64,000 nt of DNA from a virus. Location of the stretch: positions 81,871 to 145,870 of the IMG/VR virus record IMGVR_UViG_3300020201_000009; one strand, 5' to 3'. The notes below the pieces were generated by a model. It was given only the letters and a program-made list of their open reading frames with translations. It did not search any database and was not told the DNA's origin. Positions 1 through 64,000 of the stretch are shown here, one piece after another. The stretch's first letter is position 1. Each line of letters opens with the position of its first letter. The position numbers were made by a program, and so were the translations under genes.

Positions 1-1
1 A

Positions 2-91
2 GAAGAGACCGGCGATCTCAAAATGATAGCTGAGCAAAAAGGTTGGAATAAAGTACCGCTGCAAAAGAAAGACGAATCGCTACCAATATGA
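2..91 (+). CDS. C-terminal end of an upstream gene (partial)
   Basis: An open frame enters from the left edge and ends at a TGA (89-91) that overlaps the ATG of the primase gene as ATGA. Only 29 residues are visible, mostly charged (..MIAEQKGWNKVPLQKK..). The tight overlap suggests co-transcription with the primase, so a replication protein such as a helicase is possible, but nothing visible identifies it. Confidence 0.55.
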   Translation, partial: EETGDLKMIAEQKGWNKVPLQKKDESLPI

Positions 92-945
92 TCGATACAA
101 GTATATTAGAAAAACTCTGTAAAACCCCCCAAGGATGGCAAGCAAGATGTCCAGCTTGCGCGTCCGAAGGCTCGGATAAATCGGGAAACCATCTTTCGAT
201 ATTGGCTGATGGTCGTTTTAATTGTGTTAAATACAGTGGGGATAAAGATCATAACAAAACGATTTTAGCGTTAGCTTCGGGGGAGATACCCGAAGGATTT
301 TATGTTCCACCTCAACCCAAAATCGAAATGCCTCAAGAGTGGCCGATAACGATTCTAGATGGATTAATTAAAGAATATAGTTACTGGGTTAAAAGAGGGA
401 TTAGTGTTGAAACTTGTGAAAAATTCCAAGTAGGTGTTGCTAAGAAAGGCCAAATGCATGGAAGAAGCGTATTACCTATTTTTAACATCGATCATACAAG
501 AATAATTGGGTTTACCGGCAGAAAAATGGTAGAGACTTATAATGGCCCGCGTTGGAAACATTTGGGAGACAAAAAAACGTGGCTTTATACTGGGCAATTA
601 TATGTTCCAAAGAAGATGGCTAGAGTTGTCCTTGTGGAATCTCCCGTTTGTATTATGAGGTTATCCATGGAAAAAATTGATGATACATTTTGCTTATTTG
701 GCATTAAAATGACAAGCGCGATTATGTCTTATCTAATTCAATATAATCCAGACGAAATATTGATTGCTACTAACAACGAGATCGAAAACAATTCCATTGG
801 CAATTTAGCGGCAGAAGATATTAGAAATAAACTACTTAACTTCTTTTCTGCTAATAAAGTAAAAATTGCATTACCAATTGCCAAGGATTTTGGTGATCAG
901 ACAGAAGAACAGATGAAAGAATGGAAATCAAAATGGAGCATCTGA
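88..945 (+). CDS. DnaG-type DNA primase (zinc finger + TOPRIM)
   Basis: 285 aa. Likely synthesises RNA primers for the phage replisome. The N-terminus has a CHC2-like zinc finger (Cys21, Cys24, Cys46, His55). A DnaG-like core follows: GRSVLPIFN near 125-133 and GFTGRKM at 141-147. The TOPRIM region has its glutamate at E184 (VLVES). Where DnaG has the DxD-type acidic motif this protein reads TNNEIENN (228-235), so some canonical aspartates are replaced. The protein is much shorter than bacterial DnaG and lacks a helicase-binding domain. Neighbouring nuclease and polymerase genes support a replication role. Primase-family assignment is firm; activity with the altered acidic motif is not proven. 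Confidence 0.85.
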   Translation: MIDTSILEKLCKTPQGWQARCPACASEGSDKSGNHLSILADGRFNCVKYSGDKDHNKTILALASGEIPEGFYVPPQPKIEMPQEWPITILDGLIKEYSYWVKRGISVETCEKFQVGVAKKGQMHGRSVLPIFNIDHTRIIGFTGRKMVETYNGPRWKHLGDKKTWLYTGQLYVPKKMARVVLVESPVCIMRLSMEKIDDTFCLFGIKMTSAIMSYLIQYNPDEILIATNNEIENNSIGNLAAEDIRNKLLNFFSANKVKIALPIAKDFGDQTEEQMKEWKSKWSI

Positions 946-951
946 ATGGAC

Positions 952-979
952 TTGACACTATGATCAGTTTAGATATCTT
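952..979 (+). promoter_or_regulatory. Possible sigma70-type promoter upstream of the nuclease gene
   Basis: A perfect TTGACA (952-957) is followed after 16 bases by TATCTT (974-979), 14 bases before the ATG at 994. The -10 matches the consensus at four of six positions, so this is weaker than the promoters at 4028 and 16133. Confidence 0.4.
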
Positions 980-993
980 TAAACAAAATTAAA

Positions 994-1923
994 ATGGCGA
1001 TCAGAATTTCAGCCTCACGGCTCAAAAGTTTAAAACAATGCAGTTGGAAGTTTTATTGTAACGAGGTTCTAAAGCTACCAGAAACCACACACCCAAAAAC
1101 AATTGTTGGTAGTTTAGCCCATTCGATTTTAGAATGTTTGCTGAATTCACGTCATAGAAAGCATTATAACAGTATCATGTCTGGGATTCCAAGTATATAT
1201 AATTGTAATTCGATTGCTCGTTTGGTTGTATGGTGGCAGAATAAGCATAAAATTAAACCAGAACTTTTAGAAGATCTTAATTCGATGGTTATGGTTGTTT
1301 TAACTTTAACCGATTATTTCGAAGAGAAAGCTGACGAAGTATTCAAACCGGAACATGAGTTCCTTTTTACTATTTGTGAAGGGAAATATCAAATTAAAGG
1401 GTTTATTGACAGAATGGCTAGGACCGGAGATTTGATGATTATCAAAGACTATAAAACCCAAGGTAAGAGATTCGATGAGGACGAGTTAGCAAATAATTTT
1501 CAAGCGGCAATGTACCAAATGTATGTGATGAAAAAATTTGATTTAAAAGCGTCAGTTCAGTTCATCATGCTTCGTCACCCGCCAACAAATCGGACCCCAT
1601 ATAAACATATTCAAACAGTTTCGGCTAGGACAAAAGAAGAGTTAGAAGGTTTTGAATCTTATTTGGAGTATATCGGAAGTATTTTCTCTAATTTTGGTAT
1701 GGAGCACGCGACAATGAATTTTTGTGCCGATAATCCAAAAGATAAAGGTTTTTGTACCTACGTTTGTCAATTTAAGTCTGGTCTTGAATACCAATCTTTA
1801 ATTGATGCAAACGGAAAATTGGTAAAGAATGCTTTTATGGATGAAATTTTAGAGCCGGATTATCTGTCTGGAGAAAAAATTGAGATAAAAACTTATGAGG
1901 GTTGCCCCAGATTTCGGGGTTGA
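994..1923 (+). CDS. PD-(D/E)XK exonuclease, RecB/Cas4-like
   Basis: 309 aa. Probable DNA exonuclease acting in replication or recombination. Visible motifs: an N-terminal SxSRLKSLKQC segment with Cys16, GSLAH at 39-43, the catalytic series GFIDRM (D139) and IIKDYKT (D152, K154), then QxxxY (Q170). Cys244, Cys254 and Cys258 near the C-terminus, with Cys16, match the four-cysteine iron-sulphur arrangement of Cas4/AddB-type nucleases. It sits between primase and polymerase genes, with no CRISPR array nearby, so a replication or recombination role is more likely than CRISPR adaptation. Confidence 0.85.
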   Translation: MAIRISASRLKSLKQCSWKFYCNEVLKLPETTHPKTIVGSLAHSILECLLNSRHRKHYNSIMSGIPSIYNCNSIARLVVWWQNKHKIKPELLEDLNSMVMVVLTLTDYFEEKADEVFKPEHEFLFTICEGKYQIKGFIDRMARTGDLMIIKDYKTQGKRFDEDELANNFQAAMYQMYVMKKFDLKASVQFIMLRHPPTNRTPYKHIQTVSARTKEELEGFESYLEYIGSIFSNFGMEHATMNFCADNPKDKGFCTYVCQFKSGLEYQSLIDANGKLVKNAFMDEILEPDYLSGEKIEIKTYEGCPRFRG

Positions 1924-1948
1924 CTTTTTTATCAGGAAATAGCAGAAT
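1920..1948 (+). promoter_or_regulatory. Promoter with leaderless geometry
   Basis: TTGACT (1920-1925), a 17-base spacer, CAGAAT (1943-1948), then exactly six bases to the ATG at 1955. The spacing would put transcription start on or next to the ATG. The -10 is imperfect, but the geometry is the same as at 4028 and 16133. A CCCC/GGGG hairpin with a T-run overlaps it (about 1905-1930) and may end the upstream transcript. Confidence 0.5.
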
Positions 1949-1954
1949 CAAGAA

Positions 1955-2572
1955 ATGGAAAAAATCAGCTATTGCTCTCTTGAATTTATAGTTGGAGAGC
2001 ATACTTATTGGCTTCGCAGTAATTGTGCTGGAAAGACTAAAGATCCTTACTTTCTTTTTGTTAAATTACCAAAAGTTTTATTTTTGGGTAAAGAGCTGAT
2101 TGAATCCAAATTAATTTCCCCTCATACGGGGATGTATGTTTTAAGTAAACAAGGATTGACTCGTAGATATCTAATGTTTGATAGCGGTGGCCCCCCACCA
2201 GAAAACTATGTCCCCGATTTAAATTTTGACTTGGAAGAGTTTGAAACGATTAGATGGCAAGATATGTTTTGGTTTTTAAGGGAAAATGGTTATACAACTC
2301 AAGAGCTTACGTCTTTTTGGATCAGGCATATTGTACAAACAAAAGACGAAGAATCAAAGGAGCAAACCAAATATGTTATTAGCGAATTTTTGCCCTCCCA
2401 AGGTGGCCTATTGTCATTTATGTCCCTCGGTCAACACCCCGATTTTAGTATTTCTTGGGACATTTCACAAAATTTCTCATTAAAAGGTTTGTCATTAAAA
2501 GGTTTCGATACGGAATTGAAAAAATTAGAAATAGTTTCAATCTTTTATGCTAAAAATTATTGGTATGTCTGA
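1955..2572 (+). CDS. Hypothetical protein
   Basis: 205 aa, not recognised. Rich in aromatic residues, with a proline/glycine turn (GGPPPENY) near residue 90. It starts six bases after a promoter -10 and its stop overlaps the start of the PHP-like polymerase gene, so it is in the replication operon and could be a replisome accessory protein. That is positional inference only. Confidence 0.75.
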   Translation: MEKISYCSLEFIVGEHTYWLRSNCAGKTKDPYFLFVKLPKVLFLGKELIESKLISPHTGMYVLSKQGLTRRYLMFDSGGPPPENYVPDLNFDLEEFETIRWQDMFWFLRENGYTTQELTSFWIRHIVQTKDEESKEQTKYVISEFLPSQGGLLSFMSLGQHPDFSISWDISQNFSLKGLSLKGFDTELKKLEIVSIFYAKNYWYV

Positions 2573-3353
2573 AGAAGTTCTTGGTGTCTTTTATGAAAAC
2601 GGTTCTGGAAAATCAATTCTTACGAATTGGTCTCTAAAAGAAGTCGAAGACGCGGGAGATGGCTGTCCCGTTTCTCTTGTTCAACTCGCCAAAGAAGAGG
2701 GACTTAAGGAAATATTGGTGATCAGTTCTAATTTTAGAACGTTTATTCCCCTATTAGAGAATATGGATAAGATTGGGGTAAAACTGACTTTTGGCTTAGA
2801 GATTTTGATGACCAAAGATGCTGATGATCATTCAGATATTTCTCGTTGGTCTAATTATAAGGTTATTGTAATAGCCAAGAATTCCAAGGGGCGATTAGAT
2901 TTGTTTAAAATTTTCTCCGCTTGGAAAACGCGGAAAGAGAATAAATATTACGATTTTCGTTTTGATGAAAAACAATTATTACCCTTACTTACTCAAAATT
3001 TACAACTGGTATATCCATTCTTTAATTCTCCAATAGCCAAAAATCTGTTAGTTCATAATTCTAATATCGTTCCAAATCCGCCACCTGATACAATTCTTTT
3101 TAGAGAAGTCGATTCGGAGCATCCGCACGAGGATATTATTAATTCAACTTTGAATCGTTATAACGGCGATAAAAGATTCAGGGAAATCCGAGTAAAAAGT
3201 ATCTATTATAAGAACAGGGAGGATTTTAAGAAACTCCTTGTATTTAAAACAATTTTAAGCGGAGACGGTAATTTTAGTGCGCCAGAAATGTCGTATTGTT
3301 GTTCAGACGCTTTTTGTTATGAGTCTTTAAAGGAAGTAAATAAAAAAGTATGA
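2565..3353 (+). CDS. Degenerate PHP domain of DNA polymerase III alpha, as a separate gene
   Basis: 262 aa from ATG 2565 (an in-frame ATG at 2547 is an alternative). The order of elements matches the DnaE N-terminal PHP domain: LVQLAKEEGLKEILVISS, a GVKLTFGLEI strand (like GIKPIIGCEV), then YKVIVIAKNSKGRLDLFKIF (like the LLAKN..GY.NL.KL segment). The metal-binding histidines are missing: the first motif reads TNWSLKEVEDAGD rather than HxHS..SLLDG, and SSNFRTF replaces TDHG. It is probably a structural module that docks on the polymerase core encoded at 4063. Similarity is remote and judged by eye. Confidence 0.65.
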   Translation: MSEEVLGVFYENGSGKSILTNWSLKEVEDAGDGCPVSLVQLAKEEGLKEILVISSNFRTFIPLLENMDKIGVKLTFGLEILMTKDADDHSDISRWSNYKVIVIAKNSKGRLDLFKIFSAWKTRKENKYYDFRFDEKQLLPLLTQNLQLVYPFFNSPIAKNLLVHNSNIVPNPPPDTILFREVDSEHPHEDIINSTLNRYNGDKRFREIRVKSIYYKNREDFKKLLVFKTILSGDGNFSAPEMSYCCSDAFCYESLKEVNKKV

Positions 3354-3997
3354 TTGGTTCAGAATTAAGACGTTACGCTATTAACCAGAAGTATAATTGT
3401 GCGGATTTAGAAACAGAAGGCTTGAACCTTTTCTTTTCTAGACCTTGGCAAGTCACTTGGACTCTCTTCAACATTAAACAAAATCTTTCTGAGTCAACGA
3501 GATACATTTGGTGGCCAGATTTAAAAGTGTCAAAAAGGGCGGCGATTGTCACAAGATTCGATTTTAATGCTTATAAGCAAGCAGCCGAAGATCCGAAGAA
3601 AGTATTGGAGGAATTTGAAGACAAAGTACATGATTCTAATTACGATTTGGTTTCTCATAATTGGCTAGGTTACGATTGCATGATATTGAACGCTTGGAGA
3701 CGAGGAGTTGGATTAAAACCCCGAAACGATTATTATACCAAAGTTTTCGACACGTTAGCTATGGCACGAGCTTATAAAGAAAATATAACGCCCGATGTTT
3801 CTTCTTTTGAAGCTTTTCTAGCATTCCAATATAGGATGTTAAATTATAGATATCCGAAATGCCCAAAAACCAGTTTGGGTGTAATATCCAAAGATTTGGG
3901 TATCAAAGTTGATTCAGATAAATTACATGATTCTTCTGTAGATGCCAATTTAAATGTTGAAGTGTTCCGAGGGCTTATTTGGAAAATGCCAATTTAA
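3350..3997 (+). CDS. DnaQ-like 3'-5' exonuclease (DEDDh)
   Basis: 215 aa. Probable proofreading exonuclease of the split replicase. Exo I is DLETEG (D19, E21), Exo II is the NWLGYD segment near residues 103-108, and Exo III is LHDSSVDA near the C-terminus, with the His and Asp spaced as in DEDDh enzymes. It overlaps the PHP gene by four bases and precedes the polymerase core, as expected for an epsilon-like subunit. No extra domain is visible. Confidence 0.85.
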   Translation: MIGSELRRYAINQKYNCADLETEGLNLFFSRPWQVTWTLFNIKQNLSESTRYIWWPDLKVSKRAAIVTRFDFNAYKQAAEDPKKVLEEFEDKVHDSNYDLVSHNWLGYDCMILNAWRRGVGLKPRNDYYTKVFDTLAMARAYKENITPDVSSFEAFLAFQYRMLNYRYPKCPKTSLGVISKDLGIKVDSDKLHDSSVDANLNVEVFRGLIWKMPI

Positions 3998-4027
3998 CCC
4001 AAAGGAAGAACTTTGAGAAATAAAACC

Positions 4028-4056
4028 TTGACTAGATTGTCATTTTTTCTTATAAT
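4028..4056 (+). promoter_or_regulatory. Strong sigma70-type promoter, leaderless for the polymerase core
   Basis: TTGACT (4028-4033), a 17-base spacer and a perfect TATAAT (4051-4056). Only six bases (CCGCGA) separate the -10 from the ATG at 4063, so transcription would start at the start codon. A small hairpin (CAAAG/CTTTG, about 4000-4016) lies upstream. Confidence 0.75.
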
Positions 4057-4062
4057 CCGCGA

Positions 4063-6681
4063 ATGAGTTTCTTAAAAGAGTGCGAACCTTACGTAATCGA
4101 AAATTACGGATATGTGCGTTTGCCCGAAATCGTAATTACTTCAGCGCAAAAACAAGATCTTGGATTAGAGGATACTGCGACAAACCGAGAGTTTATCACC
4201 GCTTTAGCGCGTCGGGGATTTGGGAAGTATGGAAAGAAGATTGATAAAAAGAAATACAAGACCTATGGGGATCGGGTAAAGTATGAATTGGATTTATTGG
4301 ATGAATTAGGTTTTATCGATTATATTCTTCTCGTTTGGATGGTTATCCATAAAGCCAGAGAGCTAAACGTTTTTATTGATTACGGAAGAGGCTCCGTAGC
4401 CGGTAGTTGCGTTTGTTGGTTATTGGGTATTTCTGGCGTTGATCCAATTAAATACGGCCTTTTCTTTGAAAGATTCGTATCTCGTGCTCGTGCGGGAATC
4501 AAACTTGTTGATGGGGTTGTTTATTTAAAGGGCGATCTTTTAGCCGATATTGATGTTAATTTAGGTGATGGTAGATCGGCTATTGTGGAATGGTTGAAAA
4601 CTGTTTATCCGGGTAAGGTGGCGAATATTTTAAATCTTTCCACATTTACTACAAAGATTCTATTAAAGGATGTTTATAAGAATCTTGAAGAGGCCGATGA
4701 AAGAGAGGCTAGACGTATCGCGGATATGGTTGAAGTGAAATTTGGTATAGCCCAAACGATTGATGAAGCCTATGCCGCCAATCCAGACTTTAAGCTCTGG
4801 TGTGACGATCATAAAGAAGTAGTAGCTATCTCAAAGGGGCTTTCGGGTCTAGTCAGACAAGCATCGACCCATGCATCTGGTTATCTCGTATCTAATGTAG
4901 CCTTATATGATTTAATTCCCCTAGAGTTAACGAAAGACGGAGAATGGGTAAGCGGCTTTGATATGAGAGACGCTGCGAACTTTGTCACCAAATTAGACCT
5001 ACTTTCTCTCACGACAAATGCCGTGATCAAACGGGTACTTGAAGCAATTCCTGAGACTATCGATGAAATCAATGAAAAGCTAGAAGATGATCCCTTCATT
5101 TATAACATTTTACAAGATCGATATGCTCGTTATGGCATTTATCAAATTTCGGCGGACACTGGCTATAATGTTACAAGAAAGATTAAGCCAAAGAATGTAT
5201 TTGAGTTGTCTGACGTAAACGCTATAGCGCGTCCGGGGGCGCTCGCGTATCTAGACGGTTATGTTGAAAATAACCATCCCTGTGCGCATCCAGCTTTTGA
5301 ACCCGTGTTAAAAGAATCTCGGAACTATTGCCTTTATCAAGAACAAATGATGAAGCTTGCCGTCGTTATCGGTTTTACTTTAGACGAAGCTGAAATGTTG
5401 AGAAAAATAGTCGGTAAAAAATTAGTCGATAAAGTCAAAGAATGGAAAGAAAAGATTTATAATAAAGCTGAGCAAAATGGTTTCGAAAAAGAAATTGGAG
5501 ATATCTTATGGAAAATTTTGGAAGATTCTGCAAAATATTCGTTTAATAAATCGCATTCGCTTTCTACATCGTTTTTAACCGCGTTAACGGTTTATTTAAA
5601 GTATAAGTATCCAGTTCAATTCTTTTGGAGTTGTTTGATTTCCGCTAAAGATCTTGCGAGCGCTCACGATGAAATTACCGAGATTCAAAAAGAACTGAGA
5701 GATTTTAATATCAAACTTTTGCCGCCCGATATCAGTAAGAACTATCCGGATTTTACAATTGATGGGGCTAATATTCGTTTTGGTCTATCGTCCATCAGGG
5801 GCTTAAAAGACAAGAACTTAGATAAAGTAATCCTTCTCCGCAAGGAAAATGCGAATAAGTTGGAGTTATTTGAGGCATTACAGACAGCAAACATTCCAAT
5901 AAATGTAGCTACTGCGCTTATTCTCAGCGGTTGCTTAAATCAACTAAATATTACTCGCAGTCGTTTACTATTGGAATACGAATTTTATACACTCCTTACT
6001 GGGAAAAACGAAACTAATTTGGTCCATACAGTTGCACCCCATTATAACTTTGATGTTTTGGAAACTGTTAGTCAGATGGTCAAAAATCTTAAGGATGAAA
6101 AGGGAAAGCCCCTGATGAAAGAATCTAGACTGGAGACGATTAAAAAGAAATATTCTATATACAAAGAAAAATACCAAAGAAATTCGCAATTTGAAAAGTT
6201 AGCCTGTTACATTTATGAAAACGAATACCTCGGTTTCGCGTATTCAGAAAGTTTAAAACAGATTTATTCATCTAAAATTAATGATTTAGAGAGTACCTCA
6301 GATCTTCGTAAACTACCAGATAATAGCAAAGGAAGAGTGGCGGTTCTTATTGTTGATGAAGTAGAAAGAAGAATTTCCAAGAAGGGGTCGCCATATCTTC
6401 GGATCAATGGGAAAGATGACATGGGCTCAATTACTATAATGATGTTTATGGAGGAAAGAATCGAAGCTATGAATAAGAATAACGGTGGTCCTTTAGATGA
6501 AGGTGATATTATTGTATGTCATGTGGACAAGAAAAGCGGGGACACGTATTGGTCTAACAATATTGTAAGACAAGAAAACCCGATATTACTCAAGAAAAGC
6601 CAAGTGGAAAAAATTCAAGAAAAAGAAGAGAAGAAAAATAAAAAAGATCAATTGGAGAACGCGGTAGACGCCGCAGTTTAA
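4063..6681 (+). CDS. dnaE: DNA polymerase III alpha-type catalytic core (C-family)
   Basis: 872 aa. Replicative DNA polymerase lacking its own PHP domain, which is encoded at 2565. Palm motifs are clear: YGRGSVAGS (107-115), GVDPIKYGLFFERF (125-138) and the metal-binding DID (D162, D164). The third aspartate is D312 (TKLDLLSL). STHASG (268-273) matches the conserved loop, and the fingers region continues through YCLYQEQMMKLA and NKSHSLSTSF. A helix-hairpin-helix region lies near 610-640 and an OB-fold near 755-810 (GRVAVLIVDEV..). The C-terminus is a lysine/glutamate tail. It has its own promoter. Catalytic residues appear intact. Confidence 0.95.
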   Translation: MSFLKECEPYVIENYGYVRLPEIVITSAQKQDLGLEDTATNREFITALARRGFGKYGKKIDKKKYKTYGDRVKYELDLLDELGFIDYILLVWMVIHKARELNVFIDYGRGSVAGSCVCWLLGISGVDPIKYGLFFERFVSRARAGIKLVDGVVYLKGDLLADIDVNLGDGRSAIVEWLKTVYPGKVANILNLSTFTTKILLKDVYKNLEEADEREARRIADMVEVKFGIAQTIDEAYAANPDFKLWCDDHKEVVAISKGLSGLVRQASTHASGYLVSNVALYDLIPLELTKDGEWVSGFDMRDAANFVTKLDLLSLTTNAVIKRVLEAIPETIDEINEKLEDDPFIYNILQDRYARYGIYQISADTGYNVTRKIKPKNVFELSDVNAIARPGALAYLDGYVENNHPCAHPAFEPVLKESRNYCLYQEQMMKLAVVIGFTLDEAEMLRKIVGKKLVDKVKEWKEKIYNKAEQNGFEKEIGDILWKILEDSAKYSFNKSHSLSTSFLTALTVYLKYKYPVQFFWSCLISAKDLASAHDEITEIQKELRDFNIKLLPPDISKNYPDFTIDGANIRFGLSSIRGLKDKNLDKVILLRKENANKLELFEALQTANIPINVATALILSGCLNQLNITRSRLLLEYEFYTLLTGKNETNLVHTVAPHYNFDVLETVSQMVKNLKDEKGKPLMKESRLETIKKKYSIYKEKYQRNSQFEKLACYIYENEYLGFAYSESLKQIYSSKINDLESTSDLRKLPDNSKGRVAVLIVDEVERRISKKGSPYLRINGKDDMGSITIMMFMEERIEAMNKNNGGPLDEGDIIVCHVDKKSGDTYWSNNIVRQENPILLKKSQVEKIQEKEEKKNKKDQLENAVDAAV

Positions 6682-6684
6682 TTA

Positions 6685-7008
6685 ATGCAAGCACGAGATG
6701 AAATGAAAGAAAAAATTCATAATTATATCGAGGAAAACGGTTTGGAAATTCTTGGGCATCTGGAGGAGGATGCCAAGGAAGATATTTGCGAGCATTTGCT
6801 AATCTTCCCCTCTCAGTATGTTTTTTGGACCATACTGAATGGTAGATTTATCGGTTATATGTATAGTTTAGGTCTGGTTAATCGTCTTAGAGCGGAAGGC
6901 TTTAACGAAACAGAAATTGCTAACGAAGCGGTATATATTAAGACGGAAAGCCTAGACCGATTTCTAGAGCTACTTACACCGAATGACATTAAAAATCAAC
7001 AAAATTAA
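6685..7008 (+). CDS. Hypothetical acidic protein
   Basis: 107 aa, predicted helical and acidic, not recognised. It starts three bases after the polymerase stop and is probably co-transcribed with it. Confidence 0.7.
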   Translation: MQARDEMKEKIHNYIEENGLEILGHLEEDAKEDICEHLLIFPSQYVFWTILNGRFIGYMYSLGLVNRLRAEGFNETEIANEAVYIKTESLDRFLELLTPNDIKNQQN

Positions 7009-7009
7009 A

Positions 7010-7468
7010 ATGACACTATTACTAAAAAAAGTTACACCTCTAGATATTAAAAAGAACGGATTAGCTAGTCTGTTAACTCATAAGTTTATATCCGTTTATG
7101 CGGTTTCGGACCCAGCTATTGACGGAGATATGACTTTTGGATATTATAAGTCGGTAAACAATATCGTTTATTCGACTAACTTATTTATCACCGCTAGTCT
7201 AGCAAAGGATCTTACGGAAGGCTACAAAGTTTTAACTGACTATTTTACCCCTAAATTTATTTTTAAAAATAATGTCATTAGCCCAATTGTGTATACACAA
7301 AAAAATGAAAGTGGTTTTCAAGTAATGGTAAGATGCAAATATAACTTCCAACCAGAAGACACTGTCGAAGAAAATCTGGCATCTGTTAATTTAGATAAAA
7401 TTTATAAAAATGGCGACGTTCTTCTAGATATTCGCCCAACCTTAGCTTTCCATGTCTTAAAGTCTTAA
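7010..7468 (+). CDS. Hypothetical protein
   Basis: 152 aa. ATG 7010 is preferred because it follows the preceding stop by one base; an in-frame ATG at 6983 would add nine residues. Mixed alpha/beta composition; no known motif seen. Confidence 0.7.
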   Translation: MTLLLKKVTPLDIKKNGLASLLTHKFISVYAVSDPAIDGDMTFGYYKSVNNIVYSTNLFITASLAKDLTEGYKVLTDYFTPKFIFKNNVISPIVYTQKNESGFQVMVRCKYNFQPEDTVEENLASVNLDKIYKNGDVLLDIRPTLAFHVLKS

Positions 7469-7469
7469 T

Positions 7470-8114
7470 ATGTACACTATCACCAAAGTCAATTCTAACG
7501 TTAAAAAAGAAATGGCAGTGAGTGTTAACGATAAGCCAGTCTTAGCGGTCAGTGAATATACTTCCTACAAGCAAGCAGGTAACTACTACCTTTACGGCAG
7601 AATCGAAGAAGAGACGATTAAGCCCGTTATCGAATGGATTTTCGATGAAAACTATAGAAATAAACACACCCACTTAAATCTTATTATTACATCTCAGGGG
7701 GGTGCGGTTATAGACTGCTTTGCTCTACTTGACGCCATGGAAGGCTCATATATTCCGGTAAATACATTGGGCATGGGTCAAATAGCATCCTGTGGTTTAA
7801 TTATCTTTTTAGCGGGGCAAAATAGAGTTTTAACACAAAACACCCAAGTTTTGTCCCATCAATGGTCGGGCGGGAATTACGGAAAGGGGCATGAATTGTT
7901 GGCGGGTCGAAAAATTGAAGACTGGCTGACAGATAAATTAAATAATTATTATGCAGAAAAGACGGGCCTTTCTCTGAATTTTATCAAGAAAAATCTTTTA
8001 CCAGAATCAGATGTGTATCTGACTCCAGAAGAGGCGTTAAAGTATAATATCTGTACGGAAATTCGCGGAAGAAAATGGCAACCAAAAGAACAAAAAAAAT
8101 CAAAGAGCAAGTAG
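7470..8114 (+). CDS. ClpP-like serine peptidase
   Basis: 214 aa. ClpP fold with a likely catalytic triad: Ser107 in GQIASCGL, His130 in LSHQW, and Asp181 in ESDVYLTPEEAL. The TSQGGAV segment (74-80) matches the ClpP glycine-rich strand. No Clp ATPase is in the window, so it may use a host chaperone, process phage proteins or act alone. Location among nucleic-acid genes rather than capsid genes argues against a prohead protease, but weakly. The C-terminal tail is lysine-rich. Confidence 0.85.
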   Translation: MYTITKVNSNVKKEMAVSVNDKPVLAVSEYTSYKQAGNYYLYGRIEEETIKPVIEWIFDENYRNKHTHLNLIITSQGGAVIDCFALLDAMEGSYIPVNTLGMGQIASCGLIIFLAGQNRVLTQNTQVLSHQWSGGNYGKGHELLAGRKIEDWLTDKLNNYYAEKTGLSLNFIKKNLLPESDVYLTPEEALKYNICTEIRGRKWQPKEQKKSKSK

Positions 8115-8701
8115 TCGAAGAAAAGAAAATTTTGGCTATTATTGGCAGCGCTGGCAGAAATGAAGATTTTAATCACTACACTATTGAAAAATGGAATGAA
8201 TCAAAAAGAATTCTGTTGAAAGTTGTACAAGATAATAAATTTAAAACTATTATATCGGGAGGTGCGGCTCATGTTGATCATTTGTCGGTTCAAATGTTTA
8301 ATAAGGGTTTGGTAGATAAACTTTACTTAGAACTACCGTGTAATTTCGATGAAAAAAAAGTACAGTATTACGACGAACAAGATTATAACACAATGAATGT
8401 CACAAACTATCATCATGAAACATTTTCTCAAAAATTTAGAATCAATAGCTTAGCCCAAATTAAAGAGGCGATGCGTAATGGAGCGAAATGTACAATCGGA
8501 CTGGGTTTTTACGACAGAAATGTATCTATTGCTTCGAAGGCAACTGACTTAATTGCATTTACTTTTGGTAATTTGGATCAAGTTAAAGTTAAGAGTGGTA
8601 CGGCGCATACGGTATTTTCGTTTTTAAATCGGCATCCAAATGGGAAAACATGGCATGTTGATTTAAACACGATGCGTATACATGAAGGAATTAGAATTTA
8701 A
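8075..8701 (+). CDS. SLOG/Rossmann-fold nucleotide-binding protein
   Basis: 208 aa. An N-terminal lysine-rich stretch precedes ILAIIGSAGR (about 23-32) and TIISGGAAHVDH (about 65-76), the typical two glycine motifs of SLOG (LOG/DprA-like) proteins that bind nucleotides or nucleotide-derived ligands. A second half (MRNGAKCTIGLGF..) is less conserved. SLOG domains sense or cleave NAD-derived molecules in some defence systems. In a phage it could sequester or process such a signal, which is inference. The start overlaps the ClpP gene by 40 bases. Confidence 0.65.
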   Translation: MATKRTKKIKEQVVEEKKILAIIGSAGRNEDFNHYTIEKWNESKRILLKVVQDNKFKTIISGGAAHVDHLSVQMFNKGLVDKLYLELPCNFDEKKVQYYDEQDYNTMNVTNYHHETFSQKFRINSLAQIKEAMRNGAKCTIGLGFYDRNVSIASKATDLIAFTFGNLDQVKVKSGTAHTVFSFLNRHPNGKTWHVDLNTMRIHEGIRI

Positions 8702-9264
8702 TGAAAAAAACAGTATTTTTAGACTTAGACGGAGTAATCGCTAATTGGACGAAGAGGACAGTTGAAAGCACGTTTAAGTTAAACTATGAAGATGTAACAG
8801 GGTTCAGTCGCGAAAAGTTTATTCCATTCATTACTGATAGAACGGGGTTGACAAAAACAAATATTAACGCTAAAATTTACGAAAATGACTCTGTTGATTT
8901 TTGGACTGGAATCGAAAAATATTATTGGGCCGATGAATTGGTGACATTAGTAAATCGTAATAGCTATCAGTGGTTTTTCCTTACAAAGCCTATGAGGAGT
9001 CCCGAGTGTTATTTTGGAAAAGCGCAATGGATTAAGAAATACTATCCAGCATTCTTCCATAAGTTAATTATTACCCCCGGAAGTAAAGGTCTATGTGCTA
9101 GAAATTTAGACTGTATATTAATTGACGATAACCTCAAGAATATTGAGGAATGGGTCGAGGCGGGCGGCGCAAGTTTTCCTTGGTTGGAAGTTAGCAGTAA
9201 TCCATTGAAATCTTCGGATGTAGTAAAAGACCGTATCGAAAAAATTAAAATTATATTATCATGA
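8701..9264 (+). CDS. HAD-family 5'(3')-deoxyribonucleotidase-like phosphatase
   Basis: 187 aa. HAD motif I is FLDLDGVIANW (nucleophile Asp8, acid Asp10). FFLTKPMRSPEC (about 90-101) fits motif II, and CILIDDNLKNIEEW (about 139-152) fits motif IV. The layout resembles 5'(3')-deoxyribonucleotidases, which dephosphorylate dNMPs. Because a kinase, a 2H enzyme and an RNA ligase lie just downstream, it could instead remove 3'-phosphates in RNA repair, as the HAD half of T4 Pnkp does. Family is fairly sure; substrate is not. Confidence 0.75.
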   Translation: MKKTVFLDLDGVIANWTKRTVESTFKLNYEDVTGFSREKFIPFITDRTGLTKTNINAKIYENDSVDFWTGIEKYYWADELVTLVNRNSYQWFFLTKPMRSPECYFGKAQWIKKYYPAFFHKLIITPGSKGLCARNLDCILIDDNLKNIEEWVEAGGASFPWLEVSSNPLKSSDVVKDRIEKIKIILS

Positions 9265-9521
9265 GAAGAGTTAAAATCACTAAAATCGCTACTATAAACG
9301 TAAACCCGAATGGTATTGATGATGCTTATTGGGCGATTGGGACGATTGTAGCGGAACCGACTGTGGGTAATCAATTCACGATCTATCGCGAATCAAATAT
9401 TCATAAGGTCGGTCACGGAGTTTTTAAAACCTCTCTAGTTGTCTTCGTAACGCCGACTGAAGATGGAAAAATTTTTATTAAAACAGAAAATGGTGAGTAT
9501 TCACTAGAAAACCATGCCTAG
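9261..9521 (+). CDS. Hypothetical small beta-rich protein
   Basis: 86 aa, alternating hydrophobic strands, no known motif. It overlaps both neighbours by a few bases and so is translated within the nucleotidase-kinase operon. Confidence 0.65.
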   Translation: MRRVKITKIATINVNPNGIDDAYWAIGTIVAEPTVGNQFTIYRESNIHKVGHGVFKTSLVVFVTPTEDGKIFIKTENGEYSLENHA

Positions 9522-9981
9522 TAAACTTATTCTTTTATCGGGAATGCCGGCTTCGGGTAAAAGTACTTACGCCCTTAAGTTGTCCAAAGAAATTGGTTAT
9601 GTGATTGAATGTGCTGATACTTGGAGGGGAATTCTTTCTTCGACGGGTGACGAGGGAGATCAATCAAAAAACCTAGAAATCTTTTTTTCGATTTTACCAA
9701 AACAAATCAAAAAACATTTAAATAATGGAAATGGTGTCATCATTGATGTGACGGGTGTGAATAAGAGGACGAGAAAGATTTGGACTAAGTTCGCACAAGA
9801 TAGCGATACAAACATTGATTGTCATTGGTTTAGACCAAATATCGATCAATCTCTAGAATGGAATAAAAATAGAAAGAGGCAGGTTCCCGAGGATATCATT
9901 GTAAAATATGAATTGAATTATAGAGAGCCCGGTCTAGAGGAGGGTTTTAAAGAAATTGTAGAGGTTGATTTAAAGAAATAA
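9514..9981 (+). CDS. P-loop polynucleotide kinase-like protein (AAA_33)
   Basis: 155 aa. Walker A GMPASGKST (9-17), an ADTWR segment (about 35) equivalent to the acceptor-binding Asp/Arg of the T4 polynucleotide 5'-kinase, VIIDVTGVNKRTR (about 75-87) and a C-terminal arginine lid (NRKRQVP). The length fits a kinase domain without the phosphatase half of T4 Pnkp. It probably phosphorylates 5'-OH RNA or DNA ends. The RNA ligase and 2H phosphoesterase in the same operon support RNA repair. Confidence 0.8.
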   Translation: MPSKLILLSGMPASGKSTYALKLSKEIGYVIECADTWRGILSSTGDEGDQSKNLEIFFSILPKQIKKHLNNGNGVIIDVTGVNKRTRKIWTKFAQDSDTNIDCHWFRPNIDQSLEWNKNRKRQVPEDIIVKYELNYREPGLEEGFKEIVEVDLKK

Positions 9982-9983
9982 TA

Positions 9984-10832
9984 ATGCCAAGAAAATTACC
10001 ACAATTAATTACTGTAAAGTCAGACGCTGTTATTAAAATGTTTTTTGATTTTTATGTCCTAAATGAAATATGGTTTAAACTTGTAGCAAAAGATGTTATC
10101 TATGGATATAAAACCGATACAATTATTCCTTTCAGAAGAGAAAGCGTTTTAAATGAGGCGTTTTTAGAAATTTGTGAAAAATTAAAATTTTTAATGGTTA
10201 ATAGTTTGGAATGGAGCGTTCGTCGAGAATGCAGGCATTTTAACATATATGGCCCCTTGGGAACTCTAATAAGTCGTAAATCATTGAAAAAATTAATGAT
10301 AAAAGCGATTTCTCATAATGATCAAAAAGATATTAAAAAAATTAAAGAAGAAATAAATGCGAGAAAACAACATAATTCTTTTATTAAGAAAAATAAACCT
10401 TGGAGTAAATGCTCTCTAGAGGCAATTCGCGAGGCTTTCATGATGGAAGGGTGGGACTCTGAATTTGGCGGCGTTAAATGGGGAGAAGGTACAAATTATT
10501 TAATTAAGTTAAAAGAATCAAAATCAATTAAAGATGATATTTTTTATATCGATAGAATCTTCGACCTCCAACATAATAACGGATTTATTTTAAATAAGAC
10601 ATGTTTTGAGGCTTTGGAAAATTTATGTTTGATAGATCTGAATCCAAAAATTAAAACAATCCATAGTCACGTAGATGATTATTGTTTGCTAGATGCCAGA
10701 TTTGAACTATCTATAGAAATCCTATCTAGTTTTTGCTCGCCCAAAGTTAAAAAACTTTATCAATCCAATAAACATTTGTTACAAGGTAATTTTGAAAAGT
10801 ATTATATTGGAGAGAAAATTAATACTAGATGA
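9984..10832 (+). CDS. Conserved-looking hypothetical protein in the RNA-repair operon
   Basis: 282 aa, not confidently recognised. The middle is basic (KKIKEEINARKQH..). The second half has FGGVKWGEGTNYLIKL and IFDLQHNNG, which read as conserved motifs because of the Gly, Trp, His and Asn residues. It lies between the kinase and 2H genes and overlaps the latter, so a link to RNA processing is possible but unsupported by motif. Confidence 0.7.
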   Translation: MPRKLPQLITVKSDAVIKMFFDFYVLNEIWFKLVAKDVIYGYKTDTIIPFRRESVLNEAFLEICEKLKFLMVNSLEWSVRRECRHFNIYGPLGTLISRKSLKKLMIKAISHNDQKDIKKIKEEINARKQHNSFIKKNKPWSKCSLEAIREAFMMEGWDSEFGGVKWGEGTNYLIKLKESKSIKDDIFYIDRIFDLQHNNGFILNKTCFEALENLCLIDLNPKIKTIHSHVDDYCLLDARFELSIEILSSFCSPKVKKLYQSNKHLLQGNFEKYYIGEKINTR

Positions 10833-11202
10833 AACGGGATTAAAAATAGTATTAGAAAAAGATTTTATAAAATACTATAAGTGGTTAGTGGAATCCCATA
10901 CGTATAAAACAATACAGCTTATTTGCCCTAAACACGGCGCGCATATTACAATCGTATCGAGCAAATTACATAAAGAGTTTGATAGGATAAAATTAAGTCA
11001 GTATAACAATCAGTTAGTCAGTTTTATATACAACCCAGAGGATATCAGAGTCGGCGGCAATGATTTTACCAATTATTGGTTGCCAGTTTTGTTTCCTCTT
11101 GGAGATCAGATTAAGATAGACCTAGGTATAGTCGAAAGTGACTTTCTAGGTTTTCATATTACAATAGCAAATAATAAAAATAAAGCAAGGTATAATCAAT
11201 GA
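10792..11202 (+). CDS. 2H-phosphoesterase-like protein
   Basis: 136 aa. Two HxTx-type motifs, AHITIV (His51) and FHITIAN (His122), 71 residues apart on hydrophobic strands, are the signature of the 2H superfamily (LigT, CPDase), although each has Ile in place of the first hydrophobic and Thr at the third position. Family members open or form 2',3'-cyclic phosphates and 2'-5' linkages. It overlaps the RNA ligase start as ATGA, which argues for repair of cyclic-phosphate RNA ends. Assigned from motif and context, without a database search. Confidence 0.6.
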   Translation: MKSIILERKLILDETGLKIVLEKDFIKYYKWLVESHTYKTIQLICPKHGAHITIVSSKLHKEFDRIKLSQYNNQLVSFIYNPEDIRVGGNDFTNYWLPVLFPLGDQIKIDLGIVESDFLGFHITIANNKNKARYNQ

Positions 11203-12566
11203 AGTTATCAGTTAAAGCAGAAAATACAAATTACGCAGCGGAAATATTCCTACTACCGAAACCATGTAAACACCCAAATGCCGATAAGCTTTCTTTAATT
11301 AATTTTAAAGGAAATGTAATCATTACCGGGATGAATTCCCGCGAGGGTGATTTATATGTTTACTTTCCTTTGGAAACCGCTATTAATAAAGAATATCTCT
11401 CATGGTCTAATTCTTTCAGTCACCCAGAATTAAATGCGAACACGAAAGTGCAGGGGTTCTTTAATGACGCTGGGAGAGTGAGGGCGGTAAAGTTGCGATC
11501 TCAACCTTCGATGGGTTATATTGTCCCACTTACCGATTTAATATTATGGTTGGATGCAAAGAAAATTAAATGTTCGGTTGAAGATTTTACGGTTGGTACA
11601 GAGTTTGATTATATTGACGAAAAGATTGTTTTGTGTGAAAAGTATGTCAATATTGAAGCTCTGCGTAAATTAGACAGTCTTACTAGAAATAATTCGAAAA
11701 AGGGAAAGGTAAAGAGAACGTCTAAGTTAGTTGACGATCAATTTAGGTTCCATATTGATACCGAACCTCTCAAGAAAAATATCCACCTTATTAAGCCCGA
11801 AGATAATATTACCGTATCGTATAAAATACACGGATCTTCAGCTGTCTACGCCCATATTCTAGTCAAACGTAAGCTGTCCACTCTTGATAAAATCGCCCGT
11901 TGGTTCGGGGTAAAAGTGGAAGAGACTAAATATGACTACGTATATTCAAGTCGCAAAGTTGTAAAAAATGAATATGAAGTGGAAGAAAAGCAAAACCTTC
12001 ATTATTACGATTCTAATATTTGGAGTCTTACTGGAAAAATTGTAAATGATTCTATCAAACCTGGAATTACCTTATATGGAGAATTGGTTGGGCAAACACC
12101 ATCTGGCAAATGGATTCAAAAGAATTACGACTACGGGACATTGCCGAATCAGCAAGAGTTTTATGTATATCGTATTTCAATTACAAATGCCAAAGGAGAT
12201 GTTTTTGAGTTCACAACAGAACAAGTCATCTCCTACTGCTCGATGCATGGTCTAAAAATGGTGCCGATTTTCTATCGCGGCAAAGCTAAAGATCTATTCC
12301 CAGAACTAAGTATAACAGAACATTGGAATCAGAATTTCTTAGATGCCTTACTAAAAAAATATACGGAGAAAGATTGTTATATGTGTACTAATAAGGTTCC
12401 AGAAGAGGGTATTGTTGTCGCAAAAGACGGCGTTACATTTACACCTTTTAAACTGAAATCTTTTCGTTTTCTTGAGGCCGAGTCGGTTCAACTGGACTCC
12501 GGGGAAATTGATATGGAGAGTGCAGAAAGCGTTGCGCCCGTAGCTGATCCAGAACCGGCAAAATAA
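11199..12566 (+). CDS. ATP-dependent RNA ligase
   Basis: 455 aa. Joins RNA ends through a lysyl-adenylate. Nucleotidyltransferase motif I is SYKIHGSS with nucleophile Lys209. TLYGELVGQTPSGKW (motif III region), EGIVVAKDG (motif IV) and PFKLKS (motif V) follow in order. About 190 residues precede the catalytic domain and may form an OB-like domain, as in Rnl5-type ligases. The C-terminus is acidic. It is the last gene of the kinase/2H/ligase run and is followed by a hairpin. Ligase assignment is firm; the exact Rnl subgroup is not. Confidence 0.9.
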   Translation: MKLSVKAENTNYAAEIFLLPKPCKHPNADKLSLINFKGNVIITGMNSREGDLYVYFPLETAINKEYLSWSNSFSHPELNANTKVQGFFNDAGRVRAVKLRSQPSMGYIVPLTDLILWLDAKKIKCSVEDFTVGTEFDYIDEKIVLCEKYVNIEALRKLDSLTRNNSKKGKVKRTSKLVDDQFRFHIDTEPLKKNIHLIKPEDNITVSYKIHGSSAVYAHILVKRKLSTLDKIARWFGVKVEETKYDYVYSSRKVVKNEYEVEEKQNLHYYDSNIWSLTGKIVNDSIKPGITLYGELVGQTPSGKWIQKNYDYGTLPNQQEFYVYRISITNAKGDVFEFTTEQVISYCSMHGLKMVPIFYRGKAKDLFPELSITEHWNQNFLDALLKKYTEKDCYMCTNKVPEEGIVVAKDGVTFTPFKLKSFRFLEAESVQLDSGEIDMESAESVAPVADPEPAK

Positions 12567-12574
12567 CCATTGAC

Positions 12575-12597
12575 GAGGGGGCGAAAAAGTCCCCTTC
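12575..12597 (+). terminator. Weak hairpin after the RNA ligase
   Basis: A GAGGGG/CCCCTTC stem with a ten-base loop lies just after the ligase stop. There is no T-run, so it may be a processing hairpin rather than an intrinsic terminator. Confidence 0.35.
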
Positions 12598-12627
12598 TAG
12601 AAGAGCACCGGAAAAAATTAAAAAAAC

Positions 12628-13179
12628 ATGAAAACATTCGCGATCATTAGTGGAATAGTATTTACAGGGTTTGTTTTATTTGCAGTCATCCTTGGAATAT
12701 GGATAATGAGTATGTATAATACCCAGTCCTCTCTCAAAAATACTTATGAGTCTAAAATTGTTGCCAATAGGGCGGTTTTTGATAATACATACAAAAAGAT
12801 TGATCAGTCGTCACAGGCGACACAAGCCCAAAAGAACGCTCTCAAAGAGATCTTTACTAGCTATGCCGAGGGCCGAGCTGGTAATGGTGGTGGAAGTCTT
12901 GCTACGTCAGTCAGGGAAGCAATTCCAGCGGTTGATGTATCGATTTACAAATCATTAATGAATGTAATTATCGGTGCTCGTGACGAATTCACAGCTAACC
13001 AAATTCATTTGGTAAGTATCGCCGAACAATATAATAAACATTTAGCGGTACAACCAAGTGGGTTTATTCTTGGCATGTTCGGTTTTACTAAAATCGACGC
13101 GAAGATTATCACTTCGACTCGGACGGAAAATGTTTATGCAACCGGTAAAGATGACGATGTACAACTACCAATAAGATAA
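12628..13179 (+). CDS. LemA-family membrane protein
   Basis: 183 aa. One N-terminal membrane helix (about 6-30) then a long helical region that includes YNTQSSLKNTYESK and conserved-looking NVIIGARDEFTANQ and IAEQYNKHL segments, as in LemA proteins. LemA function is poorly defined; in bacteria it is often beside TPM-domain proteins, and the second gene downstream here is a large membrane protein that could fill that role. Its presence in a phage suggests envelope remodelling or exclusion. Confidence 0.65.
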   Translation: MKTFAIISGIVFTGFVLFAVILGIWIMSMYNTQSSLKNTYESKIVANRAVFDNTYKKIDQSSQATQAQKNALKEIFTSYAEGRAGNGGGSLATSVREAIPAVDVSIYKSLMNVIIGARDEFTANQIHLVSIAEQYNKHLAVQPSGFILGMFGFTKIDAKIITSTRTENVYATGKDDDVQLPIR

Positions 13180-13183
13180 TATA

Positions 13184-13414
13184 ATGAACTTAGTTATTAT
13201 ATCCCTGATTTGGATGATTCTTGGAATTCCCCTTTCCTGTTTCATGATGGCGAATTTAAACATAGAAAAACCCGTCTTCGGAATTCTTGTTGCTTATTTT
13301 GCAATCGGACCCCTAGGATGGGCTTTCGGAATTGTTAGCGTTATACTTGTATTTTTATTATTAATTTGGCTACTGATGAATAAGCGTAGCCTATGTGAAT
13401 ATTATTGCTACTAA
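13184..13414 (+). CDS. Small two-helix membrane protein
   Basis: 76 aa, two hydrophobic segments (about 3-24 and 34-68), no recognised motif. It starts five bases after the LemA-like gene and overlaps the next reading frame. Confidence 0.65.
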   Translation: MNLVIISLIWMILGIPLSCFMMANLNIEKPVFGILVAYFAIGPLGWAFGIVSVILVFLLLIWLLMNKRSLCEYYCY

Positions 13415-13419
13415 TTTTT

Positions 13420-14607
13420 ATGATTCCCGTAAGTCTTTTTTATATATTCGCCATAATTCCCTTTTTACTAGGAGGCTATTTTTGGTATCGCGGGAAACAA
13501 GTCGTTATCGTCGAATGGTTAATCGGCTCGGCAGTCGGATTTATATTGGCTGGAATTTTTCATTTTTTCGCCATTCGCGGGCAAACTGACGATAAAGAGG
13601 TCTGGTCGGGTCAAATTACCTATGCGAAACAGTTTTCCGCGTGGACAGAATACTATGAAGAGGCGATTTATAGAACCGAATATAAGAATGTAAGGAGCTA
13701 TGTCGCAGGAACCAAAGGTCGGGACGGCCATTATGCGACGACAAGAGTAGCCTATCAAGTTTTTTCGCATTGGGCTCCAAGACAAAGAGACCATAAAGCT
13801 AAATGGGAAATGTATTCTAACATTGATACTTCTTATATCATTTCTTTAATCAAGTATCAGGATATTTCCCGTAAATTTGGTCAGACAAAGCCCATAAAGG
13901 GAGACAGAACAACGTCAGCACACGACTCAAAAATGATTGGAGGAGATCCAAACGATTATATTACGGTGAACGGCGATAGTTGGGTGGAGCCAATAACGAA
14001 AAATGTCCATTTTGCAAATCGGATGAAAGCTACGCCCTCTGTCTTTTCGTTTCCTAGCGTACCCGAAAAAATGGCAGTATTCCCCTACCCTTACTGCCCT
14101 GACGAATTCTCTTCGAATCGGTTGTTGGGTAACGCGAATACTTTTATTTCTGCACTTGCGTTTGACCAATTTAACGCGGTTGTGGGGCCGCAAAAAAAAG
14201 TAAACGTCATAATGGTAGGAATGTCCGCCAGTACGGCTTCTAGTTTTGGCAAATGGCAAGAAGCGGCATGGATCGGCGGCAAAAAGAACGATATTGTTAT
14301 AGTTTATGCGTCGGATAATGGGAAAAATATCGAGTGGGTTACGACTTTTGGTTGGACTAACTCCAAAACTGTATTGAGGATGATTGAGAGTAGTGTAATG
14401 GAAAATGGGATAAATAACAAACTTCTCCCTATTATACAACAAGATATAATTAAATATTACCAATTAAAAGACTTCACCAAAGAATTTGCACATTTGGCCA
14501 TTTCAGCAAGACCAATACATTTAATATGGTATTTGATCGTCGTATCAGTTGTTCAATTCGGGTTGTGGTACTATTTTCATAATAACGAATTCAAAAAAAC
14601 AAAATGA
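13420..14607 (+). CDS. Membrane-anchored protein, possibly TPM-like
   Basis: 395 aa from ATG 13420 (TTG 13405 is an alternative). Two N-terminal membrane helices, a large soluble region, and a C-terminal membrane helix near 365-385. The segment NDIVIVYASDNGKNIEWVTT followed by a helical stretch resembles a TPM domain only weakly. The order LemA, small membrane protein, this gene suggests one envelope complex. Identity uncertain. Confidence 0.6.
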   Translation: MIPVSLFYIFAIIPFLLGGYFWYRGKQVVIVEWLIGSAVGFILAGIFHFFAIRGQTDDKEVWSGQITYAKQFSAWTEYYEEAIYRTEYKNVRSYVAGTKGRDGHYATTRVAYQVFSHWAPRQRDHKAKWEMYSNIDTSYIISLIKYQDISRKFGQTKPIKGDRTTSAHDSKMIGGDPNDYITVNGDSWVEPITKNVHFANRMKATPSVFSFPSVPEKMAVFPYPYCPDEFSSNRLLGNANTFISALAFDQFNAVVGPQKKVNVIMVGMSASTASSFGKWQEAAWIGGKKNDIVIVYASDNGKNIEWVTTFGWTNSKTVLRMIESSVMENGINNKLLPIIQQDIIKYYQLKDFTKEFAHLAISARPIHLIWYLIVVSVVQFGLWYYFHNNEFKKTK

Positions 14608-15536
14608 AAACTATCTGTAAAGTGTTACATGGTTCTAGATTATATAAATTACACAATGATAAGTCCGATTGGGATATAAAGGGTATTTTTATACCCGATA
14701 TCGAAGATTGTCTTTTGTTACGTGCTCCCCAGAACATGAATCGTAAGGATGAAGACACGAATACTGAGTACCAAAACTTTGCCTTACAAACTTTTCTAGG
14801 ACATGCTGCGATGGGCCAGTCTATCGCTTTGGATATGTTACATTGTTCGCCAGAGGATTGTTTCGAAAGTAGTTTAATTTGGGAATATATCGTTCTCAAT
14901 AAATCAAAATTTTATACTAAAAAAATGCTGGGCGCTTTGGGCTTTAGCAAATCCCTCGCCATGAAATACGGATTTCGAGCAGAACGAATGGCGGTTGTCG
15001 AACTTGTCCTAAATGCTTTAAAAGAGGGTCGAGCGAAAGGTGCGTCTAGGATGTTTGACCTTTGGGATGATTTGCCAAAAGGAAAATACATTGATTACGA
15101 TATCGACGCCAGAATGAACCAAAAAGATAATCGATACATCGAAGTGGCGGGAAAAAAACTTCAAACGACAATCACTGTAGAATATGGAATCGAAATTCTC
15201 CAAAAATTATACGACGGTTATGGCTCAAGAACGCAAATGGCGAAAAATCTCGGTGGGGCGGATTTCAAAGCCATTTCTCATTCTTTCCGTATAGCTTACC
15301 AACTCAAATCGATCTATACTAATGGAACATTTTCCTATCCTCTGCCAGAAACCGAATTCATTAAAGATATTAAGTATCAGAAGCTAAATTACTTAGATGA
15401 CAATCTTGACCATAAACTTAACGATTTAATCACCGAAGTTGAAAATTTGTCTAAAGTTTCTCAATTTCCAAAATCAGTTGACCAAAATTGGTTAGACACA
15501 TTCACATTAGGTAACTATAACTATAAACTCAGCTAA
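14604..15536 (+). CDS. Predicted nucleotidyltransferase (pol beta fold)
   Basis: 310 aa. The N-terminus has HGSRLYKLHNDKSDWDIKG, matching the GS..DxD motif of minimal nucleotidyltransferases (COG3541-like), with metal-binding Asp19 and Asp21. A helical region follows. Related proteins occur near RNA ligases and kinases in phages, and RNA repair with the 9.5-12.6 kb set is plausible. The substrate is unknown. It overlaps the preceding membrane gene as ATGA. Confidence 0.7.
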   Translation: MKTICKVLHGSRLYKLHNDKSDWDIKGIFIPDIEDCLLLRAPQNMNRKDEDTNTEYQNFALQTFLGHAAMGQSIALDMLHCSPEDCFESSLIWEYIVLNKSKFYTKKMLGALGFSKSLAMKYGFRAERMAVVELVLNALKEGRAKGASRMFDLWDDLPKGKYIDYDIDARMNQKDNRYIEVAGKKLQTTITVEYGIEILQKLYDGYGSRTQMAKNLGGADFKAISHSFRIAYQLKSIYTNGTFSYPLPETEFIKDIKYQKLNYLDDNLDHKLNDLITEVENLSKVSQFPKSVDQNWLDTFTLGNYNYKLS

Positions 15537-15582
15537 TTTGTCACTTAAAGCAATAACTTTGTTAGTAAAAAAGAATAAATAT

Positions 15583-15882
15583 ATGACTGAAATACTAAAA
15601 GCCAGTGTAGCATATGCGTTGACAAAGAAAGTTTTTGAAGACGAAAATATCGAAAAAGAAATTGGGGATATCGCTGTAAGAATAACCAACGCAATATCTC
15701 TTGGTTACTTAATGACTCATAGTGAACCGATTAGCGGCATTTTAAAAGCTAATAAACTTGTTCACCATTTAGATGAACTTGGCTATCATTGCGGGATGCA
15801 ACAAGGACCAACGATGATGTCTTGGTATGTACATGCTAATTGGGAAATGATGCCTTTGAATCGTAGAGAATCAATCGAATGA
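15583..15882 (+). CDS. Hypothetical protein
   Basis: 99 aa from ATG 15583; an in-frame TTG at 15538 would add 15 residues. Helical N-terminus, then GYHCGMQQGPTMMSWYVHA, which looks like a conserved core. No function seen. Confidence 0.65.
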   Translation: MTEILKASVAYALTKKVFEDENIEKEIGDIAVRITNAISLGYLMTHSEPISGILKANKLVHHLDELGYHCGMQQGPTMMSWYVHANWEMMPLNRRESIE

Positions 15883-16109
15883 AAAAAGCTACCTATATTT
15901 TAGATAAAATCGAAAATGGGATTATATATTTGATAGATCCCAATAATGGTGAAACCACGATTACGAATAACGCAGAAAAAGTTGTAGAAGAAATAAACAA
16001 ACTCTATCCATTATTTCGAGTTGTATATTTAGATACTGATAATCAATGGTGGGAGTTGTTACATGAATCGGGGGATTTTAGAGAATTTAGAGAATTCGAT
16101 AAGAAGTAA
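15879..16109 (+). CDS. Hypothetical small protein
   Basis: 76 aa, beta-rich (ATYILDKIENGIIYLID..), overlapping the preceding stop as ATGA. Not recognised. Confidence 0.6.
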   Translation: MKKATYILDKIENGIIYLIDPNNGETTITNNAEKVVEEINKLYPLFRVVYLDTDNQWWELLHESGDFREFREFDKK

Positions 16110-16132
16110 AAAAAAACTTTTTTGTTTTCGCC

Positions 16133-16160
16133 TTGACCTTTGTCTCATTTTTACGATAAT
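16133..16160 (+). promoter_or_regulatory. Sigma70-type promoter, leaderless for the metallophosphatase
   Basis: TTGACC (16133-16138), a 16-base spacer and GATAAT (16155-16160), then six bases (TGGGTA) to the ATG at 16167. Same geometry as at 4028. An A-run/T-run (16108-16124) upstream may act as a weak terminator. Confidence 0.65.
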
Positions 16161-16166
16161 TGGGTA

Positions 16167-17072
16167 ATGCCGAAGACGTTAATTCTTACAGACGTCCACC
16201 ATAGAATTGATTTGGTGGATGAAATCGTAGCTTTAGAAAAGGCCGATAAAGTAATTTGGACTGGCGATTATCAAGACCAATTTGAAGACACCCCGGCAGA
16301 TGCAAAAAAAACCGCAATCTGGTTAAAGGGAAAATTGGAAGACCCAAGAAACGTGATGATCATCGGAAATCATGATTGGACGTATATGTACCCGGATAAT
16401 AAACATGCTTATTGTTCCGGGTTTTCCGATGAAAAATCGGAGGCGATTAGAAAAATACTAAATAAGAATGACTTTGCGAAGCTGAAATCTTTCCATGTAG
16501 AAAATAATATTTTATTTTCCCATGCCGGTATCTCTAAGAGATTTTTAGATTTCGTGGTAAAAAAGGGGGATTGGGATGAAGATAAGGAATATTCTCTAGA
16601 AAATATCGTATCTTCTTTAGAAGACTGGACAGAGAAAGCAAGATTAGTATACCCAGTTGGTGGAAGCCACCCTCTATTTATGGCGGGCTGGGATCGCGGA
16701 GGCCGACAAGATTACGGCGGCATTATTTGGGAAGATTCTAGGACCCATTTTCCAATTAAAGGGTTGAAACAGATTTTTGGTCACACTCCCGGTAAAAAAC
16801 CTTATTATATCTTGATCGGGGACCATCATGGAAACCCCATACTTGTCGGACTGGATAAGTATGATGAAGAATTAAAATCGGGAATGCATAAGGGTAGTTT
16901 GGAGACTTGGGGTCTTTGTATTGACACCCATACGAATCATTATGCGATTATTGAAGATGAAATCGTGTTGACGGTTAAGACGGTTAAACAAAAGAGGGTA
17001 TTAGACACGGCTAAAATGGAAGATAAATATATATTAGTTGGAGTAGAAAATTTTTATAAAAGATTACTATAA
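16167..17072 (+). CDS. Calcineurin-like metallophosphoesterase
   Basis: 301 aa from ATG 16167, which lies seven bases after the promoter -10 (TTG 16140 lies within the promoter). Metal-binding motifs in order: TDVHH, WTGDYQD, IGNHDW, SHAGI and FGHTPG. Such enzymes hydrolyse phosphomonoesters or diesters in proteins or nucleotides; the substrate cannot be read from sequence. It is followed without a gap by a dNMP kinase gene. Confidence 0.85.
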   Translation: MPKTLILTDVHHRIDLVDEIVALEKADKVIWTGDYQDQFEDTPADAKKTAIWLKGKLEDPRNVMIIGNHDWTYMYPDNKHAYCSGFSDEKSEAIRKILNKNDFAKLKSFHVENNILFSHAGISKRFLDFVVKKGDWDEDKEYSLENIVSSLEDWTEKARLVYPVGGSHPLFMAGWDRGGRQDYGGIIWEDSRTHFPIKGLKQIFGHTPGKKPYYILIGDHHGNPILVGLDKYDEELKSGMHKGSLETWGLCIDTHTNHYAIIEDEIVLTVKTVKQKRVLDTAKMEDKYILVGVENFYKRLL

Positions 17073-17656
17073 TGCAGAAAATTATATTGCTGACGGGTAC
17101 TAGGCGGGTAGGAAAGGACACTTTCTGGTCCCTCGTTTGTAAATACGAAACGGATTCCCTGCGTTTTGAGAGGTTCGCTTTTGCGGATGATTTAAAAGAC
17201 GAATGCGACTCTTTATGTTATTCGTTTTTCGAAAAGCATATCCACGAACTTACACCGGAAGAAAAGGAAATTTTTCGCCCAATTCTTATTACAGTGGGAA
17301 TGACTGCAAGAAAGATTGACGAATTATTTTGGGTAAAAAAACTTGTTAAGCATTTAACAATGTTTAAAAAGTTTTTTGATGGTGCCGAGTTTGTTCCTAT
17401 AATTTCGGACGTTCGATTTATGAATGAAGCCGATTACTTTATTAATAAATATGGTAAAGAAAACGTTTGTTTAGTAGGTATTTTTAGAGAAGATAACCCA
17501 GAGCCAACGGAAGAAGAAAAGATTCACGCCCCAATGATGGAAAAATATATTGATTATAGAGTAAACTGGCCTGTGGCGACTGACAATTTAAGTAGGTTAA
17601 ATATTTACGTAGAGGATTTTTACAACTATTGGATTAAAAAATATGGAATTAAATAA
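17072..17656 (+). CDS. Deoxynucleoside monophosphate kinase-like protein
   Basis: 194 aa. P-loop TGTRRVGKDTFW (8-19), an ITVGMTARKIDELFWVKKL segment and ISDVRFMNEADYF, as in T4 gp1-like dNMP kinases that phosphorylate dNMPs for DNA synthesis. It starts on the last base of the metallophosphatase gene. Family match is good; nucleotide preference is unknown. Confidence 0.75.
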   Translation: MQKIILLTGTRRVGKDTFWSLVCKYETDSLRFERFAFADDLKDECDSLCYSFFEKHIHELTPEEKEIFRPILITVGMTARKIDELFWVKKLVKHLTMFKKFFDGAEFVPIISDVRFMNEADYFINKYGKENVCLVGIFREDNPEPTEEEKIHAPMMEKYIDYRVNWPVATDNLSRLNIYVEDFYNYWIKKYGIK

Positions 17657-18047
17657 ACTGGAAAATAATAATATCGAAGTTATTAGTATTCAAGATCTAA
17701 AAAATAGAATCGAAAAATTACAGGAAGCTTGGGATAACGCGCTGACTAAGATTTTCAGAGATAATATTTATAGATTAATTGATGAACAAGAAAATCTTAA
17801 CTCGATTCATTGGGAAAATTACGCTTTTTACTTTAACGACGGAGATCCTTGCGAGTTTCGTGCTAGAGTAGATTCGGTGATTGGGGAGGATAAAGACGGG
17901 GCGGAGGTATCTTGTAACGATAAGATTATAGAGTTTTTGTCTTTATTTCCCGATAGATGGTATGAACTAAAATTCGGTAATGATTCTCAGGTAACGATTA
18001 GCAAAGACGGTACGTTACAGATTTCAGACTATACAGATCATAATTAA
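17643..18047 (+). CDS. Hypothetical protein, paralogue of the next gene
   Basis: 134 aa. Helical N-terminus, then YFNDGDPCEFRA, shared almost exactly with the next gene (YFNDGDECVFSA). Both end in short beta strands. The two look like a tandem duplication of a phage family of unknown role. Confidence 0.7.
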   Translation: MELNKLENNNIEVISIQDLKNRIEKLQEAWDNALTKIFRDNIYRLIDEQENLNSIHWENYAFYFNDGDPCEFRARVDSVIGEDKDGAEVSCNDKIIEFLSLFPDRWYELKFGNDSQVTISKDGTLQISDYTDHN

Positions 18048-18048
18048 A

Positions 18049-18414
18049 ATGTTGACTAAAAAAGAAATAACAAAAGCAATTAAAGATTATCGCAGTATCG
18101 GTGAATTGTTAATTGGTAATACCATTGGATATGCAATACAGGGCATCCCGAATTTAGAATCGGTCTCGATTAATTGCAATACGCCTTATTTTAATGATGG
18201 AGACGAATGTGTTTTTAGTGCAAACACCGATTATCCCGACTTCTGTGATAAAATTGGAACAAGAATTGATTTAGAAAAGGACGACGAAGAAAAAATTATT
18301 AACCTTCTTGGTTGCTTTGATGATGAATTTTATAGAGGTGTTTTCGGAGACCATGTAACTGTTATCTTCTTTAAGAATGGGAAAGTAAAAACAGAAACAT
18401 CAGGTATCGAATGA
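18049..18414 (+). CDS. Hypothetical protein, paralogue of the preceding gene
   Basis: 121 aa with the YFNDGDECVFSA motif (about 45-56). It starts one base after the preceding stop and ends in an ATGA overlap with the next gene. Function unknown. Confidence 0.7.
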   Translation: MLTKKEITKAIKDYRSIGELLIGNTIGYAIQGIPNLESVSINCNTPYFNDGDECVFSANTDYPDFCDKIGTRIDLEKDDEEKIINLLGCFDDEFYRGVFGDHVTVIFFKNGKVKTETSGIE

Positions 18415-19079
18415 ATGCAAAATTTCATGCAGATCTCTCTATGAGGCGTTGGAAGTTAAAAGATAGCCAAGATTTTGATTTCCTTTACAAATTACATGAT
18501 TTTATCGATTGTAGTAAAGAAGTTGAATCATCCGGATGCCATCGGCTTCTTACTCACCATCTCTGGTTTGTAAAGAGGGTAGTAATACCTATTTTCGGTC
18601 ATACTTATATTTCTACATGCGGAAAATGTATTAATATTAAGGATCTGTTGGAATCAGATCATATTATGGCCGATTTTGCAGGAAAATATTTACCAACTTT
18701 AGAAGATTATTTTTCTTTACTACCCAATAATGTTGAAGATAAAGAAAATATTATCTCTTTTAGAAAAAAATATCATATGGGTCGGATTGATTTTCCAGAA
18801 GGCTTTTTTGAGTTAGTTGATTCTCCGTGGCATCAAACTGGAATGATCAAATCTCTATATTTAACCCATAATACTTGGTTTTTAAAAGAGATCATGCCAA
18901 AAATTTTCCCTTCATTTCCAGACATACCGTTAGAAGACAATGAAGAATTAAACCCGAGTTTCTTTTTAAACAGGATGGTTTATGATAATTGGTTAAATAA
19001 TGGAAGGGCAGGGCATCCGCCTTCATATAGTAAGATATTAGAGCATAAAAATAAAGAAAAAATTAAAAACACTCGTTAA
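18411..19079 (+). CDS. DUF6915-like protein
   Basis: 222 aa. KLHDFIDCSK, a CHRLLTHHLWF segment, an IFGH motif, HIMADFAGKYLPTLEDYF and a partly repeated second half (DSPWHQTG..LTHNTWFLKEI) resemble the DUF6915 group (HxxxDxSK, HR.L.HH, EDLG..P...D) as I remember it. Paired histidines suggest metal binding. Function unknown. Confidence 0.55.
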   Translation: MNAKFHADLSMRRWKLKDSQDFDFLYKLHDFIDCSKEVESSGCHRLLTHHLWFVKRVVIPIFGHTYISTCGKCINIKDLLESDHIMADFAGKYLPTLEDYFSLLPNNVEDKENIISFRKKYHMGRIDFPEGFFELVDSPWHQTGMIKSLYLTHNTWFLKEIMPKIFPSFPDIPLEDNEELNPSFFLNRMVYDNWLNNGRAGHPPSYSKILEHKNKEKIKNTR

Positions 19080-19312
19080 TGAAAACCTACGAAGCTAGCG
19101 CTATATTAGAGTTTGAAACACTATCCGAACTATCTAGAGATGATTTATTTTTATTAAGCAGATCACTTGAAACAGTTCTGAATGGAAATATAAAAAAGTT
19201 CTTGAATTCGGGAAATTTTAAAACGTCTACCCTGCATCCTTTTGAACTTGACTTTTTCGTTAAAACTCACGATACTAAGGACGATAATTTAGACCAAAAA
19301 GATTCGATATGA
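19079..19312 (+). CDS. Hypothetical small protein
   Basis: 77 aa, overlapping the previous stop and the start of the macro gene. Not recognised; translationally coupled to the NAD+/ADP-ribose island. Confidence 0.6.
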   Translation: MKTYEASAILEFETLSELSRDDLFLLSRSLETVLNGNIKKFLNSGNFKTSTLHPFELDFFVKTHDTKDDNLDQKDSI

Positions 19313-19809
19313 TTAAACACGTTACTGGAAACTTATTAGATTTTACAAATTGGAATGTGATCGCACATTGTTGCAACGCCCAAAACCAAATGGGCAGTGG
19401 CATTGCTAAGGCGATCAGGGATGAATATCCAGTTGCTTGGGAAGTTTATTCTGAAGCTTACCGACTAAATGGTAACAAATTAGAACTTGGATCTATTACG
19501 GCGGCTGTTACAGCGGGCGGGAAAAGAATTATCAATATCGTAGGTCAAGAATTCTACGGTACAAAGAAAGAAAGCCTAAGGTATGTCGATTATGAAGCAA
19601 TCTATATGGGTTTAGAAGAAACTCGGTATATTTTGGAAAATGCCTTACCGCCATGCGATAAAGGTATAAAATACACTCTTGGACTGCCATATAAGATGGC
19701 ATCGGACCGCGCTGGTGGCAACTGGAAAATTATACTAACTATGATTGAAGTATTGTTTAAAGATTCTCCAATCAACGTTTATATTGTAAGTTTACCAAAT
19801 GACAAATAA
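19309..19809 (+). CDS. Macro domain protein (ADP-ribose binding or hydrolysis)
   Basis: 166 aa, a single macro domain. TGNLLDF (6-12) binds the adenine side. IAHCCNAQNQMGSGIAKAIRDEYP (18-41, quoted in part elsewhere) holds the conserved Asn23 and glycine loop MGSGIA (28-33) that contact the distal ribose. RIINIVGQ and a C-terminal strand complete the fold. This subtype (Poa1/TARG1/DarG-like) removes ADP-ribose from substrates or dephosphorylates ADP-ribose 1''-phosphate. The position, two genes before NAMPT/PRPP-synthetase homologues and near NADAR, supports a role in ADP-ribose handling. Confidence 0.85.
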   Translation: MIKHVTGNLLDFTNWNVIAHCCNAQNQMGSGIAKAIRDEYPVAWEVYSEAYRLNGNKLELGSITAAVTAGGKRIINIVGQEFYGTKKESLRYVDYEAIYMGLEETRYILENALPPCDKGIKYTLGLPYKMASDRAGGNWKIILTMIEVLFKDSPINVYIVSLPNDK

Positions 19810-20023
19810 AATTTTTAAACAAAAAGATATCTATATCTTGGAGGCGATTAAGTTTCGCGCTCAAAAGAAATTGGCGGAAATTCAAGAATTGTCGGATTTC
19901 GCAGGAGAAATTTTGGGAGTTAAAGGAGACAGCGATTGGCTCTGTGATTATATATATGATCTAGAAACAACGACACAAGATTTATTAAATGGATTAAAGA
20001 TTAGATTAGAGAACAAAGAATAA
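19799..20023 (+). CDS. Hypothetical small helical protein
   Basis: 74 aa, predicted helical with many charged residues. It overlaps the macro gene by 11 bases and ends four bases before the NAMPT-family gene, so it is translated within the island. No motif. Confidence 0.6.
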   Translation: MTNKIFKQKDIYILEAIKFRAQKKLAEIQELSDFAGEILGVKGDSDWLCDYIYDLETTTQDLLNGLKIRLENKE

Positions 20024-20027
20024 TAAT

Positions 20028-21530
20028 ATGCTACAAATACTGCCAGTAATTCAAAATGACTTTTATAAGCAAGGTCATTTTAAAATGTACCCAGAAGGTA
20101 CAACAAAAATCTATAGCAACCTGACTCCACGGAAAAGCCGTATTCCCGGTATAAATCATGCCGTACTTTTTGGAACACAATATTTTATTAAAGAATATCT
20201 AATTAAACAATGGAATGATAATTTTTTTACCAAAAAATGGGAAGATATATCACTAGAGTATACAACGATCATTAACTCTACTCTTGGCCCCGATGCAATT
20301 TCGATTAATCACGTTCACGAGTTACACAAGCTTGGCTATCTCCCACTTTCGATTAAGAGTTTACCGGAAGGTTCGAAAGTCCCTATTCGTTGCGCGTGCT
20401 TGACCATTACGAATACGGTAGATCATGCTTATTGGCTTGTTAATTTCTTGGAAACCATCCTTTCAACTGTCACTTGGTCGCCTTCGACTGTAGCAACTAT
20501 TGCTCAGGAATTGAAGAGAGTTTTAATGAAGTACGCAAAAGAAACTGGAAACGAGGCATTTGTACAATGGCAGGGGCATGATTTCTCCATGCGCGGGATG
20601 TCTAGTTTGGAGTCAGCCTGTGTCAATGGCGGCGCTCATTTAACTTCTTTCACGGGCACGGATACTATTCCAGCCATCCAGTGGTTAAAAGAGTATTATT
20701 GCGCCGATTATACAAAGATGCTGGTGGGTGCCAGTGTGCCAGCTACAGAGCACTCTATTATGTGCATGGGTAGCCAAGAAGGTGAGTTATCGACCTTTAA
20801 ACGTTTACTCGATTTATTTCCAAGAGGAATTCTATCTGTTGTATCCGATACATGGTCGCTGATGAAAGTTGTTCTAGAAATCCTGCCAGCACTAAAAGAG
20901 CAAATATTAGCTCGTGAGGGGACTCTTACTATTCGCCCTGATTCATTTTGGACAGATCCAGTAGATTGCCTATGCGGGTTTGATGGTTATCACCCCCAAA
21001 TGGCGAATATGGGAGCGGCTGAGATTGAAGTTGTACGTAAAGGTCTTATTGAATCTCTTTGGGATTTATTCGGCGGCACGGTCAATATTAAGGGCTATAA
21101 AGAGTTAGACCCTCACATCTTTGCTATCTATGGAGATTCTATCACAATTGATCGCGCAACGAAAATTTCAGAGAGGCTTAAAGAAAAGGGGTTTGCTTCC
21201 ACAAACTGTTGTTACGGTGTGGGTTCCTTTAGCTACCAATTTAACACAAGGGATGTACTTGGATTTGCTGTTAAAGCGACATATGGAGTAGTTAATGGAG
21301 AGGCCCGCAATATCTTTAAAGATCCAATTACAGATGATGGAATGAAGAAGTCAGCAAAGGGTCTTTTAAGAGTCGATAAAATTAACGGAGAATATGTAAT
21401 GAGAGATTGCGTTAGTATTGAAGAAGAAAAGGGTGGCGAACTATTAGAAGTATTTCGTGATAGTAAACTTTTAATTGAAACCACGCTGACAGAAGTTCGC
21501 CATCGTATTAATGAAGGTATCGACATTTAA
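20028..21530 (+). CDS. NAMPT-family phosphoribosyltransferase (Nampt or Namat)
   Basis: 500 aa, close to the full NAMPT length. Active-site positions are kept: DFSMRG (185-190), GTDT with Asp212, PATEHS with His242, IRPDS with Arg303 and Asp305, and YGDSITID (368-375). Near the C-terminus FKDPITDDGMKKSAKG matches the phosphate-binding lysine segment. A classical Nampt makes NMN from nicotinamide and PRPP. In NARP1 the homologue Namat joins nicotinamide to ADP-ribose pyrophosphate, giving NAD+ directly. The PRPP-synthetase-like gene starts 15 bases downstream, the NARP1 arrangement. Family is certain; which substrate is used is not. Confidence 0.93.
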   Translation: MLQILPVIQNDFYKQGHFKMYPEGTTKIYSNLTPRKSRIPGINHAVLFGTQYFIKEYLIKQWNDNFFTKKWEDISLEYTTIINSTLGPDAISINHVHELHKLGYLPLSIKSLPEGSKVPIRCACLTITNTVDHAYWLVNFLETILSTVTWSPSTVATIAQELKRVLMKYAKETGNEAFVQWQGHDFSMRGMSSLESACVNGGAHLTSFTGTDTIPAIQWLKEYYCADYTKMLVGASVPATEHSIMCMGSQEGELSTFKRLLDLFPRGILSVVSDTWSLMKVVLEILPALKEQILAREGTLTIRPDSFWTDPVDCLCGFDGYHPQMANMGAAEIEVVRKGLIESLWDLFGGTVNIKGYKELDPHIFAIYGDSITIDRATKISERLKEKGFASTNCCYGVGSFSYQFNTRDVLGFAVKATYGVVNGEARNIFKDPITDDGMKKSAKGLLRVDKINGEYVMRDCVSIEEEKGGELLEVFRDSKLLIETTLTEVRHRINEGIDI

Positions 21531-21545
21531 TATAAAAACATAAAA

Positions 21546-22442
21546 ATGAGTTCTAAAAATAACATTAGAGTCTTTTCAAGTAATGACACCGGAGTAACTG
21601 AACTGGATATCCAATTCTGGGACTTTCCGGGAGGTGAGGTAGGAGTAAGACTAGATCCAGACAACGAAAAATTTGCTTTGAACGCATTAGATATCATGGT
21701 TTCTGCTAGAATTAGAGATCCCAAAGATATTATTCGTTTAATTATGGTCAATGATGCTTTAAACCGCTTCATTGGTACTATTAAGACCAAATATTTATTT
21801 CTACCTTACTTTCCGTATTCTCGTCAAGACAGGGTAGATTCGTTAAATTCTTGTGGTGAAGCGTTAAGCGTATCAGTAATGGCGGGGATTATTAATAATC
21901 TTCATTTTAATAAAGTTTTTGTTGCCGATTGCCATTCAGATGTAACGAGGGCTTTAGTTAAAAATATGAATGAACTGCCCCAGTGGGCATTAATCGCTAA
22001 TTGGGCCGAATTTAAAACGGTACTTAAAGATGCTCAATTAGTAAGCTGCGATGCGGGTGCTAATAAGAAAATTTCCGATTTGGCAAAGCGCTTGGGGAAA
22101 GATAGTTTTATCCGCGCCGATAAGAAACGTGATATCGCTACGGGGGAAATTTTAGAAACGGTTGTGTTTGCAGACAATTTAAATTCACAAGTTGTTGCTA
22201 TCGTTGACGATATCTGCGACGGTGGAAAAACTTTCCTTGAATTAGCAAAAGTATTAAAAGCGAAAAACGCCGGTAAAATTATTTTATTTGTTACTCATGG
22301 AATTTTTTCTAAGGGAACCAGTGCTCTTTTTGATGGTGGTATTGATGAAATTTGGACCACTAATAGTTTTCGTTCGGATATTAGTGATCCACGAGTTCAA
22401 GTCTTAAACTTAGATAAAGTTGTTCTCCAACTAGATGTCTAA
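21546..22442 (+). CDS. PRPP-synthetase-family enzyme (Prs or Adps)
   Basis: 298 aa. ATP-binding FPYSRQDR (89-96), divalent-metal DCHSD (128-132) and the pyrophosphate/ribose loop VDDICDGGKTF (220-230) are present. Typical bacterial Prs has DDxIDTxGT in the last motif; the CDGGK version is a clear departure. The flexible-loop region reads ADKKRD (191-196) where Prs has DKRR. Prs makes PRPP from ribose 5-phosphate. The NARP1 enzyme Adps makes ADP-ribose pyrophosphate from ADP-ribose and ATP. Linkage to the NAMPT homologue and the altered loop favour Adps, but this is inference. Confidence 0.9.
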   Translation: MSSKNNIRVFSSNDTGVTELDIQFWDFPGGEVGVRLDPDNEKFALNALDIMVSARIRDPKDIIRLIMVNDALNRFIGTIKTKYLFLPYFPYSRQDRVDSLNSCGEALSVSVMAGIINNLHFNKVFVADCHSDVTRALVKNMNELPQWALIANWAEFKTVLKDAQLVSCDAGANKKISDLAKRLGKDSFIRADKKRDIATGEILETVVFADNLNSQVVAIVDDICDGGKTFLELAKVLKAKNAGKIILFVTHGIFSKGTSALFDGGIDEIWTTNSFRSDISDPRVQVLNLDKVVLQLDV

Positions 22443-22623
22443 AAAAAATAGTACAACAATCAGAGAGAAGTATAAATTGGCAATGATTCAATCTCTATTT
22501 GCCAGTAAAAATCTATCAGCAGAAATAACGCCCGAAGGAGCTATGCTAATTGCGACGTTTATAAATTTAACCGTTGAATATTTAGCTAAATATGACGAGT
22601 TAGTTATTAAAAAAGATTTATAG
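22435..22623 (+). CDS. Hypothetical small protein
   Basis: 62 aa, basic start then helical. It overlaps the PRPP-synthetase-like gene by eight bases. An AAAAGA/TCTTTT hairpin (22639-22657) follows it, before the NADAR gene. Not recognised. Confidence 0.55.
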   Translation: MSKKNSTTIREKYKLAMIQSLFASKNLSAEITPEGAMLIATFINLTVEYLAKYDELVIKKDL

Positions 22624-22666
22624 GGTTAAGATATTTAAAAAAGACTTAAAATCTTTTATATTTAAC

Positions 22667-23179
22667 ATGCGTACTACAGAAACACACGTATATTTTTATT
22701 CCGAAATTGAATTATATTCAAATTTCCATCGTTGCGAATTCACTGACCCAAATATCGGTCGAGTTTTTCAAAGTACCGAACAAGCCTTTATGTTCTATAA
22801 GGCTGATTTTTTTAGAGATTCAGCTATAGCAGCCACTTTATTAAACACACAAGAACCTAGTCAAGCGAAGGTTTTCGGTAGGCAAATCAGAAATTATAAC
22901 GATAGCTCTTGGGATATCATGCGTTATGCCTATATGGTATATGTCAATTACCTAAAGTTCTCCCAAAACCCCGCATTTAAAAAACAATTACTGGAAACTG
23001 GAGAACGAGTCTTGGCAGAAGCGTCACCATCGGATCTTATCTGGGGAATTGGGCTGTTGCAAGCAGACGATAATATTCTAGATGAATCAATGTGGAAGGG
23101 TCATAATTTGTTGGGCAAATCGTTAATGGAAGTGAGAGACAAAATCCGTAAAGAAGACAAGGCGTCAGTGAAATTATAA
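22667..23179 (+). CDS. NADAR-family N-glycosidase (YbiA-like)
   Basis: 170 aa. The family's motifs appear in order: ELYSNFHRCEF (15-25), QSTEQAFMFYKA (35-46), LLETGERVLAEASPSDLIWGIG (108-129, in parts) and GHNLLGKSLMEVR (145-157). NADAR enzymes cleave N-glycosidic bonds of ADP-ribosylated guanosine or riboflavin intermediates. DNA-modifying ARTs such as DarT occur in phage defence, and this enzyme near a macro domain could reverse such marks. It is separated from the enzyme pair by one small gene. Family is firm, role inferred. Confidence 0.9.
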   Translation: MRTTETHVYFYSEIELYSNFHRCEFTDPNIGRVFQSTEQAFMFYKADFFRDSAIAATLLNTQEPSQAKVFGRQIRNYNDSSWDIMRYAYMVYVNYLKFSQNPAFKKQLLETGERVLAEASPSDLIWGIGLLQADDNILDESMWKGHNLLGKSLMEVRDKIRKEDKASVKL

Positions 23180-23501
23180 AAAAAAAAAAAAATCCAATAA
23201 ACTGGTCAGTGAAAAATACCCCATCGTCGAGAATTACAAAAACACAATTGTTTTTCAGGTATACCGTGGAGAATTAGAATCGAGCGCGTTAGAAATTAAA
23301 ATTGCAACCCCCGATGTCGGCGAATTTATAGACGACTCCCTAAAAATAATTCTCTACTCCAACACCCGTATCATTAACAAGTTAATGATAAATTTAAGAA
23401 TGATAACAAAGTATTGTAAAATTGGAGATCGCTTTCCGGTAATACCAGTTTTATACTATTACAATTCGCTCGGAGTAAAATACCCAATTATTTATGGCTA
23501 A
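23172..23501 (+). CDS. Open frame without an ATG, after a 15-A run
   Basis: About 100 codons are open in a frame shifted by +1 from NADAR: KKSNKLVSEKYPIVENY.. to ..LGVKYPIIYG. Residue composition is protein-like and the stop sits inside the start of the next gene (ATGGCTAA), a coupling seen throughout the window. No ATG, GTG or TTG is available near the front; CTG 23202 is the best candidate. A run of 15 A (23178-23192) precedes it. It may use a rare start, depend on slippage, be a decayed gene, or reflect a homopolymer sequencing error. Confidence 0.5.
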   Translation, partial: NYKKKKKSNKLVSEKYPIVENYKNTIVFQVYRGELESSALEIKIATPDVGEFIDDSLKIILYSNTRIINKLMINLRMITKYCKIGDRFPVIPVLYYYNSLGVKYPIIYG

Positions 23502-23868
23502 AAAAATAGAAACCGCAGAAATTATAGAGCATAAATTCTGGATGACTTACACTTTAGAAGTGACATTTATATGTAATGAATCTGATAATTACGAATACAT
23601 AGAAGTGGCCGTACACGATTCGTTTAATCTTTTTAGTTTAATCGAAGAAATTGAATCTTGTTATAATAATCAAAATCTGACGGAACTTTCATTGGAGGAG
23701 CGTGCCGAAAGTAACCCACTTTTAGCAAAATACTTTAGTGACGTACAGCCGGTTGATTCCTTGGGATTATACTATACCCCCATTGGTTATAAAATTTTTT
23801 ACTACGACGACAGACGTAGGAAGTATAAAACAAAAATCACCGAAGTCAAACCGTCAGAAATTTTTTAA
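23494..23868 (+). CDS. Hypothetical protein
   Basis: 124 aa, alpha/beta composition with an acidic first half. Not recognised. Coupled to the ATG-less frame before it. Confidence 0.65.
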   Translation: MAKKIETAEIIEHKFWMTYTLEVTFICNESDNYEYIEVAVHDSFNLFSLIEEIESCYNNQNLTELSLEERAESNPLLAKYFSDVQPVDSLGLYYTPIGYKIFYYDDRRRKYKTKITEVKPSEIF

Positions 23869-23876
23869 AAATTCAT

Positions 23877-24083
23877 ATGGGTCAACAAACACTAAAAAAA
23901 CTAAGAAAAGCTTTCACTAATAAACAAGGCGTAGTTTCGCCGCGTTTTAAAGAGATCAAGAAAAAGTTCGATGATCTCCCCGCGCCAGAAAGAGGAGAGT
24001 TTTTAAAAAAAACAATTGACCTCGTACGCAGTTTCGAGGATAATATGTCTAAGGTTACGGAATTAAAAACGGGAAAGAATTAA
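23877..24083 (+). CDS. Small basic protein
   Basis: 68 aa, lysine-rich and probably helical (LKKLRKAFTNKQ..). Not recognised; could bind nucleic acid on charge alone. Confidence 0.6.
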   Translation: MGQQTLKKLRKAFTNKQGVVSPRFKEIKKKFDDLPAPERGEFLKKTIDLVRSFEDNMSKVTELKTGKN

Positions 24084-24101
24084 AACAACAGTATATATAA
24101 A

Positions 24102-24542
24102 ATGATTAATATCGAAGAAGACCTACAAGAAATTTTAACTCAAGCAGGCTTGAACGCCGAGCAGCGTAGTAAAGTTCTTAAAATCGCCAAAGAAGTAGAA
24201 AACGCCAAGAAAGAAGATAAGGATGACGAAAAAACACCAAAGGGTAAGAATAAGTTTACCATTTTTATTCGTGGTGATGCAGAGTTGGCTAAGAAAGTTG
24301 CGACCGGATGGATTACGAAAAGCCCTCTGGATCAAGATGACAACGAGGCAATTGAACGATTACAGCGGGCTGCTAAGAGCCAAAATGAAGTGGCGAAACG
24401 GAAGAAGAATCCAATTAAGACTTGGGCAGATTTGTTCAAAACTTTGAAGTCAAAGTCAACAAAGACTTTCGATACCAATGTTGCTGTATCGACAAAAGAT
24501 CCCGTTAGGGTAGTCGTGATTGAACAGGAAAACGCACTATAA
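24102..24542 (+). CDS. Hypothetical basic protein
   Basis: 146 aa, lysine-rich, with a central FTIFIRGDAELAKKVATGW segment. It overlaps the next gene by one base. Function unknown. Confidence 0.65.
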   Translation: MINIEEDLQEILTQAGLNAEQRSKVLKIAKEVENAKKEDKDDEKTPKGKNKFTIFIRGDAELAKKVATGWITKSPLDQDDNEAIERLQRAAKSQNEVAKRKKNPIKTWADLFKTLKSKSTKTFDTNVAVSTKDPVRVVVIEQENAL

Positions 24543-24811
24543 TGGAGTATTTACATAATATACTGAAGATAGTAACCGAAAAGCTGATCTATTGGATAGC
24601 TATCTCCGTTCCAGTTTATTTTTTATGGGAATATTTGCTTGACTTAGGAGTTAAGCTACCCAGTATAGGGTATGTAGGGTGTTTATCTGTTATAATGATC
24701 GCCCAAATGATTTTTAGAACAAACACACCAGTCATAAATGTATATATAGAACACCCCGAAGAGTTAACGGATCAAAGAGGAGAAAACGATGATGCATCTA
24801 AACCTAAGTGA
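24542..24811 (+). CDS. Small membrane protein
   Basis: 89 aa with two predicted membrane helices (about 14-36 and 42-60) and an acidic C-terminal tail. Overlaps the next start. Function unknown. Confidence 0.65.
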   Translation: MEYLHNILKIVTEKLIYWIAISVPVYFLWEYLLDLGVKLPSIGYVGCLSVIMIAQMIFRTNTPVINVYIEHPEELTDQRGENDDASKPK

Positions 24812-25025
24812 TAAAGAAGAGTTATATATGATGTTGAGAGCTATGGGCTGTTCCTTCTCAACAAATCAATCGAAGAATAGAAAATATCTAGTTGTCGGTT
24901 GGTCTCCTGATAAGGATAATTTGGAAGCCGTTAAGATGAAGGTCAAATACTATTTTGGTTCTTCATATGTTACAAACCAAACAGCAGAACGTGTGATATT
25001 TAGAATTAACCCGGAAACATATTAA
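24789..25025 (+). CDS. Hypothetical small protein
   Basis: 78 aa, starting inside the end of the membrane-protein gene. Reads as a compact alpha/beta fold; not recognised. Confidence 0.55.
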   Translation: MMHLNLSDKEELYMMLRAMGCSFSTNQSKNRKYLVVGWSPDKDNLEAVKMKVKYYFGSSYVTNQTAERVIFRINPETY

Positions 25026-25026
25026 A

Positions 25027-25437
25027 ATGGCTATTAAAAAAAATAAAAAGTTTAAGCTTACGCGTCTTCAAAGACTTTGGTTGGAAACATTAGAAAGCGG
25101 TAAATATAAGAAAGCTAAGGGTGTACTCGCTAGAATTAATTCAAAAAACGAAGTCGTTTCTTGTTGTTGTTTAGGAGTTCTTTGCGAAACAGCTTTGAAA
25201 ATGGGAGTGATTGGCGAAAAAGATATTGTTTCGTTTTCCAATCGAACTAGAGTTTATAAGGGCGATTCATTCTATCTTCCAAGTATAGTGGCTGAAAAGG
25301 CAAAAATGCATCAGGAGGGTCATGTGCGCGGTCACGATGCGATAAATTCCCTCGTTGATTTGAATGATTCGGGCTGGTCGCATCCCAAAATCGCTAAGTT
25401 TATTAGAAAAAATCCAGAGAAGGTATTTTATGCTTAA
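25027..25437 (+). CDS. Phage CCLGVLC-type protein
   Basis: 136 aa. The layout LESGKYKKAKGVL, CCCLGVLCETA, LPSIVAEKA and LVDLNDSGWSHPKIAKFI matches a widespread phage orphan family with a CCLGVLC motif and a final LNDxG..F..IA segment. Role unknown. The gene at 60808 has a similar plan. Confidence 0.7.
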   Translation: MAIKKNKKFKLTRLQRLWLETLESGKYKKAKGVLARINSKNEVVSCCCLGVLCETALKMGVIGEKDIVSFSNRTRVYKGDSFYLPSIVAEKAKMHQEGHVRGHDAINSLVDLNDSGWSHPKIAKFIRKNPEKVFYA

Positions 25438-26107
25438 ACCTCTTAAATTCAAAGGTTCGGAACACAACTATTTTTTTGTATCGGATCTTCACTATGGACA
25501 CAATCGGGATTTTATTTATGAAAAGAGAAACTATAAAAGCGTAGAAGATCACGATAGCGGAATTATTCATCAATGGAATGCCAATGTTTCCCATGAGGCA
25601 ACCGTTTTCCATTTGGGAGACTTTATTTTTGGCGATGGAGATGGTAAGAAATTTTGGGAACTTTGTAGGAGGTTAAGTTTCGATCACCTTTATCTAATAC
25701 TTGGAAATCATACTTCCGGCCATAGACAAGCTTATTTGAAGACTTTGCAAGCTCAATTTCCAGATGCTTACGATAGTGAGTTAAACTATGAAGTCTACCC
25801 TTTGACGACAAAATTGGGACAGAAATCAATCACCTTCCTTCCGACTTATGTAGAAGCTTTTATTAATTCAACCCCTCTCGTATTGTGCCATTATCCAATT
25901 ATGAGTTTTCTTGGAGACGGTAAAGATTATATTCACCTTTGCGGGCACAGCCATTCGAACAACCCAATGACTAATAAAGATACTGGAATTGGTTATAGGT
26001 TAGATGTCGGCATAGAATCATTTGGAAGACCCATTTCTCTGTTAGAGGTTAAAAAACATTTAAACGGTCGAGAAATTCACTCGTATGATCATCACGGAAA
26101 GACATAA
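25430..26107 (+). CDS. Calcineurin-like metallophosphoesterase (second copy)
   Basis: 225 aa from ATG 25430, overlapping the previous stop. Motifs: SDLHYGHN, HLGDFIFG, LGNHTS, LCHYP and CGHSHS. Similar to phage DLHxGH phosphoesterases; substrate unknown. It is not a close copy of the enzyme at 16167. Confidence 0.85.
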   Translation: MLKPLKFKGSEHNYFFVSDLHYGHNRDFIYEKRNYKSVEDHDSGIIHQWNANVSHEATVFHLGDFIFGDGDGKKFWELCRRLSFDHLYLILGNHTSGHRQAYLKTLQAQFPDAYDSELNYEVYPLTTKLGQKSITFLPTYVEAFINSTPLVLCHYPIMSFLGDGKDYIHLCGHSHSNNPMTNKDTGIGYRLDVGIESFGRPISLLEVKKHLNGREIHSYDHHGKT

Positions 26108-26119
26108 ATAAAGACATAA

Positions 26120-26398
26120 ATGGAAAAAAAGTTATTAAAAGATAAATATCTATACACAAAGGAAGCTTTACAATATATTGACAATATTACAGAAAAATTT
26201 CTCAATGTTTATAAAAGATTACCAGAAGTGGATCTCTTCTACGGAGAAGAAACTATTCATTTGGGTAAAACGACAAAAATTACAAAAATTAACCGGTATA
26301 TAGTCGCTTATTTCGATGAAAAGAAAGGCCGAGGCGCTTCAGATTTAAAATTAATCCAAAATTTAGATAACATTATCGTAGAAGACGTTAGAAAATAA
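26120..26398 (+). CDS. Hypothetical protein
   Basis: 92 aa, lysine-rich, no recognised motif. Confidence 0.6.
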   Translation: MEKKLLKDKYLYTKEALQYIDNITEKFLNVYKRLPEVDLFYGEETIHLGKTTKITKINRYIVAYFDEKKGRGASDLKLIQNLDNIIVEDVRK

Positions 26399-26404
26399 CC
26401 AAAT

Positions 26405-26653
26405 ATGAATAAATTCAATCCAAATCAAAAACCAAAGCCTGATCGGTACGTAGTTCACATGCTGCCAGAAAGACAGGATACCGAAGATATTGATCTATAT
26501 GGTAATATTATTAGTTATAGCACAGAATTGGATAATCAACCCGGTATGACTTCCGCTTACAGTCAGGCTGTTCATACCGCCTCTCGCTATGCTGGAGAAA
26601 TTGTTGCCATCTATAAAGACGAAAAATGGCATTCGGTGAAAACTTATAGATAA
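26405..26653 (+). CDS. Hypothetical protein
   Basis: 82 aa. RYVVHMLPERQDTEDIDLYGN and a TASRYAGEIVAIYK segment suggest a compact fold; not recognised. Confidence 0.6.
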   Translation: MNKFNPNQKPKPDRYVVHMLPERQDTEDIDLYGNIISYSTELDNQPGMTSAYSQAVHTASRYAGEIVAIYKDEKWHSVKTYR

Positions 26654-26670
26654 TTAGTGTATTATCCGGT

Positions 26671-26949
26671 GTGTCAGAAACACAACCTCACGACGATCAA
26701 GATAAGATTAAGCAGAAAACGCTAATTCTTCAGACGGTAGGATTTTTTGCTAAACGTAAGCGATTAAAGCTGATTAAATTGAGTATTATACGCCAATACC
26801 TTCAGCAAGTTCTCCTGTCCGAGGAATTGACACTGGCAGAGATCGCCGAATGTGATATTAGAATGCAGCGAGAGATCTATTCTAATATCGATCTATTGAG
26901 AGAAGATTTGAACATACCCGATAGTAGCGAAGAAGATACAAAATTTTAA
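26671..26949 (+). CDS. Hypothetical helical protein (GTG start)
   Basis: 92 aa, charged and helical. GTG is the only sensible start; a TATTAT five bases upstream could be a -10 but no convincing -35 is visible. Its last base is shared with the next start. Confidence 0.6.
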   Translation: MSETQPHDDQDKIKQKTLILQTVGFFAKRKRLKLIKLSIIRQYLQQVLLSEELTLAEIAECDIRMQREIYSNIDLLREDLNIPDSSEEDTKF

Positions 26950-27191
26950 TGACTAATTTTCTAGGAGGCGAATCCGAAAATCCCCTTATTTGTACGATAG
27001 ACGTTAGCGCCTATTGTTTAACCAAACAACAAATTGAGGTTTTATCAACAGAATTTTATGGAAAACTTGATGAAAAAGACTCGGATGAAAATATCTTAAC
27101 GATTGTGTTTAGCAAGGGAGACGAGCAAAATCGTATCATATTTGAGACCACTCTTAAGGGTGGGTTCTCGAAGGTAAAGAACAAAAAATAA
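26949..27191 (+). CDS. Hypothetical protein
   Basis: 80 aa, beta-rich, overlapping the previous gene. Not recognised. Confidence 0.6.
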   Translation: MTNFLGGESENPLICTIDVSAYCLTKQQIEVLSTEFYGKLDEKDSDENILTIVFSKGDEQNRIIFETTLKGGFSKVKNKK

Positions 27192-27211
27192 AATAAATAA
27201 ACGTATATACT

Positions 27212-27586
27212 ATGTCTAAACGTAAAATAGTTGAGAAAGGTCTCAACAAATTTGTTAGTAGTCAGCTACCGACCGTGGAAATCCTAAGAAAATTGGGAGC
27301 TAAAGTCCGTGTCGTTCATAATCGTCGGGTTTCTTATGTAGAGAATTTGGATGGCTACAATTTAAATGTAGCGGGTATTCTTCCTTTATACCATATTCGA
27401 AATATGAAACTTCAACATGCGTTGGTTTCTACTGGAGGAAATACCTCGATTGAAATTGATTTCCCAAATGGGGAAATTGTAAAAGGTGTTGCCGAGTGCT
27501 CAAATAAAGATAATTTTAATCGCACTCGCGGCATTAAAGTGGCAATTGCTCACGCATTGTTCGCCGATTACCAGATTGAATCTTAG
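27212..27586 (+). CDS. Hypothetical basic protein
   Basis: 124 aa. VEILRKLGAKVRVVHNRRV.. then strand-rich region. Overlaps the deaminase-like gene. Function unknown. Confidence 0.65.
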   Translation: MSKRKIVEKGLNKFVSSQLPTVEILRKLGAKVRVVHNRRVSYVENLDGYNLNVAGILPLYHIRNMKLQHALVSTGGNTSIEIDFPNGEIVKGVAECSNKDNFNRTRGIKVAIAHALFADYQIES

Positions 27587-27992
27587 AGTATTCAAAGAGG
27601 CTCTAGAAACAACTAGGGCAATGCAGGGGTTTAGGAGAAATGGAAAATCATTCCATACTTCCTTTGCCATCCTCAAAAATCGTATTGTTTGTGTGGGTTG
27701 GAATTGCTACAACAGCCCGCACAACCAGTATCGTTTTGGTGTTTATAAGAAAGAACATTTACCCGGAAAATATACACCCTGTAGGCATTCCGAGTGTCAT
27801 TTACACGAAAAGTTAGACAAACTCTCTTGGAAAGACTATGAAATCTTAAACATAAGAATGAATCAGAATGGCGAGCCAAGATTGGCGATGCCGTGTGAAA
27901 ATTGCTTGGATAAAGTAATCGTTCCTATGCGTCCAAAGAGAATGTATTTTACAGACAATGACAACAGTTACCAAAATTTAATATTAGAATGA
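27576..27992 (+). CDS. Cytidine/dCMP deaminase-fold protein
   Basis: 138 aa from TTG 27576; ATG 27621 is an alternative that would trim the first helix. SFAILKNRIVCVGWN resembles strand 2 of deaminases. Zinc motifs are HSE (in CRHSECHLH) and PCENC, matching HxE and PCxxC. Such proteins deaminate cytosine in nucleotides or nucleic acids. The insertion between the motifs is larger than in free-nucleotide enzymes. The fold assignment is good, the substrate unknown. Confidence 0.75.
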   Translation: MNLRVFKEALETTRAMQGFRRNGKSFHTSFAILKNRIVCVGWNCYNSPHNQYRFGVYKKEHLPGKYTPCRHSECHLHEKLDKLSWKDYEILNIRMNQNGEPRLAMPCENCLDKVIVPMRPKRMYFTDNDNSYQNLILE

Positions 27993-28489
27993 TTTTTTTA
28001 CCTCTCGCACAAGAAACAGGACGTTTTTTATACGCTTCTAATGGCGGCGGCGCTAACGAAAGTATTATTATAGGTTTTCAAGGTCCAGATAGTTTTCTCA
28101 ATAGAATGAGAAATTTATTATTGAATTACCAATTTTCAGAACGGGTTCAAGAAATGAATATTGTTGGAGATGTATGGGTTCTTTACGGTAGTATAGTCAA
28201 ATTAAAAAAATTCCTACATCGGTATTTTATTTCAGAGTTACAAATTACTTGTAAAGAAGAAATAGATTGGAAAGTTACTGAATATAATAAAGATACGGAT
28301 GAAGAATATATAGAGATCACACACAACGAAGAAAAGTTACAAGCTCTAGCCAAAACGCGATCAGAAGAGTTTATTACAAATATTTTCCAAAACGATTCTA
28401 CACTATTGCGTAAATATTATAGTAAAGATACTAGCGAGCACCAAAATCTTCAATCGTGTAATTCTGATTTTAGAAACTTAGACGAATGA
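27989..28489 (+). CDS. Hypothetical protein
   Basis: 166 aa, overlapping both neighbours as ATGA. Hydrophobic-rich first half, acidic C-terminus. Not recognised. Confidence 0.65.
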   Translation: MIFLPLAQETGRFLYASNGGGANESIIIGFQGPDSFLNRMRNLLLNYQFSERVQEMNIVGDVWVLYGSIVKLKKFLHRYFISELQITCKEEIDWKVTEYNKDTDEEYIEITHNEEKLQALAKTRSEEFITNIFQNDSTLLRKYYSKDTSEHQNLQSCNSDFRNLDE

Positions 28490-28728
28490 TACAAAAATGG
28501 AATTATCCACCGACTAAGCCAGTCAGAGAAGGTTATATCAGGCATCAATACTTTCTTATTTTTGACAAGAAAAGTTATAATGCATACAATTATCAAGAAA
28601 AAGCATTCATGATTAATATAGCTTTTAATGGGTACACAGAATTTGCTGAAATATTTCATCAAATAGATGAACAGGTACTCGGGATAAGAGCTTGGGTCGA
28701 TTTAAAAGACGCAGATGAAAAAAAATAA
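28486..28728 (+). CDS. Hypothetical small protein
   Basis: 80 aa, aromatic-rich, ends in a lysine pair. Overlaps the next small gene by 14 bases. Confidence 0.6.
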   Translation: MIQKWNYPPTKPVREGYIRHQYFLIFDKKSYNAYNYQEKAFMINIAFNGYTEFAEIFHQIDEQVLGIRAWVDLKDADEKK

Positions 28729-28861
28729 AAAGATAAACCCAACGGTAAAATTATTTAAATCAATACGCAAGGAAATGCCCCCACCGAAGCGTATTGAAAT
28801 TGATAAAAAAACTAAACAGAAGAATAAAAAGAAACCAAAATGGAATTGGGACATAGGTTAA
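28715..28861 (+). CDS. Small lysine-rich peptide
   Basis: 48 aa, strongly basic (MKKNKKINPTVKL.. ending PKWNWDIG). It starts within the preceding gene in another frame. Charge suggests nucleic-acid binding; no family recognised. Confidence 0.5.
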   Translation: MKKNKKINPTVKLFKSIRKEMPPPKRIEIDKKTKQKNKKKPKWNWDIG

Positions 28862-28928
28862 TTATAAAAACTTAGCAATTCTATTCGGCTATAGTGTTAT
28901 TGTAAATAAATAATTAGTAATTTAATCA

Positions 28929-28967
28929 ATATCCACCCAACAAAGACTAATAATCTTTGCTGGATAT
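28929..28967 (+). promoter_or_regulatory. Leader hairpin before the amidoligase gene
   Basis: ATATCCA/TGGATAT outside and CAAAGA/TCTTTG inside give a 13-pair interrupted stem with a seven-base loop, ending 18 bases before the ATG at 28986. No T-run follows, so it is more likely a translation-control or RNA-stability element than a terminator. Confidence 0.5.
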
Positions 28968-28985
28968 ATTAAACCAAAAAAACAA

Positions 28986-29924
28986 ATGAGATTTGGACTG
29001 GAGTTAACCTTTATCCCCATTAAGGGAAAACCTTATCGTTCGAGATGTGCCGCGGAAAAAGTGGCAAATACATTTAATAAACTTTTTCCCAAAGTTATTA
29101 AAGATTTTTACAAAATTAAAGCTAAACCCGATATTCTTAGCCTCCAAAAAATAGAATATTGCGTAGAGGTCGAATGTCAGGTGGAAATAAGTTATATTTC
29201 AGATATTGATAAATATGGTGGAGTGTTTAATATTATTTTTGCAGCGTCCAAGGCTTTGAATCTAACATCTAGAATCATTAAAGAAAATCCCAATGAAGTC
29301 CTATACTATCCTACGGGAGGAGGACATCTTCACGTTGGTTTAGAAGAAATTTGTGGCTCTTCGACATCAACACTCAAAATATTAAAATTAGAAACAGCGC
29401 TATTAGATATTTTTCTTAAAAATCCCTTCATTTACTCAATGTTTCAAGAACCTTTTGATGATAAAAATTGTTTTCCATTTGATTATCATCGTTTCGCCGA
29501 TATCGTTGATAAAAATGACGAAGGATTTACAGAAAGTTTAAAAAAAGAATTTTTTAACTATAACTATATTTTTCAACCCCGTTATACTACAAATAAAAAA
29601 ACATCCTATCCAACTTTTGAGTTTAGATTATTTAGCTCTCAGAATAATGCAGAAGAATTAAAATCTGACATTGTGTTTCTCTGTTCTCTAATTAGATACG
29701 CGCGGTTATCGGATAAACCTTCCTTATCTTATCAAGATTATTTAGCTGATATAAAAAGACTATGGGCGTACAAGAAAAAGTTAAAAGAAATCAAATTTGC
29801 AAAAAGAGAGGTTCGAAAGTTTTTCGAGCGAATCAATTGCCCGTGGTGCAACGAATACGAGAAAAAATTTGAACGCAACTATGTGGTGCGCAAGGAATTT
29901 GGGAATTTGGATCTTGTGTCTTAA
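28986..29924 (+). CDS. Amidoligase-family protein (glutamine-synthetase fold)
   Basis: 312 aa. The start MRFGLELTF, central PTGGGHLHVGLEE and later TFEFRLFSSQNN match the amidoligase (COOH-NH2 ligase) family, related to glutamine synthetase and gamma-glutamylcysteine ligase; the Glu/His/Arg residues of these motifs bind metal and ATP. The C-terminus has a CPWC pair. Such enzymes form amide bonds on peptides or small molecules. No partner gene of the usual operons is visible, so the substrate is open. Confidence 0.7.
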   Translation: MRFGLELTFIPIKGKPYRSRCAAEKVANTFNKLFPKVIKDFYKIKAKPDILSLQKIEYCVEVECQVEISYISDIDKYGGVFNIIFAASKALNLTSRIIKENPNEVLYYPTGGGHLHVGLEEICGSSTSTLKILKLETALLDIFLKNPFIYSMFQEPFDDKNCFPFDYHRFADIVDKNDEGFTESLKKEFFNYNYIFQPRYTTNKKTSYPTFEFRLFSSQNNAEELKSDIVFLCSLIRYARLSDKPSLSYQDYLADIKRLWAYKKKLKEIKFAKREVRKFFERINCPWCNEYEKKFERNYVVRKEFGNLDLVS

Positions 29925-30037
29925 AAAGTGAAAAAAAACTTGCTTCCTGTCTCAGATTAGGGATGATCTTGGGAGCGAGATAAGGGACCGCCCGAGGCTC
30001 CGAAAAGAAACTTAAAAAAATCAAAAAAAATAATATA

Positions 30038-30148
30038 ATGCCAACAAAGAAAAAGTCTGTTGCGTCGAAGTCCGCCCCTAAGAAGGCCCCAGTAAAAACG
30101 GTTGTTAAAAAGATCGTTAAAGCCGCTGCGCCCGCCGCAGATCAGTAA
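30038..30148 (+). CDS. Small Ala/Lys/Pro-rich basic peptide
   Basis: 36 aa (MPTKKKSVASKSAPKK.. to ..AAAPAADQ), resembling the tail of histone H1-like proteins. GC-rich codons contrast with neighbours. The start is preceded by an A-rich leader like other genes. A DNA-binding or virion-packaged peptide is possible, which is inference from composition. Confidence 0.5.
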   Translation: MPTKKKSVASKSAPKKAPVKTVVKKIVKAAAPAADQ

Positions 30149-30397
30149 TAGTAAAAAAAAAGATCAAAATATACGCCTTAGTACGAAATGCATATCTTGG
30201 CGGGTCCGTTAAAAGACCGTGTCCCATGATGTACTGAAACTTTTTGTGAAAAATGCTATTGTAAAAGATAGTTGTCTATTGTAACAAAAATTATGGGTTA
30301 TAAATCCCATCAAGGCAAAAATTGATATAGTACGAATATTTGAACTGAGCTAGTAGTAACCGACGCTATTATTTCCTCATTCCTCTTTTATTTTTAT
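30149..30397. other. Noncoding stretch before the tRNA genes
   Basis: No convincing gene. It holds short stems, including AGTAC/GTACT around a GGTC/GACC hairpin (about 30179-30236) and ATGGG/CCCAT (about 30294-30311). A short structured RNA is possible. The stretch 29925-30037 before the basic peptide also lacks a gene. Confidence 0.45.
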
Positions 30398-30474
30398 GCG
30401 CGCATAGCTCAATTGGATAGAGCGACAGATTTCTACTCTGTAGGTTGAAGATTCGATTTCTTCTGCGCGTACCA
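30398..30474 (+). tRNA. tRNA-Arg (anticodon TCT)
   Basis: 77 nt with encoded CCA. Acceptor GCGCGCA/TGCGCGT, D-arm GCTC/GAGC, anticodon stem ACAGA/TCTGT with loop TTTCTAC, T-arm GAAGA/TCTTC. Reads AGA codons. Confidence 0.93.
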
Positions 30475-30489
30475 CTTTAAAATTTCAAG

Positions 30490-30552
30490 ATGTGCGATTG
30501 GAAAATTAAATTAGAAAATGTTCAATGTGGCAAAACAAGGGATTCACCATGA
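30490..30552 (+). CDS. Possible 20-aa peptide coupled to a membrane protein
   Basis: ATG to TGA with the stop overlapping the next ATG (ATGA), the coupling style of this genome. The peptide begins MCDWKIKLENVQCG. Too short to be sure. Confidence 0.3.
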   Translation: MCDWKIKLENVQCGKTRDSP

Positions 30553-30734
30553 TAGGGCTAATTGGAGTTTGGGCTGTTGTCGGATTATTATTTTTTTTCA
30601 CTTGCGGAGACCGGGTTTTTTTTAAAAACATGGGAGAGGTGAAATTCCTGTCTCTGGCTTTCTTGTTTGGCCCTTTTGTTTTTTTAGCATTTGTCTTCAT
30701 GACAATTGTTGATTGGCTGTTCAGAAAAATCTAA
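30549..30734 (+). CDS. Small two-helix membrane protein
   Basis: 61 aa from ATG 30549. Two hydrophobic helices (about 2-19 and 33-56). Located between tRNA-Arg and tRNA-Leu. Function unknown. Confidence 0.55.
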   Translation: MIGLIGVWAVVGLLFFFTCGDRVFFKNMGEVKFLSLAFLFGPFVFLAFVFMTIVDWLFRKI

Positions 30735-30784
30735 TTTTAGATCCATATTTAAAATTTCTAGTGTAAAATCTATATTGTACTTTT

Positions 30785-30868
30785 GGCCCTATGGGGGAAT
30801 GTATACCCAATACTCTTAAAAAGTATCGCCCGTAAGGGATTGTCGGGTCGAACCGACTAGGGCTACCA
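30785..30868 (+). tRNA. tRNA-Leu (anticodon TAA)
   Basis: 84 nt with encoded CCA. Acceptor GGCCCTA/TAGGGCT, anticodon stem ATACT/AGTAT with loop CTTAAAA, and a long variable arm typical of tRNA-Leu. The T-arm GTCGG/CCGAC has only six loop bases, one fewer than usual. Confidence 0.88.
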
Positions 30869-30888
30869 AACTATTATTCCCGCTTCAA

Positions 30889-31251
30889 ATGAAAAAAATC
30901 ACTCTCGCACTAATCCTTACGGATGTTCGCAAGGATAAATTGCTGCACAACGCGGGCGTACTCGAATCGTTTAAACGGTTGATTGAACCAGTCGAATATT
31001 TGCACGGCAATCTAAGAGAAGATCAAACGGTCAATAAGGTAATTTGTAATCTTAAAAAAGTTATAATGTCTGACGGAAAATATGAAATCCAAGCAATATT
31101 TACCCCCCATCAAAACGAAGGGGCTTGGTGTAATCGCGAAACAATTCTTGTTAGTACGGGTTCGGTGTGGGGGAAATTTGCAAATTATTTAGAGAGTTTG
31201 GGGTACAAAGGGCAACTTCCAAAACGATACACCAACGAAGTTTTAGTGTAA
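30889..31251 (+). CDS. Hypothetical protein
   Basis: 120 aa, alpha/beta composition, begins 20 bases after tRNA-Leu. No family recognised. Confidence 0.65.
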   Translation: MKKITLALILTDVRKDKLLHNAGVLESFKRLIEPVEYLHGNLREDQTVNKVICNLKKVIMSDGKYEIQAIFTPHQNEGAWCNRETILVSTGSVWGKFANYLESLGYKGQLPKRYTNEVLV

Positions 31252-31536
31252 ATAGATCTTTTGCGGAATATCGAGATTTGACAGGTATTAAACATATTTT
31301 CCCGCTCTGAACATTCTTTCTAGAATAATGTTAAAGTAATCGTCTATAACGCCTAAAAACGTTTTATAGGATTCCGTGTTTGTAAAACAACACCAGAGCG
31401 ACCACTTTCCTTTTCTATATTATATAAACACATATTGGTTACTATCTAAAAATAGTAATTCAGTCTTGCTGAGGGTTGTAGACCACCTCAATAAAAACGG
31501 TACATTAATTTTTAGGTTTAACAATTCAAATTCAAA
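31252..31536. other. Noncoding leader region with hairpins
   Basis: No gene seen. It includes TTGACA (about 31287) without a clear -10, an AACATT/AATGTT hairpin (about 31312-31333) and ACTAT/ATAGT (about 31440-31456). It probably forms the long leader of the next gene. Confidence 0.45.
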
Positions 31537-32292
31537 ATGAAACTACACGAATCGCTAGCTGTCAACACAAGTATCGAAACACAAGCCGGTAAGGTAAGAT
31601 CCGAATTGGCTAATTCTTTCCAAAGCAAGGGACACCTCTTTACAGAGAAACTTGTTACATTCTTTCCCAATGCAGAGGGGCAACCGCCGATTATTGAATC
31701 CCAGAGTAAAATTCAGACCACGGTTCGAAATGAACTTGCTCTGATTACACCATTCCTTGTCAAGGCTATTGACTCTGCTTATCAGATTGCAGAGGCCAAT
31801 ACAGAGGCAAGGGCGGATATTATCTTAGAGGGGGAAACAACACCGATCCTTACCGGTATTCCCGCTACCTCTCTGCTCGAACTTGAGAAGAGACTTGCAG
31901 AAGTCGCAACATTGATTAATGCAATTTCTACAATCGACCCAGCGAAGGCTTTTGTAGCTGATAATGATAAAACGGCTGGATACTATAAAGCGGCCATTGT
32001 CAACAAGCCTCGTACCAAGAAAGAGAAAGTTGTACTTATTCGCTACGCGGCAACCGTTGAACATCCAGCGCAAACAGAGCTGATTGATAAAGATGTCGAA
32101 ATTGGCCGGACACAAGAACAAGAATGGTCCGGACTTATTTTGCCAGTTGAAAAGTCCCAATTGTTGGAGCGCGTCGAAATTATGCAGAGAGCAGTAAAGG
32201 CCGCTCGTTCCCGCGCCAATGAACAATTGGTTGATAGAGAAAAGAAGATTGGTAATACAATCATTGGTTACATCTTCCAAGTTAAAAAGTAA
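31537..32292 (+). CDS. Conserved hypothetical protein, possibly highly expressed
   Basis: 251 aa, helical first half (LLELEKRLAEVATLINAI), then KPRTKKEKVVLIRYAATVEHPAQ and a helical, arginine-rich end. Codons are less AT-biased than those of neighbours and the leader is long, suggesting high expression. The family occurs in many phages as I recall, without known function. Confidence 0.7.
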   Translation: MKLHESLAVNTSIETQAGKVRSELANSFQSKGHLFTEKLVTFFPNAEGQPPIIESQSKIQTTVRNELALITPFLVKAIDSAYQIAEANTEARADIILEGETTPILTGIPATSLLELEKRLAEVATLINAISTIDPAKAFVADNDKTAGYYKAAIVNKPRTKKEKVVLIRYAATVEHPAQTELIDKDVEIGRTQEQEWSGLILPVEKSQLLERVEIMQRAVKAARSRANEQLVDREKKIGNTIIGYIFQVKK

Positions 32293-32626
32293 AAATTTGG
32301 GTGTCTCGGCTTCACGCCGAGATTCTCAGGCTTAGGGTTATTGTTAGGTTTACTCATATAAAAGTTTAAGTTATTAACCCAAAAGTTCAAAACACATATA
32401 GAAGTTACCAGTAGACATATTAATATTTAAACCGAAAACAAAGATTCAATTTCTTTCGAAGGCGCCATTTTTGTATTTGTCAGTCAATGCTTTCGTCGTA
32501 TAGCGGTATTACGTCGGGATCAAGTTAAAAATTAATACGGGTTTGCTGATGAAGAGTTAAAAAAACGCTCTATATAATATCGGGGCTAGTCGCGTGCTAG
32601 CGGTCTAGCCCCACTTATTTTCAGTC
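32293..32626. other. Noncoding region with two strong hairpins
   Basis: Contains a TCTCGGC/GCCGAGA hairpin (32304-32322) just after the preceding stop. Near 32480-32560 a tRNA-like stretch (GTATAGCGGTATTAC with TTCGTC/GATGAA ends) lacks a proper T-arm. A TATAAT at 32573-32578 has no good -35. No gene. Confidence 0.5.
32582..32612 (+). terminator. GGGGCTAG/CTAGCCCC hairpin
   Basis: Eight-pair outer stem with an inner CGC/GCG pair, 15 bases before the ATG at 32627. It starts four bases after a TATAAT, so it could be the 5' end of a transcript rather than a terminator. Confidence 0.5.
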
Positions 32627-32929
32627 ATGGAATATGAGGATTCAATAAAGTTAGATCATTTAGAGGCCAAATTAAAAATTGGCGCTTATTATTGCGCTTA
32701 TCAAAATAGAGCACTTCTTTTTATGGCCTATGTTGTAAGATTCACAGATAACATAATTGTCTTTAGAGAAGTATCCGTATTCGAAGGTCGTATTATTTGT
32801 GTGGACCGAAAGGTTTTCTTTAGTCTTGAATATTGTCCACGATTTGTCGGATACGGTATCAAAAATAAGTTGTTATCGTTTTTTAGCGTTTTTCGTGGTG
32901 ATCCGTTTCCCGTTTATAGTTTAACTTAA
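32627..32929 (+). CDS. Hypothetical protein
   Basis: 100 aa, hydrophobic and strand-rich, no motif recognised. Confidence 0.6.
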   Translation: MEYEDSIKLDHLEAKLKIGAYYCAYQNRALLFMAYVVRFTDNIIVFREVSVFEGRIICVDRKVFFSLEYCPRFVGYGIKNKLLSFFSVFRGDPFPVYSLT

Positions 32930-32943
32930 ATAGATCTTTATAT

Positions 32944-33108
32944 ATGGGTAAAACTAAACGTAAAGATGCTCATATCGAATCTGGCAGAAAGCCTTACGGT
33001 AAAATGCATCAGATTACAATTAAAGTTTCAAAATTGTTTTTCAGAATTTCTGAAAAAACCCATTGCATTCCTCACCATTTTAGCTTATTATTCCTCTTAG
33101 TTCTTTGA
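32944..33108 (+). CDS. Small basic protein, weak candidate
   Basis: 54 aa, MGKTKRKDAHIESGRK.. The second half overlaps a palindrome (TTTTTCAGA/TCTGAAAAA, 33037-33057), so the true gene may be shorter or absent. Confidence 0.35.
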   Translation: MGKTKRKDAHIESGRKPYGKMHQITIKVSKLFFRISEKTHCIPHHFSLLFLLVL

Positions 33109-33146
33109 TAGTTTAAATTAGTTTAAGTCTTATTTGTCAGTAATAT

Positions 33147-33221
33147 GGCCATGTCATCTAGTGGTTAAGATACACGGTTTTCATCCGTGGTACGAGAATT
33201 CGATTTTCTCCATGGCTACCA
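33147..33221 (+). tRNA. tRNA-Glu (anticodon TTC)
   Basis: 75 nt with encoded CCA. Acceptor GGCCATG/CATGGCT, anticodon stem CACGG/CCGTG with loop TTTTCAT, T-arm GAGAA/TTCTC. Followed directly by AATTTTTTCT. Confidence 0.93.
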
Positions 33222-33283
33222 ATTTTTTCTAGATAACAAAATCTGATTATCATATAAATAAAAAATGTACTAATCGACGAAAA

Positions 33284-33318
33284 GAAAGCCCCGTGCTTTA
33301 GCTAGGGGATGATCAAGG
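33284..33318 (+). repeat. Hairpin resembling an IS200/IS605 end
   Basis: AAAGCCCCGTGCTTTAGCTA followed by GGGGATGATC resembles the right-end hairpin of IS200/IS605 elements (CCC...TTYAGC...GGGATGAT). Two inner pairs are mismatched. No transposase or TnpB is nearby, so it may be a relic or chance. Confidence 0.3.
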
Positions 33319-33348
33319 ATTAAACAAATTAAAAATTAGAGTTTTTGT

Positions 33349-33422
33349 TGGAGCGTGGTGTAACGGTAGCACAGGAGACTTTGAATCTCTTAGAGAAATT
33401 TCGATTATTTCCGCTCCTGCCA
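33349..33422 (+). tRNA. tRNA-Gln (anticodon TTG)
   Basis: 74 nt with encoded CCA. Acceptor TGGAGCG/CGCTCCT has a T-T first pair, anticodon stem GGAGA/TCTCT with loop CTTTGAA, T-arm GAAAT/ATTTC. Followed by AATTTTTTCT, the same trailer as tRNA-Glu. Confidence 0.9.
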
Positions 33423-33605
33423 ATTTTTTCTGTTATAATTGGTTATTTTGATAAGTTTCCAAAGTGGAAAAAAGACCACCCAATCGACGGTAAAGTCATC
33501 CTTTTGTAACAGTAAATCTTTTGCAGTTAAAGCCGGAATTTCTTTTCGAAAAGAAAGGAAAAAAGGGGTTGACCCGCAGGGGTATGGGGGATTCCCTTAT
33601 GGGGT

Positions 33606-33827
33606 ATGACGCAAACGCCCGAGTTTTTTTCGGATGGATATATAAATCAAGCGGGTTCGGTTTTGATAGAATTTTCGAGGGATAGGGGTCATTCCCCCTT
33701 AGTCTATTGGAGGATTTTCTCGTTCGACTATACTACTCAATATTTTGAGCCCCAATCGGCACAGTATATAACCGAAGATGCTTATTTGAGTCTACGTGAT
33801 AGTCTTATCATGCAAGGCTTTTATTAA
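33606..33827 (+). CDS. Hypothetical small protein
   Basis: 73 aa (MTQTPEFFSDGYINQ..), aromatic-rich. Not recognised. The 180 bases upstream hold G/C-run stems and a TTGACC but no clear -10. Confidence 0.55.
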   Translation: MTQTPEFFSDGYINQAGSVLIEFSRDRGHSPLVYWRIFSFDYTTQYFEPQSAQYITEDAYLSLRDSLIMQGFY

Positions 33828-33836
33828 CAATAAAAC

Positions 33837-33977
33837 ATGAGTGAACTTTTTAGGGAAAAATTTTGTAAACTATTCTGGGAGGCTGTAAATAGCGGGTTTA
33901 GCTGTAATGACGCCAGAGATTATGCCTCCCTAGAATTGACCGGAAAACTTTATCACAAAACAACTAATGAGATCTAA
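33837..33977 (+). CDS. Small hypothetical protein
   Basis: 46 aa (MSELFREKFCKLFWEAV..), amphipathic helix pattern; its end overlaps the next start. Nothing known. Confidence 0.5.
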   Translation: MSELFREKFCKLFWEAVNSGFSCNDARDYASLELTGKLYHKTTNEI

Positions 33978-34140
33978 TAAAATTTTTATAGCAATCAAGG
34001 GTATCCTTGCCTTTTGTATTATTTATATTTCCATTGCCTTTGTCGTTTTTCAATTTAGAAATCCAAAAGCAAATGATACGACATTTTTTACACACTTTTC
34101 GGATGTGGTCAAATATAACAAGTTAGAGAAATTCAACTAA
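33967..34140 (+). CDS. Small single-helix membrane protein
   Basis: 57 aa. One membrane helix (about 7-29) after a short basic start, then a soluble tail. Overlaps the previous gene by 11 bases. Function unknown. Confidence 0.6.
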   Translation: MRSNKIFIAIKGILAFCIIYISIAFVVFQFRNPKANDTTFFTHFSDVVKYNKLEKFN

Positions 34141-34153
34141 AAAAACTATTCTT

Positions 34154-34669
34154 ATGAGCGACAAAAAAATAATCGGATTTGGTGATTTGGGAAGAGACAA
34201 GGTAACGGGCGTACAGGGTGTTGTAGTATCCTTTACCAGATATCTTTATAATTGTGACAGAGTTGGGCTTCAACCAATTCCAAAGACGAACAGCGAAAAG
34301 CCAGTGGAAGAATTAACGTTTGACACTTATCAAGTTGATGTTGTCAAGAAGGGTAAGGTCAAATTTGGAAACGTTAATAACGAAATAATGGTTGCGGGGC
34401 TTGGGGATCTTGTTAAGGATAATGTTACGCTGAGAACTGGAATCGTACTTGGCATTTGCCGTCAAGCATACGGCTCTCCCATCTTACTTGTTCAGCCGCA
34501 ACAGTTGGATAAGGATGGTAGGGTGCGCGGTATCTTGTATTTTAACCACGCTCAAGTTACCGTGGTACAAAGCAAAAAGATTGTAGTCGAAAATATGCCA
34601 GAGAAACCGGTTGTTGATGGTAAAAAGACCACCGGCGGGCCAATGCCGACTGTTAAACGGCCTTACTAG
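34154..34669 (+). CDS. Protein with two KOW/SH3-like repeats
   Basis: 171 aa made of two related halves: FGDLGRDKVTGVQGVVVS (about 9-26) and LGDLVKDNVTLRTGIVLG (about 83-100). Each resembles a phage GDxxxDxVTGxxGIV domain. Proline/lysine-rich tail. Function unknown; such small barrels often mediate binding. Confidence 0.65.
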   Translation: MSDKKIIGFGDLGRDKVTGVQGVVVSFTRYLYNCDRVGLQPIPKTNSEKPVEELTFDTYQVDVVKKGKVKFGNVNNEIMVAGLGDLVKDNVTLRTGIVLGICRQAYGSPILLVQPQQLDKDGRVRGILYFNHAQVTVVQSKKIVVENMPEKPVVDGKKTTGGPMPTVKRPY

Positions 34670-34710
34670 GCTATAATAAATTTTGTAATAGAAATATTAC
34701 GTAAGTTCTT

Positions 34711-34785
34711 GGGGTCGTAGCTCAACGGTAGAGCAGTTCCCTTTTAAGGAATTGGTTGTGGTTTCAAATACCACCGACCCCACCA
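34711..34785 (+). tRNA. tRNA-Lys (anticodon TTT)
   Basis: 75 nt with encoded CCA. Acceptor GGGGTCG/CGACCCC, D-arm GCTC/GAGC, anticodon stem GTTCC/GGAAT with loop CTTTTAA, T-arm GTGGT/ACCAC. Confidence 0.95.
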
Positions 34786-34917
34786 TTTTACACTATAACA
34801 TTCTGTTTTGGATTTAAACATCTGTTTGTTGTGAGTGGATGTCTAGGTCATAATCCAATCGTCCTTATATAAGACGAGTAGTGTATTACTTTACTAAATA
34901 AAATAAACCCAAACAAA

Positions 34918-35067
34918 ATGGGCGATAACCATATAACACCTGAAGAGATGGGGGTAATTCTAATACCAAATTCAGACATTTCAAAGAAAGTGGTAAAAGA
35001 AATGGAGAAATTGTCCGAGGTTATTGATCAATTGCCACCCAATTCAAAAGTAAAAAATGAAAATTAA
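34918..35067 (+). CDS. Small acidic protein
   Basis: 49 aa (MGDNHITPEEMGVILIP..), helical C-terminal half, overlapping the secreted protein start by 11 bases. Confidence 0.55.
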   Translation: MGDNHITPEEMGVILIPNSDISKKVVKEMEKLSEVIDQLPPNSKVKNEN

Positions 35068-35494
35068 AAATCTAATCTTTGGATTACTCCTTACTTGCGC
35101 CGCTTCTTATGGCCAAACCAAATATCCAATTAGTCTTATTTGGAATGGTAATAATCCAGCAGGGAGCGTTGAATATTTTATTGAACAAAAAAGCGGATCT
35201 AGTGAATGGGCGGAAACGCCTAATGCTAAAACCCAACTGGAAACTTTTACACTTCAACTTGTTCCGGGTGGATACATTTTTCGGGTTAAAGCTAGGCGAA
35301 CTGTAGAGGGAAACGTATTAACCTCAGCGCCATCAAATGAATTGGTACACCTTCATGGGAAACCTCTTGATCCATCGACATTGAAGATCACTATGAATTT
35401 GATTATTAGAGAAGACGGTTCTATTTATAATAGTAAATTTAATCGTCCGATTAATTTTGCGAAACTTCGGCGCGAAAATAAGGGAACGAGTTAA
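35057..35494 (+). CDS. Exported protein with a fibronectin-III-like domain
   Basis: 145 aa. N-terminal signal peptide (MKIKNLIFGLLLTCAASYGQ; cleavage likely near SYG-QT). The rest reads as beta strands (ISLIWNGNN, SVEYFIEQKSG, YIFRVKARR, SAPSNELV), like an FN3 module. An exported phage protein could act at the host surface or periplasm, for example in superinfection exclusion; that is inference. Confidence 0.65.
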   Translation: MKIKNLIFGLLLTCAASYGQTKYPISLIWNGNNPAGSVEYFIEQKSGSSEWAETPNAKTQLETFTLQLVPGGYIFRVKARRTVEGNVLTSAPSNELVHLHGKPLDPSTLKITMNLIIREDGSIYNSKFNRPINFAKLRRENKGTS

Positions 35495-35513
35495 TGCCTA
35501 TAATCAATTACCT

Positions 35514-35840
35514 ATGAAAGATTTCGAAGGAGAATACAAAAAGAAAATATTGGAACATAAAAACTTCCCTAGGACTCCTCGCGGGCCGGATGGTAAGTTT
35601 TTTATTCCCAATGACGAACTATTTGTAGTCGGCGCATATCTTCAAACGGCCTATCTCAAAGGTTTCTTTACCAATAATGAAGGTAAGCAAATGTATTACT
35701 TTTTTTACATCGACAAAGAAAGAAATTTGGCTAGACCCAGCGAAAACAATTTAATAATTGGGACCAAGTTTGTACAGGAAATTGAAAAATCCAATTTGTC
35801 AATTAAACATGAACTTATTGAAACCAGTTGTTTATCATAA
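35514..35840 (+). CDS. Hypothetical protein
   Basis: 108 aa from ATG 35514; a TTG at 35457 inside the previous gene is less likely. Mixed fold, no motif. Confidence 0.6.
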   Translation: MKDFEGEYKKKILEHKNFPRTPRGPDGKFFIPNDELFVVGAYLQTAYLKGFFTNNEGKQMYYFFYIDKERNLARPSENNLIIGTKFVQEIEKSNLSIKHELIETSCLS

Positions 35841-35982
35841 TTCTATTAGGAATCCAGTAAAATATTCTTTGTGGTCCGATAGCGGAGTTTATTATCCCGG
35901 CGTGACGGTGGTTTTGTCCGTTATTCTCGCTAAGATTATTGTTTCTATTCCTCAATTTATGATTTATTTTTGGGGTTTATAA
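35809..35982 (+). CDS. Small membrane protein
   Basis: 57 aa with one C-terminal membrane segment (about 29-54). Overlaps the preceding gene by 32 bases. Six bases separate it from the tRNA-Ile-like gene. Confidence 0.5.
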   Translation: MNLLKPVVYHNSIRNPVKYSLWSDSGVYYPGVTVVLSVILAKIIVSIPQFMIYFWGL

Positions 35983-35988
35983 ATTTAT

Positions 35989-36067
35989 GGTCCTGTAGTT
36001 AAATGTAGCTAATAACGGGCTCTTTATAAGGGCTTATTGACAGAGGCTCCGCTGTCCGGGACTACCA
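35989..36067 (+). tRNA. tRNA-Ile-like (anticodon TAT), aberrant
   Basis: 79 nt with ACCA end. Acceptor GGTCCTG/CGGGACT, D-stem GTTA/TAAC, anticodon stem GGCTC/GGGCT with loop TTTATAA. The T-arm stem GACAG/CTGTC is present but its loop is AGGCTCCG, eight bases without the TTC signature, and the D-loop lacks GG. It would read AUA if functional. Confidence 0.65.
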
Positions 36068-36105
36068 CTTTCTCTCTATTTTCGCAATACAATAACAAAA
36101 AAAAT

Positions 36106-36279
36106 ATGACCCTTTACACTCTGCTGTTGTTAAACATTATCTCCGTAATCTTAATTGGTAAATTGTTGCTACGTCAAAAAGGCGGAGTAACAAAAAAAAT
36201 AGAGGCGCTTTCAATTGTTTATATTTTGTGGACGACCGTTTTCACCGTTTTCTATTTAGTAGCCAACCACAATGCATAG
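36106..36279 (+). CDS. Small two-helix membrane protein
   Basis: 57 aa from ATG 36106 (earlier in-frame starts lie within the tRNA). Two membrane helices (about 3-20 and 34-54). Confidence 0.6.
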   Translation: MTLYTLLLLNIISVILIGKLLLRQKGGVTKKIEALSIVYILWTTVFTVFYLVANHNA

Positions 36280-36370
36280 TAGATATCGCAAACTCATTTC
36301 CGTTGGAATTGTTTACATTTTAGCATTTATTATTTGCATAGCTCTATCTGTATTCGTTAAAGTTTTATGA
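36272..36370 (+). CDS. Small single-helix membrane protein
   Basis: 32 aa, almost all one membrane helix after a basic start (MHSRYRKLIS). It overlaps its neighbours at both ends, the second as ATGA. Confidence 0.5.
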   Translation: MHSRYRKLISVGIVYILAFIICIALSVFVKVL

Positions 36371-36678
36371 AATTAATCCTGTTAGTCTATAACTACCATG
36401 GCTTCGTGAAAGGGGCTGGTGAGATATGTTACGCAATCGAGGCGAAAAGTGTGGAACTTTCTTTATTTGAATTGGAAATGTTAGTGGAGAAACATTTGGA
36501 AGTTTTAGATCATCAATCGAAAGTTCATCATTTATTTATGGGGACTTGGATTGATATTACTTTATTTTACCATTTTGATAGAGATGTAAGTAGAAAATAT
36601 GTATATTTAAAACCCATTATTCTTACATTGGAACAATACTGGCTTCGGATCAGAATTGTTAGGGATCCGGATCTATAA
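36367..36678 (+). CDS. Hypothetical protein
   Basis: 103 aa, mixed alpha/beta, not recognised. Confidence 0.6.
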   Translation: MKLILLVYNYHGFVKGAGEICYAIEAKSVELSLFELEMLVEKHLEVLDHQSKVHHLFMGTWIDITLFYHFDRDVSRKYVYLKPIILTLEQYWLRIRIVRDPDL

Positions 36679-36688
36679 ACCTTTTCCT

Positions 36689-36958
36689 ATGAAATACGAT
36701 AAATGCTATACATTAGAGACTATTATTGAAATCTCTCGAATTATAAATGAGAAGATTAACGACCTTCCCATAGGCTCAAAAATTGACCGCACCAAGTTGG
36801 GCTTGGAAGTTAGTAAAATATTTCAAGAAAAAATTTTTCCTGTTGATACAGATAATGTATTAACACTGCTTGGTTTAATCATTCGCATGAGGAATGATCT
36901 TACGGTATCCAAGGGTAAAATGGGAGGCACTTTTAAGATCGACCCTGATTTTTCATAA
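36689..36958 (+). CDS. Hypothetical protein
   Basis: 89 aa from ATG 36689. Helical, charged; not recognised. Confidence 0.6.
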   Translation: MKYDKCYTLETIIEISRIINEKINDLPIGSKIDRTKLGLEVSKIFQEKIFPVDTDNVLTLLGLIIRMRNDLTVSKGKMGGTFKIDPDFS

Positions 36959-36987
36959 ACCTGCCACGAACCAACCACGGAATTAAA

Positions 36988-37167
36988 ATGAAGATTGCGA
37001 AAAGAGTTTTTATTTGGGATTGTATAGCGGTTGTCAGCTTACCCATTCTTATTCTTATTTTTTCGATACCCGAATTGAGAGAAACAGAATCTAGAAATTA
37101 TCTAATAACCGCTCTACTGATATTATCAATTTTTCCATTGTATTTCGATGGATCGAATCCCCGATAA
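36988..37167 (+). CDS. Small two-helix membrane protein
   Basis: 59 aa (MKIAKRVFIWDCIAVV..). Two membrane helices (about 8-28 and 38-53). Function unknown. The 130 bases after it hold a GGGGAAT/ATTCCCC stem around CCCT/AGGG. Confidence 0.6.
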   Translation: MKIAKRVFIWDCIAVVSLPILILIFSIPELRETESRNYLITALLILSIFPLYFDGSNPR

Positions 37168-37298
37168 AGCAAATAAATAGCGTAACAAAATTGTAACAAA
37201 AGGCTGGGGGGAATTGACCCTTGACTCATGAGGGATTCCCCTAGAGTCTCTTCCTCAGTTCAGAGCTAACAGCTTTGGCGCAAAAAAAACAAAAAAAA

Positions 37299-38228
37299 AT
37301 GGATTTGCAACCAACTTTAGATATTAAATCCGTACTGGAAACAGTCGGAACAAAATTAACTGATGAAAAAACTCTAACAGATGCTTTAATTAGTATCAAT
37401 GCTAATTTTACACCCCAAAGGGTAGATAACTATTATCTCTTTGGAGACCAAGCCTATAAGTCAGGAAAATGCGAAATAATTCGTAGTGATAACGGTAAAA
37501 GCCTCGGAACGATGGGGGAGAAATATAACATGGTTTCTAATCAAGAGGCTTTCTCGGTCTTAGCCGATATTGTCAAATATGGGCACGCTGTTTATGACCG
37601 GGGTGGAGAAGTGAAAGATAAATATTTCCTTAGTGTGAAACTTCCAATTTGTATAGCTCCGAAATGTAGGCCAAATGATTTGATTGAAATGCATTTTACG
37701 GGATTCAATTCATTCAATGGTGATATGGGGTTGTTATTTACCCTAAACGCCACTAGAAAATTTGGTAATACAATGTTTCACGCATTATTGAGTAATTTAT
37801 CAAAAGTTCGACACTCTGCTAAAGCCAAATCGAAACTAGATGAGAGTAAAGCCCATTTGGACTTTATTAGTAAAGAAACAAACGTTCTCCAAGCAAAACT
37901 GGATCTTCTCTGTGATATTCCTTGTAAAGAACAGGACGTAAGAGATATTTCCTCTTATATTTTGAAAGTCAAAGACGGCAACGAGGCCACGACAAGAGGA
38001 CTACGCAAAATTGATAAAATAGTAGAGTTGTTCTACGACAAATCAATTGGAAATTTAGGCGAGACTAGATATGATGCTTTTGTGGCTTTCAATGGTATGA
38101 TTGACCATTTTTCCACGAATAAGGAAACAACTGGAGGAACGAGGGACGAAAACAGATTTGAATCATCTTTAACGGGAGAAAATTCCAAACTCAAACTTGC
38201 CGCGCTAGAGGTTTTGCTACCAAATTAA
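37299..38228 (+). CDS. DUF932-family protein
   Basis: 309 aa from ATG 37299 (TTG 37275 would add eight residues). Domain features: an N-terminal helical part, KCEIIRSDNGKSLGTMGEKYNMVSNQEAF, FTGFNSFNGDMGL and a long helical C-terminus, as in phage/plasmid DUF932 proteins. The function is unsettled; many are plasmid- or phage-borne. A second, divergent member is at 46273. Confidence 0.75.
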   Translation: MDLQPTLDIKSVLETVGTKLTDEKTLTDALISINANFTPQRVDNYYLFGDQAYKSGKCEIIRSDNGKSLGTMGEKYNMVSNQEAFSVLADIVKYGHAVYDRGGEVKDKYFLSVKLPICIAPKCRPNDLIEMHFTGFNSFNGDMGLLFTLNATRKFGNTMFHALLSNLSKVRHSAKAKSKLDESKAHLDFISKETNVLQAKLDLLCDIPCKEQDVRDISSYILKVKDGNEATTRGLRKIDKIVELFYDKSIGNLGETRYDAFVAFNGMIDHFSTNKETTGGTRDENRFESSLTGENSKLKLAALEVLLPN

Positions 38229-38342
38229 AAAAAACGCTTTCAAGAAAATTTTTCCCCCTCTATCTTTTTGACTAAAATCCTAAAAAAAATAGAGTAAGTT
38301 ATCGTAAAACTAGAACACACGTTTTACAGTCACATAATTACA

Positions 38343-38906
38343 ATGAATAACAATAAGCACAATCAATCTTTCGAAAGCGAACCTTTCAATCTGCAAGAAC
38401 TTCTCCAAGAAGTTTCATCGACTGATCTGCATAGTCAAATTACCGACCATGAATCTATCACGGAAAATAACCGTGGTATGTATATCTTAGCGAGGATTGA
38501 GACACTAAAACTACAAAAAGAATTAATCAACAGACAATTGGTAAATTCGGAGGTCGCTTTAAAAATCCATAAGGCGATGGAAGAAGATCGGCAACTGGTG
38601 AAACTAGAGAACATTGCCGAAAACATGGGTCTAACATTTGGGGAGTTTGTAGATGCGGCTATTCGGTATAGAGACACTCAAACGTCTAACCCGAAGAAAG
38701 AGGAATACAGATCGAATAGAGGCCGTTTTAAAACTCAATATCCAGAAGAGATTAAAAACGCGGCTATGCAGTCGATGTTAAAGGGGATTCCTCTTTTACA
38801 AATCGAAAAAGATCTGAACGTGTGTTATAACACGTTGAGTCAATGGAAAGGAAAGATTGGTTTGTCACGAAGAAGGGAAGGAAGTCAACAACTTCAAATC
38901 GCATAA
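38343..38906 (+). CDS. Coiled-coil protein with C-terminal helix-turn-helix
   Basis: 187 aa. Helical dimer-like region (about 45-85), IAENMGLTFGEFVDAAIRY, a basic linker, then EIKNAAMQSMLKGIPLLQIE.. and LNVCYNTLSQWKGKIGL, a Tnp-type helix-turn-helix. Probably a DNA-binding regulator. The GC-rich gene at 62664 has the same plan. Confidence 0.65.
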   Translation: MNNNKHNQSFESEPFNLQELLQEVSSTDLHSQITDHESITENNRGMYILARIETLKLQKELINRQLVNSEVALKIHKAMEEDRQLVKLENIAENMGLTFGEFVDAAIRYRDTQTSNPKKEEYRSNRGRFKTQYPEEIKNAAMQSMLKGIPLLQIEKDLNVCYNTLSQWKGKIGLSRRREGSQQLQIA

Positions 38907-38934
38907 TTAGGAATAAACAAAAAACTAATTGTTA

Positions 38935-39018
38935 ATGGATTATCTAATGGCGGGAATATATATATTTTGTTTCGTGGTTGTAGGATATAGAGTATTTAGG
39001 TCTATTCATCCATTTTAA
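38935..39018 (+). CDS. Possible tiny membrane protein
   Basis: 27 aa, one hydrophobic helix (MDYLMAGIYIFCFVVVGY..). Free-standing between the regulator and a terminator. Confidence 0.4.
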   Translation: MDYLMAGIYIFCFVVVGYRVFRSIHPF

Positions 39019-39048
39019 CCACCCATTAAAAAAAACTCCTGTTAGTTG

Positions 39049-39093
39049 AAAAACCCGAACGGCAAATTAATTGCTTTTCGGGTTTTCTTTTTT
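39049..39093 (+). terminator. Rho-independent terminator
   Basis: AAAACCCGAA/TTCGGGTTTT stem with an inner GCAA/TTGC, followed by CTTTTTT. Ends the transcript of the DUF932-regulator block. Confidence 0.8.
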
Positions 39094-39148
39094 GGATTTT
39101 ACGCTTTTTTTACAATTCCATTCTTGTTTTCCCGGTTCCTATGGTCTT

Positions 39149-39853
39149 ATGAATGAGGAAAGGGAAAAAATGAAAAACGCTAAACAACTGCAATTTACTC
39201 GGTGTCCGTTGAGTGAGGCACATCTAGAGGAGGCTTTTCGAGCAAAAAGCCGAAGGGTGATTGAAGCGATGGAGTCTCTACAAATCGAAGTTCATAATTT
39301 ACCAGAGCTTGCAAATTATATTGTAAATAAAAATCAATATTCAGTGTTTTGGACCATTCAGCGTATAAGAGGAATTGGTAATAGTTGGATATTAAATTTC
39401 GTTAAAGCTTTTGCACTTCAGGTAAGCTATAATAGATATGTAATCAGATACAAAATCACAAAATCAAAATTGATAGATCTTAAAACTAACATTATGAAAA
39501 CAGAAGAAATTAAACAGCTTATCTCGGCGCATTTTAAGATGCCAGCAAATATTAAATTCTACTGGAATGCGGCTAATAATGATTTATATAATGGACCCCG
39601 AGGAGTGCGAGACGATGATTCTTTTCCATGGAGGGGTTTTGTACATGCCACAAAGATTGTTAAAGATTGGTGTGATGAAACTTTAAACGATATTTGGTTG
39701 GGCACCGATTCTGGTGATATTGTAAATAGAGAACCGGAGCCGGAAATGGTAGAGGGAGAAGTTGTAGAGCCCTATTGGCCTTCAATTAGCCATTACGATA
39801 CAATTAAAATTAAGAAATTGATTTTCGGAAGCGAACTTTACCCTTACGTATAA
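39149..39853 (+). CDS. Hypothetical protein, possibly two joined genes
   Basis: 234 aa from ATG 39149. The first 100 residues (LSEAHLEEAFRAKSRRVIEAM..) look like one domain. The bases before 39494 are A/T-rich like an intergenic leader, and ATG 39494 (MKTEEIKQLISAHF..) reads like a fresh start of a 119-residue protein. Either the two are fused or the downstream gene is separate. Confidence 0.5.
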   Translation: MNEEREKMKNAKQLQFTRCPLSEAHLEEAFRAKSRRVIEAMESLQIEVHNLPELANYIVNKNQYSVFWTIQRIRGIGNSWILNFVKAFALQVSYNRYVIRYKITKSKLIDLKTNIMKTEEIKQLISAHFKMPANIKFYWNAANNDLYNGPRGVRDDDSFPWRGFVHATKIVKDWCDETLNDIWLGTDSGDIVNREPEPEMVEGEVVEPYWPSISHYDTIKIKKLIFGSELYPYV

Positions 39854-39893
39854 TTGATTTAGGAAAATAAAAACATAAATAATAAATATAAAA

Positions 39894-40160
39894 ATGAGTC
39901 CCGAACAAATGGAAATACAGGAAACGGTCTTTACAATCGGCATTCTCGACGAAATGGAAAGGCTCGGAAATAACATAGATCTTTGTACAGCATTCTTAAA
40001 CGGAATCGCTTTTGCTACCGAAAATGGGAAAGGTGGCCCGGAAGTTTTAGATGCGATTCACAAGGCTCAAAATTGTATTGGAACAACTCTTTCGCTTATT
40101 AAAATCCCGGCAAAGATAATCCAAAATCCAGAAAAAATCGTAATAACGGATCCAAACTAA
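39894..40160 (+). CDS. Hypothetical helical protein
   Basis: 88 aa, predicted helical; no family. Confidence 0.6.
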   Translation: MSPEQMEIQETVFTIGILDEMERLGNNIDLCTAFLNGIAFATENGKGGPEVLDAIHKAQNCIGTTLSLIKIPAKIIQNPEKIVITDPN

Positions 40161-40212
40161 TAATTGTATAAATAATAGTAAAAAAACAACGACAATAACG
40201 GCAAAAAATCAT

Positions 40213-40902
40213 ATGAATACTATCACTGATAAAGAAATTACCACAGCAAAACCATTGACGGATCGCGAAAATGATATTATTAAAACAATGACTGAGGTTG
40301 CTGAGCAGCTCGACGGTAAATGGAAATTTATCTGGGAAAAAAGTGAAGATCACACACACGGCGATTTGGTATTGAACGACGAAACTGTAGAAGACCGTCT
40401 TCGTTTGAAAATCACAGTTCGTTTTAATAAGATTTATAACGAAAGGGAAGATCAGGTTTCACTTTCTTATTGTCTTCCTAAATATAAACATAATAATTCC
40501 GGCCAGATTACGTTCGATAAACGCCCCAGTATTTCCCTGTGTTATACAAAGGGTATTGGAAAAGTGAAAAATGATATTCAGAATCGTTTGTTGGCCGATT
40601 GTATCGAAATACATGCTAAAAATGTGGAAACAATAAATCGGACAGATAAGATGATTGACGGAAAGATTGAATTGGTGAATCGTCTTGCCAAATATTACAA
40701 TCTGGAAAATCATTTGCTAGTTTATATGCTAGAGAGAATTACGAGCGGTTCTTCATTCTATTTTGAAGATTCTAAAGTAGATGTTGAAATCCGATATGAC
40801 GGCAAAATATGTGCTAAATTCGACTGTGACGAAGAATTGTTGAAACTTCTCACTGATACCTCAGCCAATTATCATGCTAATAAAAAATCAACTGGAGAAT
40901 AA
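40213..40902 (+). CDS. Hypothetical protein
   Basis: 229 aa, alpha/beta, with strand-rich middle (LRLKITVRFNKIY..). Not recognised. Confidence 0.65.
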   Translation: MNTITDKEITTAKPLTDRENDIIKTMTEVAEQLDGKWKFIWEKSEDHTHGDLVLNDETVEDRLRLKITVRFNKIYNEREDQVSLSYCLPKYKHNNSGQITFDKRPSISLCYTKGIGKVKNDIQNRLLADCIEIHAKNVETINRTDKMIDGKIELVNRLAKYYNLENHLLVYMLERITSGSSFYFEDSKVDVEIRYDGKICAKFDCDEELLKLLTDTSANYHANKKSTGE

Positions 40903-40906
40903 TTTA

Positions 40907-41143
40907 ATGACTAATCGACAAGTTCTCCAATTTTTTATTAGCAATGATCCAGAATTTATTAAAGCCGTCAAAAAACTTGTTAAAGAACGAGATAAGTTAA
41001 GATCCGTTCGCCCTCTAGAAAGAAAGATTATGGTTATTACTGAATTTTACAATCGAGAATTTGTATATCCAATTCCAATTGTAAAAAAAGACAAAGAACC
41101 GGAAAAAAAAACTTGCCCTTCGGATCTTGCCCTGATTAGCTAG
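40907..41143 (+). CDS. Hypothetical small protein
   Basis: 78 aa from ATG 40907. Charged helical part, then a lysine/proline tail. Unknown. Confidence 0.6.
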   Translation: MTNRQVLQFFISNDPEFIKAVKKLVKERDKLRSVRPLERKIMVITEFYNREFVYPIPIVKKDKEPEKKTCPSDLALIS

Positions 41144-41231
41144 GGGGGACGCGAGAAATTCCGCTTTTAGCAAACCAATTGCGAGGGCGAAAGCCGAGTT
41201 ATTACATTTTTTTGCATTATCTAATAATCAA

Positions 41232-41257
41232 CAAATAATAATAATAATAATAATAAT
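41232..41257. repeat. ATA/AAT microsatellite leader
   Basis: About eight AAT repeats directly before ATG 41258. Repeat number may vary between isolates and alter translation. Confidence 0.7.
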
Positions 41258-41377
41258 ATGTTTAAATATATTACTCTAAAACAAATATGTGTAGCTTGTC
41301 TAGTTGGAACTAGTCTTGCTATTACAGTTATGCTTATTATTAATTGGTTTATTAAAAATAATCCCATTTATTCGTAA
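41258..41377 (+). CDS. Small membrane protein
   Basis: 39 aa with one membrane helix (about 9-31), MFKYITLKQICVAC.. Function unknown. Confidence 0.5.
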   Translation: MFKYITLKQICVACLVGTSLAITVMLIINWFIKNNPIYS

Positions 41378-41413
41378 AATCAAATAGTATTAATTAAATA
41401 ATCAGTTAAATTT

Positions 41414-41836
41414 ATGTCTATAAATAATATTAAACACTATCCAAGCGTGCCAGAACGTGAGGAACGAGAGTTCGCAACACAAAGCGATATTACTAATATC
41501 CTCTTTTCATTAGACTACACGGAACAAGAGATTTCAACTCGGGATTTTGAATTATTGGATACCCTTATTGATAAGGTGCAAATTTTGAGTATGAATAATA
41601 TGCATCCAACAGAAATGACAATTCGTGGGTTATGCCGCGCAGATAGGTTTCGAGAATACTACGGAGAAGATATTAATTTTCTCATGTTGGATATTGCTAA
41701 TTCAATTAATCTACGGTTGAGTAACACCATTACCACCCATATTTTCAGCCGTTTAATGATGGGTTGCAAATTTGGTTTGATGGAGATTCACCGCCAACAG
41801 GAAGAATTTAACACGGCGAACCATGCCAACGAATAA
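41414..41836 (+). CDS. Hypothetical protein
   Basis: 140 aa, helical, charged; overlaps the next gene by 14 bases. Confidence 0.65.
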   Translation: MSINNIKHYPSVPEREEREFATQSDITNILFSLDYTEQEISTRDFELLDTLIDKVQILSMNNMHPTEMTIRGLCRADRFREYYGEDINFLMLDIANSINLRLSNTITTHIFSRLMMGCKFGLMEIHRQQEEFNTANHANE

Positions 41837-42044
41837 ATATCCGGGTGGTACGATTGTTATGTACCAAGGTAAAAAATGGAAAGTAACTCGTGCTAGTAGA
41901 TCTTCGGGTCTCTTGTTCATTGTTTGCCAAGAGAACGATTATTCGATTGCCAATGTTCGGATTGGAGACAAATTACTAGTAATGCCTTACGAATTAGATA
42001 AAACCACAAAAGATGAAAAATCAGAAATCAAAACAACAGTTTAA
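41823..42044 (+). CDS. Small SH3/KOW-like protein
   Basis: 73 aa. GTIVMYQGKKWKVTRAS and RIGDKLLVMP fit a small beta barrel. Function unknown. Confidence 0.55.
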   Translation: MPTNKYPGGTIVMYQGKKWKVTRASRSSGLLFIVCQENDYSIANVRIGDKLLVMPYELDKTTKDEKSEIKTTV

Positions 42045-42285
42045 GACTTTGCTTGAAGCTGGATATACATATTTCTTTGGTCTTGGAAATAGAACCCATA
42101 TTCTTCTTTCTCCAAAGACCCACAAATCTCAAGTATGGAAGGCTGGAAAACAAGTAAGCGGCCAATGTTTGAGATACAAAAATTGTGTAATTCACTACGT
42201 TGGAGAGTATAACCCAATTGTTTCCGGTAAAAAACTAAAAAATAAGAACGTGGAAAATGTAATTAGGGCCACGGTTTCTATTTAA
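42013..42285 (+). CDS. Hypothetical protein
   Basis: 90 aa, basic, starting 32 bases inside the previous gene. Not recognised. Confidence 0.6.
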   Translation: MKNQKSKQQFKTLLEAGYTYFFGLGNRTHILLSPKTHKSQVWKAGKQVSGQCLRYKNCVIHYVGEYNPIVSGKKLKNKNVENVIRATVSI

Positions 42286-42296
42286 CATCTTCAATT

Positions 42297-42365
42297 TCTT
42301 CTATAGTTCAACGTATTACCCCTTACGGAAAGTCTTTTTCAATTTAGACTGTGGACTATAGAAGA
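42297..42365. ncRNA. Three-stem structured element
   Basis: A 13-pair outer stem (42297-42309 with 42353-42365, one G-T pair) encloses CGTA/TACG (42312-42327) and AGTCT/AGACT (42331-42350) hairpins. The shape resembles a tRNA without a T-arm, but there is no CCA and the second loop is ten bases. No known RNA family was recognised. Confidence 0.5.
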
Positions 42366-42389
42366 TTCTTTATTTTATTAAATCTTAAT

Positions 42390-42605
42390 ATGAAAAAAAT
42401 TACATCGTCAGAGTACATGGAATATAGTGAGAATAATATGGGCTATTGCAATGTGTGTAGAGAATGGACACACGATTGCGCTGAGCCGGATGCTAGAAAT
42501 TATCTTTGCGGAGAATGCAAAACCGACAGTGTGTTTGGTGGAGAGGAAGCCGTAATGATGGGTTTAATTATTGTTGTTGAAAATGAGGAATCTTTAGATG
42601 AATAA
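42390..42605 (+). CDS. Small zinc-binding-like protein
   Basis: 71 aa from ATG 42390. CNVCREW..C and LCGEC form a likely zinc knuckle. Acidic C-terminus overlapping the next start. Unknown role. Confidence 0.6.
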   Translation: MKKITSSEYMEYSENNMGYCNVCREWTHDCAEPDARNYLCGECKTDSVFGGEEAVMMGLIIVVENEESLDE

Positions 42606-42939
42606 AATAACCACTCTAAACAGTTTAAGCGGGGATTTAATCATTATAAACCAATTAAATGATTTAGTCATACCACTAATTCACCTCAATGGAAGCGGAG
42701 GGGAAAATCTCACTAATGAACTTTCGGAAGTTTATAATGCCCTCCACGAGGCTCTCCGTTTAATGGAAAATTTAACTGTACATCCACGAGACTTTTATCC
42801 ATTATATGATAGTGCTAATTTAATACAAAAGGCGCAAGGTCAGAAAAACCGACGCATTTTGGTGTTGAAACATTTAATTGCCGAAATTGGTGTTCTACAG
42901 TTTAGTATAAAACAGAGGAGTATCGTACCACTCACTTGA
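42598..42939 (+). CDS. Hypothetical protein ending at a TGA with in-frame continuation
   Basis: 113 aa, helical. After TGA 42937 the same frame stays open for 44 codons with protein-like sequence; see the next entry. Confidence 0.6.
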   Translation: MNKITTLNSLSGDLIIINQLNDLVIPLIHLNGSGGENLTNELSEVYNALHEALRLMENLTVHPRDFYPLYDSANLIQKAQGQKNRRILVLKHLIAEIGVLQFSIKQRSIVPLT

Positions 42940-43074
42940 AGATTTATCCGATCTCCCTTGTCAGAAAGACAATTAGCCGAAGTTGCAAAAAAAGGGTTAG
43001 CGGAAAAATATACCAACTTCAATAAACATCAAATAATTAATAAATATAAATGCGACTCAATGCCTCCGAATTAG
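42940..43074 (+). pseudogene. In-frame extension after TGA, or a small TTG-start gene
   Basis: RFIRSPLSERQLAEVAKKGL.. continues in frame with the upstream gene and is helix-like up to about 43030. A TTG at 42958 could start it as a 38-aa protein. It might also be a tail lost by a nonsense mutation, or readthrough. TGA is used as an ordinary stop elsewhere in the window. Confidence 0.35.
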
Positions 43075-43286
43075 TTGCCAGATTTATTATTTTTGCCAAG
43101 GATAAACCTCAATTGGTGAAACCTTCTGACCGAACGACAATTCCCGTTGCCGCACAAAAATGGGAAAAAGAAACAAGGTGCGATCCATCTCAATTGGATT
43201 TATACTTTAAAAGATTGCCTTCTGGTAAGTTTGAGCATGAATTTATAACTCGATTTTACCATGATTTAATTGATAGCTTGTCTTAA
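43050..43286 (+). CDS. Hypothetical small protein
   Basis: 78 aa, basic, no motif recognised. Confidence 0.6.
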   Translation: MRLNASELVARFIIFAKDKPQLVKPSDRTTIPVAAQKWEKETRCDPSQLDLYFKRLPSGKFEHEFITRFYHDLIDSLS

Positions 43287-43323
43287 AAAAAATAAAAAAA
43301 GTTTCAAATATAAAGGTAATAAT

Positions 43324-44151
43324 ATGCAAAGCCCAAATTTAGTAGCAGTCTCTGAAAAAATTAAAGAGGCCGTTTCCTGTATTGATAAAAAAGGGGCGGA
43401 AATTCTTATTAAAGATAGTCCACTTCTTTGTTATAAAATGGCGAAGATTTATGATGAGAAACCCATTTCCGCGTTTCATTACCCGTTTACTAAATTTAGA
43501 TTTTCTATCTCTTCCGGAGATATGACTGTCAACGGATTCTTCAAAGGATTAACGGGAGAAAATGGCGTTTTAATATTTTCACTCAACAGTAGGGAATTTG
43601 AAAAGGGCGATGTTGTAAACGATTTAATTATAGCTTTAGAATGTAGAGACCCGATAGGATCGGTGGTTTACTTTGTCAAAGTGAATGGTAAACATATTTC
43701 CGTTACCGATTACATTGGTAAAAGTGTCGCTAAAAAACTACTTTGGCACGCATGGAAGTCTTTTGAAGTTTGTGTCATGGACTACATGGCACCCTCCAAT
43801 CATATTGTATCTATTAGGCCGGAGAAACAAGGTAAATCGGTTGAATGGACGAAGAGTAGGGAACATTATACAATCATACATCGTTCCCATTCCGCAAATA
43901 ATAAAAAAATCCCTATGGGATCGACTGTTGAACAAAACAGTGGGAGAACGATTACTAGAATTGCCCACTCTCGCCGAGCACATCTTCGCATTTTGCGTAG
44001 TCCGAAGTTTAAACGTGATGCAAATGGTGATTTTAAGAAATTGACTATCCAAGAATCTTGGGTAGGTCCGAAAGAATGGAGGGACGGCAGCGGGCAAATC
44101 TATAAAATTGTAGATAAAGATCTTAGCTGCCCGATTTCCAAAGTGAAATAG
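43324..44151 (+). CDS. Phage orphan with RRAHLRxLRS motif
   Basis: 275 aa from ATG 43324. C-terminal part has IAHSRRAHLRILRSPKFKRD and ESWVGPKEWRD, a pattern found in many phage orphans. The basic motif suggests nucleic-acid binding. Function unknown. Confidence 0.65.
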   Translation: MQSPNLVAVSEKIKEAVSCIDKKGAEILIKDSPLLCYKMAKIYDEKPISAFHYPFTKFRFSISSGDMTVNGFFKGLTGENGVLIFSLNSREFEKGDVVNDLIIALECRDPIGSVVYFVKVNGKHISVTDYIGKSVAKKLLWHAWKSFEVCVMDYMAPSNHIVSIRPEKQGKSVEWTKSREHYTIIHRSHSANNKKIPMGSTVEQNSGRTITRIAHSRRAHLRILRSPKFKRDANGDFKKLTIQESWVGPKEWRDGSGQIYKIVDKDLSCPISKVK

Positions 44152-44196
44152 GATTTTTATTAAAATAAATCGAGAAACCAAATAATAACAAATAAT

Positions 44197-44697
44197 ATGC
44201 ACGATATACAAAATAATAAAAAATGTAAAGTAAGCGTTTTAGTTTACCAAAGACCAAATTTGAGGGACGCTGGCCTTGAATATGAACGGTTTATGGGAAG
44301 GGATGTTCTAGATAATCTTTTTAATAACGCTATTCCAAAAGAATTGACTGATGTAAAAAAACTATTTCTTAGTTTCCCCGAACAATGGTTGAATATTGTT
44401 GAGCAACGCTCACTATTTGCAAGGCTTGCCAAATATTGCCCGAATCTTGAAGACTTGAGTATAAAAACTCATTCGGTTTATATTATTCAGTGTACGGCAA
44501 GGGATAATATGAGGATTGTTGTGCCGATTGGTCGATTTGAAAAAATACTACCTCAAGAGTCGGTAGAGGGACTTTTGTCGTTTGAACAAGTTGGTAGTAT
44601 CTTTGGCACAGGATTAAATATTGCGGGAGGAACTATAGATTATACAAATACGAGTAAGGATAATTCTCAATTCTTTTCTGACGAATCGAATAAGTAA
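44197..44697 (+). CDS. Hypothetical protein with a FFSDES tail
   Basis: 166 aa. It ends SQFFSDESNK, nearly the same as the N-terminus of the next gene (VSQFFSDESKW); the DNA is a 25-base direct repeat with one difference. The rest is not recognised. Confidence 0.65.
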   Translation: MHDIQNNKKCKVSVLVYQRPNLRDAGLEYERFMGRDVLDNLFNNAIPKELTDVKKLFLSFPEQWLNIVEQRSLFARLAKYCPNLEDLSIKTHSVYIIQCTARDNMRIVVPIGRFEKILPQESVEGLLSFEQVGSIFGTGLNIAGGTIDYTNTSKDNSQFFSDESNK

Positions 44698-44755
44698 TAA
44701 ATATATATATATATCAAGTTTTTACTAAAATTAAAAATACAAAAAAAATAAATAT

Positions 44756-45049
44756 ATGAAAGTTTCTCAATTCTTCTCTGACGAATCGAAATGGACAAAA
44801 AAAATTGCATTTAGAGATGTTAACGGGGGTTCAATGTCGCATGATTGCTATCTTTTGGGCGAACCATCTAGGAGAGATATAAAGTCTTGTTGTATTATTG
44901 GTTCTGTTTTCTATTGCTATCCCGAAAATATAGATGAGAGAGCCCGCATTTTTGCCAAATTAAATTATCTCATTGGTGATATTGGTAAATGGAATGATAG
45001 TATAACTTTCAAACAATTAATGGAAATAGTTGAACTACTCGATATTTAG
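44756..45049 (+). CDS. DUF6197-like protein, paralogue 1
   Basis: 97 aa. FFSDESKWTKKIAFRD, CCIIGSVFYCY and GKWNDSITFKQL..VELLDI fit the DUF6197 plan (W..A.D..G, C..GA, WND, ending LDI). Function unknown. AT-repeat leader upstream (44698-44720). Confidence 0.65.
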   Translation: MKVSQFFSDESKWTKKIAFRDVNGGSMSHDCYLLGEPSRRDIKSCCIIGSVFYCYPENIDERARIFAKLNYLIGDIGKWNDSITFKQLMEIVELLDI

Positions 45050-45096
45050 TAGAAAATCCTGAAATAATAAACATTGACAAATAAATAAAGTTTTAT

Positions 45097-45294
45097 ATGT
45101 ATACAGACAAATCCCGCAATTGCCTATGTGGATCAGATTTAATTCCCAATTGGGAGTATGATGGTAATGGTATTCCACTCTGTAAAGTTTGTGATGAATG
45201 TAGAGACGAACAAATGAGTAAATACCGGGTGGAAATCGTATCCGCTCCCTATGACCAATCTCAGGTAGACGAACAAATTGACGAGGACTTGTAA
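45097..45294 (+). CDS. Small zinc-finger-like protein
   Basis: 65 aa with CLCGSDLIPNWE..LCKVCDEC, four to five cysteines placed for zinc. Acidic tail. Similar small CxC proteins are common in phages. Confidence 0.6.
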   Translation: MYTDKSRNCLCGSDLIPNWEYDGNGIPLCKVCDECRDEQMSKYRVEIVSAPYDQSQVDEQIDEDL

Positions 45295-45334
45295 AAATTA
45301 TTAATATTATCAAAAGATAGAATAAAATACTAAA

Positions 45335-45748
45335 ATGAATATTATAAATACAACTACAATTAAACAAGTTAACGAAAACGAGCAAATTTCCTCCGCTATG
45401 TTTCTTTACATGGAGGCTCGCCAAGCTTTGGATAGGCTTATATGCCAACCGCATGTCTCACCCGATGAATATCAAAATGCATTTAATAAAGTTGCTATTT
45501 CTAGATCCTCATATGCTACTAAATATCTTCTACATAAAAAACCATTGGCTTGGGGCATAGTGTCAACGATCCACATTTCTACCAAATACAAGGCTAAAGT
45601 GGTAGTAGAAATACCATATAGCACATCCAGTATTTCAGTAGTTATTTTAGATATAAATGGGGCCGATTCGCCTGAGGAGGCTATTGATAATTTAGTGAAG
45701 AAGGCAAATATACCATATCCTTTAAATTGTCTAAATAGGAGTATTTAG
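45335..45748 (+). CDS. Hypothetical protein
   Basis: 137 aa, helical start then strand-rich. Not recognised. Confidence 0.6.
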   Translation: MNIINTTTIKQVNENEQISSAMFLYMEARQALDRLICQPHVSPDEYQNAFNKVAISRSSYATKYLLHKKPLAWGIVSTIHISTKYKAKVVVEIPYSTSSISVVILDINGADSPEEAIDNLVKKANIPYPLNCLNRSI

Positions 45749-46005
45749 GTTTACGGAAAATTTGGATACATTGGTAAAAAACGCGAAAAAATAAAGGTCA
45801 AAGGGCAAAAAAAAATCTTGAATGAGGCATCCCGGCATGCTCTTATAGAAGCGTGAAAAATGAGCGCACCGGAAAACAACCGGAGAAAGATCCATGCCGG
45901 ACTCCTTCGTTTCGGCCCGAAAACGGTTTTTCGCATTTCATTTGCCTTAACCGGCATTGTAAGATCTTAGTTGGTTATATAAACAATAAAATAGTAAGGT
46001 AATAT
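45749..46005. other. GC-rich noncoding island
   Basis: No convincing gene on either strand. Higher GC than neighbours, with CCGG-containing short repeats: GGCATCCCGGCATGC (about 45828), CACCGGAAAACAACCGG (about 45868-45884) and CATGCCGG. Possibly a structured RNA or foreign insert. Confidence 0.45.
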
Positions 46006-46215
46006 ATGTTATTCAACACTGATCCGAAATTATATGGTTCACCAATTATTATAAACCGCTATGGAATGGTTTATTTTCAAGATGGTCTGAATGATTGCGT
46101 AGGAAGGTTTGCAAATTGTGACATTGCGTTGGGGAGTTTTGCGAACTCCGGATGGAATGTCACCAAAACCGAAGCTGGCTTGGTTTATATGGAAAAAAAC
46201 CGCCCAAGACTTTAA
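46006..46215 (+). CDS. Hypothetical small protein
   Basis: 69 aa, not recognised. Leader has AAACAATAAA, shared with several genes further on. Confidence 0.55.
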   Translation: MLFNTDPKLYGSPIIINRYGMVYFQDGLNDCVGRFANCDIALGSFANSGWNVTKTEAGLVYMEKNRPRL

Positions 46216-46272
46216 CTACTAAATTTGCCAGTTTAAAATCGCTAGTAAAAAATAAAACAGGATACATAAAAT

Positions 46273-47457
46273 ATGTCACACCAAATGTTAAATGTGGATG
46301 CACAGATGAGTAAAATGATGGAATGGCACCGTCTAACGACGGTTCTTCCCGTTCTTACAAGAGAGAATTGTATAACCTATGACATGGACGTTCTACCAAT
46401 GTATTCCCTATCGAAGGATATGGATACAATTTACGATGAGCCGGATGTAGTACGCATCCGTGCTAGTGATAACGGCATGGCGATTGGTAAGCCATTCAAC
46501 CCTAAAACATATTCATTCTTTTCACATAGTCAAGTATTTGACTTTGTTACAGGAATATTCGACAAGGTTGGATTGACAGCTAACATCGCTTCATCAGGGA
46601 CTTTCAAGAATCGTTCTCGGTATTACGTCTCCGCAGAGATGCCTGAGATGAAGGATTTGATGAATAATAAACATCCTGAGCAGTTGTTTCTAACTGCGAT
46701 TGACGGATGTGTTAAAGACGCGGAATTGAACGTCGGGCTTTCTATTGTTAAGCCTGTATGCGCGAATACCGTTAACATGGTGATTCAGGAAGTGTTATTG
46801 GCGGGTATAAAGGCTGGGCACACGGATATGAGCGATGTTAAACGCGCTCAACAATTCTGCCGAATTCGTCATAGTAAGAAATTCTTTGACAATCTTGAAC
46901 ATGCGAAGGATTTGATTGAAATGGTGTTTATGTCTTATAATGTCTATGGTGAACAAATAAAAGCTCTCGGTAAGATTCCGGTTCGTAAAGAAGAGGTCGA
47001 AGCAATTGTGACAGCGTTTCTTTTTCCATTGGCAACTAGCATTTCCATGTTGGAAGATTGCGAATTGATTAGTAAGAAATCTCTAAATCTTATTGGTGAT
47101 ATTACCAATTTGTTTGTCAATGGTGCGGGCAACGATGGCCTCACCACTTTGGATATGTATAATGGATTTACTGAAAAGTTCTCCAAGCGTCCAGAGTTGC
47201 TAGATACCGATGTAAATCGTGTTCAGCGTTTTGTATCGTCTTCACAGGACGGCGCATATAACCGTAAGAAGGCTGACTTCTTCAATTTGTTGAACGACCA
47301 AGAAAGTTTGGAAAAGGCTTGTGAAGATGGATTTACCATTCTCAAGGCTCAACCATTCCTTCAAGAATTGAAGACGAAGAATCGCAATTCTGGTAATGAT
47401 GAGGGTCGCGATTTTGAAAAAGAAGTCGAAAACGCGGAATTGCAAGACGTTCAGTAA
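46273..47457 (+). CDS. DUF932-family protein, second copy
   Basis: 394 aa. YSLSKDMDTIYDEP.., GMAIGKPFNPKTYSFFSHSQVFDF and a CANTVNMV segment (KPVCANTV..) match DUF932. Longer than the copy at 37299 and not a recent duplicate. Followed by two hairpins. Function unknown. Confidence 0.75.
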   Translation: MSHQMLNVDAQMSKMMEWHRLTTVLPVLTRENCITYDMDVLPMYSLSKDMDTIYDEPDVVRIRASDNGMAIGKPFNPKTYSFFSHSQVFDFVTGIFDKVGLTANIASSGTFKNRSRYYVSAEMPEMKDLMNNKHPEQLFLTAIDGCVKDAELNVGLSIVKPVCANTVNMVIQEVLLAGIKAGHTDMSDVKRAQQFCRIRHSKKFFDNLEHAKDLIEMVFMSYNVYGEQIKALGKIPVRKEEVEAIVTAFLFPLATSISMLEDCELISKKSLNLIGDITNLFVNGAGNDGLTTLDMYNGFTEKFSKRPELLDTDVNRVQRFVSSSQDGAYNRKKADFFNLLNDQESLEKACEDGFTILKAQPFLQELKTKNRNSGNDEGRDFEKEVENAELQDVQ

Positions 47458-47465
47458 AACATTTA

Positions 47466-47492
47466 AACCCTAGAATTAACACCTCTAGGGTT
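47466..47492 (+). terminator. Terminator-like hairpin after DUF932
   Basis: AACCCTAGA/TCTAGGGTT nine-pair stem. A second hairpin TAGAAACT/AGTTTCTA follows at 47497-47530. Neither has a T-run. Confidence 0.55.
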
Positions 47493-47595
47493 GCCATAGA
47501 AACTTTATTAAATCTTAAATAGAGTTTCTAGTCAACCCTCGATTAAACTAAATAGTAAGCAATAAAAATTAAATTCAGCTTTCCAACTCTTCAAA

Positions 47596-48015
47596 ATGAT
47601 TATCATCGGTCTCGATTCTCCAATAAACGTTAAATTCCAAAACAATGCCATTTCGATACGTGGCCTATGTTTTACTACGAGTCCTGTTGGACTAGATTAT
47701 ATCTGCCCGGGCAAAACGCATTCATCGAAAGACTTTACTCTTACCATCGACGATATACGCCAAATGATGAATCGCGTTTATCCAAAGAGCGGAGATAATG
47801 GGTCTCCTCAAGAAAGGATGTCTTTGATGGCATACTTATATGATGAAATTTTGCCTCTATCAATAGCTCATGCCTACCCTTTGTTTAATAAAAAAATTAT
47901 TCAAGAAATTATGAGTGAGTCATATGAGAAAGGCCATTCTAGCGGTGGATTCTCTTCCTTTGAATATGCCGTCGAATATAGCGACTTTGCCAATCGTATC
48001 CTTTTAGCTAAGTAG
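47596..48015 (+). CDS. Hypothetical protein
   Basis: 139 aa, first part beta-rich, second helical. Not recognised. Confidence 0.65.
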   Translation: MIIIGLDSPINVKFQNNAISIRGLCFTTSPVGLDYICPGKTHSSKDFTLTIDDIRQMMNRVYPKSGDNGSPQERMSLMAYLYDEILPLSIAHAYPLFNKKIIQEIMSESYEKGHSSGGFSSFEYAVEYSDFANRILLAK

Positions 48016-48024
48016 ACCAATATC

Positions 48025-48456
48025 ATGAGTTGCTATTTTAACCTCACGGAAGAACAAAAGACCATTGCTAGATCATTTCTCAATTCTTTTGAAGACAGGC
48101 CGGATAGTAAAGACCATCAGAGGTATCTAAAAGTGATGCCTAAGATTAAAATTAAAAAAATAGAAATCTCTGGCTTAAATAGAGTCTATATAAATGATGC
48201 TGGTTTTGAATATACGGTTACCAATAAATTTAATAATCAAAATTTGCCCTTGGGAACGGCATTAGTGCCAACGTATGATTCTGGTGATAATTACCGTTTG
48301 GTCAATGGCGGTATGGTAATAATAGCAGAAATTTGGAACCGCTGGGAATTGATCCATTCAGATAGAAAGACTTTGCATGACTTCCAAAAAGAAAGGATGG
48401 ATGAATTCTTAAAATCTATTGACTATACTGGAGACTTGTTAAATAAACCAGTTTGA
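48025..48456 (+). CDS. Hypothetical protein
   Basis: 143 aa, lysine-rich; no motif recognised. Confidence 0.65.
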   Translation: MSCYFNLTEEQKTIARSFLNSFEDRPDSKDHQRYLKVMPKIKIKKIEISGLNRVYINDAGFEYTVTNKFNNQNLPLGTALVPTYDSGDNYRLVNGGMVIIAEIWNRWELIHSDRKTLHDFQKERMDEFLKSIDYTGDLLNKPV

Positions 48457-48497
48457 AATTAGAATACAAAGATCAAAAATAATAAACTAATACTAGA

Positions 48498-49118
48498 ATG
48501 CCAACGAAAAATAAAAATTCTCTTATTAACGATACGCAACGTTTTATCTCCGCTCAAAGTCGGTTCGGACATAGTATTCCTATTTATGATGATGGTTTCG
48601 GTCTACTTTATATCTTTCGCAATTCTATGGGCGTTGTGGGAATTGTCAGGGCAATGTCTTGGGAAGACGCTTATGCCATTTGTGAAGATGAATTTCAAAG
48701 TGAAGCTGATATGACAATTGAAGAAATTCGTAAAGAATACAACTTCAAAATCAAACACATTAAGATTATTAAAACGATTGATGGTGTAGTACGTCCCGCT
48801 GTAAACTCTGACTATCCACTGACATATAAACTCTCTCCCGATTGTCGCCCACTATGGAAATTTGTTAAATGGGAGACCGTACAGACCCCATGTGAAGATG
48901 AAAATGGCTGGGTTGATAATGAATTGTTTCAAGAGGGATATGGAATCCGGCCTAACGGACCGAATAAGAATGATAGGCATAAACATGGTATCTATGATAA
49001 AGATTTAAATGGGGAATGCTTAGATGTTTTTACCGAAGAAATGGCAAAGGAATTGGAAATTATATTGGTAATTAAGAATGAAGACGAAGAAGATACAGGG
49101 GTCGAATCGAAGAAATAA
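48498..49118 (+). CDS. Hypothetical protein
   Basis: 206 aa, begins with a basic segment, then SWEDAYAICEDEF and an acidic end. Not recognised. Confidence 0.65.
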   Translation: MPTKNKNSLINDTQRFISAQSRFGHSIPIYDDGFGLLYIFRNSMGVVGIVRAMSWEDAYAICEDEFQSEADMTIEEIRKEYNFKIKHIKIIKTIDGVVRPAVNSDYPLTYKLSPDCRPLWKFVKWETVQTPCEDENGWVDNELFQEGYGIRPNGPNKNDRHKHGIYDKDLNGECLDVFTEEMAKELEIILVIKNEDEEDTGVESKK

Positions 49119-49144
49119 TACTAAAAACCTTAACAAATAATCCT

Positions 49145-49729
49145 ATGAAAATTATTGAAACAAAAGTTTATAACTACGATGAGCTTTCTGAAAAAGCTAA
49201 ACAAAAAGCCAGAGATTGGTTTACTACAAATTTGGAGTTTAGCCCAAAATATATAATTGACATATATACCAAAAAATTGGAGGCTCTCGGTTTCTACGAT
49301 ATTACTATTCATTATTCGGGCTTTTATAGTCAAGGTGACGGAGCTATGTTCCAAGGTAATTGGAATAAAGAGCTTTTTAACCTAAAAGAATCCACGGAGC
49401 TTTTCCTTGGTGAAGAGGTTTGTTATATAAAACTGTTTGCTGATTTAGTAAAAATCGAAACCGTGGAGAATGTTGAAATTCACCACTTTGGGCATTATTA
49501 CCATTATAACAGTAAAAGCATTCAATACAATTTTAGTGAAAAATCATCGGATTCCTCTATCGAAGATGCTTTCGAGAAAGACTTTAACGAAGTCTATGTA
49601 GATCTCTGCAAAGATCTCTATCAAGCTTTAGAAAAACATTACGAAGACGAAACAAGCGAATGCTCTGTTGAAGCAAATACTAGGGAGAGCGAATACACAT
49701 TTACTGAAAATGGTACGCGTTTTGGTTAA
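49145..49729 (+). CDS. Phage orphan of the antitoxin-annotated family
   Basis: 194 aa. Opening TKVYNYDELSEKAKQKARDWF and later YSGFYSQGDGAMF match a common phage family often labelled antitoxin of a toxin-antitoxin stability system. No toxin is adjacent, so the label should not be read as function. Confidence 0.65.
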   Translation: MKIIETKVYNYDELSEKAKQKARDWFTTNLEFSPKYIIDIYTKKLEALGFYDITIHYSGFYSQGDGAMFQGNWNKELFNLKESTELFLGEEVCYIKLFADLVKIETVENVEIHHFGHYYHYNSKSIQYNFSEKSSDSSIEDAFEKDFNEVYVDLCKDLYQALEKHYEDETSECSVEANTRESEYTFTENGTRFG

Positions 49730-49832
49730 TATTATCCCCTCGTATATCTCGGTAAATCTTGAAAATATATCAAATGCGTCGGCTCGTAGGGTAGCTCGTT
49801 TGTTAGGATTTAAAATTCAATATTCAAAATAG
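49710..49832 (+). CDS. Small overlapping basic protein
   Basis: 40 aa (MVRVLVNIIPSYISVN.. ARRVARLLGFKIQ), starting inside the previous gene in another frame. Helix-like C-terminus. Plausible but short. Confidence 0.45.
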   Translation: MVRVLVNIIPSYISVNLENISNASARRVARLLGFKIQYSK

Positions 49833-49844
49833 GAAAATATTAAA

Positions 49845-50183
49845 ATGTCATCAGACCTAGACCTCTATTGTCAGAACCTCCGTATGAATCTAGAACATAA
49901 GATCGAAAGATTGGATTCTATACTCAATCATCGTTGTATCGGTAGCCGATATAAAAATATTAAAAAATATAGAAACGAATTGGTTATTAAACTCTATAAT
50001 ATGGTCAATTCGCATAACCTTTATGATAATAGATTAGGCGAAGCTATGGAAGATCCTACTGGACAAGATGAAGATGCGTTCTATAATCAGCATGGGATAG
50101 AACATTCTGGTGGTTGGCAAAATTGCGGCGGTGGCTATATGAACGACGGTAATGGTGGATACAGAGAGAATTTTGGGTATTAA
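49845..50183 (+). CDS. Hypothetical protein with glycine-rich tail
   Basis: 112 aa, helical N-terminal two thirds (ERLDSILNHRC..), then a GGW/GGGY/GG-rich tail. Unknown. Confidence 0.65.
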   Translation: MSSDLDLYCQNLRMNLEHKIERLDSILNHRCIGSRYKNIKKYRNELVIKLYNMVNSHNLYDNRLGEAMEDPTGQDEDAFYNQHGIEHSGGWQNCGGGYMNDGNGGYRENFGY

Positions 50184-50226
50184 ATAAAATATAGATTACA
50201 AAATAAAATTAAACAAGTATTAAATC

Positions 50227-51339
50227 ATGAATAAGAAATACATGTCACACCCTAGCGTTGTAAGACTTATGTCTTTTATGGGATATAGTTTGGTTGCATC
50301 GAATTTTTTAAGGGCGTTAAAGAAAAAGAGGGAAAGCAAACCTCCCTACTCTCTTACTAAAATGTCCCCCCCATACGAAAATAGGGTAAACCCTTTGAGG
50401 GATAGGCTTGTAAACGAGTATAATAATAAGGGCTCTTTGACAGAGGCAGATAGAAATATGCGTAGGGTAAAGAAAGATAAAGCCTACGCTAGAATGCTCA
50501 ATAAAAAATTAAAACCTGTAGTATCAAAATCTTTTAAGACTGCTTTTAAATATATTAATAATTATAATCATCGTAAATATATTCATAAAGTATTATTCTT
50601 GGCCAAGTATAAAAAAACACTACCATCTTGTCTATATCCATCAAATGTACATACAATTCCAATTAGTAGGGGCACTGCGGAAGCATTAAATATAAAATTA
50701 GTAAAGCGTGGATCGGATTGGTGTGCAAAGCCTAGCTTTGAAACTATGCATTTGCATGAACCCGGATTCACCACATGGAAAAATTATAAAGCTGTATCAT
50801 ATACGAGGGCTAAGAATATTAACTATGTCAAATCTCTCGGTCTGATCGTCGATGATAAAACTCTCATTATCGATATAAACGATAACTTTAAAACCATTGT
50901 CGCGCCCGATGGATATTCATGGGGAATCGACAGTAACGGCATTAAAATTGTAAATGGAAAAGATGATTATCATATTGACGCCTCTGATGTATTACGAAAT
51001 GATGCCTTAGATTTTATCTTAAGCGTATTCAATAGAAATAAGCAAACTAGAATTGAGACTGAAATTGCGGAAAGGGCTCAAGGTCTTATTCGCGATGGTG
51101 TTTACGTATGTTTTAATGATTCCCTACGTGCTGGTAACTGCTTTCGTGGCACTCTGTCTTTTATAGAGAATAACAATTTGGATTCGAGAAAGCATTATAG
51201 TATCCAAGAGCTTATTAATAAGCTCGGCGTGAGAGAACCACGCCTAAAGCTTGCCTTAACAGCATCACAAATCCGGCATAAAAGGGAGATGGAAATAGGT
51301 TATAGTCTTTTAGAAGATCATCGTTTCCAAGAATCCTAA
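50227..51339 (+). CDS. Phage orphan with FNDSLRAGNC motif
   Basis: 370 aa. A basic N-terminal half, repeated-looking central strands, and CFNDSLRAGNCFRGT (about 303-317), a motif widespread in phage orphans. Function unknown. Confidence 0.7.
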   Translation: MNKKYMSHPSVVRLMSFMGYSLVASNFLRALKKKRESKPPYSLTKMSPPYENRVNPLRDRLVNEYNNKGSLTEADRNMRRVKKDKAYARMLNKKLKPVVSKSFKTAFKYINNYNHRKYIHKVLFLAKYKKTLPSCLYPSNVHTIPISRGTAEALNIKLVKRGSDWCAKPSFETMHLHEPGFTTWKNYKAVSYTRAKNINYVKSLGLIVDDKTLIIDINDNFKTIVAPDGYSWGIDSNGIKIVNGKDDYHIDASDVLRNDALDFILSVFNRNKQTRIETEIAERAQGLIRDGVYVCFNDSLRAGNCFRGTLSFIENNNLDSRKHYSIQELINKLGVREPRLKLALTASQIRHKREMEIGYSLLEDHRFQES

Positions 51340-51381
51340 TTGAAGATTAGAATTAAAAAAATAAATAAATATCATAAAATT

Positions 51382-51684
51382 ATGAAAAATACAAAATTGG
51401 AAAATATAGATAGGGTTTGGAAGTTAATCGAAAACTCCAGCAGATGGACTCAAGAGGTATTTGCTAAAGATACAAATGGGATTCCGTGTGGAGCACTCCA
51501 TCCATCCGCTGTATGTTTTTGTGCAGTAGGGGCTTTAATGAAAATATATTTTGAACGGCCTAATGACATTTATGGTGAAAAACTAACGATTCTCCAAAAC
51601 TCTGTTGGAAGCTTAGCGTGTATTTGGAATGATAGATCCACACACGCTCAAGTATTAAATAAATTTAGAGAATTAGACATTTAA
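51382..51684 (+). CDS. DUF6197-like protein, paralogue 2
   Basis: 100 aa from ATG 51382. SSRWTQEVFAKDTNGIPCG, HPSAVCFCAVGALMKIY and CIWNDRSTHAQV..FRELDI are the clearest DUF6197 match in the window. Function unknown. Confidence 0.7.
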   Translation: MKNTKLENIDRVWKLIENSSRWTQEVFAKDTNGIPCGALHPSAVCFCAVGALMKIYFERPNDIYGEKLTILQNSVGSLACIWNDRSTHAQVLNKFRELDI

Positions 51685-51960
51685 ATAGAAAACAAAAATC
51701 TAAAAATAAAATAATAATACCATAAAAAATTCTACCACATATAAAATAAATTTAAATACTCGTCTATTTCGCCATTATTATTAAATTGGAATCATGAAAA
51801 ACGGCGCTATTATAGTTTTCAATAAAGATGGCCAAAAAATGATTAATTTCCTTCTTGTATAATGTTTGGTGTTATTCTTGGCTCACTATTAAAGATTCAA
51901 AAACAAGCTCCTTAGATTTAAATTGTAAAATTAAAATAGAAAATTAAATAATATAATACT
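51685..51960. other. AT-rich noncoding gap
   Basis: Only a 22-codon reading frame (51794-51862, MKNGAIIVFNKDG..) is visible, too short to call. Otherwise A/T-rich leader-like sequence. Confidence 0.4.
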
Positions 51961-52785
51961 ATGAAACTTCATCATCGCGCCAATTTAAAATTCTTTTGTG
52001 ACGATGCTAACGGGGAATACGGTGTCGCACCAAAACGTTCAATTGGTAATGATGTATCTTTTAATGCATTATGGTCTGGCCATATGATTTTTCACGATGT
52101 ATTTGAACACTATTGCGAATTTCAACACCCTTGGTTTATGGGTAATAATGCTATGAATGTTGGTGGTGAAATGTTTGCTATGGGACATTTCCTCTATTAC
52201 TATAATGTAATGGGTGTTAGAAATAGAATTGAAAGTTCTGTATACAGAGGTACCGAAATAACAATTAGAGGCAGTTACGGAGAGGTGCAAGAAGCTATAT
52301 GTAGTGGTCATTATTCTTATGGAGACACTTTAAAGTGTGGAGTCCCTCTACAAAAAAATACGGAGTGTTACGATTTAGAAAGCACTATTAGTGACTATAT
52401 TTATCGAGTTGGAAAAATGGTGGGGTATCCGTCGGATAGTGAAGAGAGAAAATTTGCTATTGCGTACAAAAAAAGTGTAACAGAAAGCAAAATTACCCGA
52501 CTTCATAGGGCTGGCTATTACGCAGCGAGAAAGTTGGTGCCATGGAACGATGAAAATAGTAATACGCTATCTGAATTTATTGAATTTTGGAATCACTTTA
52601 CTAAAAACAATAAAGCCGAAGAGTTATATAATAATGGTATGCTATATTTAGATTTCAATATCTATTTAGACGAAGGCACGGATTTCATATCTTGGAAGTG
52701 TTTCGCTGTTACCTCTGATGGGGATAAAATAAAGGTTACTAAAGACTTATATCTTATTGACGAAATTAATAAAAAAAAATGTTGA
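51961..52785 (+). CDS. Phage orphan with HDVFEH motif
   Basis: 274 aa. MIFHDVFEHYCEF and MNVGGEMFAMG (about 42-78) are conserved-looking and histidine/glutamate-rich, which could bind metal. The rest is strand-rich. Found widely in phages as I recall, function unknown. Confidence 0.65.
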   Translation: MKLHHRANLKFFCDDANGEYGVAPKRSIGNDVSFNALWSGHMIFHDVFEHYCEFQHPWFMGNNAMNVGGEMFAMGHFLYYYNVMGVRNRIESSVYRGTEITIRGSYGEVQEAICSGHYSYGDTLKCGVPLQKNTECYDLESTISDYIYRVGKMVGYPSDSEERKFAIAYKKSVTESKITRLHRAGYYAARKLVPWNDENSNTLSEFIEFWNHFTKNNKAEELYNNGMLYLDFNIYLDEGTDFISWKCFAVTSDGDKIKVTKDLYLIDEINKKKC

Positions 52786-53285
52786 ACGAAATAAATAAAC
52801 CACATAAACTAAACTATCAAATTGAGGACGATACAGTTCTCTATTATAGAACAAAGGAATATTCCAAAATTTTCTCTATAACTTGGAAAAAGCTACAGAG
52901 TAAAAATATTGACACTATTCAAAATGAAGAGTTGTTGAAAGAATGCAAATACTTTCTATCAAACCTCGGTTTCTATCATTGGGACAAATATGAATACTAT
53001 ACATATGACAGGCCCGTCTACAATGCTCTAAAATCTATTGGGGCCAAAGTGGAACAGAAAAGTTTTGATAGTAGTGATTTGGTAGTTCCCCACTCTATTG
53101 GGGTTGACCAAATATTAAAACGCTACCCGTTGTCGCGTAAACAATCCCACGTATTTATTGATAATATTGATAAACAAAAATGGATATGTATTCCATTTCA
53201 ATATCAACCCTTCTGGGATATAAAATTAGCAAACTATAACGGTAGAACTTTACCAAATACATCAAATGCCAAAATTAAAAATTGA
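52779..53285 (+). CDS. Hypothetical protein
   Basis: 168 aa, tyrosine/lysine-rich, overlapping both neighbours. Not recognised. Confidence 0.65.
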   Translation: MLNEINKPHKLNYQIEDDTVLYYRTKEYSKIFSITWKKLQSKNIDTIQNEELLKECKYFLSNLGFYHWDKYEYYTYDRPVYNALKSIGAKVEQKSFDSSDLVVPHSIGVDQILKRYPLSRKQSHVFIDNIDKQKWICIPFQYQPFWDIKLANYNGRTLPNTSNAKIKN

Positions 53286-53631
53286 TTATAAAGCTATCGT
53301 CACTCGTGGTTATTGTTTAGATGAAGAGTATGAAGCACTCGTTGACAATGGACAAGGTAGGCTTATCAAAGTCCTGTTAACGGATAAAAGTGGAAGAACT
53401 GAAAGTATTTGGGGGGTCGAAATATTAAAAGATGATAATCATTTCATCTTAGCAAATGATCCTCTTGCGTTTATAAATGGGCCACGTCCAGCCGCTGCTT
53501 TGATTGGCTATAAAGAAGGATTCAAATGTGATATTGATAAGACATTGGATCTATTTAAGAGATGCGCGAAAGAGTCTATCGAATACTATAAGGCTTCAAT
53601 GGATAAACTCCCGAAATTGGTAAAGAACTAG
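53266..53631 (+). CDS. Hypothetical protein
   Basis: 121 aa, alpha/beta; not recognised. Confidence 0.6.
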   Translation: MPKLKIDYKAIVTRGYCLDEEYEALVDNGQGRLIKVLLTDKSGRTESIWGVEILKDDNHFILANDPLAFINGPRPAAALIGYKEGFKCDIDKTLDLFKRCAKESIEYYKASMDKLPKLVKN

Positions 53632-53673
53632 ATAGGCGTAAATATTAACAACAGAAACTAGGATAATTTAAAC

Positions 53674-53967
53674 ATGGAAATTCAATATTTTAAAGACTTC
53701 CCTTCGGTAATGACTTACTATCGCCCCTACCATGATAGAGATAGTTTGGTTGTTGTATCTAAGGAGAAGATTAAACAGGGTTTCGCTGTCATTGGTGAAC
53801 CTCCCAAAGTTAGAAAGTGTGAATGGTTTCTAAATAAAGTCGGTCAATATTATATACAAGAAAAGAAACCAGAGCGGTCTAGGTATAGTAAAAGAGACAC
53901 TAGGCCGGATATTAGATTACGTAAGATTGAAGAAGGTTTGTTACCAATCGGTGTCATACATAGTTAG
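53674..53967 (+). CDS. Hypothetical protein
   Basis: 97 aa, basic, ends near a terminator. Not recognised. Confidence 0.6.
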   Translation: MEIQYFKDFPSVMTYYRPYHDRDSLVVVSKEKIKQGFAVIGEPPKVRKCEWFLNKVGQYYIQEKKPERSRYSKRDTRPDIRLRKIEEGLLPIGVIHS

Positions 53968-54017
53968 TAATTATTAATTGGTAATTAATTTTTTACTATC
54001 ATTACATTTAGTTTATT

Positions 54018-54067
54018 AAAGGCGGAAAACGTTTTCTCTATAAAAAGAGAGGGTTTTTTCCGCCTTT
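54018..54067 (+). terminator. Long bipartite terminator hairpin
   Basis: AAAGGCGGAAAA/TTTTTCCGCCTTT outer stem with an inner TTCTCT/AGAGAG hairpin. Likely ends transcription after 53967. Confidence 0.7.
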
Positions 54068-54269
54068 CTTCCGTTCTATCCGCTTGCACGTGGCCCTTGC
54101 TCTCTTAAGATGCTGAGGAATGAAATGCTTTCTCCCACCGCAAAGGTTCCATCGATTCGCCCGATTCCCTTCCGGTTGTTTCGGCAATCCCGGAACCGCT
54201 TGCGCCTTTTCCGTTTTCCGCCGAAATAGTTGAACAATTTGTTAGTAAACAATAAACTAAACAATAGTT
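54068..54269. other. GC-rich noncoding island
   Basis: Higher GC than neighbours, no gene. Contains CCGG and CGG runs (TTCCGGTTGTTTCGGCAATC..) and GGCCCTTGCT, also present in the 62.3 kb island. The AACAATAAAC leader of the next gene closes it. Confidence 0.4.
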
Positions 54270-54692
54270 ATGAGCGATTTCATCTTATCACTAGAAGAGG
54301 CTTCGTATTTAGCAATGGAGACTGGACTTATTCCTTATGGTACTAAATTCTACCTAACACCGCAAGAATTATCAGAATGTTCTAAAGAAGACATTAATAA
54401 CACTCAAACGGAGGTCGCATTGGCGAATGGCCAAACTGCTAGGAGTGTTAGTAGTTACTTTATCATCCCTCTCCCAACCGTCCCGTTGTTGACAAACGCC
54501 TTGGTCAAGAACAAGGCTGTAGTAAATACAAAATTGCTTTGGGAAAGCAAATGTACTTCGAGACATTCCGGTTGCCGTTATAACACATATGGCATCTTTA
54601 CATTTGCGCATTTTGTGCAAACCGATGGTAAAAAAGTTATCATTGGTGAATTTGATTCCAAAAAGAACATTGGTAAAATGTTCAATGCCTAA
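54270..54692 (+). CDS. Hypothetical protein
   Basis: 140 aa, with CTSRHSGCRYNTYGIF near the C-terminus. Leader TTAGTAAACAATAAAC recurs at 54702. Not recognised. Confidence 0.6.
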   Translation: MSDFILSLEEASYLAMETGLIPYGTKFYLTPQELSECSKEDINNTQTEVALANGQTARSVSSYFIIPLPTVPLLTNALVKNKAVVNTKLLWESKCTSRHSGCRYNTYGIFTFAHFVQTDGKKVIIGEFDSKKNIGKMFNA

Positions 54693-54727
54693 GATTTCGA
54701 TTAGTAAACAATAAACCAAAAATAGTT

Positions 54728-55003
54728 ATGAAAATGTTCACGGCGTTTAATGATAGCAATGTTAGCAAGTCAACCGACTTTCCAAGCATAGATCTTAATG
54801 ATTATGAAAAGGAATTAATAGACAGCCCTCTATGGTGGCATATCCAAGGTTTGTCACAAACGGCGTCTGGATATGGAACAAAGTTAGTAAATCGTTACAA
54901 GATTAATTTCAACAACAAAAACTACAGGCTCTATACTACTGGATTTAGCAACTCGGGAAAAACGTACTTTACTGTACACGGTCGGCAAATTTTCATTAGG
55001 TAA
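54728..55003 (+). CDS. Hypothetical protein
   Basis: 91 aa, beta-rich second half. Not recognised. Confidence 0.6.
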   Translation: MKMFTAFNDSNVSKSTDFPSIDLNDYEKELIDSPLWWHIQGLSQTASGYGTKLVNRYKINFNNKNYRLYTTGFSNSGKTYFTVHGRQIFIR

Positions 55004-55023
55004 CCAATAAACCAATATATCAT

Positions 55024-55257
55024 ATGAACAATCCAAATTCACTATTCCAAAGAAAAGTAGTTTCTACTTCACGCGCCACTGTAAAGCCCGGAATGATAGG
55101 GACTATTGTATCGGTAGATAGTATTACTGTTTACCTTGGCAAAGAGTGTATTAAAACCGAAATGGCAATTTTCCAAATTGCTTGGGATATTGCTGGTAAG
55201 CGGCCTTATATCACTGATAACAATCAGGTTGGGCGTGACTTTGTTATCAGTAAGTAA
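55024..55257 (+). CDS. Small SH3/KOW-like protein
   Basis: 77 aa. VKPGMIGTIVSVDSITVYLG reads as a KOW-type barrel. Unknown role. Confidence 0.55.
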   Translation: MNNPNSLFQRKVVSTSRATVKPGMIGTIVSVDSITVYLGKECIKTEMAIFQIAWDIAGKRPYITDNNQVGRDFVISK

Positions 55258-55296
55258 TTCAGACACTTAGTCTAAAACAATAAAACAATCATTAAC

Positions 55297-55734
55297 ATGA
55301 TCGAATCGAACATATATTCTGTTATCGCCAGTAAATTCAACGCATACAACAATTGTATTCGTTCTAAAAACGATTCATGGCTTAACCGCCATGAATACTT
55401 TATAGAAGACTTGGTAAAGGCTGTCTTCCCGCATGGCAGTGGGTTTGACAATGGTACAAAATTCAATTGGGAAAAATCGAAAGAGGATAAATTGGTATTC
55501 GACACCGCGTTTCACCATATGGACGAACATGGTAGTTATGACGGATGGACATACCATCAGGTTGTAGTAGAACCTTCTCTTGCATTTGGTTACAAGATCA
55601 GGGTGGATGGTCGTAATAAGAATGATATTAAGGAATATATCACCGAAAACTTTAATGAGTTCTACAACTGGAAGGAAGTAGTTGTTAAACTCTATGATGC
55701 TCAAAAGAAAGAGATTGATGAAGATAAAATCTAA
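55297..55734 (+). CDS. Hypothetical protein
   Basis: 145 aa. FHHMDEHGSYDGWTYHQVVVEP gives a His/Asp-rich middle. Not recognised. Confidence 0.65.
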   Translation: MIESNIYSVIASKFNAYNNCIRSKNDSWLNRHEYFIEDLVKAVFPHGSGFDNGTKFNWEKSKEDKLVFDTAFHHMDEHGSYDGWTYHQVVVEPSLAFGYKIRVDGRNKNDIKEYITENFNEFYNWKEVVVKLYDAQKKEIDEDKI

Positions 55735-55769
55735 GGTCGAAGTGGTCTCCAACTAAGATCAAATATGGT

Positions 55770-55830
55770 AATCCTCTCCTTAAGTGGAGAGGGTTAACTT
55801 ATATCCTTATAAATTCCTTATGAGGATATA
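55770..55830 (+). terminator. Two hairpins between genes
   Basis: AATCCTCTCC/GGAGAGGGTT (55770-55795) and TATATCCT/AGGATATA (55800-55830). The first may terminate or process the transcript, the second sits in the next gene's leader. Confidence 0.5.
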
Positions 55831-55855
55831 TTTAACATTGAACCAATATAGTGTC

Positions 55856-56137
55856 ATGAAAATGAAGATCACGTTAGCTCGCGCCGTAGGACTCTTACAA
55901 TCGGCAAGTTTTATTGTCGTGGACAACTCGTCTCTAGTACATCCTACTTTCGCTTGTTTAGAGAGTGCTGTAAAGGAAGGCGAAAGCTTTATGGAGGTGA
56001 TGGTATGCGACACACTCATATCATTCTACGCTCATCTACAATATGATCCAATCGAAGTGGTTGATAGTCAAATCATATTTATGGGTAATGATGGATTACC
56101 ATATGATTTTAAGATCCTGTCCCTCGTAAAGCTCTAA
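55856..56137 (+). CDS. Hypothetical protein
   Basis: 93 aa from ATG 55856 (a second ATG is at 55862). Reads as a compact alpha/beta fold; not recognised. Confidence 0.6.
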   Translation: MKMKITLARAVGLLQSASFIVVDNSSLVHPTFACLESAVKEGESFMEVMVCDTLISFYAHLQYDPIEVVDSQIIFMGNDGLPYDFKILSLVKL

Positions 56138-56203
56138 GTCGTAACCTCATGAAAAATAAATCCACAACTACCACCATCGTTTCAATTTTAGCTAGATATT
56201 AAC

Positions 56204-56416
56204 ATGAACCATATCATTTCACTTACCAAAATCAACTCCAGCATGAAAGATCGCATTTCTGCTACCGATATGGCGATCAGTGCCGCCATTGTATTTATGA
56301 ATAGTCCTAAATTCACGGGAATTGAGACTGTTAGTGGAGAACGTAAGGATTGGATCTCTACTAGCGACACGATTCATATCCTCCAAAGCCTACGGGCATT
56401 GTTACATAACGAATAA
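56204..56416 (+). CDS. Hypothetical small protein
   Basis: 70 aa, helical. Not recognised. Confidence 0.6.
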   Translation: MNHIISLTKINSSMKDRISATDMAISAAIVFMNSPKFTGIETVSGERKDWISTSDTIHILQSLRALLHNE

Positions 56417-56485
56417 AATATAACCCGTTGAGAATAAGTCAATAGTAAATTAAATTCAACAATAAACCAAACTGAAAGATTTAAT

Positions 56486-58024
56486 ATGTCACTCGTAAAT
56501 TTCAATAGTAAAAAAGTTATCGTCCCGTCTGAATATCAAATAGCCGTGTATGAACACACGTCCAACGGCAGGGGGTCAGCATATATTGACGCTGTGGCCG
56601 GTAGTGGTAAAACTACAACCATCGAACATTGCGCGACATTGATTTCTCCTAGTGAGGAAACAGTGTTTCTAGCGTTTAATAAGAGAATTGTAGAAGAGCT
56701 ACAAAAGCGTTTACCAAGCCATATACACGCGGCAACGTTTCATAGCGTATGTTTCAAGGCTCTTCGGAAGAAAAGCCATACTATCAATATGAATGCCGAT
56801 AAGGTAAAGATTCTCGCATTGAAGAATCTCAAGGCCACCCATGGTAAATATATTACTACGGCCTGTATGTTGGTGTCCAAAGCAAAGGTAACCGGCCTTG
56901 GTATATTTGAACCAATTAGCAATGACGGGTTCGTTGCTATTGCAGAGCATTTCAATATTGAATTGCCCGATGAAGAGGATAAACTGTCAAAGTGCTTAGA
57001 GGCGGCGACCATGCTGATGAATGATAACATTTCGGCTGGTGAACAGTCTACACCGTTTATTGACTTCGATGATATGTTGTACATGATTTTGTATTATGAT
57101 GTAAGAATGCCGCAATTTGACAACATCGTCATTGACGAATCTCAGGATACAAACAAGATTCAAAGGTTTATATTAAAGAAAATGCTAAAGCCCGGTGGTA
57201 GGTTAATTGCCGTTGGTGATGAAAAGCAAGCCATATATGGTTTTCGTGGATCGGATTCCGAAGCCATTAAGGCTATTAAGGAAGAGTTCGCTTGTAAGGA
57301 GTTTCCTCTTTACTATTGCTATCGTTGCTCCAAGGCAGTGGTGAAATTTGCGCAAAAGATTGTTCCATATATTAAAGCGCCGGACACCGCAATCGAAGGG
57401 CAAGTTATCGAGGCAGGAATTATTGATAAACAACAATTTCTCTCTACAGACGTCATACTTTGCCGTAATACAAAACCTTTGATTGATTTCGCATTCTACC
57501 TTATTGGTAAGGGTATTGGCTGTAAGGTTTTGGGTAAGGATATCGGTGATGATTTGATTCACTTGGTAGAGAAAATGAATTGTTATAATTGCGTCACTCT
57601 CCAAGAGAAATTGGAAAATTATGGACAAAGAGAGATGAAGAAATTCCTTACGAAATATAAGGAAGAAAAGGCCGAGGCTATTAAAGATAAGATTGATTGT
57701 ATCTTTGCCATTATAAAGTCTCTACCGCTAGATCAGCAGTCAATTTCATTATTGAAAATGAAGATTGCTAGTATGTTTTCCAATGATACATCTGGATTAC
57801 TAACGCTAGCAACGTCACATCGCTCCAAGGGTCTGGAGTGGCAACGTGTATTCGTATATCGTCCCGAGCTTATGCCGTCTAAATACGCCAAGCGCGAATG
57901 GCAATTACAACAGGAAGCGAATCTTCAATATGTAACCTATACGCGGGCCAAAGAGATATTGGTAATTCTAGATGGTGAAGTACCGGAGCGCGCAGATGGT
58001 TTCCAATATAACCCACATGCTTAA
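56486..58024 (+). CDS. Superfamily 1 (UvrD/Rep-type) DNA helicase
   Basis: 512 aa. Walker A AVAGSGKTT (36-44), LAFNKRI and ATFHSVCFKAL (motif Ia region), Walker B VIDESQDTN (about 215), GDEKQAIYGFRG (motif III), a YRCSKAVV segment, TSHRSKGLEWQRVF (motif V) and YVTYTRAKE (motif VI). Shorter than cellular UvrD and without a visible nuclease domain. Likely unwinds DNA during replication or recombination. Separated from the replicase by 50 kb. Confidence 0.93.
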   Translation: MSLVNFNSKKVIVPSEYQIAVYEHTSNGRGSAYIDAVAGSGKTTTIEHCATLISPSEETVFLAFNKRIVEELQKRLPSHIHAATFHSVCFKALRKKSHTINMNADKVKILALKNLKATHGKYITTACMLVSKAKVTGLGIFEPISNDGFVAIAEHFNIELPDEEDKLSKCLEAATMLMNDNISAGEQSTPFIDFDDMLYMILYYDVRMPQFDNIVIDESQDTNKIQRFILKKMLKPGGRLIAVGDEKQAIYGFRGSDSEAIKAIKEEFACKEFPLYYCYRCSKAVVKFAQKIVPYIKAPDTAIEGQVIEAGIIDKQQFLSTDVILCRNTKPLIDFAFYLIGKGIGCKVLGKDIGDDLIHLVEKMNCYNCVTLQEKLENYGQREMKKFLTKYKEEKAEAIKDKIDCIFAIIKSLPLDQQSISLLKMKIASMFSNDTSGLLTLATSHRSKGLEWQRVFVYRPELMPSKYAKREWQLQQEANLQYVTYTRAKEILVILDGEVPERADGFQYNPHA

Positions 58025-58086
58025 TTGTAGTAAGATTTACAAATCAAACTAATAAACAAAAAAATCATTTTAATAATTATAAAATT

Positions 58087-58554
58087 ATGAATACCAACTA
58101 TATTGCAGACACCGCATCTTTAATGGATGGCCAAAGTAAACATCGTAAACGCATGTTGGCTTTAGATGTATGTGTGAAAATTCGCCACGTATTGAATAAT
58201 AAAGAGGAGCATCCTTCCAAAATTAAAGAGATCCTTAGAAATCTATTCACTACACCGGAGACAGTTGTGATCGGTCCTCGCGATCTTTTAGAACTGGACG
58301 ACTTAATAGACAATGAATTAGAAAAAGTTATTAGAAAAGTTACGGATTCTTTTAAGTTTCACCATGAAATTGGAGATGTATATAATGCCGTTGAACAATA
58401 TATAGATGACCGTATTAGTAAACACATGTCTCTCAAAATTATTAGTAGTTCAATTGAAAATATGTCGAAGATCATTATAGACGAAGAATTTCGCATTAAT
58501 GATCATTTGCGTCAAATGATTCTTGCTCGCATTACCAGCAAAGCTTCACACTGA
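58087..58554 (+). CDS. Hypothetical helical protein
   Basis: 155 aa, charged helices throughout. No family recognised. Confidence 0.6.
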   Translation: MNTNYIADTASLMDGQSKHRKRMLALDVCVKIRHVLNNKEEHPSKIKEILRNLFTTPETVVIGPRDLLELDDLIDNELEKVIRKVTDSFKFHHEIGDVYNAVEQYIDDRISKHMSLKIISSSIENMSKIIIDEEFRINDHLRQMILARITSKASH

Positions 58555-58579
58555 TCAAAAAAAACAGTAAAATTATAAC

Positions 58580-58786
58580 ATGATTTCAGAAGCCGATTCC
58601 GTGAGAAACGACGAAGCATACCGACTATATAAAAATATTGGTGAAATGTCTATTGAAGAGGTTCAAGCAATGTATATTAAAGAAGGGAAAACTTTTATAT
58701 CGTTTATTTGTTTAAAGGTATTACATCGAGAGATGGGTTCTACTTCATTTAATAAGTTTGTCTACGAAAACGAAAAAAATATTTAA
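58580..58786 (+). CDS. Hypothetical small protein
   Basis: 68 aa, helical, ends EKNI. Unknown. Confidence 0.6.
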   Translation: MISEADSVRNDEAYRLYKNIGEMSIEEVQAMYIKEGKTFISFICLKVLHREMGSTSFNKFVYENEKNI

Positions 58787-58798
58787 TTAAATATTCTA

Positions 58799-59374
58799 AT
58801 GACCACTACAATCAATCGTCAAAACATCATTGATACCAACAACGCAAGGTTTAACGCTGTCGATAATGCCGGTAAACGTGTATTGATTTGCACTGACGCC
58901 TTAGAGAGACTTAGAAATAGTCAATACATGGCTGATACTGGCAACTGGATAAAGATTGATAAAATTGACCCACAATGTTTTTCACAAGATTCTTTACGAG
59001 ATATTGTTGTAGATAACAAGATTACATGCGAAGTTTGCGCAGCCGGATCTATTTTGTTATCTATGGTAGTGTTTAAAAACCATTATAAGCCTCTGGATAT
59101 CTCCATAGGAGACCTTGGTAATTATCATCTCCTTCATACGGGAACATCTAAAGATGAAATGGATTTTTTTGGGTTGTTTACTAAGATTCAGGTTGAAATG
59201 ATAGATGCCGCTTACGAATTAGGCGAAGGTTTTTTTAAAATAAGTCGATCTCAATTGAGTAAATATACATTTCGTCAATGTGTGGCTTTTGGGTTTAATT
59301 ACCAAAAACCGGCGACTAGACTAGAGGCCATTCTTATTAATATGATTAGTAATGGTGGAATTTTCCAACCTTAA
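58799..59374 (+). CDS. Phage orphan with CEVCAAGSI motif
   Basis: 191 aa. ITCEVCAAGSILLS (about 79-92) is akin to the CxxGxx motif of the DUF6197 and CCLGVLC proteins in this window, suggesting a shared fold. Function unknown. Confidence 0.65.
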   Translation: MTTTINRQNIIDTNNARFNAVDNAGKRVLICTDALERLRNSQYMADTGNWIKIDKIDPQCFSQDSLRDIVVDNKITCEVCAAGSILLSMVVFKNHYKPLDISIGDLGNYHLLHTGTSKDEMDFFGLFTKIQVEMIDAAYELGEGFFKISRSQLSKYTFRQCVAFGFNYQKPATRLEAILINMISNGGIFQP

Positions 59375-59385
59375 TAAATACAAAT

Positions 59386-59580
59386 ATGCCTACAACGTTA
59401 TTGAGAGTTAAAAAATTGACTAAAACAAAAGCCCCCATATATTGGACGAAAGTTTCTTTAGATGACGTAGCATACAAAAACAATAACTATACAACTAAAA
59501 GCGGTCGTCAAATATATTGGTCTAACGGAGATTCTCGTTCCGCTCAATTATTTCTAAAGAATCACCTTAATAAACACTAA
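59386..59580 (+). CDS. Small basic protein
   Basis: 64 aa, lysine-rich, not recognised. Confidence 0.6.
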   Translation: MPTTLLRVKKLTKTKAPIYWTKVSLDDVAYKNNNYTTKSGRQIYWSNGDSRSAQLFLKNHLNKH

Positions 59581-59584
59581 TAAA

Positions 59585-59983
59585 ATGGCTATTCCACATC
59601 CAACGATTAAAATTACTAGTGTAATGGGTAGGCTACCAATTGATTTTAATAATGCCTTATTGTTTCTTGGGAAAGAGGCTATTGAAAAAGGTAAATTGTC
59701 GATCTATTCTGGCCCAAACCTGAGATATTATACTAGTAAAGAACAGGTAATAGGATTAGTAATTGAAAAATGGGGGTCCATCTATCAACTATATGGTAAT
59801 AGAACCTTAAATTGCCATAACAAACATGAGATAAGGGAAAAGAGAGGTGGCGTCACTGTTAAAACAGGCCGCGTTTGTCGCGTTATTAAAGATGAAATTG
59901 AATTTGCGCTACCGGATGGAAAAATTGTACAAGCTGAATATTTACTTGTTAGAGAAGATTATACAAACCCAATTGTAAAATGA
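59585..59983 (+). CDS. Hypothetical protein
   Basis: 132 aa, beta-rich second half (GRVCRVIKDEIEFAL). Ends in an ATGA overlap with the next gene. Confidence 0.6.
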   Translation: MAIPHPTIKITSVMGRLPIDFNNALLFLGKEAIEKGKLSIYSGPNLRYYTSKEQVIGLVIEKWGSIYQLYGNRTLNCHNKHEIREKRGGVTVKTGRVCRVIKDEIEFALPDGKIVQAEYLLVREDYTNPIVK

Positions 59984-60261
59984 ATATGCAAAAATTGTTT
60001 AGTGATGAATCAAAATGGACGCGCTTTTGTATGGCTAGAGATAATACTGGAGAACCAGTAAGCTCAATAGACCCACAGGCTGTTAGTTGGTGTTTAACAG
60101 GAGCACTCCATAAATGCTATGGAGAGAGCTATTTATACAGTAAACATCACGAGAGCATAAAAGAATACATTAAGATGCCACTGAACGGTATAACATTATA
60201 TAACGACAGAATTGCTACATTTAAAGATATTCAAAATTTGGTAGAGAACCTAGATATTTAA
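59980..60261 (+). CDS. DUF6197-like protein, paralogue 3
   Basis: 93 aa. KLFSDESKWTRFCMARDNTG, DPQAVSWCLTGALHKCY and a VENLDI end. The first 30 bases after the start are nearly identical to paralogue 4, indicating recent duplication. Function unknown. Confidence 0.7.
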   Translation: MNMQKLFSDESKWTRFCMARDNTGEPVSSIDPQAVSWCLTGALHKCYGESYLYSKHHESIKEYIKMPLNGITLYNDRIATFKDIQNLVENLDI

Positions 60262-60287
60262 ACCATTAATAATTAACAAAATACAAA

Positions 60288-60590
60288 ATGAAAATAAAAG
60301 AATTGTTTAGTGATGAATCAAAATGGATACAGGGATATTCCGCATTGGATGTTAAAGGTCGTCCAGTTAGTAGACTAGATAGATCGGCTTGTAAATATTG
60401 CCTAAGCGCGGCAGCTTGGATTTGTTATACAAATCATTGTGAGTTACTGAATGTTTATCAAAAAATAGAAAATTATCTAAAAAACATTGGGTATACTGGT
60501 TTAACACACAATTCAATTGTAGTTTTTAATGACAATTCAAAGACTACTTTTAATGATATTCAGTTATTGGTCAATACCTTAGATATTTGA
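60288..60590 (+). CDS. DUF6197-like protein, paralogue 4
   Basis: 100 aa. ELFSDESKWIQGYSALDVKG, RSACKYCLSAAAWICY and a VNTLDI end. Tandem with paralogue 3. Confidence 0.7.
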   Translation: MKIKELFSDESKWIQGYSALDVKGRPVSRLDRSACKYCLSAAAWICYTNHCELLNVYQKIENYLKNIGYTGLTHNSIVVFNDNSKTTFNDIQLLVNTLDI

Positions 60591-60645
60591 CAAGGTAAAT
60601 AGCAAATTAAAATACAAAAACGAAAAACCAATTAGTAAAAATAAA

Positions 60646-60708
60646 ATTGTAAATCTAAAAACGAAAATTGTAAATCTAAAAAATAAAATTGTAAATCTAA
60701 AAAATAAA
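60646..60708. repeat. Three 21-bp tandem repeats
   Basis: ATTGTAAATCTAAAAA begins at 60646, 60667 and 60688, an exact 21-base period, in the noncoding leader of the 60808 gene. Confidence 0.8.
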
Positions 60709-60807
60709 ATTAATAATAAAAATGTGGCTGGCGGCGGGAAACATTTAAATAATAACAAATCTAACTGCCTATCAACATTTTACTACAGATCAAATCCAAT
60801 AAAACAT

Positions 60808-61380
60808 ATGAATGCAACAAATACAATTAGCGAATTAGACATAGAGAAGATGAGTGTCAATGAACGGGAAGACCTTGGTCGCAAGTTAATAAATGAAACT
60901 ATAAAGGCTTTAGCTTCAAATACATATAATAAAGCTCGGTACGCTTTGAAAATTTTTTACCACAATTCCGAAAAATGTTCCCATTGTGTAATGGGAGTGA
61001 TATGTGAAGAGGCTGGGAAGTTAGGGATAAACATGAATATAACTGTCGATGTTTGGGTCCTTGCGGGTTATGATAAAGTGTCATTTGATGGAGATAGTGG
61101 AGATTTACCAAAAATCCTAAGAAATTTACTATGTACAGATAAACTTATCTCTGCATCCGAACCTTCACAAACGGGGTATAGAGCGAAGACTACACTTTCT
61201 AGTATCAACGATGAGTCTGATTATTCGTTTGGGGATATTGCTTTATTGTTGAATGATTGGAAACACATATTCTTTCCATCTCTATTTGTCTATGATAAGG
61301 AGATTGTATCAAGGTTTGAATGGAGACTAGGCGCTCGCCGTTTCTGTAGAGACGGGACTGTATTATGGGGTGTGTATTGA
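60808..61380 (+). CDS. CxxGxxC-type phage orphan
   Basis: 190 aa from ATG 60808 (GTG 60724 possible). ARYALKIFYHNSEKCSHCV, MGVICEEAGKLG, LPKILRNLL and FGDIALLLNDW match the plan of the gene at 25027. Function unknown. Confidence 0.6.
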   Translation: MNATNTISELDIEKMSVNEREDLGRKLINETIKALASNTYNKARYALKIFYHNSEKCSHCVMGVICEEAGKLGINMNITVDVWVLAGYDKVSFDGDSGDLPKILRNLLCTDKLISASEPSQTGYRAKTTLSSINDESDYSFGDIALLLNDWKHIFFPSLFVYDKEIVSRFEWRLGARRFCRDGTVLWGVY

Positions 61381-61598
61381 AGATAGTTTGTAGTTTTAAT
61401 AAAAAAACCTTTGAAACTGGGAAACTTTTTAGATGGTTTCTACTACCTACAGCCCAACAAACAAAGACCTCTAATTAATGGAAATAAGGGGTAATTTAAT
61501 ATGGTTTGTTAATTTCTAATTTAAAATTGTGAATAACTATTCTCACTAACTATTAAAATGTAATATTTTAAACTGTTAAAAAATAGACCTAACTCATT

Positions 61599-61629
61599 AA
61601 CCATTAGCTTTTTAGCTAGTGGTTTTTTT
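61599..61629 (+). terminator. Rho-independent terminator
   Basis: AACCATTAGCT/AGCTAGTGGTT stem, TTTT loop, T-run. Confidence 0.85.
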
Positions 61630-62150
61630 ATGTTTATATGGTATGTTATAAACAAACCATTGTTTTTAGCAAGTTTTTAAAAATAATGGTGGGATGAAGA
61701 GAGGTAATGATAGGGGGTAAATAAGAGGAGATATGTTGATGATCAATGATTTATGTAAATATAGAGGTTTTGGTGGGTGGGTTTATCGTGTGCGACCCCT
61801 AAAATGGTAAAAGCACCACTTTTTGGTAATTGTGAACAACTTGTTAATAACTATAATGACCACTTCACATCTCTCTATATTTACTACTAATTACTATCAA
61901 CCACCAAAAACACAAAACATTGCTAAATAACAACTTACATGGGTAATTAACAGTTTCCCCACGTTTAAAAACGCCGCTAAATAATGCCCACATTATTGTA
62001 TCCACCTAAATAATACAGGTATCCACGAATGAGCCAAATAACTTGTATCGGACCTAGTGAAAAGTAACACATTTACCTCTGAAGAGTGGTAAACATTGTT
62101 TGTATCCATTATTATTATCAACAAAATGTATTCATATTATCATTACTAAA

Positions 62151-62250
62151 TGATTATTCATGATTTTCTCATGAAAATGCAATGGATTTGCGTTTTCGTG
62201 ATGGTGATTATTCATGATTTTCTCATGAAACGACACCAATTTGCGTTTTC
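62151..62250. repeat. Two ~47-bp direct repeats
   Basis: Copies at 62151-62197 and 62205-62250 share TGATTATTCATGATTTTCTC and end in ATTTGCGTTTTC, with a variable middle. Each has two TCATGA palindromes; copy 1 also forms a GAAAATGCAA/TTGCGTTTTC hairpin. Confidence 0.75.
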
Positions 62251-62569
62251 ATAAATGGGCGGATTCCGGCAAACCCGTGGTTTATACGCTCTCGCAAAAC
62301 CCTGGCCCTTGCTATCGGTTTGCTTTTCGTTCCCGTTTGCCTCGCAAGGCGAATCGGTTTTTGTCGGAAAAGGTTTACCTAGTGGTTGCGCGGTTTGAGC
62401 GGTTGTGAACGAGAAGGTGGGATGAAATTTTAGCGATAGCAACGGGAAAAACTGAAAACTGTATTCACTAAAAAAAAATCGTCGAAAAAGAGAAATATAG
62501 ATCGACAAGTTGAATATGCCTCTTCATAGTGTCGTTTGTTAGGAGGGGCAGTTTCCCACCTAATGATCT

Positions 62570-62598
62570 TTGACAGTCTTTCGTTGCGGGTTTCAAAT
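62570..62598 (+). promoter_or_regulatory. Possible promoter of the GC-rich gene
   Basis: TTGACA (62570-62575), a 17-base spacer, TCAAAT (62593-62598). A CCCGAGGC/GCTTCGGG hairpin follows (about 62603-62627) before an AAACAATAAA leader and ATG 62664. Confidence 0.5.
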
Positions 62599-62663
62599 TT
62601 TCCCCCGAGGCTTTAAACAGCTTCGGGAAACGTTAGATAATGCTAGTGTAAAACAATAAAGTC

Positions 62664-63218
62664 ATGAATCAAATCGCTAATATCAAATCCGCAACGAAAA
62701 CGCCAGTAACGGCAACGAAAACGCCAGAAAATCCGGCAGCGCCAGTAACTCCGCCAGCGGCAGAAATTCCGCCAGCGCCAGTAACTCCGCCGAAGAGCGC
62801 AAGCGAGATGCTTGCTAGTCTTCTGCTGCAAGCCGAAGAGTTGAAGAAAGATATCGAAGCTGAGAAGGTCCAAGCCGAAAAGGTTCAGGTCGAAGCGTGG
62901 AAGAGCATCGACGAGAAGCTCGAAGCGCTTCCCACCGCTTTCGGATTCACGTCTGAGACGAAACTAAGTGATTTCGTCGAACAACTCCTTCGGTTCAAAA
63001 ACCGAGGCACTGCGCGACCGAACTCGGTAGTCATTGGAAAATCCAACTCGCCCGAGGCGGGACGGAATCCGGATATGGTTGCAGCCAAGGCGAAAGCCTT
63101 GGAATTGTTGCGAGAAAACCGGCTTTCCGCATCGCAGATCGCGAACGAGTGCCAGATTTCAATCGGGACAATCGCAAACATCAAGGCCGCGAATGGATTG
63201 GTTCGCGGGCGTACGTAA
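62664..63218 (+). CDS. Pro/Ala-rich coiled-coil protein with helix-turn-helix
   Basis: 184 aa with GC-rich codons unlike the rest of the window. A T/P/A-rich N-terminus (to about 48), a coiled coil (LLLQAEELKKDIEAEKVQ..), GFTSETKLSDFVEQLLRF, then LSASQIANECQISIGTIANI, a clear helix-turn-helix. The plan repeats that of the 38343 gene. Likely DNA-binding. Confidence 0.7.
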   Translation: MNQIANIKSATKTPVTATKTPENPAAPVTPPAAEIPPAPVTPPKSASEMLASLLLQAEELKKDIEAEKVQAEKVQVEAWKSIDEKLEALPTAFGFTSETKLSDFVEQLLRFKNRGTARPNSVVIGKSNSPEAGRNPDMVAAKAKALELLRENRLSASQIANECQISIGTIANIKAANGLVRGRT

Positions 63219-63227
63219 GGATTCGAA

Positions 63228-63259
63228 AAACCCTAGGCTCAAAAGGCTTAGGGTTTTTT
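63228..63259 (+). terminator. Rho-independent terminator, inverted copy at 63454
   Basis: CCCTAGGC..GGCTTAGGG stem and T-run. The 32-base sequence is the exact reverse complement of 63454-63485. Confidence 0.85.
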
Positions 63260-63260
63260 C

Positions 63261-63436
63261 GCGTCTCGGTCTCGCCTCGGTCGGTCTCGGTCTCGCCTCG
63301 GTCGGTCTCGGTCTCGGTCTCGCCCTGGGTCTCGCCCTGGGTCTCGTCTTGAGACTCGGTCTCGTTTAGGTCTCGGTCTTACCCAGGTCGATCTAGGGCC
63401 GGTCTCGTCTAGGGCCGGTCTAGTCTCGTCTAGGGT
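63261..63436. repeat. GTCTCG repeat array
   Basis: 13 copies of GTCTCG, all on the + strand, often as GGTCTCG, with CCTCGGTCG, CCCTGG and TCTAGGGCCG spacers. Lies between two convergent terminators and encodes nothing. Confidence 0.85.
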
Positions 63437-63453
63437 CGATATCAAAGAGCGTA

Positions 63454-63485
63454 AAAAAACCCTAAGCCTTTTGAGCCTAGGGTTT
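63454..63485 (-). terminator. Terminator of the minus-strand gene
   Basis: Exact inverted copy of 63228-63259, positioned for the leftward gene 63507-63977. Confidence 0.85.
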
Positions 63486-63506
63486 GGGAGCGGATCCGGA
63501 AGCGGA

Positions 63507-63977
63507 TCAGAGTTTCGGGTCAAATTTGACCAAACCCGCTTTCATGTCGTACTTGAGCGAGTGGATTCCGTCCTGTGTCCATCCCGCTGCGGTCGAAATC
63601 GTTCTCGTCGCGATCCGGTCCGCCGAGCGCGGACCAACCAACGCGATCAACGCGTCGTAGGCAGCATCTGCCTTTGCCGAAGATTCGGCGGTGGTTGCCG
63701 TCGGAGCCCAAAGGTGATTTATGTAGGCCGCTAGGGCGAGAGAGACCGCCGTCGCGAACCCGGGTGTCCCCGTGGGAAGTAGCACGCCGAAGTCTCGTGC
63801 GAGCGATTGAATGTGCGCCATCGCAGGGTCCCCCAGCGTCTCGTACGCTCGGGCAATTGCGAGCCCATGGGCCATACTGGCGATGTTCTCTATCTCTAGG
63901 AACTGCGCGACTGAAAGATTCAGTCCCACGTTGAACTGCGCGTTATTTGCGCAGTTTAAGGGAAGTGTAGTATTCAT
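63507..63977 (-). CDS. Hypothetical Ala-rich protein on the minus strand
   Basis: 156 aa, GC-rich codons, helical and alanine-rich (MNTTLPLNCANNAQFN.. to ..GLVKFDPKL). The only supported minus-strand gene. It has its own terminator. Not recognised. Confidence 0.65.
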   Translation of the reverse strand: MNTTLPLNCANNAQFNVGLNLSVAQFLEIENIASMAHGLAIARAYETLGDPAMAHIQSLARDFGVLLPTGTPGFATAVSLALAAYINHLWAPTATTAESSAKADAAYDALIALVGPRSADRIATRTISTAAGWTQDGIHSLKYDMKAGLVKFDPKL

Positions 63978-64000
63978 ATAGAGGCGGGTTAGGTTAGAGT

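What the first reader, a model, noticed from the sequence alone, without database searches (positions are those of the whole stretch)
19309..23179. NAD+ reconstitution island: macro, NAMPT-like, PRPP-synthetase-like, NADAR
The NAMPT homologue (20028) and PRPP-synthetase homologue (21546) are adjacent, as in the phage NARP1 pathway where Adps makes ADP-ribose pyrophosphate and Namat joins it to nicotinamide to restore NAD+. NAMPT active-site residues are kept (Asp212, His242, Arg303, Asp305). Macro and NADAR genes flank the pair, so one block may both rebuild NAD+ and remove ADP-ribose marks. Alternative: an ordinary PRPP plus nicotinamide salvage route.
Basis: partly seen in the sequence, partly recalled or inferred. 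Interest (0 to 1): 0.92.

Follow-up and report, generated by a model that had tools for sequence, protein, structure and literature searches.

The report
Phage NAD+ rebuilding genes with ADP-ribose helpers
A large uncultured bacteriophage carries the two-enzyme NARP1 pathway that lets phages rebuild the coenzyme NAD+ after bacterial defences destroy it, flanked by two enzymes that probably release ADP-ribose; the pathway itself is known, but the repeated pairing of it with such helper genes across phages is little explored.

Summary
In detail: macro (19309-19809), NAMPT-like (20028-21530), PRPP-synthetase-like (21546-22442) and NADAR (22667-23179) genes lie together on the + strand of a 145,870-base viral contig. 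The NAMPT-like protein has the published Namat motif (GSFSYQFNTRD), the adenine-clamp arginine, and groups with the crystallised SPbetaL1 Namat (51% identity) apart from human, Xanthomonas and NARP2-type phage NAMPTs. The PRPP-synthetase-like protein groups with SPbetaL1 Adps and is Adps-like at 9 of 10 columns that separate Adps from Prs. AU tests reject the ordinary placement of either (p about 0.001). No NMN adenylyltransferase was found on the contig. So this is NARP1, a known anti-defence pathway. The macro neighbour is unlikely to be chance: of 121 dereplicated phage Namat loci, 17 hold a macro gene, 14 of these within 2.5 kb of Namat and 12 between Adps and Namat. NADAR adjacency (4 of 8) is not significant. 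Likely role of macro, perhaps NADAR: release ADP-ribose to feed Adps (inferred; already proposed for one Pakpunavirus). Everything biochemical is inference.

The parts
19309..19809 (+). Macro-domain protein, 166 aa, of the Poa1p / BT1257 / TARG1 / DarG group
   Evidence: PF01661 E=4e-4, PHROG 335 'phosphatase' E=7.7e-38, AlphaFold model pLDDT 88 best PDB hits BT1257, TARG1, DarG, Poa1p; profile of NARP1-linked macro proteins to Poa1p E=1.1e-21
19799..20023 (+). Small ORF, 74 aa, no relatives found; overlaps the end of the macro gene by 11 bases
20028..21530 (+). Namat (nicotinamide ADP-ribose transferase), 500 aa, with clamp residues R38, F401, F405, T407, D409 and catalytic H242
   Evidence: PDB 9w5x 500 bits vs human NAMPT 215 bits; motif; residue table; trees and AU test
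21546..22442 (+). Adps (ADP-ribose pyrophosphate synthetase), 298 aa; motifs CHSDVTRAL, DAGANKK, DDICDGGKTF
   Evidence: tree and AU test, discriminating columns, TIGR01251
22435..22623 (+). Small ORF, 62 aa, no relatives found; overlaps Adps by 8 bases
22667..23179 (+). NADAR protein, 170 aa, YbiA type; E38 and E118 align with E43 and E125 of P. nicotianae NADAR (8BAU)
   Evidence: PF08719 E=2.2e-43; 8bau E=3.6e-26 (residue positions counted on that alignment); residues from PMC11543638

Best explanation
The block is a phage NARP1 pathway with ADP-ribose-releasing helpers. When a host defence (TIR, SIR2, SEFIR and the like) cleaves NAD+ to nicotinamide and ADP-ribose, the phage Adps would transfer pyrophosphate from ATP to ADP-ribose, giving ADPR-PP, and the phage Namat would join ADPR-PP to nicotinamide, giving NAD+ in two steps without an NMN adenylyltransferase. 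The macro protein, and possibly the NADAR protein, would free ADP-ribose from ADPR-1''-phosphate, acyl-ADPR, or ADP-ribosylated nucleic acid or small signals, which removes the signal or mark and supplies substrate to Adps. Shown here: gene presence, family placement, clamp and catalytic residues, recurrence of macro genes at NARP1 loci. Inferred: all enzyme activities, the coupling of the helpers to NARP1, and co-transcription. The confidence given is for the NARP1 core; coupling of the macro gene I put at about 0.55 and of the NADAR gene at about 0.35.
For: Namat placement with 100/100 support and AU p=0.0014 against NAMPT; GSFSYQFNTRD matches the Namat-only consensus GSX-Phi-X-Phi-X-Phi-TRD of PMC12774641, while human, Xcc and NARP2-type phage NAMPTs lack the aromatic residues; the Arg40 equivalent R38 is kept. 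Adps placement 100/100 and AU p=0.001 against Prs; 9 of 10 discriminating columns Adps-like. Adps lies within 2.5 kb of Namat in 108 of 121 loci. No NMNAT-type (PF01467) match on the contig, with all 14 control genomes ringing. Macro near Namat in 14 loci vs 3 far only, p=1.5e-5; 12 between Adps and Namat; gene-order shuffle p<=5e-4; at least 11 state changes on the Namat tree, so repeated gain or loss. Named phages show it too: Direpillow8 Adps-macro-Namat and Pakpunavirus EPA1 Adps-Namat-macro. Precedent: RyDEP in a mycobacteriophage NARP1 operon feeds ADPR to Adps.
Against: No assay. NADAR adjacency is not above chance (4 near, 4 far, p=0.2). The nearest relatives L009 and L010 have NARP1 without macro or NADAR in the stretch held, so neither helper is required. 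The gene order Namat-Adps is the minority order (14 of 125). The macro protein keeps only part of the Poa1p pocket (Q27 and S30 where Poa1p has Ser30 and Gly33). The neighbourhood is a dense co-directional gene array, so adjacency alone does not show an operon. The binomial test treats loci as independent, which related phages are not.
Confidence: 0.87

Rival explanations
1. Ordinary nicotinamide salvage: Prs makes PRPP, NAMPT makes NMN, and the host's NMN adenylyltransferase finishes NAD+.
For: Both proteins are homologous to Prs and NAMPT and keep their catalytic residues; Namat also makes NMN from PRPP in vitro (PMC12774641).
Against: Trees, AU tests, clamp motif and discriminating columns all favour Adps/Namat. 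NARP2-type phages pair NAMPT with a nucleotidyltransferase gene (L091, L092), absent here.
Confidence: 0.08
2. NARP1 is real, but macro and NADAR are independent counter-defence genes (against DarT-type nucleic acid ADP-ribosylation or ADPR-derived signals) that share the region without metabolic coupling. This rival concerns only the helper part and is compatible with the NARP1 core.
For: Nearest relatives lack them; NADAR proximity is at chance level; macro and NADAR genes are common in large phages (PMC9503650).
Against: Macro genes are concentrated next to and inside Adps-Namat pairs, with overlapping gene ends in L045 and L126.
Confidence: 0.4
3. The macro protein is a metabolite-repair enzyme of the pathway: ADPR-PP decays to ADPR-1''-phosphate or its 1'',2''-cyclic form, and the Poa1p-like macro returns it to ADP-ribose.
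For: Poa1p, an ADP-ribose-1''-phosphatase, is among the closest solved relatives of the family profile (E=1e-21); the gene often lies between Adps and Namat. The decay route is by analogy with PRPP (own knowledge, not tested).
Against: No activity data; ADPR-PP decay products in cells are not described in what I could read; the residue match to Poa1p is partial.
Confidence: 0.12

Closest known systems
NARP1 of Bacillus phage SPbetaL1 (Adps + Namat; Namat structures described in PMC12774641)
   Same: Both enzymes; 51% identity in Namat; nicotinamide/ribose contacts and the adenine clamp kept
   Different: Gene order reversed (Namat before Adps); macro and NADAR flank; clamp position 7 is Phe instead of Tyr, within the published consensus
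NARP1 + macro of Pseudomonas phage Adele and other Pakpunavirus (PMC12846349)
   Same: Adps, Namat and a Poa1p-like macro gene; the same feeding hypothesis is already published for Adele
   Different: There the macro gene lies downstream of Namat, and the paper does not mention NADAR
RyDEP within the NARP1 operon of mycobacteriophage DyoEdafos (PMC13232231)
   Same: A third gene in a NARP1 locus that makes free ADP-ribose for Adps, shown biochemically
   Different: RyR-domain cADPR glycosidase; no RyR match on this contig (but no control genome rang, so absence is not shown)
NARP2-type NAMPT + NMN adenylyltransferase of phages such as IME-SM1 and phiCbK
   Same: Homologous NAMPT fold and catalytic residues
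   Different: No aromatic clamp motif, separate clade, and the partner gene is a nucleotidyltransferase, not Adps
NADAR of Phytophthora nicotianae (8BAU) and DarT1-linked NADARs (PMC11543638)
   Same: Equivalents of E43 and E125 kept; likely the same ADPr N-glycosidase chemistry
   Different: No DarT-like gene recognised among the neighbours tested; substrate unknown

Membership tests
NARP1 | Namat with the GSX-Phi-X-Phi-X-Phi-TRD selectivity motif and the variable-loop stacking residue | tested here: met
   GSFSYQFNTRD, R38
NARP1 | Namat phylogenetically distinct from NAMPT and grouped with a validated Namat | tested here: met
   100/100 support; AU p=0.0014
NARP1 | Adps gene next to Namat, grouping with a validated Adps and not with Prs | tested here: met
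   15-base gap; 100/100 support; AU p=0.001; 9 of 10 discriminating columns
NARP1 | ADP-ribose + ATP to ADPR-PP, then + nicotinamide to NAD+ | not testable with these tools
   needs purified enzymes
NARP1 | Restores growth or plaquing against an NAD+-depleting defence | not testable with these tools
   needs an in vivo assay
NARP2 / canonical NAMPT salvage | NAMPT-type sequence at the clamp and NAMPT clade | tested here: not met
NARP2 / canonical NAMPT salvage | Phage-encoded NMN adenylyltransferase | tested here: not met
   no PF01467 match on 145,870 bases (contig may be incomplete); 14 of 14 controls ring
DarG macrodomain antitoxin | NCBIfam DarG equivalog score over cut-off | tested here: not met
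   21.5 bits against a cut-off of 250, partial match
Poa1p-like ADPR-1''-phosphatase | Poa1p residues His23, Asn26, Ser30, Gly33 | tested here: inconclusive
   H20 and N23 kept, Q27 and S30 differ; fold and profile match
NADAR (YbiA type) | NADAR domain with the two conserved glutamates | tested here: met
   PF08719 148.7 bits; E38, E118

The most novel reading that the evidence does not exclude
NARP1 is modular: the Adps-Namat core is repeatedly fitted with exchangeable front-end enzymes (macro, PF15891 DrHyd-like, HAD-like phosphatase, NADAR, RyR) that convert different NAD+-derived immune products or marks into free ADP-ribose, so that phages both erase the signal and recycle it to NAD+. 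This phage carries two such front ends.
Probability: 0.35. Interest if true: 0.72.

Novelty: new member of a known kind. Interest (0 to 1): 0.45.

Why it matters
The NARP1 core is a published anti-defence pathway, so this locus mainly adds a well-supported, divergent member with a reversed gene order. The wider result is that genes for ADP-ribose-processing enzymes sit inside or beside Adps-Namat pairs more often than chance allows, in many phage lineages. If the coupling holds, phages would turn several kinds of immune signal or ADP-ribose mark into NAD+, and unknown genes found between Adps and Namat become direct candidates for new anti-defence enzymes.

Tried and rejected
Ordinary PRPP salvage: rejected by trees, AU tests, motif and missing NMN adenylyltransferase. 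DarG membership of the macro protein: rejected (21.5 bits against a cut-off of 250). NADAR as a specific NARP1 partner: adjacency not above chance. The original NARP1 paper (Nature 2024) is not held, so its criteria were taken from PMC12774641. KVP40's own nadV was not in the stretch fetched; a related Schizotequatrovirus was used instead. The first macro relatives found in GenBank (Rheinheimera Barba phages) have no NARP1 gene annotated in the stretch seen.

Full report
What is there. The window is bases 81,871-145,870 of a 145,870-base viral record. Replication genes (DNA polymerase, primase, helicase, RNA ligase) and four tRNAs mark it as a large phage genome. In 19309-23179, six + strand ORFs follow one another, from an 11-base overlap to a 43-base gap: macro, 74-aa ORF, NAMPT-like, PRPP-synthetase-like, 62-aa ORF, NADAR. 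Family searches confirm all four named domains. The genes before and after are also on the + strand, so an operon is plausible but not shown.

Is the NAMPT-like protein Namat? By sequence it is far closer to the PDB entries 9w5x/9w5w (500 bits) than to human NAMPT (215 bits). tblastn finds the 9w5x sequence at 100% identity in Bacillus phage SPbetaL1, the phage whose Namat structures are described in PMC12774641. [quoted passage not shown] The window protein reads GSFSYQFNTRD and has Arg38 at the Arg40 position; the controls (human, Xcc, IME-SM1, RB43, KVP40-like and phiCbK NAMPT) have no Ser at position 2 and no aromatic residue at positions 3 and 7. The listed contacts to nicotinamide and the first ribose-phosphate are kept except A362, which is Ser here as in the other Namats compared. 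In the trees the window lies in the Namat clade with 100% support; holding it with NAMPTs costs 32.6 log units, AU p=0.0014.

Is the PRPP-synthetase-like protein Adps? The residues that set Adps specificity are not known (PMC12774641 says so), so phylogeny and column comparison were used. With the SPbetaL1 Adps as reference and E. coli plus six viral Prs as controls, the window groups with Adps (100/100) and AU rejects Prs (p=0.00105). Ten columns separate Adps from Prs in this sample; the window is Adps-like in nine, the exception being C129 where Adps has Pro. Caveats: the Prs sample is small, and the split between the groups is drawn with a midpoint root.

Is NARP2-type salvage possible? 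IME-SM1 and phiCbK show how it looks: NAMPT beside a nucleotidyltransferase. No such domain was found on this contig although every control genome rang. The contig may be incomplete.

Are macro and NADAR part of it? I collected 136 Namat loci from IMG/VR and GenBank records and dereplicated them to 121. Adps lies within 2.5 kb in 108. Macro genes were detected in 17 loci; in 14 within 2.5 kb of Namat, although that zone is only 30% of the sequence held (p=1.5e-5), and in 12 between Adps and Namat. Shuffling gene order gives a mean of 5.6 loci with macro within three genes of the pair, against 14 seen (p<=5e-4). On the Namat tree the presence of macro needs at least 11 changes, so the link arose or was lost many times and is not one inherited block. 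Gene ends overlap in L126 (Adps-macro-Namat) and L045. Named phages agree: Vibrio phage Direpillow8 gp175, between Adps and Namat, and EPA1 gp19, downstream of Namat, are macro proteins by Pfam. For NADAR the count is 4 near and 4 far only, p=0.2; three other loci (L020, L138, L169) place it close to the pair, so a link is possible but unproven. Only this window has both within 2.5 kb of Namat. The two nearest relatives of the window Namat, L009 and L010, have neither in the stretch held.

What would they do? The macro model (pLDDT 88) is closest in fold to BT1257, TARG1, DarG and Poa1p, and a profile of NARP1-linked macro proteins matches Poa1p, an ADP-ribose-1''-phosphatase, at E=1e-21, ahead of TARG1 and DarG. 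Poa1p's His23 and Asn26 are kept, Ser30 and Gly33 are not. The NADAR protein is YbiA-type and keeps the two glutamates that lie at the ADP-ribose in 8BAU. Enzymes of both kinds release ADP-ribose from conjugates, and free ADP-ribose is the substrate of Adps. Feeding of NARP1 by a neighbouring glycosidase has been shown for RyDEP (PMC13232231) and proposed for the macro gene of phage Adele (PMC12846349). PMC9503650 noted NADAR near phage NAD+ salvage genes in 2022. So the idea is not new; the counts given here are, as far as I could search.

Unexpected by-product. Two other families are linked to NARP1 loci even more tightly than macro: a HAD-like protein (21 loci near, none far) and a PF15891 nucleoside-deoxyribosyltransferase-like protein (21 near, 2 far). 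PF15891 has no match on this contig, and no HAD-family member was detected beside Namat here. The HAD assignment rests on my reading of its motifs (FDFDNT, LLDDR); Pfam gave no hit.

Verdict. Coupling of macro genes to the pathway is more likely than not in general, less certain for this phage and for NADAR. As a NARP1 member it is a well-formed case of a known system; the recurring third genes are what deserves follow-up.

Noticed in passing
L012:9592-9978, L018:7975-8400 and 19 further NARP1 loci: A small HAD-like protein lies within 2.5 kb of Namat in 21 loci and nowhere else in the stretches held, 17 times between Adps and Namat.
   Followed up: partly
L018:8637-9113, L140:9483-9968 and others: A PF15891 nucleoside 2-deoxyribosyltransferase-like protein is near Namat in 21 loci, far in 2, often between Adps and Namat; candidate ADPR-derivative glycosidase.
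   Followed up: partly
window 23184-23493: After a long run of A, an open frame of about 100 codons without an obvious start codon fills the gap between NADAR and the next gene; possible sequence error or unusual start.
   Followed up: no
window 17643-18047 and 18049-18414: Two adjacent ORFs are paralogues (E about 1e-7), a tandem duplication of unknown function.
   Followed up: no
window 62000-64000: G+C jumps from about 0.36 to 0.50 at the contig end, with repetitive frames; no Rfam match. Possibly a mis-assembled or foreign end.
   Followed up: partly
window 37275-38228 and 46273-47457: Two ORFs match the same PHROG of unknown function, 1221.
   Followed up: no
L045 and L113 (same contig IMGVR_UViG_3300042352_001190): One phage carries both an Adps in a NARP1 locus and a separate canonical Prs, which suggests that the two are not interchangeable.
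   Followed up: partly
window 21546-22442: Adps matches positions 14-222 of PHROG 12872 ('nicotinamide phosphoribosyl transferase', 547 positions), hinting at fused Adps-Namat proteins in some phages.
   Followed up: no
PDB 9ke8/9keo (found with window 20028-21530): A solved 'nicotinamide phosphoribosyltransferase' in the Namat clade has a degenerate clamp motif, GAQTYQRNTRD, and may differ in specificity.
   Followed up: no
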